Origin: a virus | Strand: one strand, 5' to 3' | DNA length: 42,181 nt | IMG/VR virus record: IMGVR_UViG_3300006802_000185 | Span: 1-42,181 of that record | Shown: piece after piece, positions 1 through 42,181 of the stretch | Layout of the letters: every line of letters begins with the position of its first letter | Numbering within the stretch: position 1 is the first letter of the stretch | Program-made: the position numbers and the translations under genes | The notes under the pieces: model-generated | The model's database searches: none | The model's input: the letters and a program-made list of their open reading frames with translations, nothing else | What the model was told of the DNA's origin: nothing

Positions 1-2
1 AC

Positions 3-158
3 GAACAAGACTATGTTGCCAAAGCAACCGAAGATGGTAAGTTTTGTGCACGAGTTGAAGTTCGTGGACCTGCTGGTCTTACTGTTAAAAAAATGAAGTG
101 TCGTACCATTCAAGAATGGGAAGACGCTGGTTATAAGGTATCTGCAAAGGAGGAGTAA
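3..158 (+). CDS. 3' end of a hypothetical protein (5' truncated)
   Basis: An open frame runs in from the left edge and ends with TAA at 156-158, giving 51 codons without a start. The visible tail is charged and ends in KVSAKEE. I do not recognise the family. Its end carries the AAGGAGGAG ribosome binding site of the next gene, whose ATG overlaps its stop codon, so it is translationally coupled to the tiny membrane peptide downstream. The reading frame is convincing because of this coupling and its ordinary amino-acid composition. Confidence 0.6.
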   Translation, partial: EQDYVAKATEDGKFCARVEVRGPAGLTVKKMKCRTIQEWEDAGYKVSAKEE

Positions 159-256
159 TGAAGTTATTGTGTAGCGAAGAAGCGCAAGCAGTTTATATGC
201 TTGCAACTGCATTATTAATTGCGCCAGCAATGATTGTATTAGCGGTGGTATCATGA
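158..256 (+). CDS. tiny single-span membrane peptide, 32 aa
   Basis: This small gene starts at the ATG overlapping the previous stop (TAATG) and has a strong upstream AAGGAGGAG site. The product is 32 residues: a short polar N-terminus (MKLLCSEEAQ) and then one hydrophobic stretch at about residues 13-32. It looks like a one-pass inner-membrane peptide. The family is unknown. Such peptides are common in T4-like phages, and function cannot be assigned from sequence. Its TGA overlaps the ATG of the next small gene (ATGA). Confidence 0.55.
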   Translation: MKLLCSEEAQAVYMLATALLIAPAMIVLAVVS

Positions 257-378
257 TTATCAAGATCAGGAACTACACGTTAGCAGCAATTGTTATTGGC
301 GGTTGTATACTGGGATTTATGGGTCCAATCATGTACCCTGAATTGATGGTCAACGCTACCTATATGCCAATGATTTAA
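253..378 (+). CDS. small membrane peptide, 41 aa
   Basis: The gene starts inside the ATGA overlap with the preceding peptide and encodes 41 residues. A short basic N-terminus (MIIKIRNY) precedes a hydrophobic segment at about residues 9-28 rich in Ala, Ile and Gly, then a Met-rich tail. The positive-inside pattern suggests a single transmembrane helix. No family is recognised. It forms a coupled pair with the gene at 158, so both are probably made together. Confidence 0.5.
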   Translation: MIIKIRNYTLAAIVIGGCILGFMGPIMYPELMVNATYMPMI

Positions 379-386
379 TGCGGATT

Positions 387-401
387 GCGTTCATCGAACG
401 C
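387..401 (+). terminator. perfect short stem-loop between genes
   Basis: GCGTTC, a 3-base ATC loop and GAACGC form a 6-bp perfect stem just after the stop at 378. The following bases are GGGGTTT, and the GGGG at 402-405 could also pair with CCCC at 418-421. There is no long T-run, so this is a weak terminator or an mRNA-stabilising hairpin. It lies in the only sizeable gap (379-457) near the start of the window. Confidence 0.35.
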
Positions 402-457
402 GGGGTTTAGCGTCGTTCCCCACCCAACAAAAACGGCGCACCATTTAAGGATATTAT

Positions 458-1132
458 ATGATAAAAGCAAAAATGATTCTAGATTTTATGAATCCTGTGT
501 CTAGAAAATATGCAGACTTCTCAGTAAAATCCTTTGAATCTGTAAGCGATGTTCTTACAATAGAACCCTTTCAATGTTGTACTCCTAGAAACCCTCTCGG
601 AATAAATTTTAACTCCGAAAAAAAGAGATCAAAAACTGAACTTGCTATTCTAGAAACATACTATCTTCTGTTTGAACAATTATCAGAAGGAGAAAAGTTT
701 ATAATACTGGAACACGATGCATATCTCAGACCAGATAGAGAAGATATTTTTAGAAAACATCTACAAGAAATTGATGAATATGATGTTTGGAATCCAGGAA
801 TCGCAATTGAATGTCATACTGTAAAACCCCATGTTGCTGAACAACTTTGTGTAACCATATATGACGATTATAACTCCTCTCACAGAGGAGCGATGTCTCT
901 AATGGTAACTCCAAATAATTTAACTAAGGTTTTGTATGTAAAAGATGGAAGAACTGGCGAATCTTGTATTTCTGATACAACCAGAAAAGCAGCCAAAGGA
1001 GATGGTGAAAGCATCCTAGCACCAATAACGCAATGTTATGATCCAAACCTAGGATTGACTAATGTTGGTAGAGATGTGTCTGAAAAATATAACCCAATAA
1101 ACCAACCACAATTTGCTTTTGTTAATATTTAA
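458..1132 (+). CDS. glycosyltransferase-like protein, 224 aa
   Basis: The ATG at 458 follows an AAGGAT site seven bases upstream. The 224-aa product has an N-terminal half leading to FIILEHDAYLR at about residues 81-91, an acidic D/E-H-D-A patch after a hydrophobic strand. This resembles the metal- or nucleotide-binding signature of GT25/LPS-type and other GT-A glycosyltransferases. A second conserved-looking patch is SSHRGAMSLMVTP near residue 140. I infer a sugar transferase, acting either on phage DNA or on host surface glycans. No other catalytic motif is certain, and a glycan-related protein of unknown activity is the alternative. It lies just upstream of the polymerase gene. Confidence 0.45.
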   Translation: MIKAKMILDFMNPVSRKYADFSVKSFESVSDVLTIEPFQCCTPRNPLGINFNSEKKRSKTELAILETYYLLFEQLSEGEKFIILEHDAYLRPDREDIFRKHLQEIDEYDVWNPGIAIECHTVKPHVAEQLCVTIYDDYNSSHRGAMSLMVTPNNLTKVLYVKDGRTGESCISDTTRKAAKGDGESILAPITQCYDPNLGLTNVGRDVSEKYNPINQPQFAFVNI

Positions 1133-1147
1133 TATTACAATTGATCT

Positions 1148-3586
1148 ATGAAATTTTATACTAACGTAACAAGAAAGGGCAATAGTATCCTCTATTGCGG
1201 ATATAACAACAATCAAAGGATACTCGAGAAAGTTCCTTTTCGACCAGTTCTATTTGTCGAATCATCTCAAGCAAAGGGAACTTATCGATCCTTGTACGGT
1301 CAAAAACTTGAACCAATCTTGTTTGAAGACATGCGTTCGGCAAGTGATTTTCTAAAAAAATATGATCACGTTGACAATTTTACTGTGCATGGCATGCAAA
1401 ATTTTGTATACCAATTTATCGCAGCAAAATTTCCTAACGAAGTAACCTTTGATAGAGAAGCAATCAATGTATGCACAATTGACATTGAGGTTGCATCAGA
1501 TCAGGGGTTTCCTTTACCAGACGAAGCAAAACATGAAGTAATATCCATAACATGTAAAAACAATAAAGATAAAAAGTATCATGTTTGGGGACTGTATGAT
1601 TATGATGTTGAAAAAACTGAGATGGACGTTGAATACTACTGGGCAGAATCAGAACAGCAATTGCTACAAAAATTTTTAAAATGGTGGAATGATCCCTTTA
1701 CCAGACCTGACGTCGTCACTGGTTGGAACACTAGACTCTTCGATATTCCATATCTTGTTAATAGAATTAGAAACGTTCTTGGCGAACAGGCAGTTAAAAA
1801 ACTTTCTCCTTGGGGAATTGTTTCAGACAGCAAAGCGATAACTCGTCTTGGTCAGGAAGCAATTATCTACGAACTAGAAGGTATTGCTAATCTAGACTAC
1901 TACGATTTGTTTGATAAGTTTGGGCGATTAACATATGGCGAGCAAGAATCATATAAACTAGATCATATTGCTAATGTAGTTCTTGGAGAGAAAAAGTTAT
2001 CTTATGAAGAGTTCGGTAATCTTCATACTCTTTATCGCGAAGATTTTCAAAAGTTTATTGACTACAATATTAAAGACGTAGAACTTGTTGATCGTCTCGA
2101 AGAAAAGATGGGATTGATTACTCTTGCCATGACTATGGCATACAAGGCAAAGGCAAACTATAAGGATGCTTTTGGGACGACCAACATATGGGACTCTGTA
2201 ATATACAACGAACTCCTTCCAAAAAATATTGTTGTTCCCCCAAAGGTTGCTAAAAGCAAAGCAACCATAGTCGGTGGTTATGTGAAAGAACCTGTTATTG
2301 GTATGCACGAGTGGGTCTGTTCTTTTGACTTAAACTCTCTGTATCCTAATATTATCGTACAGTACAATATGTCACCAGAAACTTTGACATATCAAGAAGA
2401 CGGCGACTTTACTATTGCTGCTAATGGAACAAAGTATCGGAAAGATGTTGAGGGTATTATCCCAAAGGTAATTAAAAAATTCTACATTGATCGCGTCGAC
2501 GCAAAAAATAAGATGCTCGAAGCAAAAAAAGAATATGAAAAAACACCAACGAAAAAGTTAGCAAATGATATAACAATCTATGACAACCAACAAATGGCAG
2601 TCAAGATTCTTATGAACTCTCTTTATGGTGCTCTTGCGAATCGATGGTTTCGTTACTTCGATCTCAAAATTGCTGAGGCAGTTACTACTTCCGGTCAACG
2701 TGCTATTCTCTGTGCAGAAAAATCAGTAAACAATGAGATGCAGAAACTGCTTGGGACTAAACATGATTATGTTATTGCGATTGATACTGATTCAGTTTAT
2801 ATTAATATGTCTCCCCTGGTTAGTGCACATAAACCTGCAAACCCAGTAAAATATTTGGATAAAGTTTGTGAGCATTTCGAAAAAGTTATTGCGGAAGATT
2901 ATGTTTCTCTAGCTCAAGAAACAAATGCATATGAAAATCGTATGGTTATGAAACGAGAAGCGATCGCTGATCGTGGCATATGGACAGCAAAGAAGAGATA
3001 TATTCTGAACGTTCATAATAACGAGGGAGTGCAGTATGCTCAACCAAAACTTAAAATCATGGGAATCGAAGCAGTCAAGTCAAGCACCCCACAGATATGT
3101 CGCGAAAAATTAAAAACAATTTTTACAGTAATCATGCAAGGTAACGAATCAGATACACAAGAGTTCATTTCAGAGTTTAAGTCTCAATTTAGAAACCTTG
3201 CACCAGAAGAAGTTGCTTTTCCTAGATCAGTAAAGCATTTTACAAAATTCCATTCGCCCAAAACAATCTACATTAAGGGAACGCCAATACATTGTCGTGG
3301 GTCTTTATTGTACAATAAGTATTTGAAAGAGTATAAACTTGAACGAAAATATGATGTTATAAAAGATGGAGAGAAAATTAAATTCTTATATCTTAAAGAA
3401 CCAAATCATTTCTTTGAAAACGTCATCGCTTTTCCTGGTGCATTACCATTAGAATTTAATTTACATAAACACGTCGACTATGATGTTATGTTTGATAAAG
3501 CATTCTTAGAACCACTAAGACCTATTCTTGATTCTATTAGTTGGACAGAGGAACCTGTATCTGATTTGTCAGCATTTTTGGTGTAG
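1148..3586 (+). CDS. 43: family B DNA polymerase, T4 gp43-like
   Basis: Replicative DNA polymerase with 3'-5' proofreading, 812 aa (T4 gp43 is about 898). The exonuclease motifs are DIEVAS (about 112), GWNTRLFDIPYL (Exo II, about 193-204) and YNIKDVE (Exo III, about 306-312). The polymerase motifs are motif A FDLNSLYPN (about 393-401), motif B KILMNSLYGAL (about 486-496), motif C DTDS (about 546) and KKRYI further on. All catalytic Asp/Glu residues are present, so it should be active. The C-terminus, DLSAFLV, matches the position and character of the sliding-clamp-binding tail of T4/RB69 polymerases. Two modification enzymes in this window share a very similar tail. There is no clear Shine-Dalgarno at 1148. 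The primase-like gene follows. Confidence 0.97.
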   Translation: MKFYTNVTRKGNSILYCGYNNNQRILEKVPFRPVLFVESSQAKGTYRSLYGQKLEPILFEDMRSASDFLKKYDHVDNFTVHGMQNFVYQFIAAKFPNEVTFDREAINVCTIDIEVASDQGFPLPDEAKHEVISITCKNNKDKKYHVWGLYDYDVEKTEMDVEYYWAESEQQLLQKFLKWWNDPFTRPDVVTGWNTRLFDIPYLVNRIRNVLGEQAVKKLSPWGIVSDSKAITRLGQEAIIYELEGIANLDYYDLFDKFGRLTYGEQESYKLDHIANVVLGEKKLSYEEFGNLHTLYREDFQKFIDYNIKDVELVDRLEEKMGLITLAMTMAYKAKANYKDAFGTTNIWDSVIYNELLPKNIVVPPKVAKSKATIVGGYVKEPVIGMHEWVCSFDLNSLYPNIIVQYNMSPETLTYQEDGDFTIAANGTKYRKDVEGIIPKVIKKFYIDRVDAKNKMLEAKKEYEKTPTKKLANDITIYDNQQMAVKILMNSLYGALANRWFRYFDLKIAEAVTTSGQRAILCAEKSVNNEMQKLLGTKHDYVIAIDTDSVYINMSPLVSAHKPANPVKYLDKVCEHFEKVIAEDYVSLAQETNAYENRMVMKREAIADRGIWTAKKRYILNVHNNEGVQYAQPKLKIMGIEAVKSSTPQICREKLKTIFTVIMQGNESDTQEFISEFKSQFRNLAPEEVAFPRSVKHFTKFHSPKTIYIKGTPIHCRGSLLYNKYLKEYKLERKYDVIKDGEKIKFLYLKEPNHFFENVIAFPGALPLEFNLHKHVDYDVMFDKAFLEPLRPILDSISWTEEPVSDLSAFLV

Positions 3587-3615
3587 TTGCTTTTTTGATC
3601 AGAAAAGTATACAAT
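3587..3615 (+). promoter_or_regulatory. sigma70-type promoter, leaderless architecture
   Basis: TTGCTT (3587-3592), a 17-base spacer and TACAAT (3610-3615). Only six bases separate the -10 from the ATG at 3622, so transcription should start at or next to the start codon. The same layout occurs at 25023-25051. Confidence 0.6.
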
Positions 3616-3621
3616 ATACTC

Positions 3622-4554
3622 ATGTTTAGTTTTACTATCTTTAAAAATACTTTCGACAACAAAACTCACAGAACCATGGAGTTCGAAGATTGGGTTTCGT
3701 TCAAGGCATTTTTATTTAATCTATCCAAAAAAGAGGGACAAAAAGGTGGAACTAATTCTTCTCCTCTCATTAGTCCTGCTTTGTATTTCAAAGACAGTAC
3801 GAGATCTAATCGGAATGTTAGCAGTTGGGGCAGTTGGTGTGCTGTTGATGTTGACGATTTTGACACTAATGCAAGCGAACTAAAAGAAAATCTACATAAT
3901 TATTGTGGTCAATATGAATATGTTTGTTATTCGACTGCTTCAAGCAAACCCGAGTATCCTAAATTTAGATTGGTATTTCCTCTCAAATCTACAGTAGAAA
4001 GAAGTAAGATACCGCATTTTTGGTTTGCTTTAAACAAACAACTGGGATCAATTGGAGATAAACAAACCAAAGATTTATCTAGAATGTATTACATACCAGC
4101 AAAATATCCCAATGCTTTTAATTTCTTCTTTGAAAATGCTGGTGAAATTATGAATGCTGAAAACATAATGGATCTTTGGGAGTATAAAGAAACTACAGGT
4201 ACAAATTCGTTTCTAGATAAATTGCCTGAAGCATTACGAGAACAAGTAATTAACTACAGAAAAGAACAACTTGAAAATAAATCTATATATTGGACGTCCT
4301 ATAGAGATTGCCCGTTCTTTCCTAGAAAACTAGGTCAAGAATATATGACAATATCTAGTACAGGATGGTACCATAAGATGTTTCAGATTATGGTGGCGAT
4401 TGCTGGCAACGCCATAAAATCTGAATACCCTATAACAGTCAAAGAAATTGCTGATCTTTGTAGAGAATTTGACAAAGATACAGGAAATTGGTATAATAAT
4501 AGACCGTTTGAGTTAGAAGCTAATAGCGCATTAGAATATGTTTATAAACATTAG
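3622..4554 (+). CDS. archaeo-eukaryotic (AEP)-type primase-like protein, 310 aa
   Basis: Probable primase or primase-polymerase. The N-terminal half has the AEP pattern seen in phage and plasmid replicases: an acidic motif AVDVDDFD (about residues 72-79), a strand VCYSTASSKPEYPKFRLVFPL with the S/T-x-S and R-L-V-F-P signature (about 99-120), and then LSRMYYIPAKYPN (about 150-162). The C-terminal part looks helical, like a PriCT extension. The frame is open upstream to a TTG at 3595, but the promoter -10 occupies that stretch, so ATG 3622 is preferred. It sits between polymerase and UvsX, which fits a replication role. T4 itself uses a DnaG-type primase (gp61). I have not proved the catalytic triad. 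Confidence 0.55.
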   Translation: MFSFTIFKNTFDNKTHRTMEFEDWVSFKAFLFNLSKKEGQKGGTNSSPLISPALYFKDSTRSNRNVSSWGSWCAVDVDDFDTNASELKENLHNYCGQYEYVCYSTASSKPEYPKFRLVFPLKSTVERSKIPHFWFALNKQLGSIGDKQTKDLSRMYYIPAKYPNAFNFFFENAGEIMNAENIMDLWEYKETTGTNSFLDKLPEALREQVINYRKEQLENKSIYWTSYRDCPFFPRKLGQEYMTISSTGWYHKMFQIMVAIAGNAIKSEYPITVKEIADLCREFDKDTGNWYNNRPFELEANSALEYVYKH

Positions 4555-4563
4555 GAGCAACGC

Positions 4564-5466
4564 ATGAGTGAAGTTATTGAAATCCCAGATATTCAATTCG
4601 ACGAGGGATTAATTGCAGAAAGTACGCAACAACAAGAGAACATTGAACAAGCACAAATGGAAACTGCAAGGTTTCGATTTGCTATGATTGGTCAGTCTTA
4701 TTTGACTGACGCAATGAGATATATGCACGCAAATGAATTTTGGGAAACCAAAGTATTTGAACCAGAACAAATAGATGATCTTGTTGAATGGAATCCTGGA
4801 TTAACTTACGTCTGTCTTGATTTGCCGTTTACTAAAAATGAACTACAAGATGATACTTATCTTTTAGACATTGTAAAAAAATTAAATACTAATCCCACAG
4901 GAGGAATTTGTATTAAAACAACAATTTCTTCTGAGACCCTAGAAAGACTTTATGGAGCAATTGGTGTTGATCGATACAATTCTAGGATAATCTATAGTCC
5001 TGAAATTGAAAACACCGTCGATGGTATTATTAATTCGGAACATCTTTTGATTGGATCTTTTAACGATAAACTGATTAATCAGCATATGGAATTTATTTCC
5101 AAAGGATCTTTCTTTTCAGGCAAAAAATTAATTATCAGTGGTCCGTTTGATATTTGTTTTACTAAACTTGCTGTTAGCGGTTATCGTGCAGTTAAGCAAG
5201 GATTTTTCACAGAACTCTATAAGTTTAGTAAAGATTATGCTCAATGCGATTTTAATTTTGTTAGGAATAATCTGGAGTCAATTGACTTCGACAATAAAAA
5301 GTATTCAATTCCTACGGTTTTGCGAGCACCAATTGACGACCCTGAAATTTCTCCGAAACTTGCCAAGTCTTTACTTGGAGAATATCAGAACGACGTTCGT
5401 TGTTTGGTTGGTTCAACTGATAAAATGTCAATCTTAGACGCAGCACTAAATCAAAAAAATATCTAG
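4564..5466 (+). CDS. nucleotide-sugar (UDP-glucose/GDP-mannose) dehydrogenase-like protein, 300 aa
   Basis: A TAGGAG site precedes ATG 4564. After an acidic, Gln-rich N-terminus (about 1-35) the body resembles the UDP-glucose dehydrogenase fold. YVCLDLPF (about 79-86) would be the strand end of the NAD domain. IIYSPEIENT...INSEHLLIGS (about 142-166) parallels the family's SPEF...PDRIVIG signature. FTKLAVSGYRAVKQGFFTEL matches the central helix. The active-site Cys and GxGxxG are not obvious, so this may be a degenerate or non-catalytic relative. It might make or bind a sugar nucleotide used by the phage glycosyltransferases. It lies in a replication operon between the primase-like gene and uvsX. 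Confidence 0.4.
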   Translation: MSEVIEIPDIQFDEGLIAESTQQQENIEQAQMETARFRFAMIGQSYLTDAMRYMHANEFWETKVFEPEQIDDLVEWNPGLTYVCLDLPFTKNELQDDTYLLDIVKKLNTNPTGGICIKTTISSETLERLYGAIGVDRYNSRIIYSPEIENTVDGIINSEHLLIGSFNDKLINQHMEFISKGSFFSGKKLIISGPFDICFTKLAVSGYRAVKQGFFTELYKFSKDYAQCDFNFVRNNLESIDFDNKKYSIPTVLRAPIDDPEISPKLAKSLLGEYQNDVRCLVGSTDKMSILDAALNQKNI

Positions 5467-5475
5467 GAATAAACT

Positions 5476-6504
5476 ATGTCATTAATGCATAAACTAATGC
5501 AGAACAGTAAACTCAAGCACACTGAGCGTCTTGATAAATCTGAATTCTTCACTAAAAAAACTATGGTTCCTACTGATGTTCCTATGTTGAATGTAGCGTT
5601 GTCAGGAACTGTTGACGGTGGTGTTGCGCCAGGACTTACTGTTCTCGCTGGACCATCAAAACATTTTAAAACTTCTTTTGCTTTGAAGATTGCTGCAGCA
5701 TATTTAAAAGCAGATCCTGAGGCAGTCATGCTGTTTTATGATTCAGAGTTTGGTTCGCCGCAATCTTATTTCGACGCATTCAAGATTGACACTTCTCGTG
5801 TTCTACATGTTCCAATCACAAACGTTGAAGAGTTAAAGTTTGATCTTATCTCACAACTCGACAATATCGAGAATGGGGATAAGGTTATTGTGGTCATTGA
5901 TTCTATTGGTAATTTGGCATCCAAAAAAGAACTTGAGGATGCTCTTGATGAAAAGTCAGTTGCTGATATGTCACGAGCAAAAGCACTGAAAGGTTTGTTT
6001 CGTATGACCACACCCTATCTGACGATGAAGAACGTCCCGTTGTTGGCAGTTAATCACACCTACAAAGAAATCGGTTTGTTTCCTAAAGACGTTGTGGGTG
6101 GTGGTACGGGTATCTACTACTCTGCTGATAACATTTGGATTCTTGGTCGTCGTCAAAATAAAACTGGTACAGAGGTAACAGGTTATGACTTCATTGTTAA
6201 CGTGGATAAATCGAGGTATGTTAAAGAAAAGAGTAAGATTCCTATTAGCGTTTCTTGGGACGGTGGTATTGATCAATACAGCGGTCTCCTTGATGTTGCA
6301 CTCGCTGGGGGTTTTGTAGTTAAACCTTCTAATGGATGGTATCAAAAGTCTGGGGAAGAAAAGAAGTATAGAGAAAAAGAATTAGATGCATCTTTTTGGG
6401 AACCTCTTTTGGATAACCAAGAGTTTATAAGTTTTATCAAAAACATGTATCAAATTGGCGGGGGACTAAATCAAGAGCTTGACCTTGGAGAAGAATATGA
6501 TTAA
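5476..6504 (+). CDS. uvsX: UvsX-like recombinase (RecA family)
   Basis: Strand-exchange recombinase for recombination-dependent replication and repair, 342 aa (T4 UvsX is about 391). Walker A is GPSKHFKT at residues 59-66. Walker B is the strand VIVVIDSIG (about 134-142). VNHTYKEIG (about 191-199) is the RecA L2-like segment, followed by GGGTGIYYSADNIWIL. The AGGAA site before ATG 5476 is good. It sits between the sugar-dehydrogenase-like gene and gp41 and overlaps the next gene by 8 bases, the usual core cluster of T4-like phages. The C-terminus is acidic. Confidence 0.93.
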   Translation: MSLMHKLMQNSKLKHTERLDKSEFFTKKTMVPTDVPMLNVALSGTVDGGVAPGLTVLAGPSKHFKTSFALKIAAAYLKADPEAVMLFYDSEFGSPQSYFDAFKIDTSRVLHVPITNVEELKFDLISQLDNIENGDKVIVVIDSIGNLASKKELEDALDEKSVADMSRAKALKGLFRMTTPYLTMKNVPLLAVNHTYKEIGLFPKDVVGGGTGIYYSADNIWILGRRQNKTGTEVTGYDFIVNVDKSRYVKEKSKIPISVSWDGGIDQYSGLLDVALAGGFVVKPSNGWYQKSGEEKKYREKELDASFWEPLLDNQEFISFIKNMYQIGGGLNQELDLGEEYD

Positions 6505-6805
6505 CCTTGATAGAGTATCAGAAGGAATTCATTATGAATTGATTCCTGACGATGATATCAACGAACAAGCATGGAATGTACGCATCAAAGAGGGCGATTT
6601 TGTTGAAACTGTAATTCGATTTGGTAATATCTCGTTTGTAGGTGAAGAACTACATTTTAGTTTCGCTCTTATCTCATCACCTGATGAAAACTTAACAGAG
6701 GATAGTCATGAGTTACAAGATTTCGCAGCATTGATTCTTGAAGATGTTTTAGAAAAAGCAGCAACAGACGGATCATTAGCACTGCGAGAAAAAGATGACA
6801 ATTGA
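6497..6805 (+). CDS. conserved hypothetical protein of the replication cluster, 102 aa
   Basis: I place the start at ATG 6497 (MINLDRVSEG), just inside the end of uvsX and after a GGAGAAG site; an in-frame TTG lies upstream at 6479. The product is acidic and mixed alpha/beta, with a central NVRIKEGDFVETVIRF strand pair and a helical C-terminus. It overlaps the gp41 start by 11 bases. A small protein in this slot between UvsX and gp41 is common in ocean T4-like phages, but I do not know its function. Confidence 0.65.
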   Translation: MINLDRVSEGIHYELIPDDDINEQAWNVRIKEGDFVETVIRFGNISFVGEELHFSFALISSPDENLTEDSHELQDFAALILEDVLEKAATDGSLALREKDDN

Positions 6806-8186
6806 ACTTGAAAAAATTATTCTAAGAAACCTTTTAACAAACGAGACCTTTATGAGAAAGGTCTTGCCTTTTGTTAAGAAAGATTATTTCGAAGGAGTTT
6901 ATAGAGAACTCTTCAATCAGGTTGTAAAGTTTGTATCTAAGTATAACAAACTTCCTTCCCTTGAAGCATTCAAGGTTGAACTAGACAGTATCAATTTGAA
7001 TGTTGAGATGTATACACACGCAATTGATATTCTTCCCGACATCTTCACTAAGAAAGAAGAAGATCAAGACTGGTTGTTTGACACTACAGAAAAATGGTGT
7101 CAAGATCGAGCAGTATACAATGCCATAATGGAATCAATACAAATCATTGATGGTAAGCATCAAAAACTAGCAAAGAATGCTATTCCTGACGTGTTACAAA
7201 AAGCATTGGCGGTTTGCTTTGATACTAATATTGGTCATGATTATCTAGAAAACGTTGACGAACGTTATGACTTCTACCACGAGCATGAAGATCGTATTCC
7301 CTTTGACCTGGAATATCTAAACACCATAACCAAAGGTGGTCTACCGAACAAGACTTTGAATATTGCTCTTGCTGGTACAGGTGTCGGGAAGAGTTTGTTT
7401 ATGTGTCACCATGCTGCTAGTTGCCTTTCTCTTGGTCATAATGTGTTATACATAACAATGGAGATGTCCGAAGAAAGAATCGCAGAAAGAATTGATGCTA
7501 ACTTGCTCAACGTTGCCATTGATCAAATTGAAACGTTGACCAAATCAATGTTTACTGACAAAATTAATACGATAAAATCTAAAACGTCAGGCAAACTAAT
7601 CATCAAAGAATACCCAACGGGTCAAGCACACAGCGGGCATTTTCGTGCATTATTAAATGAGTTGCGACTTAAAAAATCTTTTCGTCCAGACATAATTTTT
7701 ATCGACTACCTAAATATATGTACGTCTTCTAGGATGAAAGGAATGGGCGGAGCGATTAATTCGTATTCGTTTATTAAATCTATTGCTGAAGAAATACGTG
7801 GTCTAGCAGTTGAGTTTAATCTTCCGATTGTTTCAGCAACACAAACTACAAGATCTGGTTACGCAAATTCAGATCCTGGATTGGAAGATACTTCAGAATC
7901 CTTTGGACTTCCTGCGACAGCAGACCTTATGATTGCTTTGGTTTCTAATGAGCAGTTAGAAGGATTGAATCAAATTATGGTTAAACAATTAAAAAATAGA
8001 TATAATGATCCTAACAAAAATAAGAGGTTTGTTATTGGAGTAGATCGATCAAAGATGAGATTGTTTGATGTTCGTCAGGAAGAACAAACCCTTGTCAATG
8101 ATGAAGAAGATCGTCCAGTTTTTGACAGCAGTACTGCAGGAAAAAGAGTTTCTCAAGAAAAACTTAGCAAGGTAAAGGTGTTCTAG
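6795..8186 (+). CDS. 41: replicative DNA helicase, T4 gp41/DnaB-like
   Basis: Hexameric 5'-3' replicative helicase, 463 aa, close to T4 gp41 (about 475). The N-terminal DnaB-type helical domain (about 1-150) is followed by the RecA-like motor. Walker A is AGTGVGKS (193-200), with YITMEMSEERIAERI after it. Walker B is IIFIDYLNI (D304). H3-type VSATQTTRSG (about 350) and a C-terminal KNRYNDPNKNKRF...DRSKMRLFD arm follow. All ATPase motifs look intact. It would unwind the fork with gp43 and pair with a primase, perhaps the AEP-like protein encoded upstream. The gene overlaps the preceding small gene, so it is co-transcribed. Confidence 0.93.
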   Translation: MTIELEKIILRNLLTNETFMRKVLPFVKKDYFEGVYRELFNQVVKFVSKYNKLPSLEAFKVELDSINLNVEMYTHAIDILPDIFTKKEEDQDWLFDTTEKWCQDRAVYNAIMESIQIIDGKHQKLAKNAIPDVLQKALAVCFDTNIGHDYLENVDERYDFYHEHEDRIPFDLEYLNTITKGGLPNKTLNIALAGTGVGKSLFMCHHAASCLSLGHNVLYITMEMSEERIAERIDANLLNVAIDQIETLTKSMFTDKINTIKSKTSGKLIIKEYPTGQAHSGHFRALLNELRLKKSFRPDIIFIDYLNICTSSRMKGMGGAINSYSFIKSIAEEIRGLAVEFNLPIVSATQTTRSGYANSDPGLEDTSESFGLPATADLMIALVSNEQLEGLNQIMVKQLKNRYNDPNKNKRFVIGVDRSKMRLFDVRQEEQTLVNDEEDRPVFDSSTAGKRVSQEKLSKVKVF

Positions 8187-8187
8187 T

Positions 8188-8877
8188 TTGGAAATAGAAA
8201 TTAAAAATAAAAACCTTCTAGCAGAACTTGACATTCTATTAGATGAATTTTATAGTAGGTATGGAGAAGAAGAAAAAGAAATACTTCTTGAATCCAAATC
8301 AGTTACTAGAGGAGCAATCGAAACATCGCATCGACATAACGAATGGTGGTGCAGTGAGCAAAGACTTAGAGAATTGCTAGGAAACGCCCATCTACATATT
8401 GGTCCTCCCTCAGATTATCGTGCAGTTCCTGTTGCTATGCTACAAGAACACAATCCGGATAAATGGAAAGGTTTCTATGAGAAATGGAGATTTGATTTTT
8501 GCCAACAAATTCTTGGTGCTGCGTCTTGTGCATTATTTAATTTCTATCCACCAAAAGGTATAACTGGTTGGCATACAAACTGGGATGCCAATGCATATCA
8601 AATCCTTCTAACTTGGTCGAAAACTGGAGACGGATTCTTTACTTATAAGGAAGGAGATAAAGTTATAGTCGTGCCCGATAAACCTGGTTGGGCTTGCAGA
8701 TGGTACTACTTTGGAAGAAAAGACGAACCGGATCATCATTGTTGGCATGCTGCATATGCAGGTTGCGATAGGATAACTTTAGCATTTAAAATAACTAATG
8801 AAAAATATGGTAGCGAAAGAGATTTAGTTGCAAGAAAATTGCGAGACGAATTGCTCGAAGAAATACAATGCGAATAA
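8188..8877 (+). CDS. 2OG-Fe(II) oxygenase-like protein, 229 aa
   Basis: The frame begins with TTG 8188, two bases after the gp41 stop; an AAAGGTG site lies upstream. A helical N-terminus (about 1-60) leads into a probable double-stranded beta-helix. WHTNWDANAY carries H129 with N131 and D133 as candidates for the second ligand. RWYYFGR and HHCWHAAYAGCDRITLAF (about 190-208) would supply the distal His and the 2OG-binding Arg. The strict HxD is replaced by HTN, so iron ligation is uncertain and the protein might be a divergent or inactive member. Substrate unknown. It is the first of six oxygenase-like proteins in the window. Confidence 0.5.
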   Translation: MEIEIKNKNLLAELDILLDEFYSRYGEEEKEILLESKSVTRGAIETSHRHNEWWCSEQRLRELLGNAHLHIGPPSDYRAVPVAMLQEHNPDKWKGFYEKWRFDFCQQILGAASCALFNFYPPKGITGWHTNWDANAYQILLTWSKTGDGFFTYKEGDKVIVVPDKPGWACRWYYFGRKDEPDHHCWHAAYAGCDRITLAFKITNEKYGSERDLVARKLRDELLEEIQCE

Positions 8878-9491
8878 AAAATATTTTCTTTTTAACACTA
8901 GGAATAATTTGGTTTCTATTGTTATTCAATTTTGTAACATGGATTACTTCAGATGGGGAAAATACTGAAAAGAAAAGTACAGAGGAAACTGCGCAAGAAC
9001 TTGGAGCAGACGAGGCAATCATCACTGCAGTTGGACCAACGGTTGAAGAGGAACATTTGGTTGACGAACGTTATTGCCTTGCTCTCAATATCTATCATGA
9101 GTCTCGCGGCGATTCTTTTGCTGGCCAAGCTGCTGTCGCTGATGTAGTTATGAATCGTGTTGAGGATGACTACTATCCCGATACTGTCTGTGAGGTTGTT
9201 AAGCAAACTGTGTGGGTTGAGAACTGGAAAGGTGAAATGGTTCCCAAACGTCACATGTGTCAGTTCTCTTGGTTTTGTGATGGTATCAGTGATGATCCAG
9301 GCAATCCCGACGCTTGGATGGAATCGTATATGGTGGCAGAAGAAGTTTTCGATAAAGGAAATTGGCGAGGTATGACAGAAGGTGCGACACATTATCATTC
9401 CTTACAAGTAAGACCAAAATGGGTTAAGGATAGAGGAATGAATTATACAGGTACAATCGGGCAACATGAGTTTTATAGATGGGATCGTTAA
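8868..9491 (+). CDS. membrane-anchored cell-wall hydrolase, SleB/Hydrolase_2 family
   Basis: Probable endolysin, 207 aa. It has an N-terminal hydrophobic segment (about residues 5-25, after MRIKN) that serves as a signal anchor, then an acidic linker, then the SleB-like catalytic domain from about 66. LNIYHESRGDSFAGQAAVA contains the catalytic-type Glu E78, followed by DVVMNR. Typical late motifs are CQFSWFCDG and GATHYHS. The family cleaves peptidoglycan glycan strands. The anchor suggests a signal-anchor-release lysin that is exported and held in the membrane until lysis. The gene overlaps both neighbours (10 and 13 bases), so it lies in an early/middle operon rather than a dedicated lysis cassette. 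Confidence 0.85.
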   Translation: MRIKNIFFLTLGIIWFLLLFNFVTWITSDGENTEKKSTEETAQELGADEAIITAVGPTVEEEHLVDERYCLALNIYHESRGDSFAGQAAVADVVMNRVEDDYYPDTVCEVVKQTVWVENWKGEMVPKRHMCQFSWFCDGISDDPGNPDAWMESYMVAEEVFDKGNWRGMTEGATHYHSLQVRPKWVKDRGMNYTGTIGQHEFYRWDR

Positions 9492-9688
9492 AAGAAAAAA
9501 TAAACCTTCGCCTTGACATACTTCAAGATTGGATGGAATCAAATCACCATCTAGAAGCACCAGGGAAGGTAATGGATTTGACTCTAGAGATAAGTAAATT
9601 CTGGTCAGTTCTTAATGAAGAAGATAAAGATTATGTGCAGTGTGCTCAGCACGCTATTGAGGAACAAACAATATGGGAAGTCCATTAA
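9479..9688 (+). CDS. small hypothetical protein, 69 aa
   Basis: A 69-residue acidic protein predicted to be all-helical (MGSLKEKINLRLDILQDW, then KDYVQCAQHAIEEQTIWEVH). It starts within the last codons of the lysin gene and ends 16 bases inside the next gene, so it is translationally coupled. The composition and tight fit support a real gene. I do not recognise a family with certainty. Small helical proteins of this kind recur in ocean T4-like phages. Confidence 0.6.
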   Translation: MGSLKEKINLRLDILQDWMESNHHLEAPGKVMDLTLEISKFWSVLNEEDKDYVQCAQHAIEEQTIWEVH

Positions 9689-10437
9689 CTGCCGACATAT
9701 ACTATAACACCAAGATAAAAACAACAGTTAATATTCATGACGGTAATGATTGTAATTTTTCTTGGAAAGAAAACGGTTTTCAAATAGTACCTCACAAAAC
9801 TAATTTTTCTGATTGGGATAATGTTGATAACTATAACCAATATTATCACGAAATGATAGATTTAGTTAGAGAACAAACTGACGCAAAATTAATCATGGCG
9901 TCAACGGTTGTTCGTAGAAGTCCAGAATGGCAATCTAAAAACCCTCTTTGGGGTCCACTTCAATTGGTGCACTCAGATCATGGTAGTGGATTCAAAGATT
10001 ATGTTTTCGAGTACAGAAAAACTAGACCAGAACCTGATGCTTACTATGGGTCAGGATGGGAAGATATTTACAAATGGTGTAATCGAGTTGTTTGTTTTCA
10101 GATATGGAGAAATTTAGGACCAACCCATGTCTCTTATCCTATTGCTTTTTGTGATTCAAAATCTATTGATAAATCACAGATCTTTGAAACCGTTGTTGAT
10201 GTACAGCAATCTGACGAAAGAACGCACCCGTTGACTCTTTCTAGATTAAAACCAATTGGATCAAAACATAAATGGTATTGGTGGGATAATTTGACTGACG
10301 ACAAAGTGATATTGTTCAGAACGTATGATTCTGATATTGAAAATTATCGAGCGTTCCACACAGCATTTGAACATCCAGAACCTGGACGTGCAGATCGTTC
10401 TTCTGTAGACTTAAGAGTATATTGTTTTTATGAATAA
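9673..10437 (+). CDS. CmcJ/NvfI-type oxygenase-like protein, 254 aa
   Basis: The protein resembles the CmcJ/NvfI hydroxylase-like family. An HxD pair occurs in LVHSDHG (H100, D102). Then come WCNRVVCFQIWRNLG, the long loop with WYWWDNLTDDKVILFRTYD, and RAFHTAFEHPEP (H229) followed by RSSVDLRVYCFYE at the C-terminus, where the Arg could bind 2-oxoglutarate. Together these give an HxD...H...R non-heme iron site. It overlaps the nucleotidyltransferase of the DNA-modification cassette by 8 bases, so it may act in the same pathway, for example on an already modified base or sugar. That role is inferred from position only. Confidence 0.55.
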   Translation: MGSPLTADIYYNTKIKTTVNIHDGNDCNFSWKENGFQIVPHKTNFSDWDNVDNYNQYYHEMIDLVREQTDAKLIMASTVVRRSPEWQSKNPLWGPLQLVHSDHGSGFKDYVFEYRKTRPEPDAYYGSGWEDIYKWCNRVVCFQIWRNLGPTHVSYPIAFCDSKSIDKSQIFETVVDVQQSDERTHPLTLSRLKPIGSKHKWYWWDNLTDDKVILFRTYDSDIENYRAFHTAFEHPEPGRADRSSVDLRVYCFYE

Positions 10438-10852
10438 GAAAATTGTAGGATTCACAGCGAGCACATTTGATCTACTTCATGCGGGACACATTACAATGTT
10501 GCGCGAAGCAAAGGAACAATGTGATTATTTAATTTGCGGACTTCAGGTTGACCCATCTATTGATCGCCCAGGAAAAAATTCACCAGTACAAACTCTTGTT
10601 GAAAGATACACACAACTGTCAGGAGTTAAGTATGTTGATGAAATAATTCCATATCAAACAGAAGACGACCTCATTGATGTGCTTAACATGGTAAACATTG
10701 ATGTTCGAATTATTGGAGCAGAATATAAAGACACTGATTTTACTGGTCGATCTACTTGCGCTTCCCGAGGAATTGAGATATATTTTAACAAAAGAGACCA
10801 TAGATTTTCAACCAGCGATTTGAGACGTAGAGTATATGAATGTAATAATTAG
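10430..10852 (+). CDS. TagD-like cytidylyltransferase (HxGH nucleotidyltransferase)
   Basis: A 140-aa enzyme of the glycerol-3-phosphate cytidylyltransferase/RfaE-like family; TagD is about 130. The N-terminal GFTASTFDLLHAGHI contains the HxGH nucleotide site at residues 17-20. The C-terminal FSTSDLRRRV (about 127-136) is the ISTTxxR-type motif. RIIGAEYKD is the usual central strand. It joins CTP or ATP to a phosphorylated alcohol or sugar, giving a CDP- or ADP-activated donor. It overlaps the TET/JBP dioxygenase gene by 17 bases, which suggests that it prepares the group transferred onto hydroxylated DNA bases by the glycosyltransferase two genes down. The substrate cannot be read from sequence. 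Confidence 0.8.
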   Translation: MNKKIVGFTASTFDLLHAGHITMLREAKEQCDYLICGLQVDPSIDRPGKNSPVQTLVERYTQLSGVKYVDEIIPYQTEDDLIDVLNMVNIDVRIIGAEYKDTDFTGRSTCASRGIEIYFNKRDHRFSTSDLRRRVYECNN

Positions 10853-12149
10853 AGAGTCAAAAATAACTTGCGAACATTTGCTAGGAAAGTTTCTTGACGA
10901 AAATCATTACGACCAAATTATAAATGAAGACACCGATTTGTTTTTTGTAAACAAATCCCTTGGCGGTAATGCTGATGAGTCTAATTGCATTTTTAAATTT
11001 CGCAAGAATGTTTTTACTGCAAGCGAGCAGTCTGGTGCGTATGAAGGATTGGTTGGTGCAGCACAACCAACTCAAAATCGCGGACTCGCTGCTGGACCAA
11101 AAGAAGGTAAGTTAAACAATCGTGACTGGGTGACAGACTATCAGTTTGACATTATGGATTACTTTATTAAAGGTTCTTCCAACAGCGTTACAGGTGTCAG
11201 CGGACTAGACGAGATAGAATTATTTCATAAAAACAATAAAGATTCTGGTGCTAGAGGTATGGTATGGTTGCGCGAAAAAATATCATCTGCCGGATACACT
11301 TATGAAGATTTCTTTCAGAAGAAGTTAGAAGAATGGAAGTCAACCTCTCTTGAAGAAGCAAGAAAAGATGCTGCTTTGGTGAAGAAAACTTATGTTTCTG
11401 ATACATCCTATGCCAATCAGGTAAACTCTGGGATTGCTGGTTTCTATGATCGTTATCCAAGAATTCCTTATGGTAGAGCAACATCTTACACTGCAAAATA
11501 TCCAGAAGTCTTTTCTAAATGCTTTCCCTTTATGCAGAAACTTTCTTGTGAATTTAATGAACTTCTGCCCAACAGATTTTCTGCTCAAAACAACAAAGCA
11601 AATCTGCTGGACGAAAGGTTTCGAGTTGCTGGTACATCAACCCCTTTCACTACCATTACCGTGAATAAAAATTTCCGCACTGCCGCTCACAGGGACGCTG
11701 GTGACCTATCTGAAGGGTTCTCTAATCTAACTGTAGTTGCTAACGAAAAAGAATGGGAAGGAGGATATCTGGTGCTACCTGAATACAGAGTAGCAATTGA
11801 CGTTAGACCTGGTGACCTGCTTCTGATTAATAATCATGAAGGTATTCATGGCAACACTGAAATTAAACCACCTGCTGGTCAAAAACTTGAAGACATGGAA
11901 CGTATCTCTCTCGTTTGCTATTTCCGAGAAAAAATGCTAGAATTAGGCAGTTGGGAATATGAAAGTCACAGATATAATTTTGTTGAGTCCAGACGAAAAG
12001 AACGTAACGATCCAAAATTTAATGGTGTGACTGCAGGTATGTGGTCAAGCGATGAGTGGTATGATTATCTTCGAGATAACGGTGGCGAAGATATGCTACA
12101 GCAATACCACCCGCAAGTTGAAGCAGGAAGTTTAGCAGGATTTCTATGA
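10836..12149 (+). CDS. TET/JBP-family 2OG-Fe(II) DNA dioxygenase, 437 aa
   Basis: Probable DNA base hydroxylase acting on the 5-methyl group of a pyrimidine. The N-terminal 200 residues look like a family-specific extension. The catalytic core begins near 265 with FRVAGTSTPFTTITVNKNF. It carries AHRDAGD with iron ligands H285 and D287, then GGYLVLPEYRVAIDVRPGD, NNHEGIHGN (distal His most likely H338) and ERISLVCYFRE with the 2OG-binding R356. This order matches phage TET/JBP enzymes, some of which are known to oxidise 5-methylcytosine. The C-terminus SLAGFL resembles the polymerase tail (DLSAFLV), a possible clamp docking signal. It overlaps the genes on both sides (17 and 4 bases). T or 5mC is the likely target. 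Confidence 0.8.
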   Translation: MNVIIRESKITCEHLLGKFLDENHYDQIINEDTDLFFVNKSLGGNADESNCIFKFRKNVFTASEQSGAYEGLVGAAQPTQNRGLAAGPKEGKLNNRDWVTDYQFDIMDYFIKGSSNSVTGVSGLDEIELFHKNNKDSGARGMVWLREKISSAGYTYEDFFQKKLEEWKSTSLEEARKDAALVKKTYVSDTSYANQVNSGIAGFYDRYPRIPYGRATSYTAKYPEVFSKCFPFMQKLSCEFNELLPNRFSAQNNKANLLDERFRVAGTSTPFTTITVNKNFRTAAHRDAGDLSEGFSNLTVVANEKEWEGGYLVLPEYRVAIDVRPGDLLLINNHEGIHGNTEIKPPAGQKLEDMERISLVCYFREKMLELGSWEYESHRYNFVESRRKERNDPKFNGVTAGMWSSDEWYDYLRDNGGEDMLQQYHPQVEAGSLAGFL

Positions 12150-12952
12150 TAGATTATCAAATAGCAGTACCAAGTTATAAGAGACCAGTAACAATTCAAA
12201 ACAAAACTTTAAAAGTTTTTGAACAACATAACATTCCTCCTGAAAGAGTTACTATCTGGGTCGCTAATGAAGAAGAGTTTGAGTCGTACGATAAAGCACT
12301 TGGCGATCATAAATATGGACGCAACATAAGCATTGGCGTACCAACTATTGGTGCGCAACGTAACCATATTGAAAAGTCATATCCTGAAGGCACTTACCTT
12401 ATGATGTTTGATGATGACATCGAAGAAGTGCAACGAAGAAAAGACGAGAAAACTCTCGTACCGATTGATGATTTGTATTCTGAAATTATTGAGCAAGGTT
12501 TCAATAAATGCGTAGAAGTTGGTGCTAAAACGTTTGGAATATATGCAGCATCAAATGCATATTTTATGAAGGATCGAGTCTACACTAAACTTTGTTATGT
12601 TATTGCTTCTATGTTTGGTGTTATTGTTGAGCATGATGATTACCTTGCTCGCGTGACCAATCATGGCGAGGACTATGAGTACAGTCTGCGTCAATATGTA
12701 AAGAACGGTGTTTTGTGCAGACTGGACAACTACACTGTTAAAAGCAACTACTACAAAGAAGAAGGTGGGTTACAAACTGTTCGCACTAAAGAATATGTTT
12801 ATGAATCTATCGACAAGATCGCAAAAATGTTTCCGGACCTTTGTACGATGTACATACGAAAGTCCACTGGAAATGCTGAACTGAGACTTAGGGATACCTC
12901 AGGAGGCAGATATCAAAAAGTCGAATCATCCCTTGCTGATTTTCTTGTTTAA
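12146..12952 (+). CDS. TET-associated glycosyltransferase (TAGT-like), 268 aa
   Basis: GT-A-type glycosyltransferase. The N-terminal IAVPSYKRP (residues 6-14) begins the nucleotide-sugar fold. LMMFDDDIEEV carries the metal-binding acidic triplet D89-D91, preceded by GAQRNHI. NHGEDYEYSLR (about 172-182) is the acceptor-side acidic motif. These features and its position directly after a TET/JBP gene, with a 4-base ATGA overlap, fit the TET/JBP-associated glycosyltransferases described from phages, which glycosylate hydroxymethylated pyrimidines in DNA. The C-terminus SLADFLV is nearly the same as the polymerase tail. The stop at 12950-12952 is followed at once by an early-type promoter. Confidence 0.75.
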   Translation: MIDYQIAVPSYKRPVTIQNKTLKVFEQHNIPPERVTIWVANEEEFESYDKALGDHKYGRNISIGVPTIGAQRNHIEKSYPEGTYLMMFDDDIEEVQRRKDEKTLVPIDDLYSEIIEQGFNKCVEVGAKTFGIYAASNAYFMKDRVYTKLCYVIASMFGVIVEHDDYLARVTNHGEDYEYSLRQYVKNGVLCRLDNYTVKSNYYKEEGGLQTVRTKEYVYESIDKIAKMFPDLCTMYIRKSTGNAELRLRDTSGGRYQKVESSLADFLV

Positions 12953-12953
12953 A

Positions 12954-13000
12954 ATCAATAACTTACCTTTGGTTTCTTTTGTATAAGAAATCAGTATAAT
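12954..13000 (+). promoter_or_regulatory. early-type promoter with upstream box, copy 1
   Basis: ATCAATAACTT (12954-12964), GTTTCT (12972-12977), a 17-base spacer and TATAAT (12995-13000). The same box, GTTT element and spacing recur at 19636, 23202 and 25813, with a degenerate copy at 19372. It drives the DUF262-HNH gene after a leader of about 48 bases. Confidence 0.8.
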
Positions 13001-13054
13001 ATGCCTTGTCCCTAATCCGGACAACTTAAATTAAACATCCACGGAGAAAAACGA

Positions 13055-14410
13055 ATGGAACAAACCCCTATAAAAATTGAATATGATCAACTGACCGCAA
13101 TGGAGTTGATCCAACTTCTTATTACTGGCAAGTTGAATCCTGATCCAATTGCTCAGAGAGGACCTACTTCGGCAGGTTATAAAAAATCAATCAAGATCAT
13201 TGACTCCTTCACCAAGGGTCATGGATTAGGTATGATTTTAATTCGCGACATTAGAAACAACCCTATTGCTAAAGCAATTTATGAATGCGACTATCTTGTG
13301 ATTGATGGCGGTCATCGTTGTCGCGCTCTTCGTGCTTTCTACGAAGGCAGGTTTCCTGTAAACGGCAAAACATTTGCAATGTTTGAAGATCTTGATCTCA
13401 ATTCAATTAAAATTCCTGTCGCCTATTATACTTGCTCTTCTACTCAGGCAGCGCATGTGTTTCGAGCAATTAATACCACGACACCTACCAACTTCATGGA
13501 AATGGTTATGGCAAACGAAGAATCTTCTGCTGCTAAGACTGTACGCTCAATTGCATCTCATGTTAAAGAGTATAAAAATGAAGTTCATCCCTTGTGGGAA
13601 CTTGGAGTCAACAAGTTTGGCGAAGTTTATTGTCAACATTTTGATGGTAATTTACCCAACCCTCGCGCGAAGTGGTATGAGTGGGTTGCGATAGCAATAA
13701 TCAGATCTATTGCTAAAGGCAATGTTGATGCAGGTCAAACAGAAATTGAAAACTTAATTGACGGTGATCCGGAAATTACTGCAAAAGCACTCATACGAAC
13801 TAGGAAATTTCTTGACTCCTGCGTAGCACTCCGAAAGTTCAGAGGAAGAAAGTTTAATGCTGACATCTTCTCAGCGTATATGGTTTTCTATTTCGACGTT
13901 CTTGAACAAGGTTCGTTCAAAATCGTAAACGAAAATGAGTTCTTCGGTCGGTTTATGCATGCTTACAGCATGTTGACTGGTACAAATGATACTACCTACG
14001 AAGAAGAAACAACCACCTTTGAAAAGGTTCGTGAGTTCGTTAAACCTTTTGTACGAAAAAATATCAAGAACTGGTCTAACTCTGCTGCTCAGAAACATGT
14101 TGCTATGCTCTTCCGCGAGGTCATTGGGGATGCAGAACTTGGAATCATTCGACTCCATCCTCAGAGATCTTTGACTGCTAATCAGCGTGAAGAAAAACTG
14201 TATGTGAGTGGTGGCGTATGTGCTATTGATGGTCTGCCTCTCTTGTACTCTGACGCAGTTTATGCTCATGATACTCCTTGGTCGAAGGGAGGCGAAACCT
14301 CCTTTAACGAAGGTGCTATGGTTCGAGCATGTCACAATAGAGACATGGGAACGATGACTCTTGCAGAGTACAAGTTCATGCTACAAGCACAAGGAAAGTT
14401 GGCATCTTGA
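13055..14410 (+). CDS. DUF262-type protein with C-terminal HNH domain (GmrSD-like), 451 aa
   Basis: Two domains. The N-terminal DUF262/ParB-like NTPase domain (about 1-120) has VIDGGHRCRALRAF, with the DGxxR signature at D84-R88. The middle (about 120-360) is helical. The C-terminus is an HNH nuclease fold: C389, then AHDTPWSKGG with H405, N418 and ACHN with H427/N428. The second Cys of the usual CxxC is absent. This order matches GmrS-GmrD-type enzymes, which cut glucosylated or hydroxymethylated DNA. It has its own early-type promoter and a GGAG site, directly after the DNA-modification cassette. It may degrade host or rival DNA, or be a housekeeping relative without restriction activity. 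Confidence 0.7.
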   Translation: MEQTPIKIEYDQLTAMELIQLLITGKLNPDPIAQRGPTSAGYKKSIKIIDSFTKGHGLGMILIRDIRNNPIAKAIYECDYLVIDGGHRCRALRAFYEGRFPVNGKTFAMFEDLDLNSIKIPVAYYTCSSTQAAHVFRAINTTTPTNFMEMVMANEESSAAKTVRSIASHVKEYKNEVHPLWELGVNKFGEVYCQHFDGNLPNPRAKWYEWVAIAIIRSIAKGNVDAGQTEIENLIDGDPEITAKALIRTRKFLDSCVALRKFRGRKFNADIFSAYMVFYFDVLEQGSFKIVNENEFFGRFMHAYSMLTGTNDTTYEEETTTFEKVREFVKPFVRKNIKNWSNSAAQKHVAMLFREVIGDAELGIIRLHPQRSLTANQREEKLYVSGGVCAIDGLPLLYSDAVYAHDTPWSKGGETSFNEGAMVRACHNRDMGTMTLAEYKFMLQAQGKLAS

Positions 14411-14580
14411 AAGATCAATTGCTAGATAAAAAAAACTGGAGTTCCCTGACGCAAGTCAGGGACTTCATCATTGAAAATATGCCGGAAGTTAAGATCTATG
14501 ATTTTTGGGGGTATAAATTGGAAACGAGTTTAGGTATAATAACTCTAACGCCTGAAGGATTGAAGATTAATGAACTATAA
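14407..14580 (+). CDS. small hypothetical protein with TTG start, 57 aa
   Basis: TTG 14407 overlaps the previous stop (TTGA) and has AAGGAAAG eight bases upstream. The frame gives 57 residues with a normal composition (KDQLLDKKNWSSLTQVRDFI at the start, LTPEGLKINEL at the end) and overlaps the ATG of the next gene by 11 bases. Coupling on both sides makes it credible. It contains a perfect 8-bp stem with a GCAA loop (14443-14462). No family recognised. Confidence 0.5.
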   Translation: MKDQLLDKKNWSSLTQVRDFIIENMPEVKIYDFWGYKLETSLGIITLTPEGLKINEL

Positions 14581-14965
14581 ATTTAATGAAGACAAACTCA
14601 TAGAGGAGTTTAAGCGATATGTCGATCAAACATACGACCAACATTATGCAACGGATAAGTACCAAGCGACTGATATCATTATTGATAGTGGTCATGGTAC
14701 TGGGTTTTGCCTTGGAAACGTCATCAAATACGCAAAGAGATATGGGCGCAAAGGCAATCCTGATGAGTGGCGTAAGGATGTGATGAAGATCTTGCATTAT
14801 GCATTGATTCAATTACATATCCACGATCAAGAAAATGTTGAGACATATCCTGTTGCTCCTGGACATCACAATTGGGAACCAAGCGGTTGGACTTCAATTG
14901 ATAATGTAACTCCAGAAGAATGGGATGCAAACAGAAAAAAATATATCGGCGAAGCAAATGGGTAG
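14570..14965 (+). CDS. DUF3310-like (SaV-like) protein, 131 aa
   Basis: Residues about 46-75 read FCLGNVIKYAKRYGRKG...EWRKDVMKILHYAL, the signature of DUF3310 proteins, which are widespread in phages and often described as nucleotide-kinase-like with little proof. The N-terminus is helical and the C-terminus is Trp/Pro-rich. It overlaps the small gene before it and the Dam methylase after it, suggesting one operon reading from the 12954 promoter. Biochemical role unknown. Confidence 0.7.
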   Translation: MNYKFNEDKLIEEFKRYVDQTYDQHYATDKYQATDIIIDSGHGTGFCLGNVIKYAKRYGRKGNPDEWRKDVMKILHYALIQLHIHDQENVETYPVAPGHHNWEPSGWTSIDNVTPEEWDANRKKYIGEANG

Positions 14966-15800
14966 TTTAAAATCTCTAAAGACTCCACTAAGATATCCAG
15001 GTGGAAAATCTAGAGCAACAAAATTTATTTTTGATCATCTGCCTGATAATATATCAGCATATCGTGAACCATTCTTAGGTGGCGGATCAGTAGCAATTGA
15101 GTTCACTAAACGATATCCGGATACTCAGATTTGGGTTAACGATATCTACAAAAATCTCTTTTGCTTCTGGTCACAACTTCAGAAAAACGGAGAAGCACTA
15201 TATAATGCTGTCTTAAATTACAAACTAAAGGCAGAAACATATGAAGATGTTACTCAATCGCATCGAGAACTTTTTCTTGAAAGTAGAGAAGCACTCGGTA
15301 AACCTCTTGATCCTTTTGGGACTGCTGTTCGTTTCTTCATTTGTAATAAGTGCAGTTTTTCTGGTCTTGGGGAGTCTTCAGGGTTTTCTGCAGCTGCCAG
15401 TCAATCTAACTTTTCCAGAAGTAATATCGAGAGACTTCCGCAATATTCTGATTTGATTAAAAATTGGTTGATCACTAATCTAGATTACAAAACAGTCTTA
15501 GTAGATTGTAGAGAAGACGAATTTGTTTTTGCTGATCCTCCTTATGATATTAAGTCAGGATTATATGGCAAGAAAGGTAGTCATCACCTCGGATTTAATC
15601 ACGAGCAATTTGCTGAAGATGCATTTAATTGCAAAGGAAATGTGATGATTACTTATAACTCTAGTCCTGAGATTAGAGGACTCTTTGATGTTTGGCATCA
15701 AAAAGAATGGGACTTGACATATACAATGCATTCAGGTAAAATGTACCGTAAAGATGAGTCCAATAGAAAGGAGTTACTGTTAACGAACTATGAAATTTAA
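14958..15800 (+). CDS. dam: DNA adenine N6-methyltransferase, Dam-like
   Basis: The product is 280 aa, the usual size of Dam (E. coli 278), when started at ATG 14958; an in-frame ATG at 14925 would add 11 residues that the family lacks. LRYPGGKSRAT (residues 11-21) is the D12-class AdoMet motif. EPFLGGGSVAIEF is the FxGxG-type segment. The catalytic motif is FADPPYD (D193-Y196). It would methylate adenine in a short site, probably GATC, for protection or for timing of packaging and repair. It is the second DNA-modifying system in the window, separate from the pyrimidine cassette. It overlaps the genes on both sides. Confidence 0.92.
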   Translation: MGSLKSLKTPLRYPGGKSRATKFIFDHLPDNISAYREPFLGGGSVAIEFTKRYPDTQIWVNDIYKNLFCFWSQLQKNGEALYNAVLNYKLKAETYEDVTQSHRELFLESREALGKPLDPFGTAVRFFICNKCSFSGLGESSGFSAAASQSNFSRSNIERLPQYSDLIKNWLITNLDYKTVLVDCREDEFVFADPPYDIKSGLYGKKGSHHLGFNHEQFAEDAFNCKGNVMITYNSSPEIRGLFDVWHQKEWDLTYTMHSGKMYRKDESNRKELLLTNYEI

Positions 15801-16005
15801 TAGGCAATCATTTAAATTTTCTTTGTTAGATACATTAGCAGCAACACCTATCAATTTATGTTTAAACTTTGTATTCTTATCAATAGCATATGAATTAAAT
15901 ATGTCAGCATTAGAAGCAGCACCGTTTCTAACTGCTGCATTTTTTGTTACCGCTGTTATAAGAAAATATTTTGTTGCAGAATTTGTTAATAGGAGAACAA
16001 TATGA
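15790..16005 (+). CDS. small membrane protein, 71 aa
   Basis: A 71-aa protein with two hydrophobic stretches (about 17-33 and 43-57) separated by a short acidic loop, and a basic C-terminus. It is probably a two-pass inner-membrane protein. It starts 11 bases before the Dam stop and overlaps the peroxiredoxin start by 4 bases. Proteins of this type occur in ocean T4-like phages without a known role. Confidence 0.6.
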   Translation: MKFNRQSFKFSLLDTLAATPINLCLNFVFLSIAYELNMSALEAAPFLTAAFFVTAVIRKYFVAEFVNRRTI

Positions 16006-16562
16006 TTAGAAAAGGGCAAAAACTTCCCGACGTAACATTCCATGTTAGAGTCCGCGATCCGGAGTTGGAAGGCAAATCACCAAACCCATACAAGTGGGAA
16101 GAGAAAACAACTGCAGATTATTTTGCAGGTAAGCGAGTTATCTTGTTTAGTTTACCAGGAGCTTTCACTCCTACTTGTTCAACGTACCAACTTCCAGGAT
16201 TTGAACGTAAGTATGAACAGTTTGTAAACACAGGCATTGATGCTATCTACTGTATGTCTGTTAATGATTCGTTTGTTATGAACGCATGGGCAAAAGCACA
16301 AAACCTAGAGAACGTGGAGGTAATCCCAGATGGATCAGGAACTTTTACAGAAGCAGTCGGAGCATTGGTCAAGAAAGACAACGTTGGGTTTGGTGTTCGT
16401 TCATGGCGCTATGCTCTTGTTGTCGATGATGGTGTCGTAGAATCAGTATTTCCTGAACCAGGGATGAAGGATAATCTTGATCAAGATCCTTATGAAATTT
16501 CTTCTCCCGAAAATGTTTTGGGATATTGTTTAGCAAATACTAAACGAGAAGATGCTGCGTGA
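16002..16562 (+). CDS. peroxiredoxin, Prx5 type
   Basis: Thiol peroxidase, 186 aa. The signature FSLPGAFTPTCSTYQLPGF places the peroxidatic cysteine at C59 with the P-x3-T-x2-C arrangement. SVNDSFVMNAWAK follows, as in Prx5/AhpE-like enzymes. A further Cys near 178 (GYCLAN) could act in resolution. It detoxifies hydrogen peroxide and alkyl peroxides in the cytoplasm. The AGGAGAAC site lies just before ATG 16002. Phage peroxiredoxins are known in marine viruses. Here it may protect iron enzymes encoded nearby from peroxide; that link is inferred. Confidence 0.9.
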   Translation: MIRKGQKLPDVTFHVRVRDPELEGKSPNPYKWEEKTTADYFAGKRVILFSLPGAFTPTCSTYQLPGFERKYEQFVNTGIDAIYCMSVNDSFVMNAWAKAQNLENVEVIPDGSGTFTEAVGALVKKDNVGFGVRSWRYALVVDDGVVESVFPEPGMKDNLDQDPYEISSPENVLGYCLANTKREDAA

Positions 16563-16765
16563 ACGACAAGTGGAACGGAGAAGCGAGAGGATGTGCAGAT
16601 GTTATGTTCTCTCGCATCCAAATTCTAGTGCGTAAACAAAAAACCAAGGGAGAGTATGGCAATCTCTATGATGCTGTGCTCTCTCTTGTAACGCATTGCG
16701 AAGAAAACGACAAACGATTAACAGATATTTTAGAAGAAGTATATCTTCAATTGAAGGAAGAATAA
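16559..16765 (+). CDS. small helical hypothetical protein, 68 aa
   Basis: A GTG start at 16559 overlaps the peroxiredoxin TGA (GTGA), with no stronger alternative. The 68-residue product is charged and helical throughout (RIQILVRKQKTKGEYGNLYD, ending VYLQLKEE). It ends one base before the next ATG. This looks like a real coupled small gene of unknown role. Confidence 0.6.
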   Translation: MNDKWNGEARGCADVMFSRIQILVRKQKTKGEYGNLYDAVLSLVTHCEENDKRLTDILEEVYLQLKEE

Positions 16766-16766
16766 A

Positions 16767-17033
16767 ATGCATACTAGCATTAAAGGGTTTACTAAAGCAG
16801 CACTAGAAGGTGTTGTTACTGTAGAGTTCACCAAGATTGACACTGGTGAGGTGCGAGTTATGCCTTGCACGTTGAACCGAGAACTCTCTGATCACAATGT
16901 TCCAGAAATCCTAGAACAAAGAGAAGACAACGAACACTTAGTTGTATGGGCAATGGACAAACAAGCATGGCGCTCGTTTCGAGTTAACACTTTAATCAAA
17001 TGGTACGAAGGTTATCCTATTGATGTTGTATAA
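16767..17033 (+). CDS. DUF2693-like protein, 88 aa
   Basis: An 88-aa protein with VVTVEFTKIDTGEVRVMPCT (about 16-35), matching the small SH3-like DUF2693 family seen in T4-like phages, and a C-terminal WAMDKQAWRSFRVNTLI strand pair. It would be a compact beta barrel; the role is unknown. Its 3' end overlaps that of the convergent minus-strand gene by 17 bases, so it is the last gene of this + strand run. Confidence 0.65.
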   Translation: MHTSIKGFTKAALEGVVTVEFTKIDTGEVRVMPCTLNRELSDHNVPEILEQREDNEHLVVWAMDKQAWRSFRVNTLIKWYEGYPIDVV

Positions 17034-17208
17034 CTGGTTCTGTTTCTGCTGCCATTTGTTTTGATGGCCAAACATAAGAACCAATATACTCTTTCATTTG
17101 TACTTTAGATTTCATGGCAATTATATTACCACTAAATGTTCTATACAAATAAAACACTTCGCCTTCTTTTGGATCATAATATTTTCTAATAATGGATTCG
17201 GTTGACAT
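17017..17208 (-). CDS. minus-strand small protein, 63 aa
   Basis: This is the only minus-strand gene I accept. It fills a 215-base gap on the + strand. The product is 63 residues with a credible beta-rich sequence (EGEVFYLYRTFSGNIIAMKS, then YIGSYVWPSKQMAAE). A GAGAAGG site lies five bases before its ATG at 17208, and a TATAAATC late-type box lies about 24 bases upstream. It converges on and overlaps the DUF2693 gene by 17 bases. No family recognised. Confidence 0.6.
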   Translation of the reverse strand: MSTESIIRKYYDPKEGEVFYLYRTFSGNIIAMKSKVQMKEYIGSYVWPSKQMAAETEPVIQHQ

Positions 17209-17231
17209 ACAACCCTTCTCATCGTTAAGTT

Positions 17232-17239
17232 GATTTATA
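17232..17239 (-). promoter_or_regulatory. late-type promoter box on minus strand
   Basis: Reading the minus strand, TATAAATC differs from the T4 late box TATAAATA only in the last base. It lies 23 bases upstream of the ATG of the minus-strand gene, and a ribosome site fits between. AT-richness makes a chance match possible. Confidence 0.4.
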
Positions 17240-17248
17240 TATACAAAA

Positions 17249-17788
17249 ATGATTCGCTACAAAGATAACTTTTTAAGTCAAGATATTCTTTCTTTGGCAA
17301 AAGAAACAACTCATGCTGAAGAACTAAAAGCAGGGTGGTTTGATATTGATAAGATACCAAACCCTTGGGCAAAGGAGATGGTAAATTTTGCTGCTGAGTA
17401 TTATGATTTTCAGGAAGCAGTAGGAATAGAAGTATGGTACTATGATGTTATTGGACATCATTTTGGTACTGAGTGGCATTATGATTTTGACCACATTCAA
17501 TATTTTGAACACAATAATGTTCACTTACCTTACTGTAGCATTGTTCTGTATATCAATTCTGATATAATTGAAGGTGCAAAACTTCTTACAAAAAATTCTA
17601 AAGGTGAAATAATAGAACTCGATCCAGTAGAAAATAGATGTTATTTGTGGCATCCTAGAGTAGTACATAAATCGGATGTGGGAAAAGTTTTGAGAAGAAC
17701 TTCATATATGATTAATATTTGGGATAAAAAAATTGATTGTGATTTCTATAACGATCCTAATAGAATGACTATGATACAACGTATATGA
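17249..17788 (+). CDS. 2OG-Fe(II) oxygenase, 179 aa
   Basis: A compact double-stranded beta-helix hydroxylase. EWHYDFDHIQ carries H77 and D79. SIVLYINSD...GAKLLTK is the central strand pair. RCYLWHPRVVHKS gives the distal His (most likely H140), and RRTSYMINIW supplies the Arg that holds 2-oxoglutarate (about 151). All iron ligands are present, so it should be active. Substrate unknown: protein, small molecule or sugar. It starts 40 bases from the divergent minus-strand gene with no clear ribosome site, and overlaps the next oxygenase gene by 4 bases. Its Arg codons are mostly AGA and it is AT-rich. Confidence 0.75.
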   Translation: MIRYKDNFLSQDILSLAKETTHAEELKAGWFDIDKIPNPWAKEMVNFAAEYYDFQEAVGIEVWYYDVIGHHFGTEWHYDFDHIQYFEHNNVHLPYCSIVLYINSDIIEGAKLLTKNSKGEIIELDPVENRCYLWHPRVVHKSDVGKVLRRTSYMINIWDKKIDCDFYNDPNRMTMIQRI

Positions 17789-18489
17789 AACTGGAACCAG
17801 TCGAACATACATTGTTGTCATTAAAAGCAACAACCTACGATTTGTCTGGAGCTATAGACAACAAAGTTCTTGCGAAAGATGTTTTAAAGTATGAAAATAA
17901 CAGACTAAACAACAACCCTAACAGTACCAGTTATGAAGATACGATTCTTCCTGTAACAGAACAAGTTAGAAAGTTATTCCATATCCTAGACATTGTCGCA
18001 AATTCTTTTGCTCCTGGTTTAAAAGAACAACTAGATACAAAAGAAGGTCCTGCGGGTTCTCATCCTAAAGGAGGTCATTGGGGGCACATATGCAGACCTG
18101 GTGTTAGTACGATGGTTCATTCTCATGCTGGAGGAGAACCTCATTCAGGTGCCGTTCTTAGTTGGTGTTATTATGTTTCTTACCCCAAGAACGGAGGACC
18201 ATTAACTTTTCAACTTAGTCATTCTCCGTTCAGAGATTTTATGATTGAAATTACACCAAAGACAGGACTATTGATATTTTTTCCAGGATGGATTAACCAT
18301 CTAACAAAAATTAATACTTCTAATCAAGTTAGAATTTCTATTGCAGGAAACTATAATCTAGAAGGCAAACATGGTGATCAGCAATGTAATTACTTAAGAA
18401 CTTTTGGTGCTAATGAAAAGTTAGTTGATTTCATGGGTCCACAAGCATTAGGAATGTTGCAAAAACAGTTAATAATAAACGAGGCATAA
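17785..18489 (+). CDS. 2OG-Fe(II) oxygenase (2OG-FeII_Oxy_5-like), 234 aa
   Basis: The protein matches the 2OG-FeII_Oxy_5 pattern common in marine phages. MVHSHAGGEPHSGAVLSWCY has the H-x-H variant (H112, H114). YYVSYPKNGGPLTF is the following strand. TGLLIFFPGWINHLTKIN gives distal H172, and QVRISIAGNYNL gives R183. The N-terminal 90 residues are helical and family-specific. It overlaps the preceding oxygenase by 4 bases and the cupin follows one base later, so three iron-type enzymes form one transcription unit. The substrate cannot be told from sequence. Confidence 0.75.
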   Translation: MKLEPVEHTLLSLKATTYDLSGAIDNKVLAKDVLKYENNRLNNNPNSTSYEDTILPVTEQVRKLFHILDIVANSFAPGLKEQLDTKEGPAGSHPKGGHWGHICRPGVSTMVHSHAGGEPHSGAVLSWCYYVSYPKNGGPLTFQLSHSPFRDFMIEITPKTGLLIFFPGWINHLTKINTSNQVRISIAGNYNLEGKHGDQQCNYLRTFGANEKLVDFMGPQALGMLQKQLIINEA

Positions 18490-18490
18490 A

Positions 18491-18907
18491 ATGAAAGCAG
18501 GTAAAGTATGGGGTCAAACAGAACTCATTGAGCATACCCCCTCATTCGAGTTCCATCGAATCGAGTTTAAAGCAAACCACTGTTGTAGTGAGCACTACCA
18601 CAAGACTAAGTGGAATGGATTCTTCGTAGAGTCTGGCACGCTAATGATTAAAACTTGGACAGGCGAACCAAGTTCCGAACGTCCACATCTTTGCGACCAA
18701 ACTATTCTTCGACCAGGCGATTACTTTAAAGTCGAACCAGGTAAATGGCATCAGTTTGTGGGCATAGATGATGGTGTTGCATTTGAAATGTATTGGGCAG
18801 AATTTAATGCGGATGACATTGTTCGACGTACTCAAGGGCACAGAATGGAACATCATGCAACTGAACGTCACATCGGAAATCCTTTAACTGATTTAAATGC
18901 TGACTAA
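18491..18907 (+). CDS. cupin-domain protein, 138 aa
   Basis: A single cupin. Motif 1 reads HCCSEHYHKTKWNGFFVESG, with H-x-H and a downstream Glu for metal binding. Motif 2 reads PGDYFKVEPGKWHQFVG, with the third His. The metal site is complete. Such small cupins act as dioxygenases, isomerases or sugar-binding proteins. Lying among three 2OG oxygenases, it may work on the same unknown substrate. A GAGG site precedes ATG 18491, and its 3' end overlaps the next oxygenase gene by 11 bases. Confidence 0.75.
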   Translation: MKAGKVWGQTELIEHTPSFEFHRIEFKANHCCSEHYHKTKWNGFFVESGTLMIKTWTGEPSSERPHLCDQTILRPGDYFKVEPGKWHQFVGIDDGVAFEMYWAEFNADDIVRRTQGHRMEHHATERHIGNPLTDLNAD

Positions 18908-19370
18908 TTTTAAAACAGAAGAGATTCTAAATCAAAAAGATGTTGAGGAAATTATAAAACTTGAGAACAGTTTAAAAACTGAATTCAAAACAAAGTATTA
19001 TAATTTGTACAACGTTGACTACTCTCATGTCAATAGCGAGTACCGGAAAAAAATTTCCGGACTTATTAAACTAGAAGAATATGCTAAGAGACATGTTCAC
19101 TCGCATTACATTCTGACATATTATCCTGGATCTTGGGCGAGAGTTCACATCGATGATGAATCTAAATCTGAGTTGACGATTGTTACGCACTTGGAATCTA
19201 ACAACCTGGTTGGAGGACATAGTCTTTTCTACGACGAACAGATGCCTCTCGTAGTTGATCTAGAACCACCCAGGTCTTTGGTTTATGATTTCCAGGTGCA
19301 ACATGGTGTAACTAAAGTCTTTTCAGGAACAAGGAAAGTTCTCATCAGTTGGTTTGGAAAACCTCTTTAA
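18897..19370 (+). CDS. 2OG-Fe(II) oxygenase (prolyl-hydroxylase-like), 157 aa
   Basis: A small oxygenase with an N-terminal helical part and then a jelly-roll core. YILTYYPGSWARVHIDDE carries H84 and D86. LTIVTHLES...GGHSLFYDE is the central hairpin. FQVQHGVTKVFSGTRKVLISW gives H136 and the Arg/Lys for 2-oxoglutarate. The GS-x-A-x-VHID phrase resembles prolyl-4-hydroxylase-like phage enzymes. It closes the oxygenase-cupin run; an early-type promoter follows immediately after its stop. Confidence 0.7.
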   Translation: MLTNFKTEEILNQKDVEEIIKLENSLKTEFKTKYYNLYNVDYSHVNSEYRKKISGLIKLEEYAKRHVHSHYILTYYPGSWARVHIDDESKSELTIVTHLESNNLVGGHSLFYDEQMPLVVDLEPPRSLVYDFQVQHGVTKVFSGTRKVLISWFGKPL

Positions 19371-19371
19371 A

Positions 19372-19418
19372 AACAAAGACTTAAATGTAGTTTTCTTTCT
19401 GATCGAATCGAGTATAAT
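19372..19418 (+). promoter_or_regulatory. early-type promoter, degenerate copy
   Basis: AACAAAGACTT (19372-19382) matches the upstream box at 8 of 11 positions and lies 41 bases before TATAAT (19413-19418), the same distance as in the other copies. GTTTTC (19390-19395) is 17 bases before the -10. Confidence 0.65.
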
Positions 19419-19454
19419 AGTGACTCTTTGTTAAGGAAAAGGAAAAAACTAAAA

Positions 19455-19643
19455 ATGATTAAAGTACCCTTAGAACAGCGTATTCAACGCTTTTTAGACA
19501 ATTACACGGACGCGAAGTATATACCGCTCCACCCTGACGACTACAATCTTTTAAAAGCTGAAGGTCGTTTAGACGCGTTCCCCCTACCGCTATTTAAACT
19601 TAAACCCTCCGGAGGTGGTAAAAAACCCGTTGAAGATCAATAA
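19455..19643 (+). CDS. small hypothetical protein, 62 aa
   Basis: I place the start at ATG 19455 (MIKVPLEQRI), downstream of AAGGAAAAGG; the longer frame from 19428 would begin too close to the promoter. The product is 62 residues: a helical N-terminus, then PLHPDDYNLLKAEGRLDAFP and a Gly/Lys-rich tail ending EDQ. It stands alone between two early-type promoters, and its stop codon lies inside the upstream box of the second. No family recognised. Confidence 0.6.
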   Translation: MIKVPLEQRIQRFLDNYTDAKYIPLHPDDYNLLKAEGRLDAFPLPLFKLKPSGGGKKPVEDQ

Positions 19644-19683
19644 CTTGCGATAGGTTTTGTTTTGATATCATCCGTAGTATAAT
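19636..19683 (+). promoter_or_regulatory. early-type promoter with upstream box, copy 2
   Basis: ATCAATAACTT (19636-19646), GTTTTG (19654-19659), an 18-base spacer and TATAAT (19678-19683). The box contains the stop codon of the preceding gene. It should drive the run of small genes starting at 19711, which has an AAGGAG ribosome site. Confidence 0.8.
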
Positions 19684-19710
19684 AGTCTTATCAATTAAGG
19701 AGATACAAAT

Positions 19711-20097
19711 ATGGGAACTAGAGCAACTTACGAATTTCGCGATGAACTTCGCGGCAATCAAACTTTCTACATCCACTTCGACGGTTATCCCGAAGGCGCG
19801 GCGACTTACTTTCGTAAATTGCTTAGAGCAGGGAAACGAGGTTCTCTCGCCGCGAGATTCTTTCGCGCTAATTCAGTCGCTGAGTTTACTCCGGGTTGCG
19901 AATCGCACGGTGATACTGATTACCACTACATGGTAGAAATAGCACCTCGAGGTCTGACATTGACTGCCTATCATATTAAGCGCAACTGGGAAACTGGTGA
20001 TGCTGCTTACAATAACATCTGGCGTGGCAGCATCGAGGATTTCGTCGCTAAGTTTTATGACGAAGATGAACTTTGTGATCAGTTGGAGATAGCATAA
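19711..20097 (+). CDS. conserved phage protein of unknown function, 128 aa
   Basis: It begins MGTRATYEF and contains TFYIHFDGYPEGAATYFRKL (about 18-37), a phrase I associate with a conserved small protein of ocean T4-like phages and some bacteria. The rest is alpha/beta, with HGDTDYHYMVEI and an acidic C-terminus. The AAGGAG site before ATG 19711 is strong. It opens a five-gene overlapping run that leads into the cytochrome gene. Function unknown. Confidence 0.7.
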   Translation: MGTRATYEFRDELRGNQTFYIHFDGYPEGAATYFRKLLRAGKRGSLAARFFRANSVAEFTPGCESHGDTDYHYMVEIAPRGLTLTAYHIKRNWETGDAAYNNIWRGSIEDFVAKFYDEDELCDQLEIA

Positions 20098-20288
20098 TGA
20101 ACTTAGTCGGTCGTCATGTTGAAGCGTTCTTCGGTGCTCTACATCCTACCGTTCACGGTGTGATCTGGGCAGTTCAGTGGGGTCATGCTTACATCGAGAC
20201 TGACATCGGTGAGAAGTACAAGATTGCAGTTGAAGACCTAAGAACTGGTTCTTTTGGTAAAGTTGGAATTTATTTGGAGGAAGTGTAA
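20097..20288 (+). CDS. small hypothetical protein, 63 aa
   Basis: The ATG overlaps the previous stop (TAATG). The 63 residues look like a small beta barrel (NLVGRHVEAFFG, then GVIWAVQWGHAYIETDIG and KYKIAVEDL), similar in feel to SH3- or KOW-like folds. It ends in TAATG with the next gene. No family recognised. The gene is real by coupling and composition. Confidence 0.6.
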   Translation: MNLVGRHVEAFFGALHPTVHGVIWAVQWGHAYIETDIGEKYKIAVEDLRTGSFGKVGIYLEEV

Positions 20289-20560
20289 TGGTAGCATCAA
20301 ACTTAAAAATGCAGGACATTCCTGTAACGCCGACTCGATCTGCTTTGTCTCGTGAGTTGCGTCGAATGCTTGACAAAAAAATTGCCAAGACTATGACGGA
20401 TATCCGTAAGTATGAGAATGATCATAACGAGGAAATGGCAAACTGCATGGATTGGTATGCTGAAGGTATGGAGTATGCTCTCGCTTGCCTCTTGGACCTT
20501 GACGAAGTGTACGAAAAAGCGTACAATGTCAAGTACATGATTCCGATGGAGAAGTTGTGA
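20288..20560 (+). CDS. helical hypothetical protein, 90 aa
   Basis: The start codon overlaps the previous stop (TAATG) after GGAGGAAG. The 90-residue product is strongly helical: SRELRRMLDKKIAKTMTDIR is basic and possibly a coiled coil, then NCMDWYAEGMEYALACLLDL. It overlaps the next gene by 4 bases (GTGA). Role unknown. Confidence 0.6.
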   Translation: MVASNLKMQDIPVTPTRSALSRELRRMLDKKIAKTMTDIRKYENDHNEEMANCMDWYAEGMEYALACLLDLDEVYEKAYNVKYMIPMEKL

Positions 20561-20880
20561 TTATATATACTAATTCACGGTACGATCTTAATGGTCGCAA
20601 ACGTAAGTCCCGCAAAGTAAAAGGAGAACCCTGTGTCAAGTATGTTCCGCCAAAGTTCCAGGAATACAAACCGCAATCGTCAATCTCTGCAGAACGTGCG
20701 GCTGAGGCAAAACGCTACGCATCGTGCGTGGCTGCTCCAGCAAAGGCGAGAGGAGATAGCAAAGAGTCTCCAAGATACACCGGAGACTTCGTCATTGGAA
20801 TTGCCACGCTTCACAAGTCCAACGCAGTTCCTGTAACCAACAAGAAGTACGCAACTGAAATTTCACAAATGATCTCATGA
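20557..20880 (+). CDS. basic hypothetical protein, 107 aa
   Basis: GTG 20557 overlaps the previous stop. The protein is Lys/Arg-rich in its first half (DLNGRKRKSRKVKGEPCVKY) and shows low complexity, ending GIATLHKSNAVPVTNKKYAT. It could bind nucleic acid, but no domain is visible. It overlaps the cytochrome gene by 4 bases (ATGA), so the cytochrome is read from the 19636 promoter. Confidence 0.5.
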   Translation: MIIYTNSRYDLNGRKRKSRKVKGEPCVKYVPPKFQEYKPQSSISAERAAEAKRYASCVAAPAKARGDSKESPRYTGDFVIGIATLHKSNAVPVTNKKYATEISQMIS

Positions 20881-22088
20881 AAAAAATTATTGTTCTTTTT
20901 CTTTTTCTTTACGGATGTGGTGGGTCTGGGGGAAATTCTACAACACCGGAACCTGTTGCTGTTCCGACAGAGTCAGATATTTTATTGTCAATTATAGGTG
21001 ACGTTGATGCTTTCATTTTACCAGAGAGCGATGACTATGACTCTATCCCCCAGGACCCACTCAATCCGATTACCAAAGAAAAAGTTGAGCAAGGAAAAAT
21101 TATATTTCACGACAAGTCAGTAGGCATAGGAAAAATACCTGAACTAAACGGCACGTTCTCTTGCGCTTCTTGTCACAATGCGCCGTCTGGTTTTAAATCA
21201 GGTATCGCTCAGGGTATAGGAGAAGGAGGAGTAGGCGAAGGAGCAGACAGAACACTTGTGAGTTCAGACGAAGACGTCCGCGTTGACGTTCAACCTATTG
21301 CCTCGCCGACCATTGTTAATGTGGCATACCAAGAAGTGATGCTTTGGAATGGACAGTTCGGTAACTCTCCCGATGGTATTATTAATGCTGGAATTGACCC
21401 AGCAATTTTAATGACAGAAGGAACGCCAAAACAAAACAACTCAAGACAGTGGAGTGGCGTTGAAACTCAAGCAGCAGCAGCGATAGGTGTTCATCGTTTG
21501 ACTGGGATAGAGGATGTGCCTTCTGCTGCTCAAGCGATGGGAGCATACGAACGCACAGTTCTAACCAATCGTGCACCGTTTCAGAAATGGTTACGCGGCG
21601 ATAAAACTGCTATGACTGACAATCAACTTAAAGGTGCACAGTTGTTCTTCGGTAACGCTGGGTGCAGTGGTTGTCATACTGGTCCTGCTCTTAGTTCTAG
21701 GCAATATGCTCCAGCAGAGGAAGTGTTTATGGCGGTAGGGTTTGCTGATCTTGATGCTATGAACTTCATTGTCGGAGAAGTTTCTGAAGACGTTCGAAAA
21801 GGAAGAGGTGGGTTTACTAAACAGGATCTTGATAACTACAAGTTTAAGATTCCGACATTGTACAATTTAAAAGACACAAATATATTTGGACATGGAGCTT
21901 CCTTTGCATCTGTTCGTCAGGTTGTTGAGTATAAGAACGCTGCAGTGCCACAAGCAGATATCCCTACAGAATATCTTGACTACAGGTTTACTCCTCTCGG
22001 GTTGACTGAAACCGAGATTACTCTATTGGTTGATTTCTTAGAGAACGGTTTGTACGATAATGAATTGAGTAGATACGCCATTCAATAA
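20877..22088 (+). CDS. di-heme cytochrome c peroxidase/MauG-like lipoprotein, 403 aa
   Basis: Periplasmic di-heme enzyme of the CcpA/MauG family. A short signal (MKKIIVLFLFLYGC) ends in a lipobox-like LYGC with C14 for lipid attachment. Heme site 1 is FSCASCHNAPSG (C96, C99, H100). Heme site 2 is GCSGCHTGPA (C263, C266, H267). GKIIFHDKSVG and IPTLYNLKDT are further family hallmarks. Members reduce peroxide or oxidise partner proteins; MauG itself makes a tryptophan-derived cofactor. The host must supply heme, cytochrome c maturation and lipoprotein export. It overlaps the radical SAM gene by 1 base. A cytochrome of this class in a phage genome is highly unusual. Confidence 0.88.
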   Translation: MKKIIVLFLFLYGCGGSGGNSTTPEPVAVPTESDILLSIIGDVDAFILPESDDYDSIPQDPLNPITKEKVEQGKIIFHDKSVGIGKIPELNGTFSCASCHNAPSGFKSGIAQGIGEGGVGEGADRTLVSSDEDVRVDVQPIASPTIVNVAYQEVMLWNGQFGNSPDGIINAGIDPAILMTEGTPKQNNSRQWSGVETQAAAAIGVHRLTGIEDVPSAAQAMGAYERTVLTNRAPFQKWLRGDKTAMTDNQLKGAQLFFGNAGCSGCHTGPALSSRQYAPAEEVFMAVGFADLDAMNFIVGEVSEDVRKGRGGFTKQDLDNYKFKIPTLYNLKDTNIFGHGASFASVRQVVEYKNAAVPQADIPTEYLDYRFTPLGLTETEITLLVDFLENGLYDNELSRYAIQ

Positions 22089-22975
22089 TGAAATTTCCTT
22101 ATCCTGATTCTATTCAAACACCAAGGATAGAGTTAAACATAACTGAACTTTGTAATTTAAGGTGTAGTTTTTGTCCGAGAGCACACGGATATCCTAATCA
22201 AAATATTCATATGTCAATGGAAACCCTTGATCTTATTTTAGAATCAAGATTAAATTTCTATAAGAAATATGATATCATACTTCAAATTTTTATCATTGGT
22301 AGAGGAGAACCAACACTACACAACGACTTTGATAATTTTATTACAAGAATGTTTGAACATAACTTAAACCATTATGGTCAAGAAAAAGCTGCAGACCTTA
22401 TTGTGACGAATGGGTACAAGTATTCAGATTGGATACCAAAACATTTCGATAAGTTTCAATTAGTTGACTTTAATTGCTATTCTGATAGAAGTTATGTAGA
22501 ATATCTAAAAATAAAAGATGATCTTAAAAAATATAAAACTGTCCGTGTGCAAGACAGAGGAACTACTGGAAAAAATGAAGTTGGTGTGGAGATAAGAACT
22601 AATGATGTTGGACATCAATCCATTGTTAAATATGTGAACAGATCAGGAGCAATTCCTGACAATATCATACCGATGAAATCTGTTTCTGATGCTCATGGTA
22701 AAACTTGTAGAAAACCTTGGACAGATGTTTACATTGATGTCGATGGCGAGTATCGTTTGTGTTGCAACGATTGGACTGATTTGATATCATTCAAAAACAT
22801 TCGAGAGGTTTCCATTGAAGAACATTTACTTACCGAACCAAAATTTAAAGAATATAGATTTGCTTTGGGGAGAGGTGACCGATCCCTTACTCCCTGCAAT
22901 AAATGCAATGCTTTTATTGACGACGATCGGCATGAAGAAATTTGGCGCAAAGCTTTTGCAACTATGATGGAGTGA
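22088..22975 (+). CDS. radical SAM protein with SPASM-like C-terminus, 295 aa
   Basis: AdoMet radical enzyme. ITELCNLRCSFCPRAHG carries the CxxxCxxC cluster motif (C22, C26, C29). GRGEPTLH is the GGE-like AdoMet segment near residue 72. The C-terminal part has C207, C225/C226 and a CNKC (C270, C273), typical of SPASM or twitch domains that hold extra [4Fe-4S] clusters in peptide- and protein-modifying enzymes. The gene starts on the last base of the cytochrome gene. Adjacency to a MauG-like enzyme suggests a shared modification pathway. A role in glycan or lipid modification cannot be excluded. Confidence 0.88.
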   Translation: MKFPYPDSIQTPRIELNITELCNLRCSFCPRAHGYPNQNIHMSMETLDLILESRLNFYKKYDIILQIFIIGRGEPTLHNDFDNFITRMFEHNLNHYGQEKAADLIVTNGYKYSDWIPKHFDKFQLVDFNCYSDRSYVEYLKIKDDLKKYKTVRVQDRGTTGKNEVGVEIRTNDVGHQSIVKYVNRSGAIPDNIIPMKSVSDAHGKTCRKPWTDVYIDVDGEYRLCCNDWTDLISFKNIREVSIEEHLLTEPKFKEYRFALGRGDRSLTPCNKCNAFIDDDRHEEIWRKAFATMME

Positions 22976-22978
22976 TAC

Positions 22979-23209
22979 ATGACAGTTCGTTATAAACAAG
23001 AGATAACAGTCTGGAATAAAGCACCAGGCACCCCCAACCATGTGTACATTACTGACGGAAAGACGCTCATAGGAGTTGTACCCACCTATGGTCCTCAAAA
23101 AGGCATCGAGACTAGGTTCAGCAAACCATACCGACAGTGGTCTCCCTCTCGTCGTAAGTTCAAAGAACTCTCTCCCAAAGAAATTAAAAATCTCCTTTCA
23201 AATCAATAA
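22979..23209 (+). CDS. small basic protein rich in aromatics, 76 aa
   Basis: A 76-residue protein starting three bases after the radical SAM stop. It has a beta-like N-terminal half (KQEITVWNKAPGTPNHVYIT, then GKTLIGVVPTYGPQ) and a basic C-terminus (SPSRRKFKELSPKEIKNLL). It holds two Trp and several Tyr residues. Its stop codon lies in the upstream box of the next promoter. Function unknown; it is the last gene of the cytochrome-radical SAM unit. Confidence 0.6.
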   Translation: MTVRYKQEITVWNKAPGTPNHVYITDGKTLIGVVPTYGPQKGIETRFSKPYRQWSPSRRKFKELSPKEIKNLLSNQ

Positions 23210-23249
23210 CTTAACTATGGTTTTGTTTCATGGTTTCTTAGGGTATAAT
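23202..23249 (+). promoter_or_regulatory. early-type promoter with upstream box, copy 3
   Basis: ATCAATAACTT (23202-23212), GTTTTG (23220-23225), an 18-base spacer and TATAAT (23244-23249). The preceding gene's TAA is inside the box. Confidence 0.8.
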
Positions 23250-23276
23250 ATACCTATGGAAAGAAAGGAAAACCCC

Positions 23277-23543
23277 ATGACTAAACAACCTGTTGACTTC
23301 GTTTCTATCGATCGCGGTGCTATTCGCCTCTATGCTGGTGACAAGTGCATCGGTCTTAGCAACTCTGCTCACTTTCTTGCTGACTTAATTCAGGAACGAA
23401 GTGGCGGACCTGCTTGGAAAATCATGTCTTCTTCGCTCTTCATCGAAGCACTCGCTGGGTGTGATGACGCTGCTCAAGAAGGTGGTTTTAATAGCGCCAA
23501 AGAAGTTGCTGATCTTTGGGACGAGGTATGTTCTTATGTCTAA
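23277..23543 (+). CDS. hypothetical protein, 88 aa
   Basis: I choose ATG 23277 (MTKQPVDFVS), after AAAGAAAGGAAAA. An in-frame ATG at 23256 lies only 6 bases from the -10 and would be leaderless. The product is alpha/beta: VDFVSIDRGAIRLYAGDKCI, then a helical AHFLADLIQERSG, and a C-terminal GGFNSAKEVADLWDEV. It overlaps the next gene by 8 bases. No family recognised. Confidence 0.6.
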   Translation: MTKQPVDFVSIDRGAIRLYAGDKCIGLSNSAHFLADLIQERSGGPAWKIMSSSLFIEALAGCDDAAQEGGFNSAKEVADLWDEVCSYV

Positions 23544-23703
23544 GATGGGTACGGTCTACCTAGCAGTTTTGAATATGTGGGAGGAAGGTTATTTCTACAC
23601 TGATATCATTGATGAAGTTGCCTTTGACTACAATTGTTCTAAAGTGTTTGTTGCAAAAATTTTAAATAACATCATAAAGGAGAATGCGGAATGTCGCATC
23701 TAG
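23536..23703 (+). CDS. small helical protein, possible DNA-binding, 55 aa
   Basis: Start at ATG 23536 (MSKMGTVYLA), overlapping the previous gene. The 55 residues MWEEGYFYTDIIDEVAFDYN and CSKVFVAKILNNIIKE look like a helix-turn-helix: helix, sharp turn, then a helix following CS. This could be a small DNA-binding protein, but the evidence is thin. It overlaps the DUF932 gene by 13 bases. Confidence 0.5.
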   Translation: MSKMGTVYLAVLNMWEEGYFYTDIIDEVAFDYNCSKVFVAKILNNIIKENAECRI

Positions 23704-24635
23704 TTGAAACAATGGCGTATGCCGGAGAAGTGCCTTGGCATGGTTTGGGTGAGCGAGTGTCTAATGACCTCAGTCCTGTCCAGATGATGCAAAAATCTGG
23801 CGTTGACTGGACAGTCAGCAAACAAAGAATGTATGTTCTTGATGGTATCAGTGTGCCTAATAAAATGGCACTGCTTCGAGACGGTGACAACAAAGTCCTT
23901 GACATCGTGGGCACTGACTGGGAACCAGTTCAGAATGAGGAAGCATTTAACTTCTTCAACGAATACTGCGCAGCAGGTGATATGGAAATGCATACCGCTG
24001 GTTCGTTGCAGGGTGGTAAAGTTGTCTGGGTTCTTGCTAAGATTAAGGAATCCTTTGACGTGCTTCCTGGCGATCAGGTCGATAACTTTATGTTGTTTAC
24101 CAATCCTCACATGTATGGTAAGTCGTTGAACGTTCGTATGACACCTATCCGTGTTGTCTGTAACAATACGCTCCAGATGTCTCTGAGTTCTTCCTCTAAG
24201 AACGAAGTGACTCTTAACCACCGTCGTGAGTTTAATCCTGAGATGGTCAAAGAGCAACTTGGTATCGCTCACCAGAAGTTTGAGCAGTACAAAGAGTTTG
24301 CTCAGTTCCTTTCTAAGAAGAAAGCGAAGACTGGTGACGTCATACAGTTCTTTAACACCGTGTTTCCTCACGCTGGTTCTAAAGGTCGTAAAGTTAAAGT
24401 CTATGAAGATCTTAGCACCAATGCTAAGCAAGCATACGATGTACTTGAGACCCAACCTGGTGCTAACTTCGCCATGGGTTCCTGGTGGAACGCTGTGAAC
24501 GCTGTTACCTACCTGACTGACCACAAACTAGGCAGAACTCCTGAGACTCGTCTGCAGTCCTCCTGGTTCGGTTACAACTCAGGTCGTAAACTGATTGCCG
24601 TAAACAAAGCAATTGAATATGCGGAGGCAGCGTAA
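23691..24635 (+). CDS. DUF932 phage/plasmid-like protein, 314 aa
   Basis: Matches the DUF932 (TIGR03299-type) phage/plasmid protein. It opens AYAGEVPWHGLGERV and continues LRDGDNKVLDIVGTDWEPVQ, with TPIRVVCNNTLQMSL in the middle (about 151-165). C-terminal segments are WWNAVNAVTYLTDHKLGR and QSSWFGYNSG. The length is normal for the family. Homologues occur on many phages and plasmids; no biochemical role is established. The gene uses CGT, CTG and GCT codons more than its AT-rich neighbours, suggesting strong expression or separate origin. An AAGGAGAATG site precedes the start. Confidence 0.85.
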   Translation: MSHLVETMAYAGEVPWHGLGERVSNDLSPVQMMQKSGVDWTVSKQRMYVLDGISVPNKMALLRDGDNKVLDIVGTDWEPVQNEEAFNFFNEYCAAGDMEMHTAGSLQGGKVVWVLAKIKESFDVLPGDQVDNFMLFTNPHMYGKSLNVRMTPIRVVCNNTLQMSLSSSSKNEVTLNHRREFNPEMVKEQLGIAHQKFEQYKEFAQFLSKKKAKTGDVIQFFNTVFPHAGSKGRKVKVYEDLSTNAKQAYDVLETQPGANFAMGSWWNAVNAVTYLTDHKLGRTPETRLQSSWFGYNSGRKLIAVNKAIEYAEAA

Positions 24636-25015
24636 TGTTTAAGAGTCACAAGCAGATCCCGCCGAAGTTTCGGCGGGTGATTATTGACGAGACCTTGACC
24701 AAGCGTGTATCTAAGATACCTCTTGCCGTCTGTAATGATATCATTGCTCGCCACCTTGAGGAGGAGCAAGAGAACGAGACACTCAAGAACTTCCAAGTTG
24801 AGTATTACATTGACGGCAAACATGGTTGCATAGACGTTGTGGGACGTCAGGAGGCGCTCATTGAAGTTGACCGACTACTATCCTTTGGCGAAAACAAAGA
24901 TCCTACAGCGGTCATTGCGGTTCGTCAGGCGAAACGTTTGATACAAGGTTATGTGAATTGTGAGTGGATCTACCCTGAACCGAGAGATAAAATTCGTTAT
25001 GTTTCAAGAACTTAA
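24635..25015 (+). CDS. hypothetical protein, 126 aa
   Basis: The ATG overlaps the DUF932 stop (TAATG) after GGAGG. The 126-aa product has a basic N-terminus (KSHKQIPPKFRRVIID), a helix IIARHLEEEQENETLK and an alpha/beta C-terminal half. It contains a perfect 9-bp hairpin near its 5' end. No family recognised. It closes the transcription unit; a new promoter follows within 10 bases. Confidence 0.6.
   Translation: MFKSHKQIPPKFRRVIIDETLTKRVSKIPLAVCNDIIARHLEEEQENETLKNFQVEYYIDGKHGCIDVVGRQEALIEVDRLLSFGENKDPTAVIAVRQAKRLIQGYVNCEWIYPEPRDKIRYVSRT
24658..24677 (+). repeat. perfect 9-bp inverted repeat inside a coding region
   Basis: CCCGCCGAA, a GT loop, then TTCGGCGGG. It lies 23 bases after the ATG of the 126-aa gene and is much richer in GC than its surroundings. 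It could slow translation, stop transcription weakly or mark an mRNA processing site. No T-run follows. Confidence 0.6.
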
Positions 25016-25022
25016 ATATTAG

Positions 25023-25051
25023 TTGCTTTCACCTAAAAAATAGGTTAGAAT
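25023..25051 (+). promoter_or_regulatory. sigma70-type promoter, leaderless architecture
   Basis: TTGCTT (25023-25028), a 17-base spacer and TAGAAT (25046-25051), then 7 bases to the ATG at 25059. The layout is the same as at 3587-3615. Confidence 0.6.
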
Positions 25052-25058
25052 TTATCTC

Positions 25059-25499
25059 ATGATTGTAATACAAATGAACGGACGTTGCGCGCAACAAGCA
25101 AGGATGGAACAGTTTGCGTGCGATGTTATTAATCACTTTTTTCCTCGCGATCTAAAACGTAATGTCCTTGTGGGTATTGACATGGTTAAGAATTTAGAGG
25201 ATAATGATGCTGGAACTTGCGTTGACTATGGCAGTATTGATGGTACACGTATGATCCAAGTGAGTCTTTCCCGCCGATATATCGACGGTGAAGAGAACTT
25301 TGCCTACTCGGCAAAGGAAATTGCCACTACGTTGGCACATGAATTGGTACACGTTAAACAGAACTTGCGAGGCGAACTGAACAATAAACTGCTCAGTGCT
25401 ACGCTAAAACCCAACATGACTGAGGATTATTATCTCCGAATGCCATGGGAAGCGGAAGCGTTTGACCTACAAGACTTTCTGGTTGATTTGTACTGGTAA
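25059..25499 (+). CDS. HEXXH zinc metallopeptidase-like protein, 146 aa
   Basis: TLAHELVHVKQNLRG contains the zinc motif H94-E-L-V-H98. A downstream YYLRMPWEAEAFDLQ supplies a Glu that could be the third ligand, as in gluzincin- or IrrE/SprT-like small proteases. The N-terminal half (VIQMNGRCAQQARMEQFACD) is helical. The protein likely cleaves a host or phage protein in the cytoplasm. No signal peptide is visible. The promoter -10 ends seven bases before its ATG, so the message may be leaderless. The C-terminus FDLQDFLVDLYW includes a clamp-tail-like DLQDFLV, though not at the very end. Confidence 0.65.
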   Translation: MIVIQMNGRCAQQARMEQFACDVINHFFPRDLKRNVLVGIDMVKNLEDNDAGTCVDYGSIDGTRMIQVSLSRRYIDGEENFAYSAKEIATTLAHELVHVKQNLRGELNNKLLSATLKPNMTEDYYLRMPWEAEAFDLQDFLVDLYW

Positions 25500-25521
25500 A
25501 TTTAAATAATGGAGGACAGTA

Positions 25522-25773
25522 ATGTCACAAGCTACTCGCGTTCTTAACGCACTCATGGATGGTCGTCAACTGACCGCAAAGCAAATCACTGCACAGTTTG
25601 GTGCAAAAAATCCCTATGCAGTGATCCAAGACATTCGTTTCTCAGGGTATCCTGTATATCTGAACGAGCGAACGAATGCCAAAGGTGAAACCAAAGGTTT
25701 CTACCGTCTTGGTACTCCCTCAAAGTCTGTAATCGCTGCTGGTTACAAGGCACTCGCTGCTTCCGCAGTGTAA
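25522..25773 (+). CDS. winged-helix DNA-binding-type protein, 83 aa
   Basis: Residues about 4-40 read TRVLNALMDGRQLTAKQITAQF, then NPYAVIQDIRFSGYPVYL, the pattern of a helix-turn-helix with a wing. A short GFYRLGTPSKS strand follows. It should bind DNA, perhaps as a phage transcription regulator. A GGAGG ribosome site precedes ATG 25522, and a strong terminator follows eight bases after its stop, so it ends the metalloprotease operon. Confidence 0.65.
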   Translation: MSQATRVLNALMDGRQLTAKQITAQFGAKNPYAVIQDIRFSGYPVYLNERTNAKGETKGFYRLGTPSKSVIAAGYKALAASAV

Positions 25774-25780
25774 ATAACTC

Positions 25781-25809
25781 GGGGGACGCAAGTCCCCCTT
25801 TTTATTTTT
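25781..25809 (+). terminator. rho-independent terminator
   Basis: GGGGGAC (25781-25787), a GCAA loop and GTCCCCC (25792-25798), then TTTTTATTTTT. This is a textbook strong terminator and separates the early-type units on both sides. Confidence 0.95.
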
Positions 25810-25812
25810 AAA

Positions 25813-25860
25813 ATCAATAACTTACCATAAGTTTCTTTTTTGGCGTTTGTAGGGTATAAT
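25813..25860 (+). promoter_or_regulatory. early-type promoter with upstream box, copy 4
   Basis: ATCAATAACTT (25813-25823), GTTTCT (25831-25836), an 18-base spacer and TATAAT (25855-25860). It starts four bases after the terminator and drives the gene at 25887. Confidence 0.8.
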
Positions 25861-25886
25861 ATATGCATAAGTTAAGGAGAAACAAT

Positions 25887-26186
25887 ATGGACGAATACGA
25901 TATATTCGAAATTTTTACCGACGAACTGTCGGAACTCAACAATCGTGATCTCGGCAGCATTGCTGACTACGCTCTTAAAGATGACTGGTTTATGGGCGGA
26001 CCAAGTCGGGATGCAGTGATTGATCGCATTGCTACGGTGATCTACTCAGAATACTTTGACTCTGGCGCTGCTGATGACTGGGGTCCTAGCAAGTTTTATG
26101 CTTGGTATTCTAATGGTGCTATCGATGCTAGCACTGGACGTTCTGTGACTGACTTAATTGCGTTCGGTGAGGAAACGGTTCACTAA
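25887..26186 (+). CDS. acidic hypothetical protein, 99 aa
   Basis: I choose ATG 25887 (MDEYDIFEIF), after a TAAGGAGA site; an in-frame ATG at 25863 sits just 3 bases after the -10 and is rejected. The 99-residue protein is acidic: DELSELNNRDLGSIADYALK, then DRIATVIYSEYF and a C-terminal ASTGRSVTDLIAFGEE. It is likely helical. No family recognised. The ferredoxin gene follows directly at 26187. Confidence 0.65.
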   Translation: MDEYDIFEIFTDELSELNNRDLGSIADYALKDDWFMGGPSRDAVIDRIATVIYSEYFDSGAADDWGPSKFYAWYSNGAIDASTGRSVTDLIAFGEETVH

Positions 26187-26384
26187 ATGTACCTCTGCAT
26201 TTGCAACGCCATCACTCAAAAAATGTTAGACGAAAACCATTTTCTTCTTGAAAAAATTGGGTCTAAATGCGGCAAATGTTTAGAAGGTAAAATTAATGAC
26301 GGAAATAGAGTTACCTATCTGGCGTCGGGCACGAAAACTGCTACTAATTGCTATGTGTCCGACGTCAGAAAGGATTTTGAATAA
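26187..26384 (+). CDS. Bfd-like [2Fe-2S] ferredoxin, 65 aa
   Basis: MYLCICNAIT has Cys at 4 and 6, and GSKCGKCLEG has C28 and C31. This is the CxC...CxxC pattern of bacterioferritin-associated ferredoxin, with a shorter loop than E. coli Bfd (C38, C41). Bfd delivers electrons that release iron from bacterioferritin, so the phage copy could free host iron during infection. The C-terminal 25 residues are polar and not part of the family. It starts immediately after the previous stop and its own TAA overlaps the next ATG. Confidence 0.75.
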   Translation: MYLCICNAITQKMLDENHFLLEKIGSKCGKCLEGKINDGNRVTYLASGTKTATNCYVSDVRKDFE

Positions 26385-26689
26385 TGTCTCAACCAAACCT
26401 AAAACTCATTGATCTTCACACTGAATCTGATGGTTCTAAAATCTATGAAGAAACTGAATACTTTCCTCCGGGTGGATTGCTTTTTATTTGGGAAGATATT
26501 TTGTTTCTAGCAAATGTGTGGGCGCAGGAGTCATCGTTCAGTAATAAATACTCAGTGAAATTACACAGGAACTGCGATGGGTTCCCAACCGCTGTGGTCA
26601 GGTGTGATGATGAAATAATATCATATCTGGGGGCAGTAAAATCTAACTCGCATCCTTATCAGATGCAAAAAATCGAAGGAAAATTTTAA
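26384..26689 (+). CDS. hypothetical protein, 101 aa
   Basis: The ATG overlaps the ferredoxin stop (TAATG). The 101-aa protein is beta-rich (YFPPGGLLFIWEDILFLANV, then NKYSVKLHRNCDGFPTAVVR), with no family that I recognise. The next gene begins with the last base of its stop codon. A role beside the ferredoxin is possible but unsupported. Confidence 0.55.
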   Translation: MSQPNLKLIDLHTESDGSKIYEETEYFPPGGLLFIWEDILFLANVWAQESSFSNKYSVKLHRNCDGFPTAVVRCDDEIISYLGAVKSNSHPYQMQKIEGKF

Positions 26690-26827
26690 ATGCGATTCGA
26701 CTACGAAAATACATGGCATCCTTACAGAGAATTAGCGTTGCTTCCGTCAGTTGTATTGATTTTGGACCCAACGTTTTCTTGTATTTCTTTGCATTGGTTA
26801 GCATGGAAAGTTGCTGTTGAGTGGTAA
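26690..26827 (+). CDS. tiny aromatic-rich protein, 45 aa
   Basis: An ATG directly after the previous TAA opens a 45-residue frame (MRFDYENTWHPYRELALLPS, ending WLAWKVAVEW) that fits the gap exactly and overlaps the DUF1289 gene. The Trp/Leu-rich C-terminus may lie at a membrane. Its composition and coupling support a real small gene. Confidence 0.45.
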   Translation: MRFDYENTWHPYRELALLPSVVLILDPTFSCISLHWLAWKVAVEW

Positions 26828-27017
26828 GGTTCCGTCACCCTGCATTGGAGTTTGTATATTAGATCCTACTTGGAATGCGTATTGCATTGGTTGTAAACGT
26901 ATGTCAGTAGAAATTGAAAACTGGAGTTACTATGACGATGCGAAGAAGAAACAAATCGTCGACAGAATAGAATCTCTAAGAGAAGAAGATCCGAAAGACT
27001 ATCCCAAATATAAATAG
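26811..27017 (+). CDS. DUF1289 protein, about 68 aa
   Basis: PSPCIGVCILDPTWNAYCIGCKR is the DUF1289 signature, with four Cys in a CxxxC...CxxC spacing that probably binds zinc or iron-sulfur. EIENWSYYDDAKKKQIVDRI is the conserved tail. No ATG is available. TTG 26811 is the longest start; TTG 26817 fits better with GGAAAG upstream. The last codons TAT AAA TAG form a T4 late-promoter box for the next gene. Function unknown. Confidence 0.75.
   Translation: MLLSGKVPSPCIGVCILDPTWNAYCIGCKRMSVEIENWSYYDDAKKKQIVDRIESLREEDPKDYPKYK
27009..27016 (+). promoter_or_regulatory. T4-type late promoter
   Basis: Exact TATAAATA, overlapping the Tyr-Lys-stop end of the DUF1289 gene. The ATG at 27022 is five bases downstream, so the transcript would begin at the start codon. 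It marks the beginning of the late region. Confidence 0.85.
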
Positions 27018-27021
27018 TCAT

Positions 27022-28191
27022 ATGGCAAATCTTAACTTATCAGAACTGTTTAAATTAAATAAGGAGTACAGATCAGTTCTGCTGGTTGAAAAAACATTTC
27101 AGCTAAATGATAAGTCAAACAACTTCATGACAGATGATGGACTCTTTCATGCCAAATACCTTGTTATTGGAAATGATAAGGTAACGTCTACAAAAAACGC
27201 TGAAAAAACTGCTGGTCAAATTTTAGGATTAAAGGTTGCTAAACGTGCCGACCAAAAACTTTTACTCGGCGGCAGTTTTGCTGGTAAAAAAACCATAACA
27301 GAAGTTCCGATCACCAAACTAGAAAAAAGCGAAGAGTTTGGTGGACAACCTGCTGGTGGAGTGCGAGTCAATAAAGGATTAGTCTTTGAATCTGATCTTG
27401 CCGAGAGGTTGGATGAATGCATTTCTGGTAAAAAATGCAAAGGAAAGTATGCTTCTCAAACTGAAAAAATTATTGCGATGTGCTCAGAAAAAAACGGTTC
27501 TCCCGTTGTTGGTTATGAACACGAAGGTGGCGCAAACAAGTCAAGACCAATCGCAGTTGCAGGCACCACGGTTTATATAAGTCCTCGAAATCATAAAGAA
27601 CACGGTCCTCAACTTACTGATATCACACTATCTCACAAAGACGGATCTAAAAGTTTTCTTTCCCTAAAATTCAGTAGCACTCTCACGTTCGTGAATTCAG
27701 GTGTTGCTAAAGACATTTTCACAGAAAGTGAAATTCGTAAAAACAATATTCAATTTCCAAAAGGAAAGGCAATCCTTAACGCATTTGGACTTGACGAGTT
27801 GACCTTCTGTGACGTTTTTAATTCATATGGTCGCGGTAAAAAACATCCTACTGGAGTTGATGTATCAAACGCGGTGAGTAGAACCGAACTCAAAACCTTT
27901 CTGCAAACTGCTATGGGTTCAGGGTACTGGATGATTCATGGTATGGACGGTCCTAAAATATATTCTTGGTATATGGATCCTTCAAAGAACCCTACCATGG
28001 CGACAATAAACTCTCCGATTGTCGTGGACTATGGCGGTGTAAATGGTCGAGGCAAACGTGTCGATATTAGATTCAGTAATCAGTACTTTGACTTTGCTGT
28101 AAACATACGTAACAAACAATCTGGTTTGTATCCTTCTCATATCATGTGCGATTACAAAAGCAAAGCAGCGACAGGCAAGCAATTATTATAA
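27022..28191 (+). CDS. conserved T4-like phage protein of unknown function, 389 aa
   Basis: Late gene, 389 aa. The N-terminal part (SELFKLNKEYRSVLLVEKTF) is followed by GLVFESDLAERLDECISGKK (about 122-141) and EHEGGANKSRPIAVAG (about 168-183). The C-terminal half includes GSGYWMIHGMDGPKIYSWYM and VVDYGGVNGRGKRVDIRFSN. The RG-x-VDIRF and YWM-HG phrases suggest a compact enzyme or virion fold, but I do not recognise it. There is no Shine-Dalgarno; a late promoter places the RNA start at the ATG. Expression from a late box suggests that it is a virion or packaging protein. Confidence 0.6.
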   Translation: MANLNLSELFKLNKEYRSVLLVEKTFQLNDKSNNFMTDDGLFHAKYLVIGNDKVTSTKNAEKTAGQILGLKVAKRADQKLLLGGSFAGKKTITEVPITKLEKSEEFGGQPAGGVRVNKGLVFESDLAERLDECISGKKCKGKYASQTEKIIAMCSEKNGSPVVGYEHEGGANKSRPIAVAGTTVYISPRNHKEHGPQLTDITLSHKDGSKSFLSLKFSSTLTFVNSGVAKDIFTESEIRKNNIQFPKGKAILNAFGLDELTFCDVFNSYGRGKKHPTGVDVSNAVSRTELKTFLQTAMGSGYWMIHGMDGPKIYSWYMDPSKNPTMATINSPIVVDYGGVNGRGKRVDIRFSNQYFDFAVNIRNKQSGLYPSHIMCDYKSKAATGKQLL

Positions 28192-28194
28192 ATA
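28187..28194 (+). promoter_or_regulatory. T4-type late promoter
   Basis: Exact TATAAATA spanning the TTA-TAA end of the 389-aa gene. A leader of about 22 bases with AAAGGA precedes the ATG at 28222. Confidence 0.85.
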
Positions 28195-28221
28195 GTGGTT
28201 CAAACATAAAGGATTTTGCAA

Positions 28222-28485
28222 ATGGCAGATAAATTCAAATCATTTTATTCGCACCTTGATTCTCCAGCACAAGGTGCGTTTTCAATCACTCCAAATGACT
28301 CGACAGATTTAACTACTGCTACTCGTAGTATTTACATCGGTGGTGACGGTGATCTTGCAGTCAATATGGTTGACGGAACATCAGTAACCTTTGTTGGTCT
28401 AAAGGTAGGTTCTGTTCTTCCCATTCGTGCCGCAAGAGTTCTTGCTACTGGTACCAGTGCTACTAATTTGGTTGGTTTAGTGTAA
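28222..28485 (+). CDS. spike base protein-like (RCAP_Rcc01079 type), 87 aa
   Basis: I start at ATG 28222 (MADKFKSFYS), after AAAGGA; an in-frame TTG at 28216 is less likely. The 87-aa product, with AFSITPNDSTDLTTATRSIY, then GGDGDLAVNMVDGTSVTF and VGSVLPIRAARVLATGTSAT, matches the small all-beta spike base proteins found near tail genes of many phages and gene transfer agents. It likely forms part of a tail spike or baseplate tip. The LamG-like gene follows directly. Confidence 0.7.
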   Translation: MADKFKSFYSHLDSPAQGAFSITPNDSTDLTTATRSIYIGGDGDLAVNMVDGTSVTFVGLKVGSVLPIRAARVLATGTSATNLVGLV

Positions 28486-29361
28486 GTGAAACTAGGTCTT
28501 ACACCATCATTTACTAATCGAACTGCGTCCAATCTGGGACAGTTCGTTTCTTCCATTGCTTCTGCTGGTGGTGGCGGTGGCGTCGTGTATATTGCGGGTG
28601 GAGATCCAAATAATCCTTTAGATGCTAATCTGTTAAATAAACAAATCATGTACTTAGATCCAATCGCTAATAATGGTAGCACTACACAAATCAATAGTAC
28701 TACTGATTCGCATAATTATGCACTAACTAGTGTAACCATTGAAAATAGTTCAAATTCAAATCAACCGATTGCTTGGGTTGTTGATGGAACGTCTTTGATC
28801 GAAGTGAATACTTTGGGATATGCTAATAAAGATGACCTTTTTGCAAGTGCTGGTTTCCCTACTACAAATTTTGATGGAGATCCTAATGATACGTTTGCAC
28901 TAAGTGTATGGATTAAAACAACTAGCAATAGTGCTAATGCAGCGGTTCCACAATTTGGGATGGGATTCACTGGTGACAAGTTGGTAGACACATACGTTGG
29001 AGTGGGTTTTGATACTGGAATTCCTCAGTGGGTTGCTTATCGCGGTTCACAAATAGGATGGACTAACAGTTCAGGTAGTGTAGGAGTATCTGATGGGAAC
29101 TGGCACCATGTAGTCTGGGCATATGATTCTATTGATAATGAATATAGTACCTATATCGATAAAGTAAAACGAAGTTCAGCAATATTAGGTCCTTGGACGA
29201 ATTCATCCTTTTTTAAACTTGATTACATAGGTAAAGCCTTCCAAAATTCAAGTTTCGTTGGAAGCATAGGTGCTCTCAGATTTATATTTGATTCTAGTAA
29301 TAATAAAATTACACAATCTGAAATAGATCAATTGTACCAAGTAGATGCTTGGATGTATTAA
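28486..29361 (+). CDS. LamG/concanavalin-like virion protein, 291 aa
   Basis: GTG 28486 follows the previous stop at once. After a Gly-rich N-terminus (about 20-40) comes a jelly-roll domain. NDTFALSVWIKTT begins it, DGNWHHVVWAYDSIDNEYST (about 203-222) is the LamG hallmark, and IGALRFIFDSSNNKITQSEI ends it. Such domains bind glycans. It is probably a tail-fibre, spike or surface decoration protein that helps bind the host. It sits next to the spike base protein. Confidence 0.7.
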   Translation: MKLGLTPSFTNRTASNLGQFVSSIASAGGGGGVVYIAGGDPNNPLDANLLNKQIMYLDPIANNGSTTQINSTTDSHNYALTSVTIENSSNSNQPIAWVVDGTSLIEVNTLGYANKDDLFASAGFPTTNFDGDPNDTFALSVWIKTTSNSANAAVPQFGMGFTGDKLVDTYVGVGFDTGIPQWVAYRGSQIGWTNSSGSVGVSDGNWHHVVWAYDSIDNEYSTYIDKVKRSSAILGPWTNSSFFKLDYIGKAFQNSSFVGSIGALRFIFDSSNNKITQSEIDQLYQVDAWMY

Positions 29362-29364
29362 GAA

Positions 29365-30588
29365 ATGCTATCATTTGCAGACACATTAACAGAGCAAAAA
29401 AATACGCACATGACTCATATCGAGGACAAAGTGCTATATGGCGGTGTTAAAGGCACACGTCAAGCAATTTTTGCTCTGCGTGATCTTCGCGATATGTTAG
29501 GAGGCAAGAAAGAGGGAAGTGTATCAGTGAAGTGGGACGGTGCTCCCGCAATCTTCGCTGGTATTGATCCCAGGGACGGGCAGTTCTTTGTTGCTAAGAA
29601 GGGTATCTTTAACAAGAACCCAAAGGTCTATAAGACCAATGCAGAGATCGACGCTGATACGTCAGGCGATCTTTCTGCCAAACTGAAAGACGCTCTGAAA
29701 TATTTACCTGCTTTAGATATCAAAGGGGTAATTCAGGGCGACTTTCTGTTTGGGCGCGGAGACTTATCCACCGAAACAATTGATGGTCAAAAGTATGTGA
29801 CTTTTCACCCAAACACTATTGTGTATGCTGTACCTTACGAACAGTCGGCAGTTATACGCAGGGCAAAAATCGGTATTGTGTGGCATACTACATATACTGG
29901 TAGAACATTCGAGACTATGAAAGCATCTTATGGTGTGAACGTGAAGGCATTGAAGAAGTCTTCTAATGTTTGGTCTCAAGACGCAATGCTGCGTAATTTA
30001 ACCAGCGCAACCATGACTAAAAGGGAGACAGAAGATGTTAATGAAACTTTGGCAGAAATTGGTAGGATCTTCAACCAAATCTCAGGAAGTACCCTCCGAG
30101 AACTTGAAGGAAACCAAACCCTCGCCCAGCACATCGAAACCTACAACAACACATTCGTCCGTAAAGGAGAAATCATCGGAAACACCGTCGCGCACACGGA
30201 AAAACTCATCCGATGGATCAAAAGCAAGTACGGGAAAGAAATCGCCCAGCGAAAAACCCAAGCGGGGAAGACCTCGCAAAGACAAAAGCGAGACGAACTC
30301 CTCAACTTCTTCTCGCTCAAAAACAAAGTCAACTTAATACAGATGTTTGAGTTACAAAAATTAATTGTAACAGCAAAGTTAAAACTTATAAATAAATTGA
30401 ATAAACTTGGGAATGTAGATACCTTTGTAAAAACTCGCAAAGGATTTAAGGTAACGGGTGCTGAAGGATTCGTTGCCGTTGACCGACTAGGTGGTGATGC
30501 GGTAAAGATTGTTGATAGAATGGAATTTTCATACAACAACTTTTCGCCTGATATTTTGAAGGGATGGGATAAACCGACGAGGAAATAA
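29365..30588 (+). CDS. ligase-like nucleotidyltransferase with capsid-targeting-like N-terminus, 407 aa
   Basis: SVSVKWDGAPAIF contains KWDG at K56-G59, the motif I (KxDG) of ATP-dependent ligases and capping enzymes, with K56 as the adenylylation residue. GVIQGDFLFGRGD (about 119-131) is motif III-like. AEGFVAVDRLGGDAVKIVDR (about 368-387) matches motifs IV-V. It probably transfers AMP, as an RNA or DNA ligase. The first residues MLSFADTLTEQ resemble T4 capsid-targeting peptides, cut after L/I-x-E, so it may be packaged and injected. It is the first gene of a run of basic and enzyme-like late proteins. Ligation itself is unproved. Confidence 0.6.
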   Translation: MLSFADTLTEQKNTHMTHIEDKVLYGGVKGTRQAIFALRDLRDMLGGKKEGSVSVKWDGAPAIFAGIDPRDGQFFVAKKGIFNKNPKVYKTNAEIDADTSGDLSAKLKDALKYLPALDIKGVIQGDFLFGRGDLSTETIDGQKYVTFHPNTIVYAVPYEQSAVIRRAKIGIVWHTTYTGRTFETMKASYGVNVKALKKSSNVWSQDAMLRNLTSATMTKRETEDVNETLAEIGRIFNQISGSTLRELEGNQTLAQHIETYNNTFVRKGEIIGNTVAHTEKLIRWIKSKYGKEIAQRKTQAGKTSQRQKRDELLNFFSLKNKVNLIQMFELQKLIVTAKLKLINKLNKLGNVDTFVKTRKGFKVTGAEGFVAVDRLGGDAVKIVDRMEFSYNNFSPDILKGWDKPTRK

Positions 30589-30589
30589 G

Positions 30590-31018
30590 ATGGCAAAGCC
30601 ATTAAAGTTTAAAGATTTTCTAACTGTAGATTACACCGCCGACGGTGACGATCACATTAGTAACAATGCCAAAGATCGTAAGACTGAAGCATTAAACTTC
30701 CAGCAAAGAAGAGCTCGCGCTCGCCTCATGAAAAAAATGAAGGCGAAGATTGCAATGGGTCAAAGAAAAGCAAAAAAGAGAGCAGCAGACCCAGAAAGAT
30801 TATCTCGCAGATCCAAAAAAGCAGCAAGAGCTGCACTCTTTAAGAAATTTTCTAAAGGTAAATCAAAAGCAGAGTTACCGTTCGCTCGTAGACAAGAGAT
30901 TGAAAAGCGACTAGATAAAATGAAAGGGAGAATAGAAAAACTGGCAAGAAAACTTCTGCCGACTATTCGTAAAAGAGAAAAGGATCGTAGATCTGGAGCA
31001 AATAAAAGCGAGAAATAA
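30590..31018 (+). CDS. very basic head-type protein, 142 aa
   Basis: After LKFKDFLTVDYTADGDDHIS (about 5-24), the protein is Lys/Arg-dominated and helical (RRARARLMKKMKAKIAMGQR, then SRRSKKAARAALFKKFSKGK), ending KREKDRRSGANKSEK. It should bind DNA non-specifically, like the internal head proteins of T4-like phages. I recall very similar proteins in cyanophages. It begins one base after the ligase-like gene and abuts the nucleotidyltransferase gene (TAAATG). Confidence 0.7.
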   Translation: MAKPLKFKDFLTVDYTADGDDHISNNAKDRKTEALNFQQRRARARLMKKMKAKIAMGQRKAKKRAADPERLSRRSKKAARAALFKKFSKGKSKAELPFARRQEIEKRLDKMKGRIEKLARKLLPTIRKREKDRRSGANKSEK

Positions 31019-32236
31019 ATGATACCGTCATTTAAACAGTATCTCGTAGAAGAGGAACGCGAGATATTTTTCACTTTCGGAAGAATGAATCCTCCAACCG
31101 TTGGACACCAAAAACTGCTTGACGTTCTAAGTCGAAAGGCAGGTAGAAATCCATACAAGATTTTTCTTTCGCAATCAGTTGATGCCAAAAAGAACCCTCT
31201 CAGTTATCCGAACAAGATCAAGCACTCTAGGAAAATGTTTCCAAATCATGCAAGAAACATTTTACTCAATAAAAAAATTAAGAACGTTTTTGACGCAGCA
31301 ACCAACCTATACAACCAAGGATATAAAAAAGTCACAATGGTTGTTGGTCAAGATCGTATCGTAGAATTCGAGACTCTGTTAAACAAGTACAACGGAGTCA
31401 AAGGTAAGCACGGATTTTATAACTTCGAACGGATAAACGTTGCTTCTGCTGGTGATAGGGACCCAGACTCAGAAGGAGTTGAGGGCATGTCGGCGAGCAA
31501 ACAGCGCGCGAACGCTGCTTCAAATGATTTCACATCATTTCAACAAGGCGTTCCTTCCAAAATGTCTACAGTAGACACGAGAAAACTGTTTAATGATATT
31601 CGTGTTGGTATGGGTATGAAAGAGTCTAAAGATTTTAAACAGCACATCGATTTGGGTCTTCTTAGTGAAACCAGAGAAAAGTATATAAATGGTGAATTGT
31701 TTGAACCAGGCGATCGAGTAATAATTAAAGAAAATGGCAAATCAGGTTATATCTATCGACTTGGAGCAAATTACGTTATTGTTGCTTTAGATGAAGGCAG
31801 AGTTAGTAGGCAATGGTTAGATGGCATTGTATATGAAAAAACTGATCGATGGTACAAAGATCAACCTGAATGGGGAACTCCTGAATCCACCAAGAAAGCA
31901 AAAAAGATAACTCCTGGACAACAGGAAGAAGAATTGGATTTAGTTGACGCCATTGATCCAGTTAAAATTGCCAAAAATAAAATTGATCGCGAAAAAGAAC
32001 AAGATAAAGTTAAGCACGATCGAATGTTAGATCGAGCAAGAATTTCTCGCGCCAGAGCAAGAAACAGAAATACTGACCCTAATAAAAAAGATTCCAAGTT
32101 TGATTTTGTTACCAGAAGAGAAACAAAGAATCCTGTTGCTAAATTCTCACAAAAATTTAACAAAGCAAAAGTTGAACCTAATAAAAAGAAAGAAGTGAAA
32201 AAGGGTTATAGTAAACATAAGAAAAACTATAAATAA
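31019..32236 (+). CDS. HxGH-type nucleotidyltransferase with basic tail, 405 aa
   Basis: Residues 1-180 form a nucleotidyltransferase domain. FTFGRMNPPTVGHQKLLD holds the TxGH variant (T27-H30) of the HxGH motif. VTMVVGQDRIVEF is the central strand. SASKQRANA near 160 is the ISTTxxR-like motif. It resembles NMN adenylyltransferase-type enzymes. From about 215 the protein is a small beta domain (FEPGDRVIIKENGKSGYIYR) and then a long Lys-rich tail. The N-terminus MIPSFKQYLVEEE looks like a T4-type capsid-targeting peptide cut after L-V-E. The last codons TAT AAA TAA form the next late promoter. Confidence 0.65.
   Translation: MIPSFKQYLVEEEREIFFTFGRMNPPTVGHQKLLDVLSRKAGRNPYKIFLSQSVDAKKNPLSYPNKIKHSRKMFPNHARNILLNKKIKNVFDAATNLYNQGYKKVTMVVGQDRIVEFETLLNKYNGVKGKHGFYNFERINVASAGDRDPDSEGVEGMSASKQRANAASNDFTSFQQGVPSKMSTVDTRKLFNDIRVGMGMKESKDFKQHIDLGLLSETREKYINGELFEPGDRVIIKENGKSGYIYRLGANYVIVALDEGRVSRQWLDGIVYEKTDRWYKDQPEWGTPESTKKAKKITPGQQEEELDLVDAIDPVKIAKNKIDREKEQDKVKHDRMLDRARISRARARNRNTDPNKKDSKFDFVTRRETKNPVAKFSQKFNKAKVEPNKKKEVKKGYSKHKKNYK
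32228..32235 (+). promoter_or_regulatory. T4-type late promoter
   Basis: Exact TATAAATA made by the Tyr-Lys-stop codons of the preceding gene. The ATG at 32242 is six bases downstream, so the transcript would be leaderless or nearly so. Confidence 0.85.
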
Positions 32237-32241
32237 AGTTT

Positions 32242-33681
32242 ATGGAAAACGAACAAGTAAAATCATCTGACTTTAAATTAGTCAAGTATCGCGATCCCGA
32301 AACAGGAAAAATTAAGTTTCGGAAAAAGCGAACAGACGATGCTATAGTTCAGCAAGAGAAAGCAGTTTCTAAAGCACAACAAAAGTTTTTTGGCATGGTT
32401 CGCGCAAAACAGAAAGGCGAAATGCCCAACGCTTCTCCAGAGATTAAGAAGGCAGCAGCATCTATGAGCAAGAAAGACGTTAAAGACTTTGCCGCTACTA
32501 AGCACAAAGGATTGCCAGCAAAGAAAGAATCTACTGACGCTTACGGCAAGTCTATGGATGCTATCGCTAACAAAAAGAAGAAAGCAGCGATCAGTAAACC
32601 CGACCTTGATAAACTCTCAAAACTTAAAGATTTGATGAAAAAAGCAAACGAAGGATTCGCGGTTAAATACAACAATCCTGGACACGAAAAGCATGGTCGC
32701 GAAAAACATTTCGACAATAAAATGAGCGCCGATAAGCATGCTGCCCGAGGCAATAAAGTTGATAAAGTTGGCGGCAAATATACTGTCCACAAAACTAACG
32801 ATAAAGGTCATACAGTCGAAGCAACGATGGCAGATAAAAATGGTCCAGGAAAAGGTAAAGACATGAGAGATATGTCTAAGTTGGATCATGCCAAGGCAAG
32901 AGACTATCATCAATATAGAGTTAAGACTAAAGGCGACTATCACTCCAAGATGGCAAAGATTCATCATGCTAATGCTATCGGCGGTAGTTCTATGTTACAC
33001 AAAGAAGACAACATCAAAGAACTTTCGCCGGACACTGTTAAGAGATATCGCGACAAAGCATCTGACGATCAACCAAGACAAAAGCGTATCGCTCATGACT
33101 ACGCGACCAGGACAGGCGATAACAAGTCAGACTGGACTGATAAGATGGCGAAGGTTCATCAACGCGCAGCAGATAATCGATCTAAAGGTATCGCTCGAGC
33201 AAATTCTCGCCTCGCAAAAGAGGACACTGATTTTACGCCTCGTGACACTAATGTTTTAAAAACATTTGAAGATTTTAAATCTGATCTTGCAAAACGTAAG
33301 GCAGCAAATTTAGCAAAACGTGGTGCTCGTCGTGGACCAGCAAAAGGGACTGCTAAAAAAGACGGTGATTGGGATCAAAAAGCAGCAAAACCTTTAGATT
33401 TCGAAATTAAGAGCAACGATCACCACTCAACTGTTCATAACACATTAGCAAAAGCAGCTGACGCCATGCATCCTAGTTTAGGTGGAAGAAAAGTTTCTTT
33501 AAAGATTGGTGGTAAAACTAAAGTTTACAGCAATCACAAAGATTTACAACACGTTGTTGACTACCATAGTAAATTAAAAGACAAAGGTCAGAAGGCAGAC
33601 TTGATGCGTTCTGTTCGTTCTGGTGGTCATGAAGCAATTTCTAAACATACGTCAGTTTATAGAAAGGTAACGAAACAATGA
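32242..33681 (+). CDS. Lys-rich late protein, probable internal head protein, 479 aa
   Basis: A basic, low-complexity protein with many short Lys/Ala/His patches and several acidic breaks (KKESTDAYGKSMDAIANKKK, then HKEDNIKELSPDTVKRYRDK and LAKEDTDFTPRDTNVLKTFE). The middle has YHQYRVKTKGDYHSKMAKIH-like repeats. The C-terminal 100 residues (VSLKIGGKTKVYSNHKDLQH) look folded. Segments such as LAKED and HKED could be cleavage or linker sites. It is read from a late promoter, begins without a ribosome site, and likely packs with DNA in the head. No named domain. Confidence 0.6.
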   Translation: MENEQVKSSDFKLVKYRDPETGKIKFRKKRTDDAIVQQEKAVSKAQQKFFGMVRAKQKGEMPNASPEIKKAAASMSKKDVKDFAATKHKGLPAKKESTDAYGKSMDAIANKKKKAAISKPDLDKLSKLKDLMKKANEGFAVKYNNPGHEKHGREKHFDNKMSADKHAARGNKVDKVGGKYTVHKTNDKGHTVEATMADKNGPGKGKDMRDMSKLDHAKARDYHQYRVKTKGDYHSKMAKIHHANAIGGSSMLHKEDNIKELSPDTVKRYRDKASDDQPRQKRIAHDYATRTGDNKSDWTDKMAKVHQRAADNRSKGIARANSRLAKEDTDFTPRDTNVLKTFEDFKSDLAKRKAANLAKRGARRGPAKGTAKKDGDWDQKAAKPLDFEIKSNDHHSTVHNTLAKAADAMHPSLGGRKVSLKIGGKTKVYSNHKDLQHVVDYHSKLKDKGQKADLMRSVRSGGHEAISKHTSVYRKVTKQ

Positions 33682-34034
33682 AAACATTTTCTGAGGTAAG
33701 ATCAAGAGCAGGTTCAGTAGCAAGAGGAACCCCAATTAAGACTGGTAAGGATCATCAGGTTCTTAATTATACCACACGTGGTGGCGAAAAAAGAAGCATT
33801 AAGGTGCATAAAGATAAAGCATTCTCAGCTCTTTCTCATTATCGTTCAATGGGTCATACAAACGTCCACTTAGAAACGAATGAAGCTTCGTGGAGAAAAG
33901 AAACTCCTTGGCGTAAAGTAAAGGACGGTGACCGCAAAGACAAATACGGCAACACTGTTAAGGTTAAGAATATCGCTAAGAATCTTGCTCGTTCTGCTAT
34001 GAAGAAAACTGCCGCCGATAAGAAAGATAAATGA
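33678..34034 (+). CDS. small basic late protein, 118 aa
   Basis: The ATG overlaps the previous stop (ATGA). The protein starts MKTFSEVRSRAGS, close in style to the T4 internal-protein targeting peptide MKTYQEFIAE, then has GGEKRSIKVHKDKAFSALSH. The C-terminus is again Lys-rich (VKNIAKNLARSAMKKTAADK). It probably binds DNA or sits in the head interior. It overlaps the next gene by 4 bases. Confidence 0.6.
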   Translation: MKTFSEVRSRAGSVARGTPIKTGKDHQVLNYTTRGGEKRSIKVHKDKAFSALSHYRSMGHTNVHLETNEASWRKETPWRKVKDGDRKDKYGNTVKVKNIAKNLARSAMKKTAADKKDK

Positions 34035-34297
34035 AATCATTTAAGTCTTTTACAGAAGCCACCTATCAAGGCAAGAAAGTGACGCTTAACAAGCCAACGA
34101 AAGGCGATGTTAAGAAGTCAAAAGTCTATGTCGATCCAGATGGCGATGGAAAAGCACAAAAGGTAAATTTTGGCGACAAGAATATGACAATTAAGAAGCA
34201 CATTCCAGGTCGTCGTAAGAGTTTTAGAGCTAGACACAATTGTGATAATCCGGGACCAAAGGACAAGGCACGTTATTGGTCTTGTAAGGCTTGGTAG
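34031..34297 (+). CDS. basic late protein with FTEA targeting-like N-terminus, 88 aa
   Basis: The 88-aa protein begins MKSFKSFTEATYQGKKVTLN, which resembles the T4 capsid-targeting peptide with a cut after F-T-E. VYVDPDGDGKAQKVNFGD looks like an acidic loop that could bind calcium, then comes a basic KHIPGRRKSFRARHNCDNPG with C-terminal PKDKARYWSCKAW. That last C-x-W pattern recurs in T4-like phage small proteins. Probable head-interior protein. Confidence 0.6.
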   Translation: MKSFKSFTEATYQGKKVTLNKPTKGDVKKSKVYVDPDGDGKAQKVNFGDKNMTIKKHIPGRRKSFRARHNCDNPGPKDKARYWSCKAW

Positions 34298-34299
34298 AA

Positions 34300-34584
34300 A
34301 TGGCAGAGTCGCAAGTGTCACGCCTCGAACGAATTGAGGAGAAGTTAGATCGCATGAGTGAAGCAATTGTTGCTCTTGCTCGTGTAGAAGAAAAAATTGC
34401 AGATTTGGAGACTAGGCGTTCCGAATCTCATGAGAGACTCAATCGAATCTCAGCAAGACTCGATTGCGTAGAAACAGGTCAAGCAGCGGCGAATTCGACG
34501 TTGAAGACCATAGAAAAGGCAGTTTGGTTCATAGTCGCAGGTGGTTTAACTGCACTTGGAATTGAAATTGCTAAAGTATTATAG
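34300..34584 (+). CDS. coiled-coil membrane protein, XhlA-like, 94 aa
   Basis: I start at ATG 34300 (MAESQVSRLE); an in-frame TTG at 34291 lies in the previous stop. Residues about 5-65 form a heptad coiled coil (RIEEKLDRMSEAIVALARVE). The C-terminus AVWFIVAGGLTALGIEIAKV is one transmembrane helix. This coiled-coil-plus-TM layout is that of XhlA-like holin partners. It may help lysis or anchor a complex. It lies in the late region, away from the lysin gene. Confidence 0.6.
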   Translation: MAESQVSRLERIEEKLDRMSEAIVALARVEEKIADLETRRSESHERLNRISARLDCVETGQAAANSTLKTIEKAVWFIVAGGLTALGIEIAKVL

Positions 34585-34593
34585 GAGTACGAC

Positions 34594-35313
34594 ATGGATC
34601 GTAAAATCATAGATAAAATCGCAGCAGCTTGGCAGGAAGTTGTTGAGAAAAAACATAAAAAACTTGATCCTGTCGGAAAAGCAGATGCTGATATTGATAA
34701 CGACGGAGACGTTGATAAGTCTGACGACTACCTGCACAATCGTCGTAAGGCAATCAGCAAAGCAATGAAAAAAGAAAGTTGCTGCGACAAGTGCGGCAAA
34801 GACAAGTGCGAATGCGAAAAAGACGAAGCGTGCTGGGATTCTCATAAGCAAGTAGGTATGAAAAAGAAAGGTGATAGAATGGTTCCAAATTGCGTACCCA
34901 AAGAAGCAGTGGTTCATGACAAGTATGGTTACGGGGAAATTCTTTCAGAAAATGAAGATGGTACAGTAGATGTGCTGTTTGATTCTGAAGTTCAATTTAA
35001 TGTTCCCGTTGAAGAACTTTCTGCTATTTCAGAAAAACTTGGATTGCCAAAAAAATCTGGTCACGGTAAATCAGATCATGAAGGAATTACCGATAAAGAA
35101 ATGGCATCCAAATCTGCAAGAGATATGCTTGCTACTGTAAGCAAAGATAAAGACGATCGTGAAGCACAAAGTCACGTTGATGCGACTAAAGCTGGTCGTG
35201 CTGGAAAACCTTCACCTGCTCGTGGTCCTGCCGACAAATTGGGCAATGGTGATAAGTCAATAGTAAATCCTGTTAAAGGCGCTGTTACGCACACTACAGG
35301 AAAGGAGGGTTAA
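34594..35313 (+). CDS. EF-hand/dockerin-like late protein, 239 aa
   Basis: After a helical N-terminus, DADIDNDGDVDKSDDYL is a canonical calcium loop: D33, D35, D37, G38, D39 and D44 at the expected positions 1, 3, 5, 6, 7 and 12. A Cys-rich stretch follows (CCDKCGKDKCECEKDEAC, about 63-80), able to bind zinc or iron. VVHDKYGYGEILSENEDGTV is a small beta domain. The C-terminus is low complexity with Gly/Lys. An AGGAG site precedes ATG 34594. Likely a virion or head-interior protein; calcium binding is inferred. Confidence 0.6.
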   Translation: MDRKIIDKIAAAWQEVVEKKHKKLDPVGKADADIDNDGDVDKSDDYLHNRRKAISKAMKKESCCDKCGKDKCECEKDEACWDSHKQVGMKKKGDRMVPNCVPKEAVVHDKYGYGEILSENEDGTVDVLFDSEVQFNVPVEELSAISEKLGLPKKSGHGKSDHEGITDKEMASKSARDMLATVSKDKDDREAQSHVDATKAGRAGKPSPARGPADKLGNGDKSIVNPVKGAVTHTTGKEG

Positions 35314-35553
35314 ATGGTATCTAAAAAACCTTGGATCGTTTGGTCTGAAAGGAAACAAGCGTGGTATGATAAACAAAAAGGTCAATTCGTCAAACTTGAT
35401 GAAGAACCTGCTCCCGTGGTAGCAGCACAACCTGCCCCTGTTCCACAAACATTAACCGAAGCTCCATCTGCTGAACGCGAACTTCATGAAGAAGAAGTCA
35501 ATCATTATTATGGAAATCAAGTAGAAGAGGAGCATGTAGAAGAAGAGGAGTAA
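35314..35553 (+). CDS. acidic small protein, 79 aa
   Basis: A strong AAAGGAGGG site precedes ATG 35314. The N-terminus KKPWIVWSERKQAWYDKQKG is aromatic and basic, the middle is Pro/Ala-rich, and the C-terminus is a run of Glu (VEEEHVEEEE). Its function is unknown. It may be a scaffold or packing protein. The next gene starts four bases later. Confidence 0.55.
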   Translation: MVSKKPWIVWSERKQAWYDKQKGQFVKLDEEPAPVVAAQPAPVPQTLTEAPSAERELHEEEVNHYYGNQVEEEHVEEEE

Positions 35554-35556
35554 AAA

Positions 35557-35892
35557 ATGTCCGAACACACTATTGACGCCGAAGTAGCAAAACAGATCGA
35601 CGCAAATGGTGATGGGCATATCTCGCAAGAAGAATGGGATATGCATTTGGAATTTAAAAGAAAAGCACTCGAAGATCAAGACGCACAACGCGATGCCATT
35701 CGTAAGATGGCATGGTTCTCTCTTTTTGGTCTTTTAGTATATCCAGTAGGAATTGCTTTCACATCTCTACTTGGATTAGATACGGCAGCAAATCTGATTG
35801 CCGATATCGCACCAACATACTTTGCTTCTATTGCAGTGTTAGTCTCAGCATTCTTTGCTGCTGATGCTGTAAATGGTAGAAAAAAGGACTAA
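35557..35892 (+). CDS. EF-hand membrane protein, 111 aa
   Basis: DANGDGHISQEEW (D15, N17, D19, H21, S23, E26) is a classic EF-hand loop. A helical linker (about 28-48) leads to two hydrophobic segments (about 52-73 and 84-103), so the protein is a two-pass membrane protein with a calcium-binding N-terminus. It could be a calcium-sensing holin-like or envelope protein; that is speculation. Its short basic C-terminus (NGRKKD) would face the cytoplasm. Confidence 0.65.
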   Translation: MSEHTIDAEVAKQIDANGDGHISQEEWDMHLEFKRKALEDQDAQRDAIRKMAWFSLFGLLVYPVGIAFTSLLGLDTAANLIADIAPTYFASIAVLVSAFFAADAVNGRKKD

Positions 35893-35939
35893 TATTTTTC
35901 TTCCTATATAATGCTGGAGAAACAGTGAGAATTTAAAAT

Positions 35940-36947
35940 ATGAACGTTTTGATTACTGGTGGGGCAGGATTTATTGCTCATCATGTTATAGACCATTTTT
36001 TACGCGAAACAGATTGGAATATTGTTTGCCTTGATCGCCTTGATATTTCAGGTAATCTGAATAGATTACATGACATGCTAAAAGAGCATGATGCTAAAAT
36101 GGTATCAAGTCGATTAAGGATAATATTTCATGATTTAAAATCTGAAATTAACAGTCAACTAGTTTCCGACATTGGTCCAATCGACAAAGTAATACATATC
36201 GCAGCTGCGAGTCACGTAGACAGAAGCATAAGTTATCCAATGGAGTTCGTAATGGATAATGTAGTTGCTACAGTAAATGTCTTAGAATACGCAAGAAGAT
36301 ATTGTACTAACCTCTCAGATTTTGTGTATTTCAGCACAGATGAAATATTTGGTGTTGCTCCACCCGGAGTTGCTTACAAAGAATACGATCGCTACAACTC
36401 AACAAATCCATATAGCGCAAGCAAAGCAGCAGGAGAAGAGTTTTGCGTTGCTTATGAAAACACTTATAAGATGCCAATAAAAGTGACTCATACGATGAAC
36501 GTTTTTGGCGAAAGGCAACATCCAGAAAAATTTATTCCTGGAACAATTAGGAAAGTTAGAGACAACCAAAAAGTAATAATACATTCAGACAGAACAAGAA
36601 CAATTCCTGGTTCAAGAATGTATATTCATGCTAAAGATGTTGCTGAAGGTTTGTTGTTTATTCTAAACCTAACAGACTACACGGTTGAAGGAATGTGCCC
36701 TAAATTTAATTTGGTTGGAACTGAAGAAATTGATAATTTAGAGTTGGCAAAAATGATTGCTCGTTCTATTAATAAACCTCTAGATTATGAAATGACAGAT
36801 TTTCATTCGAGTCGCCCTGGACATGATTTAAGATATGCATTGGATGGAGGACTTCTAGAAGAATTGGGTTGGAAACCCTCTATAAAACTCAGCGAACGAA
36901 TTGCACAAGTTGTTAGTTGGACGTTGGAAAACGATAGATGGCTTTAA
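35940..36947 (+). CDS. NAD-dependent sugar epimerase/dehydratase (RmlB-like), 335 aa
   Basis: Short-chain dehydrogenase-type sugar-nucleotide enzyme. The NAD site is ITGGAGFIAHH (G7-G10). The active site YFSTDEIFG (S132-E135, with Thr-Asp-Glu as in dTDP-glucose 4,6-dehydratase) and YSASK (Y158, K162) are complete. The length matches RmlB (about 340-360). It likely converts a nucleotide sugar into a 4-keto-6-deoxy or epimerised form. It overlaps two glycan-type paralogs, so its product may be used by them. The AT-rich leader (35893-35939) has TATAAT but no clear ribosome site. Confidence 0.82.
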   Translation: MNVLITGGAGFIAHHVIDHFLRETDWNIVCLDRLDISGNLNRLHDMLKEHDAKMVSSRLRIIFHDLKSEINSQLVSDIGPIDKVIHIAAASHVDRSISYPMEFVMDNVVATVNVLEYARRYCTNLSDFVYFSTDEIFGVAPPGVAYKEYDRYNSTNPYSASKAAGEEFCVAYENTYKMPIKVTHTMNVFGERQHPEKFIPGTIRKVRDNQKVIIHSDRTRTIPGSRMYIHAKDVAEGLLFILNLTDYTVEGMCPKFNLVGTEEIDNLELAKMIARSINKPLDYEMTDFHSSRPGHDLRYALDGGLLEELGWKPSIKLSERIAQVVSWTLENDRWL

Positions 36948-38029
36948 TTCATAATGCACCGTTACCAGATCATTTACAAGTAAGACCAGAAACAGTTGTT
37001 GCTGACGAATTATTTGATGCTATTCCTAAAAAATTAAAGATTCGAGCATTGAGTGAATATACGCATATCTTTACTCAGTATGCTGGAAGATCTTATTCTT
37101 ATCATTTGCTGGGCGTAGATCATGCAGTATTTTGTCATCCACACTCTCAAGCATTTTTTCCATGGTTAACCCCAGATCAATTTTACACATATCCTATTGA
37201 ATATAAATTTCACTCAGGACATCGTCACGGATGTTCTGGACAAGATGTTCCTTTATTGCTACCAAACATACTAGGAGATTGTAATCCATATAAAGAGTGG
37301 GGACCTTGTTGGGCAATTCCTCCTTATCGCGAATTCTACTCTAAAAACAATCCATTAAGGGAAACAAAAAAACCTATCATTGTATTGAATAATAAATACC
37401 AAGTCGAATGGAAACATAACCCGCACAATTATTTTCCACCCTGGTTCCTAGATCAATTCGGTAAGAATTTTACTGAAAAATATGAAATATGGTACATAAG
37501 ATATAATGGTGGAACAGGATATCATGATGATGTTGCTGCCAAGGATTATGCCGACTATCGAATCGCAAAAAAATTTAACTTCACTACCATATATGATCTT
37601 ATCGAAGAAACTGGACTGCCATATAATGTAGTTCAAATGTACATGTTAGCAAAAGCAAAGTACATTGTTACAGTAAATGCTGGAAATGCAGTTCTTTCTT
37701 CTTTTTTCGGAGAAGAAGTTTGGCAATATCATAGAGGAGGGGATAGAGACTTGAGCGGGTACGCTGGTGCACAAATTCATCAAAATGGAAGTTGGATAAA
37801 CCTATTCAATAAAAACAATGCAGTGTATTCTACTAGTAATCTAGAACACTTGTTGATAATATTAAAGCATAATTGGATACAGAAAGAAAAACCGTTTGTG
37901 TTAAATGAAACTTCACCTAGATATCGCGGAATAGGATTTAAAAAAAGATTTGGATTTAAGTCTGGTTTTAGAAAAAGAGGAGTTTATTTAAATGGCGGAA
38001 AAATGGAAGAGCAACCTCGAGAAGACTGA
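36938..38029 (+). CDS. glycosyltransferase-like protein, paralog A, 363 aa
   Basis: The ATG lies 10 bases inside the epimerase end. Key segments are SEYTHIFTQYAGRSYSYHL (about 40-58), CNPYKEWGPCWAIPPYREFY (about 114-133), PIIVLNNKYQVEWKHN, KYEIWYIRYNGGTG and the near-invariant EETGLPYNVVQMYMLAKAKY (about 223-242) followed by IVTVNAGNAVLSSFFGEEVW. The last part resembles the end of GT-B or GT61-like glycosyltransferases that read a sugar-nucleotide site. I infer a sugar transferase; no catalytic residue is certain. It overlaps its paralog by 38 bases. Confidence 0.5.
   Translation: MALIHNAPLPDHLQVRPETVVADELFDAIPKKLKIRALSEYTHIFTQYAGRSYSYHLLGVDHAVFCHPHSQAFFPWLTPDQFYTYPIEYKFHSGHRHGCSGQDVPLLLPNILGDCNPYKEWGPCWAIPPYREFYSKNNPLRETKKPIIVLNNKYQVEWKHNPHNYFPPWFLDQFGKNFTEKYEIWYIRYNGGTGYHDDVAAKDYADYRIAKKFNFTTIYDLIEETGLPYNVVQMYMLAKAKYIVTVNAGNAVLSSFFGEEVWQYHRGGDRDLSGYAGAQIHQNGSWINLFNKNNAVYSTSNLEHLLIILKHNWIQKEKPFVLNETSPRYRGIGFKKRFGFKSGFRKRGVYLNGGKMEEQPRED
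37604..37671 (+). repeat. 68-base near-identical repeat, copy 1 (copy 2 at 38688-38755)
   Basis: The stretch from GAAGAAACTGG to CATTGTTAC occurs in both paralogs with only one base difference (T in copy 1, C in copy 2, changing Tyr to His). The rest of the two genes is much less similar, so this part has been kept by selection or gene conversion. Confidence 0.85.
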
Positions 38030-39026
38030 CGATCCTATTTGGTGGTTTGACGATCCGAGAATAGACGAAGTCAGAAAACGAATGACTTCTGAAAAACAAA
38101 TAAATGCTGTTTGTGAATGGTCTTTTGTTTGGACACAATATTCTGGAAAATCATATTACTACCATCTGCATGGTATAGAACATGATGTGATTTCTCATCC
38201 ATCAGCAAAACCATTTTTTCCTTGGTTAAAAGACGAACATTTTTTTACATACGAAGGCGACCCGATTTTTAACAGATATTTTGGAATCAATCAGGGAAGA
38301 ACTAAAAATCCCCCACTAGATTTGAATGTTTTCCTAAAAGAGATTAATCCTTACATCCAGTTCGGACCTGAGTGGATGATTCCACCATACAAAGAGATTT
38401 ACTCAAGAAATAATCCAATTGTCGCGGGTGAAAAACCTGTAATTATATTGAACAACAAATATAATTTGGAATTTTATCCACCAAAACCTATCAATTTTTT
38501 CAGTTATGAATTTATGGATTTGTTCTGTAAAAAATTTAAGGACATGTATGATATTTGGTATATTAGACACAACAAAGGAAATGCTTCTGACTACACTGAT
38601 GATCGACATCCACCAATAGATAACAACTATAATGATTATCAAATAATGGCAAATAAGCATAAGTGTAAAACGCTCTATGACTTTCAAGAAGAAACTGGAC
38701 TGCCATATAATGTAGTTCAAATGCACATGTTAGCAAAAGCAAAGTACATTGTTACTCTAAATGGAGGTAATGGTTGTTTGTCATCATATTTTGGAGACGA
38801 AGTTTGGCAGTGGGGTAATCCCGACGGTCCGTTTTCTGATCTTCCTGCTTTTAGAAGTTTAGGATGGTACAATATGTTAAATCCAAACGGAAGAGTTTAT
38901 GGAACAACTGATTGGAAAACTATGTTGGCTATTATAGAGCATGATTGGGTAACGAAAAATAAAAAATATAAACCGCCTGAAAAAAAGAAAACAGTTTTTA
39001 TAAAAGACATGCCACATCTAGTTTAG
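37992..39026 (+). CDS. glycosyltransferase-like protein, paralog B, 344 aa
   Basis: Shares the whole layout of paralog A: CEWSFVWTQYSGKSYYYHL, INPYIQFGPEWMIPPYKEIY, PVIILNNKYNLEF, DIWYIRHNKGNA and EETGLPYNVVQMHMLAKAKY, then IVTLNGGNGCLSSYFGDEVW. It also has a short DDRHPP insert. It arose by duplication; one 68-base stretch is still almost identical in DNA. A late promoter and a virion gene follow. The two may act on different sugars or as a heteromer. Function inferred from the epimerase context. Confidence 0.5.
   Translation: MAEKWKSNLEKTDDPIWWFDDPRIDEVRKRMTSEKQINAVCEWSFVWTQYSGKSYYYHLHGIEHDVISHPSAKPFFPWLKDEHFFTYEGDPIFNRYFGINQGRTKNPPLDLNVFLKEINPYIQFGPEWMIPPYKEIYSRNNPIVAGEKPVIILNNKYNLEFYPPKPINFFSYEFMDLFCKKFKDMYDIWYIRHNKGNASDYTDDRHPPIDNNYNDYQIMANKHKCKTLYDFQEETGLPYNVVQMHMLAKAKYIVTLNGGNGCLSSYFGDEVWQWGNPDGPFSDLPAFRSLGWYNMLNPNGRVYGTTDWKTMLAIIEHDWVTKNKKYKPPEKKKTVFIKDMPHLV
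38688..38755 (+). repeat. 68-base near-identical repeat, copy 2
   Basis: Partner of 37604-37671, in the second paralog; 67 of 68 bases match by eye. See copy 1. Confidence 0.85.
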
Positions 39027-39034
39027 TATAAATA
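39027..39034 (+). promoter_or_regulatory. T4-type late promoter
   Basis: Exact TATAAATA directly after the stop of paralog B. The ATG at 39061 gives a leader of about 20 bases. Confidence 0.85.
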
Positions 39035-39060
39035 GATTAGTATTCTGACTGGATTTACTA

Positions 39061-40623
39061 ATGGCAATTTTTAATAAACCGCAAAATAGATTGTTGTCTA
39101 ATAACGATAAACTCTATGAAGTCGTTATGTTGGCAGATGCTACTGGTAGCGTAGAAGCATCTGCTACTGCTGTTTCTGCCTTTGGTGAACCCATTTCTGT
39201 ACCTGTTACACCCGTTCTGCAATTGGATGGGTTGTATGGACTAGATCCTCTTCAGTTCGAAACTTATACTGGTGCTTTTCTAAATGGAGATCCAGTAGGA
39301 ACTGCAACCACCACAGGAACCTTAATGCAAGTAGGGTCCGGAACCTCTCTTGGGGGTTATGGTGTTATTCGTAGCAAACGAGCAGTTCGTTATCGTCCCG
39401 GACAAGGTGCACAGGCAAGATTTACTGCTATGTTCACTGGTCCCGTTGCTCTGTATACTCAACGTGCTGGTTTCTTTATTCAAGAACAAGCACTGCAGAT
39501 TGGATATAACGGCGAAAATTTTGGAGTGATGCGAGCCAATGGTGGTAAAGCACACATTCATAAGATTACGGTGACTGGTGCTGCTGGTGGAACCGAAAAC
39601 GTTGACGTGACCCTAGACGGAACCACAGAAACAATTGTGATGACTGGCACTAATGTTAGTGCCAATGCTTCCTCACTTGCTGCTGGTATAGAAGCAGCAT
39701 TTCCTTCTTGGGTTGTTGATCAATACGATGCTGATATTTACCTTTTATCTTCTTCATTGGGACCAAAGTTAGGAGCATTTACTGTAGTTCGTAATGGTGC
39801 TGGTACTTCTACTTTTGCTGATGTAGTCTCACAAACAGGTGTAGCGCAAACAGAGAATTGGACCTATCAATCTGATTTCATTCACGATAAATTAGATGGT
39901 ACTGGTCCTTCTGGTATGATCATTGATCCTACCAAACTTAATGTGTATCAAATCAACTTTCGTTGGTTAGGTGTTGGTACAATTCAATATGCCGTAGAAT
40001 CTGATGATGGAAAAATGATAGTGTTTCATCACGAACACTATGCAAATGAAAATACTGACGTTCACATTGACAACCCATCATTTAAGATTGGATACGTTGC
40101 ATACAGTTTAGGTGGAACAGGAACTAACGTTACAGTTTCTGGTGCATCGATGATGGGTGCTATCGAAGGACTTATCGAAACAACCAAACCTACTAATTCA
40201 TCCTTCTTTACTACTTCTTCCACTTTAACGCAATCCGACTGGCATCATTTACTCACTGCTCATAACAAACTTATTCACAGAGATAAGATTAATACCAGAG
40301 AATTGTTGGTTAAAAATGTGACAGCATCTTTTAACTCCACTGCTGGTGTTCAAGTTGCTTTAGTAATAGATGCACCTATTACGGGTAGAACTTTTAATTC
40401 TATTTCTGAATGGTCTTCTGTTGCAGAATCTAAAACTGAAAGTGTTGTTACCTTACCAGAAAGAGTAGCGTATATTTTTGGTGTTGATGGTGGTGGTACT
40501 GCTTCTATCAATCTCGAAGAATTACGGTTTGCTATTCCCCCCAATAGCGATGTAAGTATCTTAGTTCGTAGTTCTAACCAAATTCAACGATCTGACGTAT
40601 CAATGTCTTGGGTTGAAGACTAA
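39061..40623 (+). CDS. large virion structural protein, 520 aa
   Basis: A long, Gly/Thr/Ala-rich, beta-structured protein typical of virion parts. Notable segments are RSKRAVRYRPGQGAQARFTA (about 104-123), GFFIQEQALQIGYNGENFGV and a repeated beta pattern, then VESDDGKMIVFHHEHYANEN (about 318-337) and a C-terminal LPERVAYIFGVDGGGTASIN. I have seen similar proteins annotated as structural in marine phages, but its exact place (baseplate, fibre or head decoration) is not known. It has its own late promoter, as a virion gene should. Confidence 0.65.
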   Translation: MAIFNKPQNRLLSNNDKLYEVVMLADATGSVEASATAVSAFGEPISVPVTPVLQLDGLYGLDPLQFETYTGAFLNGDPVGTATTTGTLMQVGSGTSLGGYGVIRSKRAVRYRPGQGAQARFTAMFTGPVALYTQRAGFFIQEQALQIGYNGENFGVMRANGGKAHIHKITVTGAAGGTENVDVTLDGTTETIVMTGTNVSANASSLAAGIEAAFPSWVVDQYDADIYLLSSSLGPKLGAFTVVRNGAGTSTFADVVSQTGVAQTENWTYQSDFIHDKLDGTGPSGMIIDPTKLNVYQINFRWLGVGTIQYAVESDDGKMIVFHHEHYANENTDVHIDNPSFKIGYVAYSLGGTGTNVTVSGASMMGAIEGLIETTKPTNSSFFTTSSTLTQSDWHHLLTAHNKLIHRDKINTRELLVKNVTASFNSTAGVQVALVIDAPITGRTFNSISEWSSVAESKTESVVTLPERVAYIFGVDGGGTASINLEELRFAIPPNSDVSILVRSSNQIQRSDVSMSWVED

Positions 40624-40627
40624 ATCA

Positions 40628-40635
40628 TATAAATA
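40628..40635 (+). promoter_or_regulatory. T4-type late promoter
   Basis: Exact TATAAATA five bases after the virion gene stop, with a TTAGGA ribosome site between it and ATG 40666. Confidence 0.85.
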
Positions 40636-40665
40636 TATCTGACATTATAACTTAGGATGTTAGTA

Positions 40666-41226
40666 ATGAGATATTTACTATTCTTTGTTATGGCTTTCTG
40701 TGCGAGTGTGACTTTTGGACAAGAATCTCAACCTCTTGATGAGAATTTGATTCGAACTGAGTCTATCACAGACAGCAACGTGAATACAACAAGCACAACG
40801 ACAACGACTTTAAAGTCGCCACCCGCGTCTGCTATTACTCCAACGATCAATACGTCGAATTCAGACTTATGTACGTTTGGGGTTGCGGGTGCAATTCAAA
40901 CACAAATTCTAGGCATCTCAACGGGAACTCAGGTTACCGACGAGAACTGTGAACGGCTCAAACTGTCCAAGACTTTATACGATATGGGTATGAAGGTTGC
41001 GGCAGTTTCTACAATGTGTCAAGACAAACGAGTCTTTGATGCGATGATGATGGCAGGAACACCGTGTCCATATGATGGACTTATCGGCGATCAGGCAAAA
41101 GCAGCATGGATTACCAATGAAGAAGCACAACCCGGAGTTAAAGAAAAGGAAGGGATGAAAGATGGTACTAAGACGCTGCTTGGCGGTGCTGCTGTTTCTG
41201 GTTTACTCGTCTTATTGCTTCTCTAG
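40666..41226 (+). CDS. exported protein with C-terminal membrane segment, 186 aa
   Basis: Start at ATG 40666 (MRYLLFFVMAFCASVTFGQE), after TTAGGATG; a longer start at 40657 is possible. The signal peptide has a likely cleavage after TFG. The mature part has a Thr/Ser-rich stretch (STTTTTLK), a Cys-containing middle (about five Cys, possibly disulfide-linked) and a C-terminal hydrophobic anchor GGAAVSGLLVLLLL. It would be secreted and held in the inner membrane, perhaps modifying the host envelope late in infection. It overlaps the next gene by 65 bases. Confidence 0.65.
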   Translation: MRYLLFFVMAFCASVTFGQESQPLDENLIRTESITDSNVNTTSTTTTTLKSPPASAITPTINTSNSDLCTFGVAGAIQTQILGISTGTQVTDENCERLKLSKTLYDMGMKVAAVSTMCQDKRVFDAMMMAGTPCPYDGLIGDQAKAAWITNEEAQPGVKEKEGMKDGTKTLLGGAAVSGLLVLLLL

Positions 41227-42052
41227 CGAGCATTTCGATACCAGTACACAATACGGCACGACTAACAATGCTGCTGCTTTTGGATTGCGTTGGGTAATGA
41301 CCAACGTTCTTCCACAACAAGCAGGATTGCAGGTTAGTAACGTGGTGTATCGTTATACCACTGTCAAAGATCCCGCTGACGATATGATCGTGCACGTGCA
41401 GAACGAGAACGCACGTGGTCCGGGTTATATTTTCAGAGCATCAGACGACTGGTCAGGCATTCCAGGCAACTCAATCAATAAAGCAGTGCCAATAGATTTC
41501 ATTGATATTTCTTATTGGGGTCCAGGATCGATTGAAGTCGAAGGAACCGGATCTGTTACAGACGCAGAGGTGTTCTACACATACAAGTACGATCCTTGTT
41601 TCGACCCTCAGTCAAATCCAAATTGCCCAGGTTATGTTGACCCGTTCGCATTAGAAATCTTAGAGGTTGCGGCAAAAGATCCTCTTGATGACGATTACGT
41701 GCAGGATGAACTTGATCGTAAAGCAAATATGAAAGCACAAGAGGATGAAGAAAAAGAAAAACAAAGAGCAAAATTAAAAGAAGCGGCAGAAGAAGTTGAT
41801 GAAAGGTTGGAACAACTTCTTGGTGTTATCATCGACAATGAATTGTCTGCTACTCAGCAATTAATTCATGATCAATTAGCAACGATGATGTCACTACCTG
41901 CTTCTTACCAGACTCAACTGAGAGGTGGTAATTTGCCAGATGGGGTTATGCCTCCTGGCGGCAAGTTGCCATCTAACACGAGAGGATTGAGACAGTCTTT
42001 CGCGTCGGAACTTCGACACGCAGAGATGGTCCGACTACAGTATGAAAAGTAA
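41162..42052 (+). CDS. exported protein with coiled-coil C-terminus, 296 aa
   Basis: A GGAAGGGATGAAAG site precedes ATG 41162. The signal peptide is MVLRRCLAVLLFLVYSSYCF (cleavage near FSS). The mature protein has a beta-rich domain (about 25-150) with VVYRYTTVKDPADDMIVHVQ and a Pro/Cys patch FDPQSNPNCPGYVDP, then a long coiled coil (about 175-240) of E/K/R. A Gly/Pro-rich segment (GVMPPGGKLPSNTRGL) ends it. It could span the periplasm, like a spanin-type or envelope protein. The long 65-base overlap with the previous gene is unusual. Confidence 0.65.
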   Translation: MVLRRCLAVLLFLVYSSYCFSSEHFDTSTQYGTTNNAAAFGLRWVMTNVLPQQAGLQVSNVVYRYTTVKDPADDMIVHVQNENARGPGYIFRASDDWSGIPGNSINKAVPIDFIDISYWGPGSIEVEGTGSVTDAEVFYTYKYDPCFDPQSNPNCPGYVDPFALEILEVAAKDPLDDDYVQDELDRKANMKAQEDEEKEKQRAKLKEAAEEVDERLEQLLGVIIDNELSATQQLIHDQLATMMSLPASYQTQLRGGNLPDGVMPPGGKLPSNTRGLRQSFASELRHAEMVRLQYEK

Positions 42053-42076
42053 ACAAACCAAAAAGGGAGAGCAGCA

Positions 42077-42181
42077 ATGCTTAATAAAACTTTTACATTA
42101 TTGGCGGTATTGGTGACCTTTTGTGCTAGTGCGTTTGCGGAAGAGATTCCTATTAGTGGTACTGTGGAATCTAAGTGCATC
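42077..42181 (+). CDS. exported protein, start only (3' truncated)
   Basis: A GGGAGAGCAGC site precedes ATG 42077. The visible 35 residues are a clear signal peptide (MLNKTFTLLAVLVTFCASAFA, with an AxA cleavage site) and the start of a mature domain EEIPISGTVESKCI. The rest is outside the window. It continues the run of secreted proteins. Confidence 0.7.
   Translation, partial: MLNKTFTLLAVLVTFCASAFAEEIPISGTVESKCI

What the first reader, a model, noticed from the sequence alone, without database searches (positions are those of the whole stretch)
10836..12952. Polymerase-like C-terminal tail on both DNA-modification enzymes
The polymerase ends in DLSAFLV, the TET/JBP dioxygenase in SLAGFL and the TAGT-like glycosyltransferase in SLADFLV. 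The polymerase tail sits where T4/RB69 polymerases bind the sliding clamp. Three unrelated folds sharing the motif (S/D)-L-x-x-F-L at the extreme C-terminus suggests that hydroxylation and glycosylation are tethered to the replisome through the clamp, modifying DNA as it is made.
Basis: partly seen in the sequence, partly recalled or inferred. Interest (0 to 1): 0.85.

Follow-up and report, generated by a model that had tools for sequence, protein, structure and literature searches.

The report
Clamp-docking tails on DNA-modification enzymes
In phages with a T4-type replication machine, the enzymes that chemically disguise the phage DNA end in the same short tail that the DNA polymerase uses to hold the sliding clamp, which suggests the DNA is modified by enzymes riding on the clamp, close behind replication.

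Summary
The polymerase (1148-3586) ends DLSAFLV, the Tet_JBP dioxygenase (10836-12149) SLAGFL and the TAGT glycosyltransferase (12146-12952) SLADFLV. A motif built from polymerase tails alone ranks these as the top three of 61 window ORFs. In related loci the tail core is present in 93/93 polymerases, 51/51 TAGTs and 101/109 TETs (exceptions: fragments, non-T4-like phages, Caulobacter phage Cr30). It is absent from TET/TAGT of phages without a detectable T4-type clamp. Other carriers are mostly DNA-modifying enzymes of unrelated folds: C5 and N6 methylases, alpha-glucosyltransferase, amino acid:DNA transferase (ADDT), 5hmdU DNA kinases. Two out-of-sample tests hold where the polymerase tail has diverged. 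In Salmonella phage SFP10 (polymerase VNLLSMM) the next four of 222 ORFs are ADDT, both 5hmdU DNA kinases and a 70-aa protein. In Vibrio phage 1.244.A exactly four of 238 ORFs end [KR][KR]LW: polymerase, ADDT and both kinases. Best reading: sliding-clamp-binding motifs tethering modification enzymes to gp45. Clamp binding was not tested here. T4 alpha-GT binds gp45 in published pull-downs, but that interaction did not set the alpha:beta ratio in T4, so functional importance is open.

The parts
1148..3586 (+). T4-type family B DNA polymerase (gp43-like), 812 aa
   Evidence: Pfam PF00136/PF03104, phrog_262 E=0
3563..3583 (+). polymerase C-terminal tail DLSAFLV, the place of the T4/RB69 gp45-binding peptide
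   Evidence: T4 gp43 ends KASLDFLFG; 93/93 distinct relatives keep the tail
10836..12149 (+). TET/JBP-type 2OG-Fe(II) dioxygenase, 437 aa
   Evidence: PF12851 1.7e-25; H285-x-D287...H338...R356 invariant in 14 relatives; AF2 model best matches CcTet, TET2 and NgTet1 structures
12129..12146 (+). TET C-terminal tail SLAGFL, proposed sliding-clamp-binding motif
   Evidence: tail core in 101/109 distinct homologues; residues 429-437 have pLDDT < 50 after a well-predicted domain
12146..12952 (+). TET-associated glycosyltransferase (TAGT), 268 aa; its start codon overlaps the TET stop (ATGA)
   Evidence: PF20691 8.2e-15; sequence
12929..12949 (+). TAGT C-terminal tail SLADFLV, proposed sliding-clamp-binding motif
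   Evidence: 51/51 distinct homologues carry the core
14925..15800 (+). D12-class DNA methyltransferase (Dam-like) WITHOUT the tail (ends NYEI); the C48C1 homologue ends NYSEQGESTLDAFFG

Best explanation
The shared tail is a portable sliding-clamp-binding motif (SCBM). In phages with a T4-type replisome, DNA-modification enzymes of unrelated folds carry, after a short variable linker, the same C-terminal short linear motif with which the phage's own polymerase docks on gp45. In the window phage the TET/JBP dioxygenase and TAGT would bind clamps on newly made DNA and hydroxylate, then glycosylate, bases there. Shown here by sequence: the tails, their conservation and position, their restriction to phages with a detectable T4-type clamp and polymerase, their concentration on DNA-modification enzymes, and their co-divergence with the polymerase tail. 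Inferred: that the partner is gp45 (from T4 biochemistry), that binding raises local concentration or processivity, and that modification follows the fork or the clamps left behind it.
For: (1) Polymerase-only PSSM: the top three window ORFs are POL, TAGT, TET. In near-complete contigs G001, G002 and G003 the top three are also POL, TAGT, TET; in G005, where no polymerase was found, TAGT and TET are the top two of 203. Each of these contigs encodes gp45. (2) Tail core in 93/93 POL, 51/51 TAGT, 101/109 TET, 72/72 C5 methylase and 46/51 Dam homologues (the last two by a looser core; 54 and 42 with score >= 5). (3) Other carriers are mainly modification enzymes of different folds: AGT PF11440, ADDT PF18724, HMUDK PF18723, a GNAT beside ADDT, GT1 and phrog_842 GT. 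(4) SFP10: POL tail VNLLSMM; the next best of 222 ORFs are a 70-aa ORF, ADDT VNLMSLL, HMUDK_hel SVNLLERL and HMUD2 VSLLGLL; three named enzymes in the top four, p about 2e-6. Vibrio 1.244.A: of 238 ORFs only POL, HMUD2, ADDT and HMUDK_hel end in [KR][KR]LW; 0.019 expected. (5) No tail in the TET, TAGT or ADDT of Donny, Altadena, Lilmac1015, HTVC112P, P12024L, Montesquieu or JAMaL; none of these has a detectable T4-type clamp. (6) Literature: interchangeable gp43/gp55/gp33 motifs (PMC2988020), SCBM (PMC7892883), alpha-GT co-purifies with gp45 (PMC13216743).
Against: No binding experiment or complex model was possible, and gp45 lies outside the 42-kb window. T4's own alpha-GT, beta-GT and Dam lack the tail, although alpha-GT still co-purifies with gp45, even with a C-terminal His tag. 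In T4 that interaction did not explain the alpha:beta glucosylation ratio (PMC13216743). Dam of the window, G001 and G002 has no tail. AGT is mixed (34 of 55 with the core), and the C5 methylase of XG4, which has a clamp, has none. The Cr30 TET tail is degenerate (TGATLF). POL-TET tail similarity within a contig is not above shuffled. ADDTs of the viral contigs mostly end in a weaker GLExF variant.
Confidence: 0.88

Rival explanations
1. The tails bind the clamp, but not to modify DNA at the fork: they only raise residence on clamp-loaded phage DNA at any time, or restrict the enzymes to phage rather than host DNA.
For: gp55 and gp33 use the same motif for late transcription on clamps away from the fork (PMC2988020, PMC7892883). 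In T4, alpha-GT binding to gp45 did not set the alpha:beta ratio (PMC13216743).
Against: Nothing here separates it from fork coupling; it shares the clamp-binding step of the best explanation.
Confidence: 0.35
2. The tails share a partner with the polymerase tail other than gp45 (for example another replisome protein).
For: Sequence shows only that the tail matches the polymerase tail; no complex was modelled.
Against: In T4/RB69 the tail of gp43 binds gp45 and is interchangeable with gp55/gp33 tails (PMC2988020; PDB 1b8h and 6drt are clamp entries found). Carriers co-occur with gp45.
Confidence: 0.07
3. Chance or convergence: short hydrophobic C-termini with no common function, or a C-terminal degradation or solubility signal.
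For: The motif is short; unrelated proteins such as a baseplate hub protein end in weaker look-alikes (GMQNFF, GIDDFF).
Against: 265 hits against 1.15 expected; when the polymerase tail changes to VNLLSMM or KARKLW the modification enzymes change with it; protein-level conservation over many codon spellings.
Confidence: 0.02
4. By-product of gene overlap or of gene-end recombination copying DNA between genes.
For: TET and TAGT overlap by ATGA at 12146-12149 in the window.
Against: The overlap covers only the last base of the tail and the stop. TET keeps the tail when followed by an unrelated gene (DLP_6, peptide deformylase). DNA spellings differ.
Confidence: 0.01

Closest known systems
T4 sliding-clamp-binding motif (SCBM) of gp43, gp55, gp33 and DNA ligase
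   Same: Extreme C-terminal in gp43, gp55 and gp33, hydrophobic-acidic core (S-L-D-F-L-F in T4 gp43), after a variable linker, in a phage with a gp45-type clamp
   Different: Here it is on DNA-modification enzymes (TET, TAGT, C5/N6 methylases, AGT, ADDT, 5hmdU kinases), not reported for them in the papers I could search; consensus [ST]-L-E-x-F-F, with other forms in Ackermannviridae
T4 alpha-glucosyltransferase/gp45 interaction (Sommer 2004 as cited; PMC13216743)
   Same: A DNA-modification enzyme physically associated with the T4 clamp
   Different: T4 alpha-GT has no C-terminal SCBM and binds even with a C-terminal tag; here the polymerase-type tail is explicit and spread over many families
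Dnmt1-PCNA
   Same: DNA-modifying enzyme thought to be recruited to newly replicated DNA through the clamp (PMC9690074)
   Different: Unrelated enzyme and motif, eukaryotic, maintenance methylation
Phage TET/TAGT modification systems (Pfam Tet_JBP, TAGT)
   Same: Both genes adjacent, both above Pfam cut-offs
   Different: Actinophage and pelagiphage versions lack the tail and have no detectable T4-type clamp

Membership tests
Sliding-clamp-binding motif (SCBM) | located at the extreme C-terminus after a variable linker | tested here: met
   0-2 residues after the core in all families; linker length varies 3-9 (TET) and 6-14 (TAGT)
Sliding-clamp-binding motif (SCBM) | sequence matches the same phage's polymerase tail | tested here: met
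   polymerase-only PSSM ranks; SFP10 VNLLSMM and Vibrio KARKLW scans
Sliding-clamp-binding motif (SCBM) | T4-type clamp gp45 encoded in the same genome | tested here: met
   G001-G005, C48C1, DLP_6, Cr30, SFP10, 44RR and Vibrio 1.244.A have one; the window itself is a fragment without it
Sliding-clamp-binding motif (SCBM) | flexible segment rather than part of the folded domain | tested here: inconclusive
   TET residues 429-437 pLDDT < 50 while the domain is well predicted; the TAGT model is too poor to use
Sliding-clamp-binding motif (SCBM) | physical binding to gp45 | not testable with these tools
   no complex prediction or experiment available
TET/JBP dioxygenases | Tet_JBP domain with HxD...H...R residues and TET fold | tested here: met
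   PF12851 over cut-off; H285, D287, H338, R356 invariant; Foldseek top hits CcTet, TET2, NgTet1
TET/JBP dioxygenases | oxidises 5mC or T in DNA | not testable with these tools
   substrate unknown; no PF00145 C5 methylase in nine TET-phage records
TAGT glycosyltransferases | PF20691 domain, adjacent to TET | tested here: met
   55.7 bits against cut-off 27.5; overlapping genes
TAGT glycosyltransferases | transfers a sugar to hydroxymethylated bases in DNA | not testable with these tools
   no enzymatic assay possible; only the TAGT domain match supports it

The most novel reading that the evidence does not exclude
Post-replicative DNA hypermodification in phages with T4-type replisomes is a clamp-docked pathway: several enzymes of one pathway (hydroxylase plus glycosyltransferase; or 5hmdU DNA kinases plus amino acid:DNA transferase) share the three sites of one gp45 ring with the polymerase and hand the base from one to the next as DNA leaves the fork, and the tail is a portable tag that marks unknown modification enzymes.
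Probability: 0.5. Interest if true: 0.92.

Novelty: new variant of a known kind. Interest (0 to 1): 0.82.

Why it matters
It turns a one-phage curiosity into a rule that can be tested: the polymerase's last seven residues predict which other proteins of the phage modify its DNA. It would explain how modification of a fast-replicating genome keeps ahead of host restriction, make the old T4 alpha-GT/gp45 observation part of a general principle, and give a simple search for unknown hypermodification enzymes.

Tried and rejected
Close-relative search with the single TET sequence found only an identical contig; the alignment query was needed. Same-contig POL-TET and POL-TAGT tail covariation was not significant (17 and 10 pairs); TET-TAGT covaried (54 pairs, 0/5000 shuffles), but phylogeny was not removed, so it is not used as proof. 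No structure of a phage TET was found by sequence. C-terminal look-alikes on baseplate hub proteins (GMQNFF, GIDDFF) and the window ORF at 25059-25499 (DLQDFLVDLYW) were set aside as weak or not terminal. The key papers on phage TET/TAGT (Iyer 2013, Burke 2021) are not held, so prior mention of the tail there cannot be excluded.

Full report
What was claimed and what is there. The three ORFs and tails are exactly as described. ORF 1148-3586 is a T4-type family B polymerase ending DLSAFLV; 10836-12149 is a Tet_JBP dioxygenase ending SLAGFL; 12146-12952 is a TAGT glycosyltransferase ending SLADFLV. T4 gp43 ends KASLDFLFG and gp55 PSLDFLYEAND, while T4 alpha-GT, beta-GT and Dam have no such tail.

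More than chance. A position matrix made only from polymerase tails ranks TAGT, POL and TET as the top three of 61 window ORFs with a clear gap. In three near-complete related contigs (134-155 kb, about 190-200 ORFs each) the same three proteins lead; in a fourth, without a detected polymerase, TAGT and TET lead. Across 3,763 distinct ORFs, 265 C-termini score at least 7 against 1.15 expected from internal positions. The loci were fetched around POL, TET and TAGT, so this measures terminal specificity, not genome-wide frequency. The same hexapeptide is written in many synonymous ways, which excludes copied DNA or overlap artefacts.

Conservation. A scan with a TET alignment returned at least 514 relatives, 80 kept. 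The tail core is present in 101 of 109 distinct TET C-ends; the exceptions are fragments or odd frames, two non-T4-like TETs (S-CBWM1, HTVC112P) and Cr30 with a shortened TGATLF. TAGT has it in 51 of 51 (one of these, S-CBWM1 with ELEDLLP, is a borderline look-alike), POL in 93 of 93. Linkers between the last conserved block and the tail vary in length. In the TET model (mean pLDDT 77.6) the last nine residues have pLDDT below 50 after a well-predicted helical end, as expected for a docking peptide; the model's best structural matches are fungal, human and Naegleria TET enzymes.

Who else carries it. Clustering of all tail-bearing ORFs gives, besides POL, TET and TAGT: C5-cytosine methylases (72/72 by a loose core), D12 adenine methylases (46/51 by the loose core, 42 with a strong score), alpha-glucosyltransferases (34/55), ADDT and an adjacent GNAT acetyltransferase, HMUDK-domain proteins, a phrog_842 glucosyltransferase, a GT1 glycosyltransferase and an unknown phrog_13881 family. 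Most are DNA-modification enzymes by family name. Some carriers, such as an HNH protein, a SinI-like ORF and small ORFs, are not clearly so.

Out-of-sample tests. In Salmonella phage SFP10 the polymerase tail has diverged to VNLLSMM. Scanning its 222 ORFs with only that heptapeptide gives POL, a 70-aa protein, ADDT, HMUDK_hel and HMUD2 as the top five. The match of ADDT and HMUD2 had been seen by eye before the scan; HMUDK_hel came out of the scan itself. In Vibrio phage 1.244.A the polymerase ends KKARKLW; exactly four of 238 ORFs end [KR][KR]LW, namely POL, HMUD2, ADDT and HMUDK_hel, with 0.019 expected. Both encode a gp45-type clamp. Phage ViI, named in the literature with the same kind of modification cluster, carries an experimentally established 5hmdU-derived base (PMC6449724); that SFP10 is related to it and carries such a base is from my own knowledge and inference. 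In 44RR2.8t a protein with a weak HMUDK_hel match (17.2 bits, under the cut-off) and a short ORF that may be gp33 (ends NTLDFLM) lead the list.

Controls. TET, TAGT or ADDT homologues in Donny, Altadena, Lilmac1015, HTVC112P, P12024L, Montesquieu and JAMaL end without the tail, and no T4-type clamp was detected in these records. S-CBWM1 TET has no tail, and no T4-type polymerase or clamp was detected. Empty searches do not prove absence.

Mechanism. T4 gp43, gp55 and gp33 tails bind gp45 and can be exchanged for each other (PMC2988020); they are called SCBMs (PMC7892883). T4 alpha-GT co-purifies with gp45 and beta-GT does not, but expression strength rather than this interaction explained the alpha:beta ratio (PMC13216743). 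So clamp tethering of the window's TET and TAGT is well supported by sequence, whereas timing at the fork and its importance are inference.

Open points. None of nine TET-phage records holds a PF00145 methylase, and only Cr30 has a thymidylate synthase-type enzyme; the TET substrate may be thymine, as in JBP, or host-made 5mC. Dam of the window and of G001 and G002 lacks the tail, so not every modification enzyme is tethered. The papers that described phage TET/TAGT systems were not available.

Noticed in passing
G000-G005, C48C1, Cr30, DLP_6: TET-type phages have no PF00145 C5 methylase, so the TET substrate is unclear (thymine as in JBP, or host 5mC).
   Followed up: partly
L179:8347-8676 (G001 129118-129447): 109-aa ORF of unknown function directly upstream of TET carries the tail AGSLEEFMV.
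   Followed up: partly
L589:10142-10354 (SFP10 30142-30354, minus strand): 70-aa phrog_4789 protein ends KVNLLSLMSK, second-best match to the polymerase tail; possible unknown clamp client.
   Followed up: partly
L101:12418-12816: 132-aa ORF with a SinI restriction-endonuclease match, directly after the polymerase gene, ends NTIEDFFV.
   Followed up: no
L333:2007-2990, L113:8657-9754, L157:18329-19360: Family of unknown function (phrog_13881, related to part of phrog_17781, which also matches an HMUDK-domain protein) carries the tail; candidate DNA-modification enzyme.
   Followed up: partly
window 14925-15800: Dam-like methylase lacks the tail here and in G001/G002 but has it in C48C1 and most relatives, a gain or loss of the module.
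   Followed up: partly
L256 (T4) and L295-L332 group: T4-type alpha-glucosyltransferases lack the tail while other AGT homologues have it; T4 alpha-GT still co-purifies with gp45 in the literature.
   Followed up: partly
window 10430-10852: Cytidylyltransferase-like protein (PF01467) just upstream of TET, possibly making the activated donor for TAGT.
   Followed up: no
L010:45099-45806 and similar baseplate hub proteins: Baseplate hub proteins end in GIDDFF/GMQNFF-like look-alikes of unknown meaning.
   Followed up: no

Follow-up and report, generated by a model that had tools for sequence, protein, structure and literature searches.

The window that we analysed, a 42,181-nucleotide stretch of DNA from an ocean bacteriophage (IMG/VR record IMGVR_UViG_3300006802_000185), contains a run of + strand genes between positions 29365 and 34297 that encode two putative nucleotidyltransferases and several basic proteins. 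The first gene (29365..30588) specifies a 407-residue, full-length member of the DUF6267 family (PF19782, E 5.7e-103, 345.6 bits against a cut-off of 27; phrog_455) that contains the motifs K56-W-D-G, E367-G-F-V and K381, and its first codons (29365..29394) encode the capsid-targeting-like tag MLSFADTLTE, with a cut predicted after E10. It is followed by a gene for a basic protein of 142 residues (30590..31018) with the N-terminus MAKPLKFKDFLTVD, in which F-x-x-F-L is present and Val stands in the place of the cleavage Glu. The third gene (31019..32236) encodes a 405-residue nucleotidyltransferase of the HIGH superfamily (phrog_395/3041, cytidyltransferase), the fold of which spans residues 13-202 and is followed by a basic tail; this protein begins with the tag MIPSFKQYLVE (31019..31051), with a cut predicted after E11. 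Further downstream are genes for basic proteins of 479 residues (32242..33681; untagged, with a weak match to DUF3008), 118 residues (33678..34034; N-terminus MKTFSEVRSR) and 88 residues (34031..34297), the last of which starts with MKSFKSFTE followed by ATYQGKK, such that the Glu directly precedes a conserved YQGKK domain. No head genes were found in the window, which is a fragment. The late-promoter-like sequence ATAAATA occurs 9 times in the window against 12.4 expected and is therefore not enriched, and we rejected a late-promoter reading of it. Both observations weigh against the head-import reading set out below.

Genetic studies of the capsid targeting sequence (CTS) of phage T4, which is borne by IPI, IPII, IPIII and Alt, assign targeting to residues 4 and 7 and processing by the prohead protease to residues 8 and 10 (PMC9026906, as given in its section 2.6). 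When compared with the T4 CTS (sequence from AF158101), the products of 29365 and 31019 both start with F-x-x-(F/Y/T)-(L/I)-x-E. In particular, MLSFADTLTE (next residue Q) provides F4, L8 and E10, with LTE as the candidate processing site, but has Thr rather than an aromatic residue at position 7, and MIPSFKQYLVE (next residue E) is a perfect fit, with correctly spaced equivalents of F4, Y7, L8 and E10 and LVE as the candidate processing site. The tags resemble the T4 CTS in lying at the extreme N-terminus, in having aromatics at 4 and 7, L/I at 8 and Glu at 10, and in the gp21-type protease that would cut them; they differ from it in having Phe where T4 has Tyr at position 4, in a cargo that comprises nucleotidyltransferases along with many families lacking Pfam hits, and in one basic family that keeps the targeting residues with mostly Val at position 10. 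An earlier note on this DNA had listed four N-termini as resembling the T4 peptide. All four lie where it placed them, and the resemblance holds for the two enzymes, holds in part for the 34031 product and hardly at all for the 33678 product. The 34031 product has both targeting aromatics (F4 and F7), but its Glu follows F-T at position 9 rather than 10; among its relatives, 21 of 34 distinct sequences carry a leader that is longer and terminates in hydrophobic-x-E, and the split tag of T4 IPI resembles the form found in this family. The 33678 product hardly fits, with F4 only and no L/I-x-E, and it yielded 3 matches in all. Predicted capsid targeting is only partly supported for the former and not supported for the latter. 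The note had missed the 30590 product, which has the targeting residues without the cleavage Glu: F..[FY][LIVM] is kept in 44 of 101 distinct sequences among its relatives, of which 27 have V at residue 10 and 7 have E there.

The tag extends beyond the window. Across the window and 155 related IMG/VR loci (1985 proteins), a strict version of the pattern is found at the start of 248 proteins belonging to 22 clusters, against 1.3 expected (with a maximum of 5 in 300 shuffles), and at 5 of 8906 internal Met residues; among distinct N-termini the count is 145 of 1352, against 0.8 in shuffles. When 19 tagged proteins of other families were searched against Pfam, in a set to which one scaffold protein had been added as a control, a single one scored above the cut-off (DUF5824), another matched AAA_16 below the cut-off, and the remainder gave nothing or weak matches. 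Among 108 distinct DUF6267 N-termini, F4 is present in 87, F/Y7 in 78 and I/L8 in 107, whereas residues 2, 3, 5 and 6 vary; the anchor used for this count demands hydrophobic-x-E, so that only positions 4 and 7 test the pattern independently. Similarly, 55 of 68 nucleotidyltransferase N-termini have F4 and 55 have F/Y7. Alignments that were not conditioned in this manner have E10 in 57/57 relatives of the DUF6267 protein, and F5 and E11 in 36/36 relatives of the adenylyltransferase. The tag is thus conserved at the four positions defined in T4 and is spread over many unrelated families. That the N-termini are shared simply through common descent within a single protein family, or by chance, is very improbable; fusions do link some of the tagged families (phrog_455), but this reading is already contradicted by the shuffle statistics and by the constancy of four positions amid variable spacer residues. 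It is further opposed by DUF6267 proteins of cyanophages, which, unlike those of the phage group studied here, are untagged in 7/7 cases examined and start near the predicted cut of the tagged version. Our search of the open-access literature found no report of tags of this type from marine phages.

Homologues of the adenylyltransferase are listed in four published cyanophage virion proteomes (S-SM1, S-CREM2 gp154, S-SCSM1_91 and S-SZBM1_140), and all four carry the tag. These virion proteins (cytidylyltransferase/NMNAT) belong to the same enzyme family as the 31019 product, and the passages covered in those papers do not mention the tag. (The literature drawn on, in the parts relevant here, was PMC9026906, PMC3037559, PMC10665884, PMC9602691, PMC9964418, PMC9146016, PMC9503650, PMC5512222 and PMC12774641.) Elsewhere, the nucleotidyltransferases of Syn1 and P-HM1 are untagged, and those of HTVC008M, Melnitz and DLP6 have partial tags or none, which speaks against the head-import reading. 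In S-CREM2, tagged coding sequences were detected in virions in 4/4 cases, compared with 50/213 overall (p 0.0028, or p 0.00025 once endolysins and proteins annotated as structural are set aside). For this test position 8 of the pattern had been widened from [LI] to [LIVMF] after inspection of S-CREM2 (with [LI] the count is 3/3), and the test covered 213 coding sequences, excluding gp85 to gp88 and the large-terminase gene, and 50 of the 52 detected proteins. Annotated starts were used, with the gene caller giving another start for gp14; only these were counted because the widest expression matches by chance at internal starts in S-SCSM1. An unlikely account of the detections is that abundant late enzymes were carried over into the preparations and that the tagged enzymes do their work in the cell that produces the phage. 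Carry-over was raised by the authors of both the S-CREM2 and S-SCSM1 studies in the passages covered, and the nucleotidyltransferase peptides are few (3 in S-CREM2 and 2 in S-SZBM1); yet the enzyme was detected in four phages in four papers, tagged S-CREM2 proteins were detected more often than untagged ones, and the S-CREM2 list holds no replication enzymes, a Cas9-like protein excepted. No DUF6267 protein was found on the virion lists examined, so that its packaging is argued from its tag.

Applied to T4, a near-identical pattern selects IPII and IPIII only among 168 called genes; in Phage C48C1, which has a gp21-type protease (head maturation protease) and a T4-like gene order, it selects 4 of 208. 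Among 30 distinct relatives of the C48C1 capsid protein, counted by eye, [LI]xE is present in 30 and [FY][LI]xE in 19 at the site where T4 gp23 has FLTE65, and the C48C1 protein itself has FLTE before T. We take T4 gp23 to be cut after E65, a position that we computed here. Both the protease and the shared motif at the capsid maturation site are thus found in relatives, and not in the window fragment. Short linear motifs with aromatic residues mediate many kinds of docking, and the N-terminal motif might instead be a docking peptide for another late assembly (tail, membrane or replisome). The cleavage of the tag is a prediction, and SSCSM1_30 (MKTFKQFMSES) is tagged under the widened pattern and not flagged as a virion protein, both of which favour docking. 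We nevertheless consider docking quite improbable, given the match at exactly the targeting and processing residues of T4, the selection of two internal proteins alone in T4, the identity of P3-P1 with the capsid-protein site, and the presence of all four tagged S-CREM2 proteins in virions.

The tag is thus linked to published virion proteomes, and the head targeting that the earlier note had proposed for the two enzymes is well supported as a prediction, because the T4 CTS positions match and are conserved family-wide amid variable spacer residues, and because tagged homologues of the 31019 product occur in four virion proteomes and untagged DUF6267 proteins start near the predicted cut.

The residues that the earlier note had singled out in the enzymes, K56 of KWDG and the T-x-G-H motif (T27, G29 and H30), are present and are invariant in 57 and 36 relatives, respectively. 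In the DUF6267 protein, D58, G59, E367, G368 and K381 are likewise invariant. We take KxDG, EG and K to be motifs I, IV and V of covalent nucleotidyltransferases (ligases and capping enzymes), and all are present in this protein. To this extent the description "ligase-like" stands; a significant profile or fold match to any ligase does not accompany it. Profile comparison by hhalign gave a probability of about 1% for the T4 RnlA family and 0.2% for the RnlB family, with no significant match to T4 ligase profiles whether or not a helical insert was omitted, and the best local match to RnlA, which is not significant, falls on its EGYVAV stretch. KxDG and EGYV/EGFV occur in the same order in the two proteins, but 311 residues separate them in DUF6267 and 128 in RnlA. 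The AlphaFold model is poor (pLDDT 72, pTM 0.50); with it, Foldseek against the PDB returned no match at E<=0.001, and BFVD returned its own family and fusions. A PDB sequence search yielded nothing useful for this protein or the adenylyltransferase. It is possible, if somewhat doubtful, that the pair forms an RNA or DNA end-repair unit in which an RNA ligase (the KxDG protein) is partnered by the T-x-G-H protein. The order and invariance of the ligase motifs, the location of the RnlA match and the fusion of both domains in phrog_455 and in one S-PM2 protein are consistent with such a unit; the profile match is not significant, the poor model gave no fold match, and the fusion may reflect the shared tag only.

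For the 31019 product, which the earlier note had called a nucleotidyltransferase, the T-x-G-H motif and a model with a Rossmann-like fold of the PPAT/NMNAT type bear out the assignment: the model (pLDDT 83) matches PPAT, NadM and NMNAT over residues 13-202 with Z 12-13.7. The matches also include NadD, and NAD reconstitution by phages is known (PMC12774641 and PMC9503650, in the parts consulted), both of which agree with a tentative reading in which the enzyme counters NAD-depleting defences by restoring NAD in the new host. However, the scores of PPAT chains are no lower (Z 13.7 versus 12.8 for NadM), and the window yielded no partner enzyme from any known NAD pathway.

Taken together, our findings make it highly probable that the tagged enzymes are capsid-targeted in the manner of T4 internal proteins, and probably injected. 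We infer core binding, cleavage and injection as follows. Aromatics in the first 10-11 residues would attach to the prohead's scaffold core; a gp21-type prohead protease would then cut after (L/I)-x-E and free the enzyme, DNA would be packed around it, and the enzyme would enter the next cell together with the DNA. What the two enzymes do after entry is the weakest step of the explanation. The T-x-G-H enzyme may transfer a nucleotide onto a cofactor precursor that bears a phosphate (adenylylation of the NAD or CoA type), plausibly to maintain the level of NAD or of a related cofactor in early infection, and the KxDG protein may be a ligase-type lysine-AMP nucleotidyltransferase, plausibly acting on nucleic acid ends.

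T4-type targeting is of a known kind; the cargo set found here is broad. The proteins injected by marine phages are mostly unknown, and the authors of the cyanophage proteomes were unable to separate cargo from contamination. The tag provides a test at the sequence level that is applicable to any genome or metagenome; it marks out DUF6267, together with many families that lack Pfam hits, as injection candidates, and its processing can be checked in existing mass-spectrometry data as peptides beginning after L/I-x-E. The tags suggest that such viruses carry ready-made enzymes that are delivered to the next cell with the DNA. The chances are about even, in our estimation, that T4-like phages of the ocean (Kyanoviridae and relatives) use one portable ten-residue head-import code before at least 20 unrelated families, in two grades: Glu10, for proteins that would be cut free and injected, and Val10, for proteins that would be kept on the core or DNA. 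If so, the proteins that some of the sea's most abundant phages bring into their hosts could be predicted by reading the ten residues with which each late gene begins.

An earlier note had proposed T4-like head-import N-termini on four products of the window, those of the genes starting at 29365 (a DUF6267 protein), 31019 (an adenylyltransferase), 33678 and 34031 (small basic proteins), and all four N-termini lie where it placed them. For the two enzymes the proposal holds across relatives: F4, F/Y7, I/L8 and E10 are kept in DUF6267 proteins (108 distinct N-termini) and adenylyltransferases (68), with the residues between them free to vary. According to PMC9026906 (section 2.6), the ten-residue T4 tag directs targeting mainly through residues 4 and 7 and processing through residues 8 and 10, and a tag with Asp10 is still targeted but no longer cut. 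Because hydrophobic-x-E served to anchor the N-termini of both families, the independent test is confined to positions 4 and 7; F4 was found in 87/108 DUF6267 and 55/68 adenylyltransferase N-termini, and F/Y7 in 78/108 and 55/68, respectively. In alignments made without the hydrophobic-x-E condition, E10 was present in 57/57 DUF6267 sequences (window included, from 153 ORFs found), and the tag F and E were both present in 36/36 adenylyltransferases (from 96).

Gene calling in 155 IMG/VR loci together with the window gave 1985 distinct proteins, of which 248 begin with the strict pattern M-x(0-7)-F-x-x-[FY]-[LI]-x-E, compared with 1.3 expected from 300 shuffles (maximum 5); at internal methionines it occurs in 5/8906. 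As the 155 loci were picked for DUF6267 and are related to one another, sequence counts are not independent, and a better measure is the number of similarity clusters into which the tagged proteins fall, namely 22, the largest being several families chained through fusions. When F or Y was allowed at the first aromatic position, the pattern identified 4/208 genes in Phage C48C1, all within 57.3–68.4 kb, and exactly 2/168 called genes in T4 (~109 kb), namely IPII and IPIII, whose targeting to the capsid is known. The T4 internal proteins IPI and Alt were not matched, so the pattern is specific but incomplete. In the C48C1 cytidyltransferase (L082:21254-23031) a tag can be read in frame immediately upstream of the annotated start, and this annotation may be short.

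No head genes were recognised within the 42,181-base window. In C48C1 the genes for portal, protease, scaffold and major capsid protein follow one another in that order, and the last of these proteins has GGFLTE ahead of T where T4 gp23, which is cut after E65, has FLTE65 ahead of A. At the equivalent site of the 30 distinct capsid-protein relatives listed, counted by eye, [FY][LI]xE is found in 19 and [LI]xE in all 30.

In published virion proteomes, homologues of the adenylyltransferase are reported from S-SM1 (T4-GC190), S-CREM2 (gp154), S-SCSM1 (ORF91) and S-SZBM1 (_140), and all four are tagged (MKKFSAFLNE, MKNFSSFLTE, MKSFLQFLKE and MRFRQFIIE, respectively). Among 213 S-CREM2 CDS examined, 50 of them on the published virion list, four match the tag with [LIVMF] at position 8 (SAM hydrolase gp6, kinase gp14, gp136 and gp154) and all four are listed (p 0.0028, or 0.00025 without annotated structural proteins and endolysins), position 8 having been broadened from [LI] only after this genome had been inspected. 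With [LI], 3/3 matches are listed (p 0.012, hand-computed); a looser pattern is weaker (5/9, p 0.035). Near-tags occur in two further proteins detected in S-CREM2 virions, gp13 (MKDLHSFLTE) and the Cas9-like gp12 (L090:7704-10313; FASFMAE, residues 19-25). The S-CRM01 serine/threonine kinase g130 (L325:4167-6176) starts with the tag MISFDQFLSE, and a kinase is reported in S-CRM01 virions by PMC10665884. Counting against the link between tag and virion, SSCSM1_30 (MKTFKQFMSE) carries no flag as a virion protein, and the S-CREM2 and S-SCSM1 papers raise the possibility that such enzymes are carried over into virion samples. Another tagged protein, L034:16824-17540 (MKPFRKFITE), has a weak match, below cut-off (E 0.031), to RNA 2'-phosphotransferase Tpt1/KptA, a family of the ADP-ribosyltransferase kind.

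Seven cyanophages (Syn1, S-SM1, S-SZBM1, DSL-LC02, S-CRM01, P-HM1 and S-CAM9) encode DUF6267 without the tag. Those of S-SZBM1, S-CAM9 and DSL-LC02 begin MAKNTHLEHLED or MKNTHLEHLED, coinciding with the predicted cut site of tagged DUF6267, TE|QKNTHMTHIED, and the tag therefore looks like a removable add-on ahead of a complete protein. The S-SZBM1 virion proteome includes the tagged adenylyltransferase, and the adjoining untagged DUF6267 (_141) is absent among the table rows listed.

The small basic proteins fared less evenly. The 34031 family has Phe close to the start in 29/34 members and hydrophobic-x-Glu immediately ahead of a conserved YQGKK domain in 21/34, a leader resembling the split propeptide of T4 IPI; the window copy is a shortened form, and the proposal is half right for it. 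By contrast, 33678 has few relatives and does not fit as a tagged protein. Overlooked earlier was the 30590 family, also of small basic proteins, in which F-x-x-[FY]-[LIVM] is retained in 44/101 distinct N-termini. Of these 44, 27 have Val at residue 10 and 7 have Glu, which would fit a protein targeted but not released.

The 29365 product is a full-length DUF6267 protein and the 31019 product a cytidyltransferase by PHROGs; the phrog_455 profile has both domains on one chain, DUF6267 first, and an S-PM2 protein labelled cytidyltransferase-like (BFVD) is also matched by the DUF6267 model. The modelled adenylyltransferase (pLDDT 83), with the tag outside the fold, matched PPAT, NadM, NadD and NMNAT over residues 13-202, nearly tied at Z 12 to 13.7. 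The DUF6267 model was poor and gave no match to PDB structures; its ligase-like motifs are invariant in the 57-sequence alignment, and when it is aligned locally to T4 RnlA the best match lies on the EGYVAV stretch, with a probability of only ~1%. Together, these fold matches and motifs make nucleotidyl transfer the likely activity, the leading guesses being adenylylation of the NAD or CoA type and the joining of nucleic-acid ends.

The window, an IMG/VR virus record, carries T4-type replication genes. For the 29365 product C48C1 is the nearest isolate, at 68% identity; next come Stenotrophomonas phage DLP6, the Methylophilales phages Melnitz, Pelagibacter phage HTVC008M and numerous cyanophages. 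Adjoining genes at 10836-12952 match queuine tRNA-ribosyltransferase-like and beta-glucosyl-HMC-alpha-glucosyltransferase families, pointing to possible DNA base modification. An EF-hand-like module, DPVGKADADIDNDGDxD-SD-YLH-RRKA (34594-35313), recurs in otherwise unlike proteins of related phages, and a small protein at 35557-35892 joins an EF-hand-like N-terminus to a hydrophobic, membrane-like part.

The predicted mechanism of head import is that of T4; what is new here is the cargo and its breadth.
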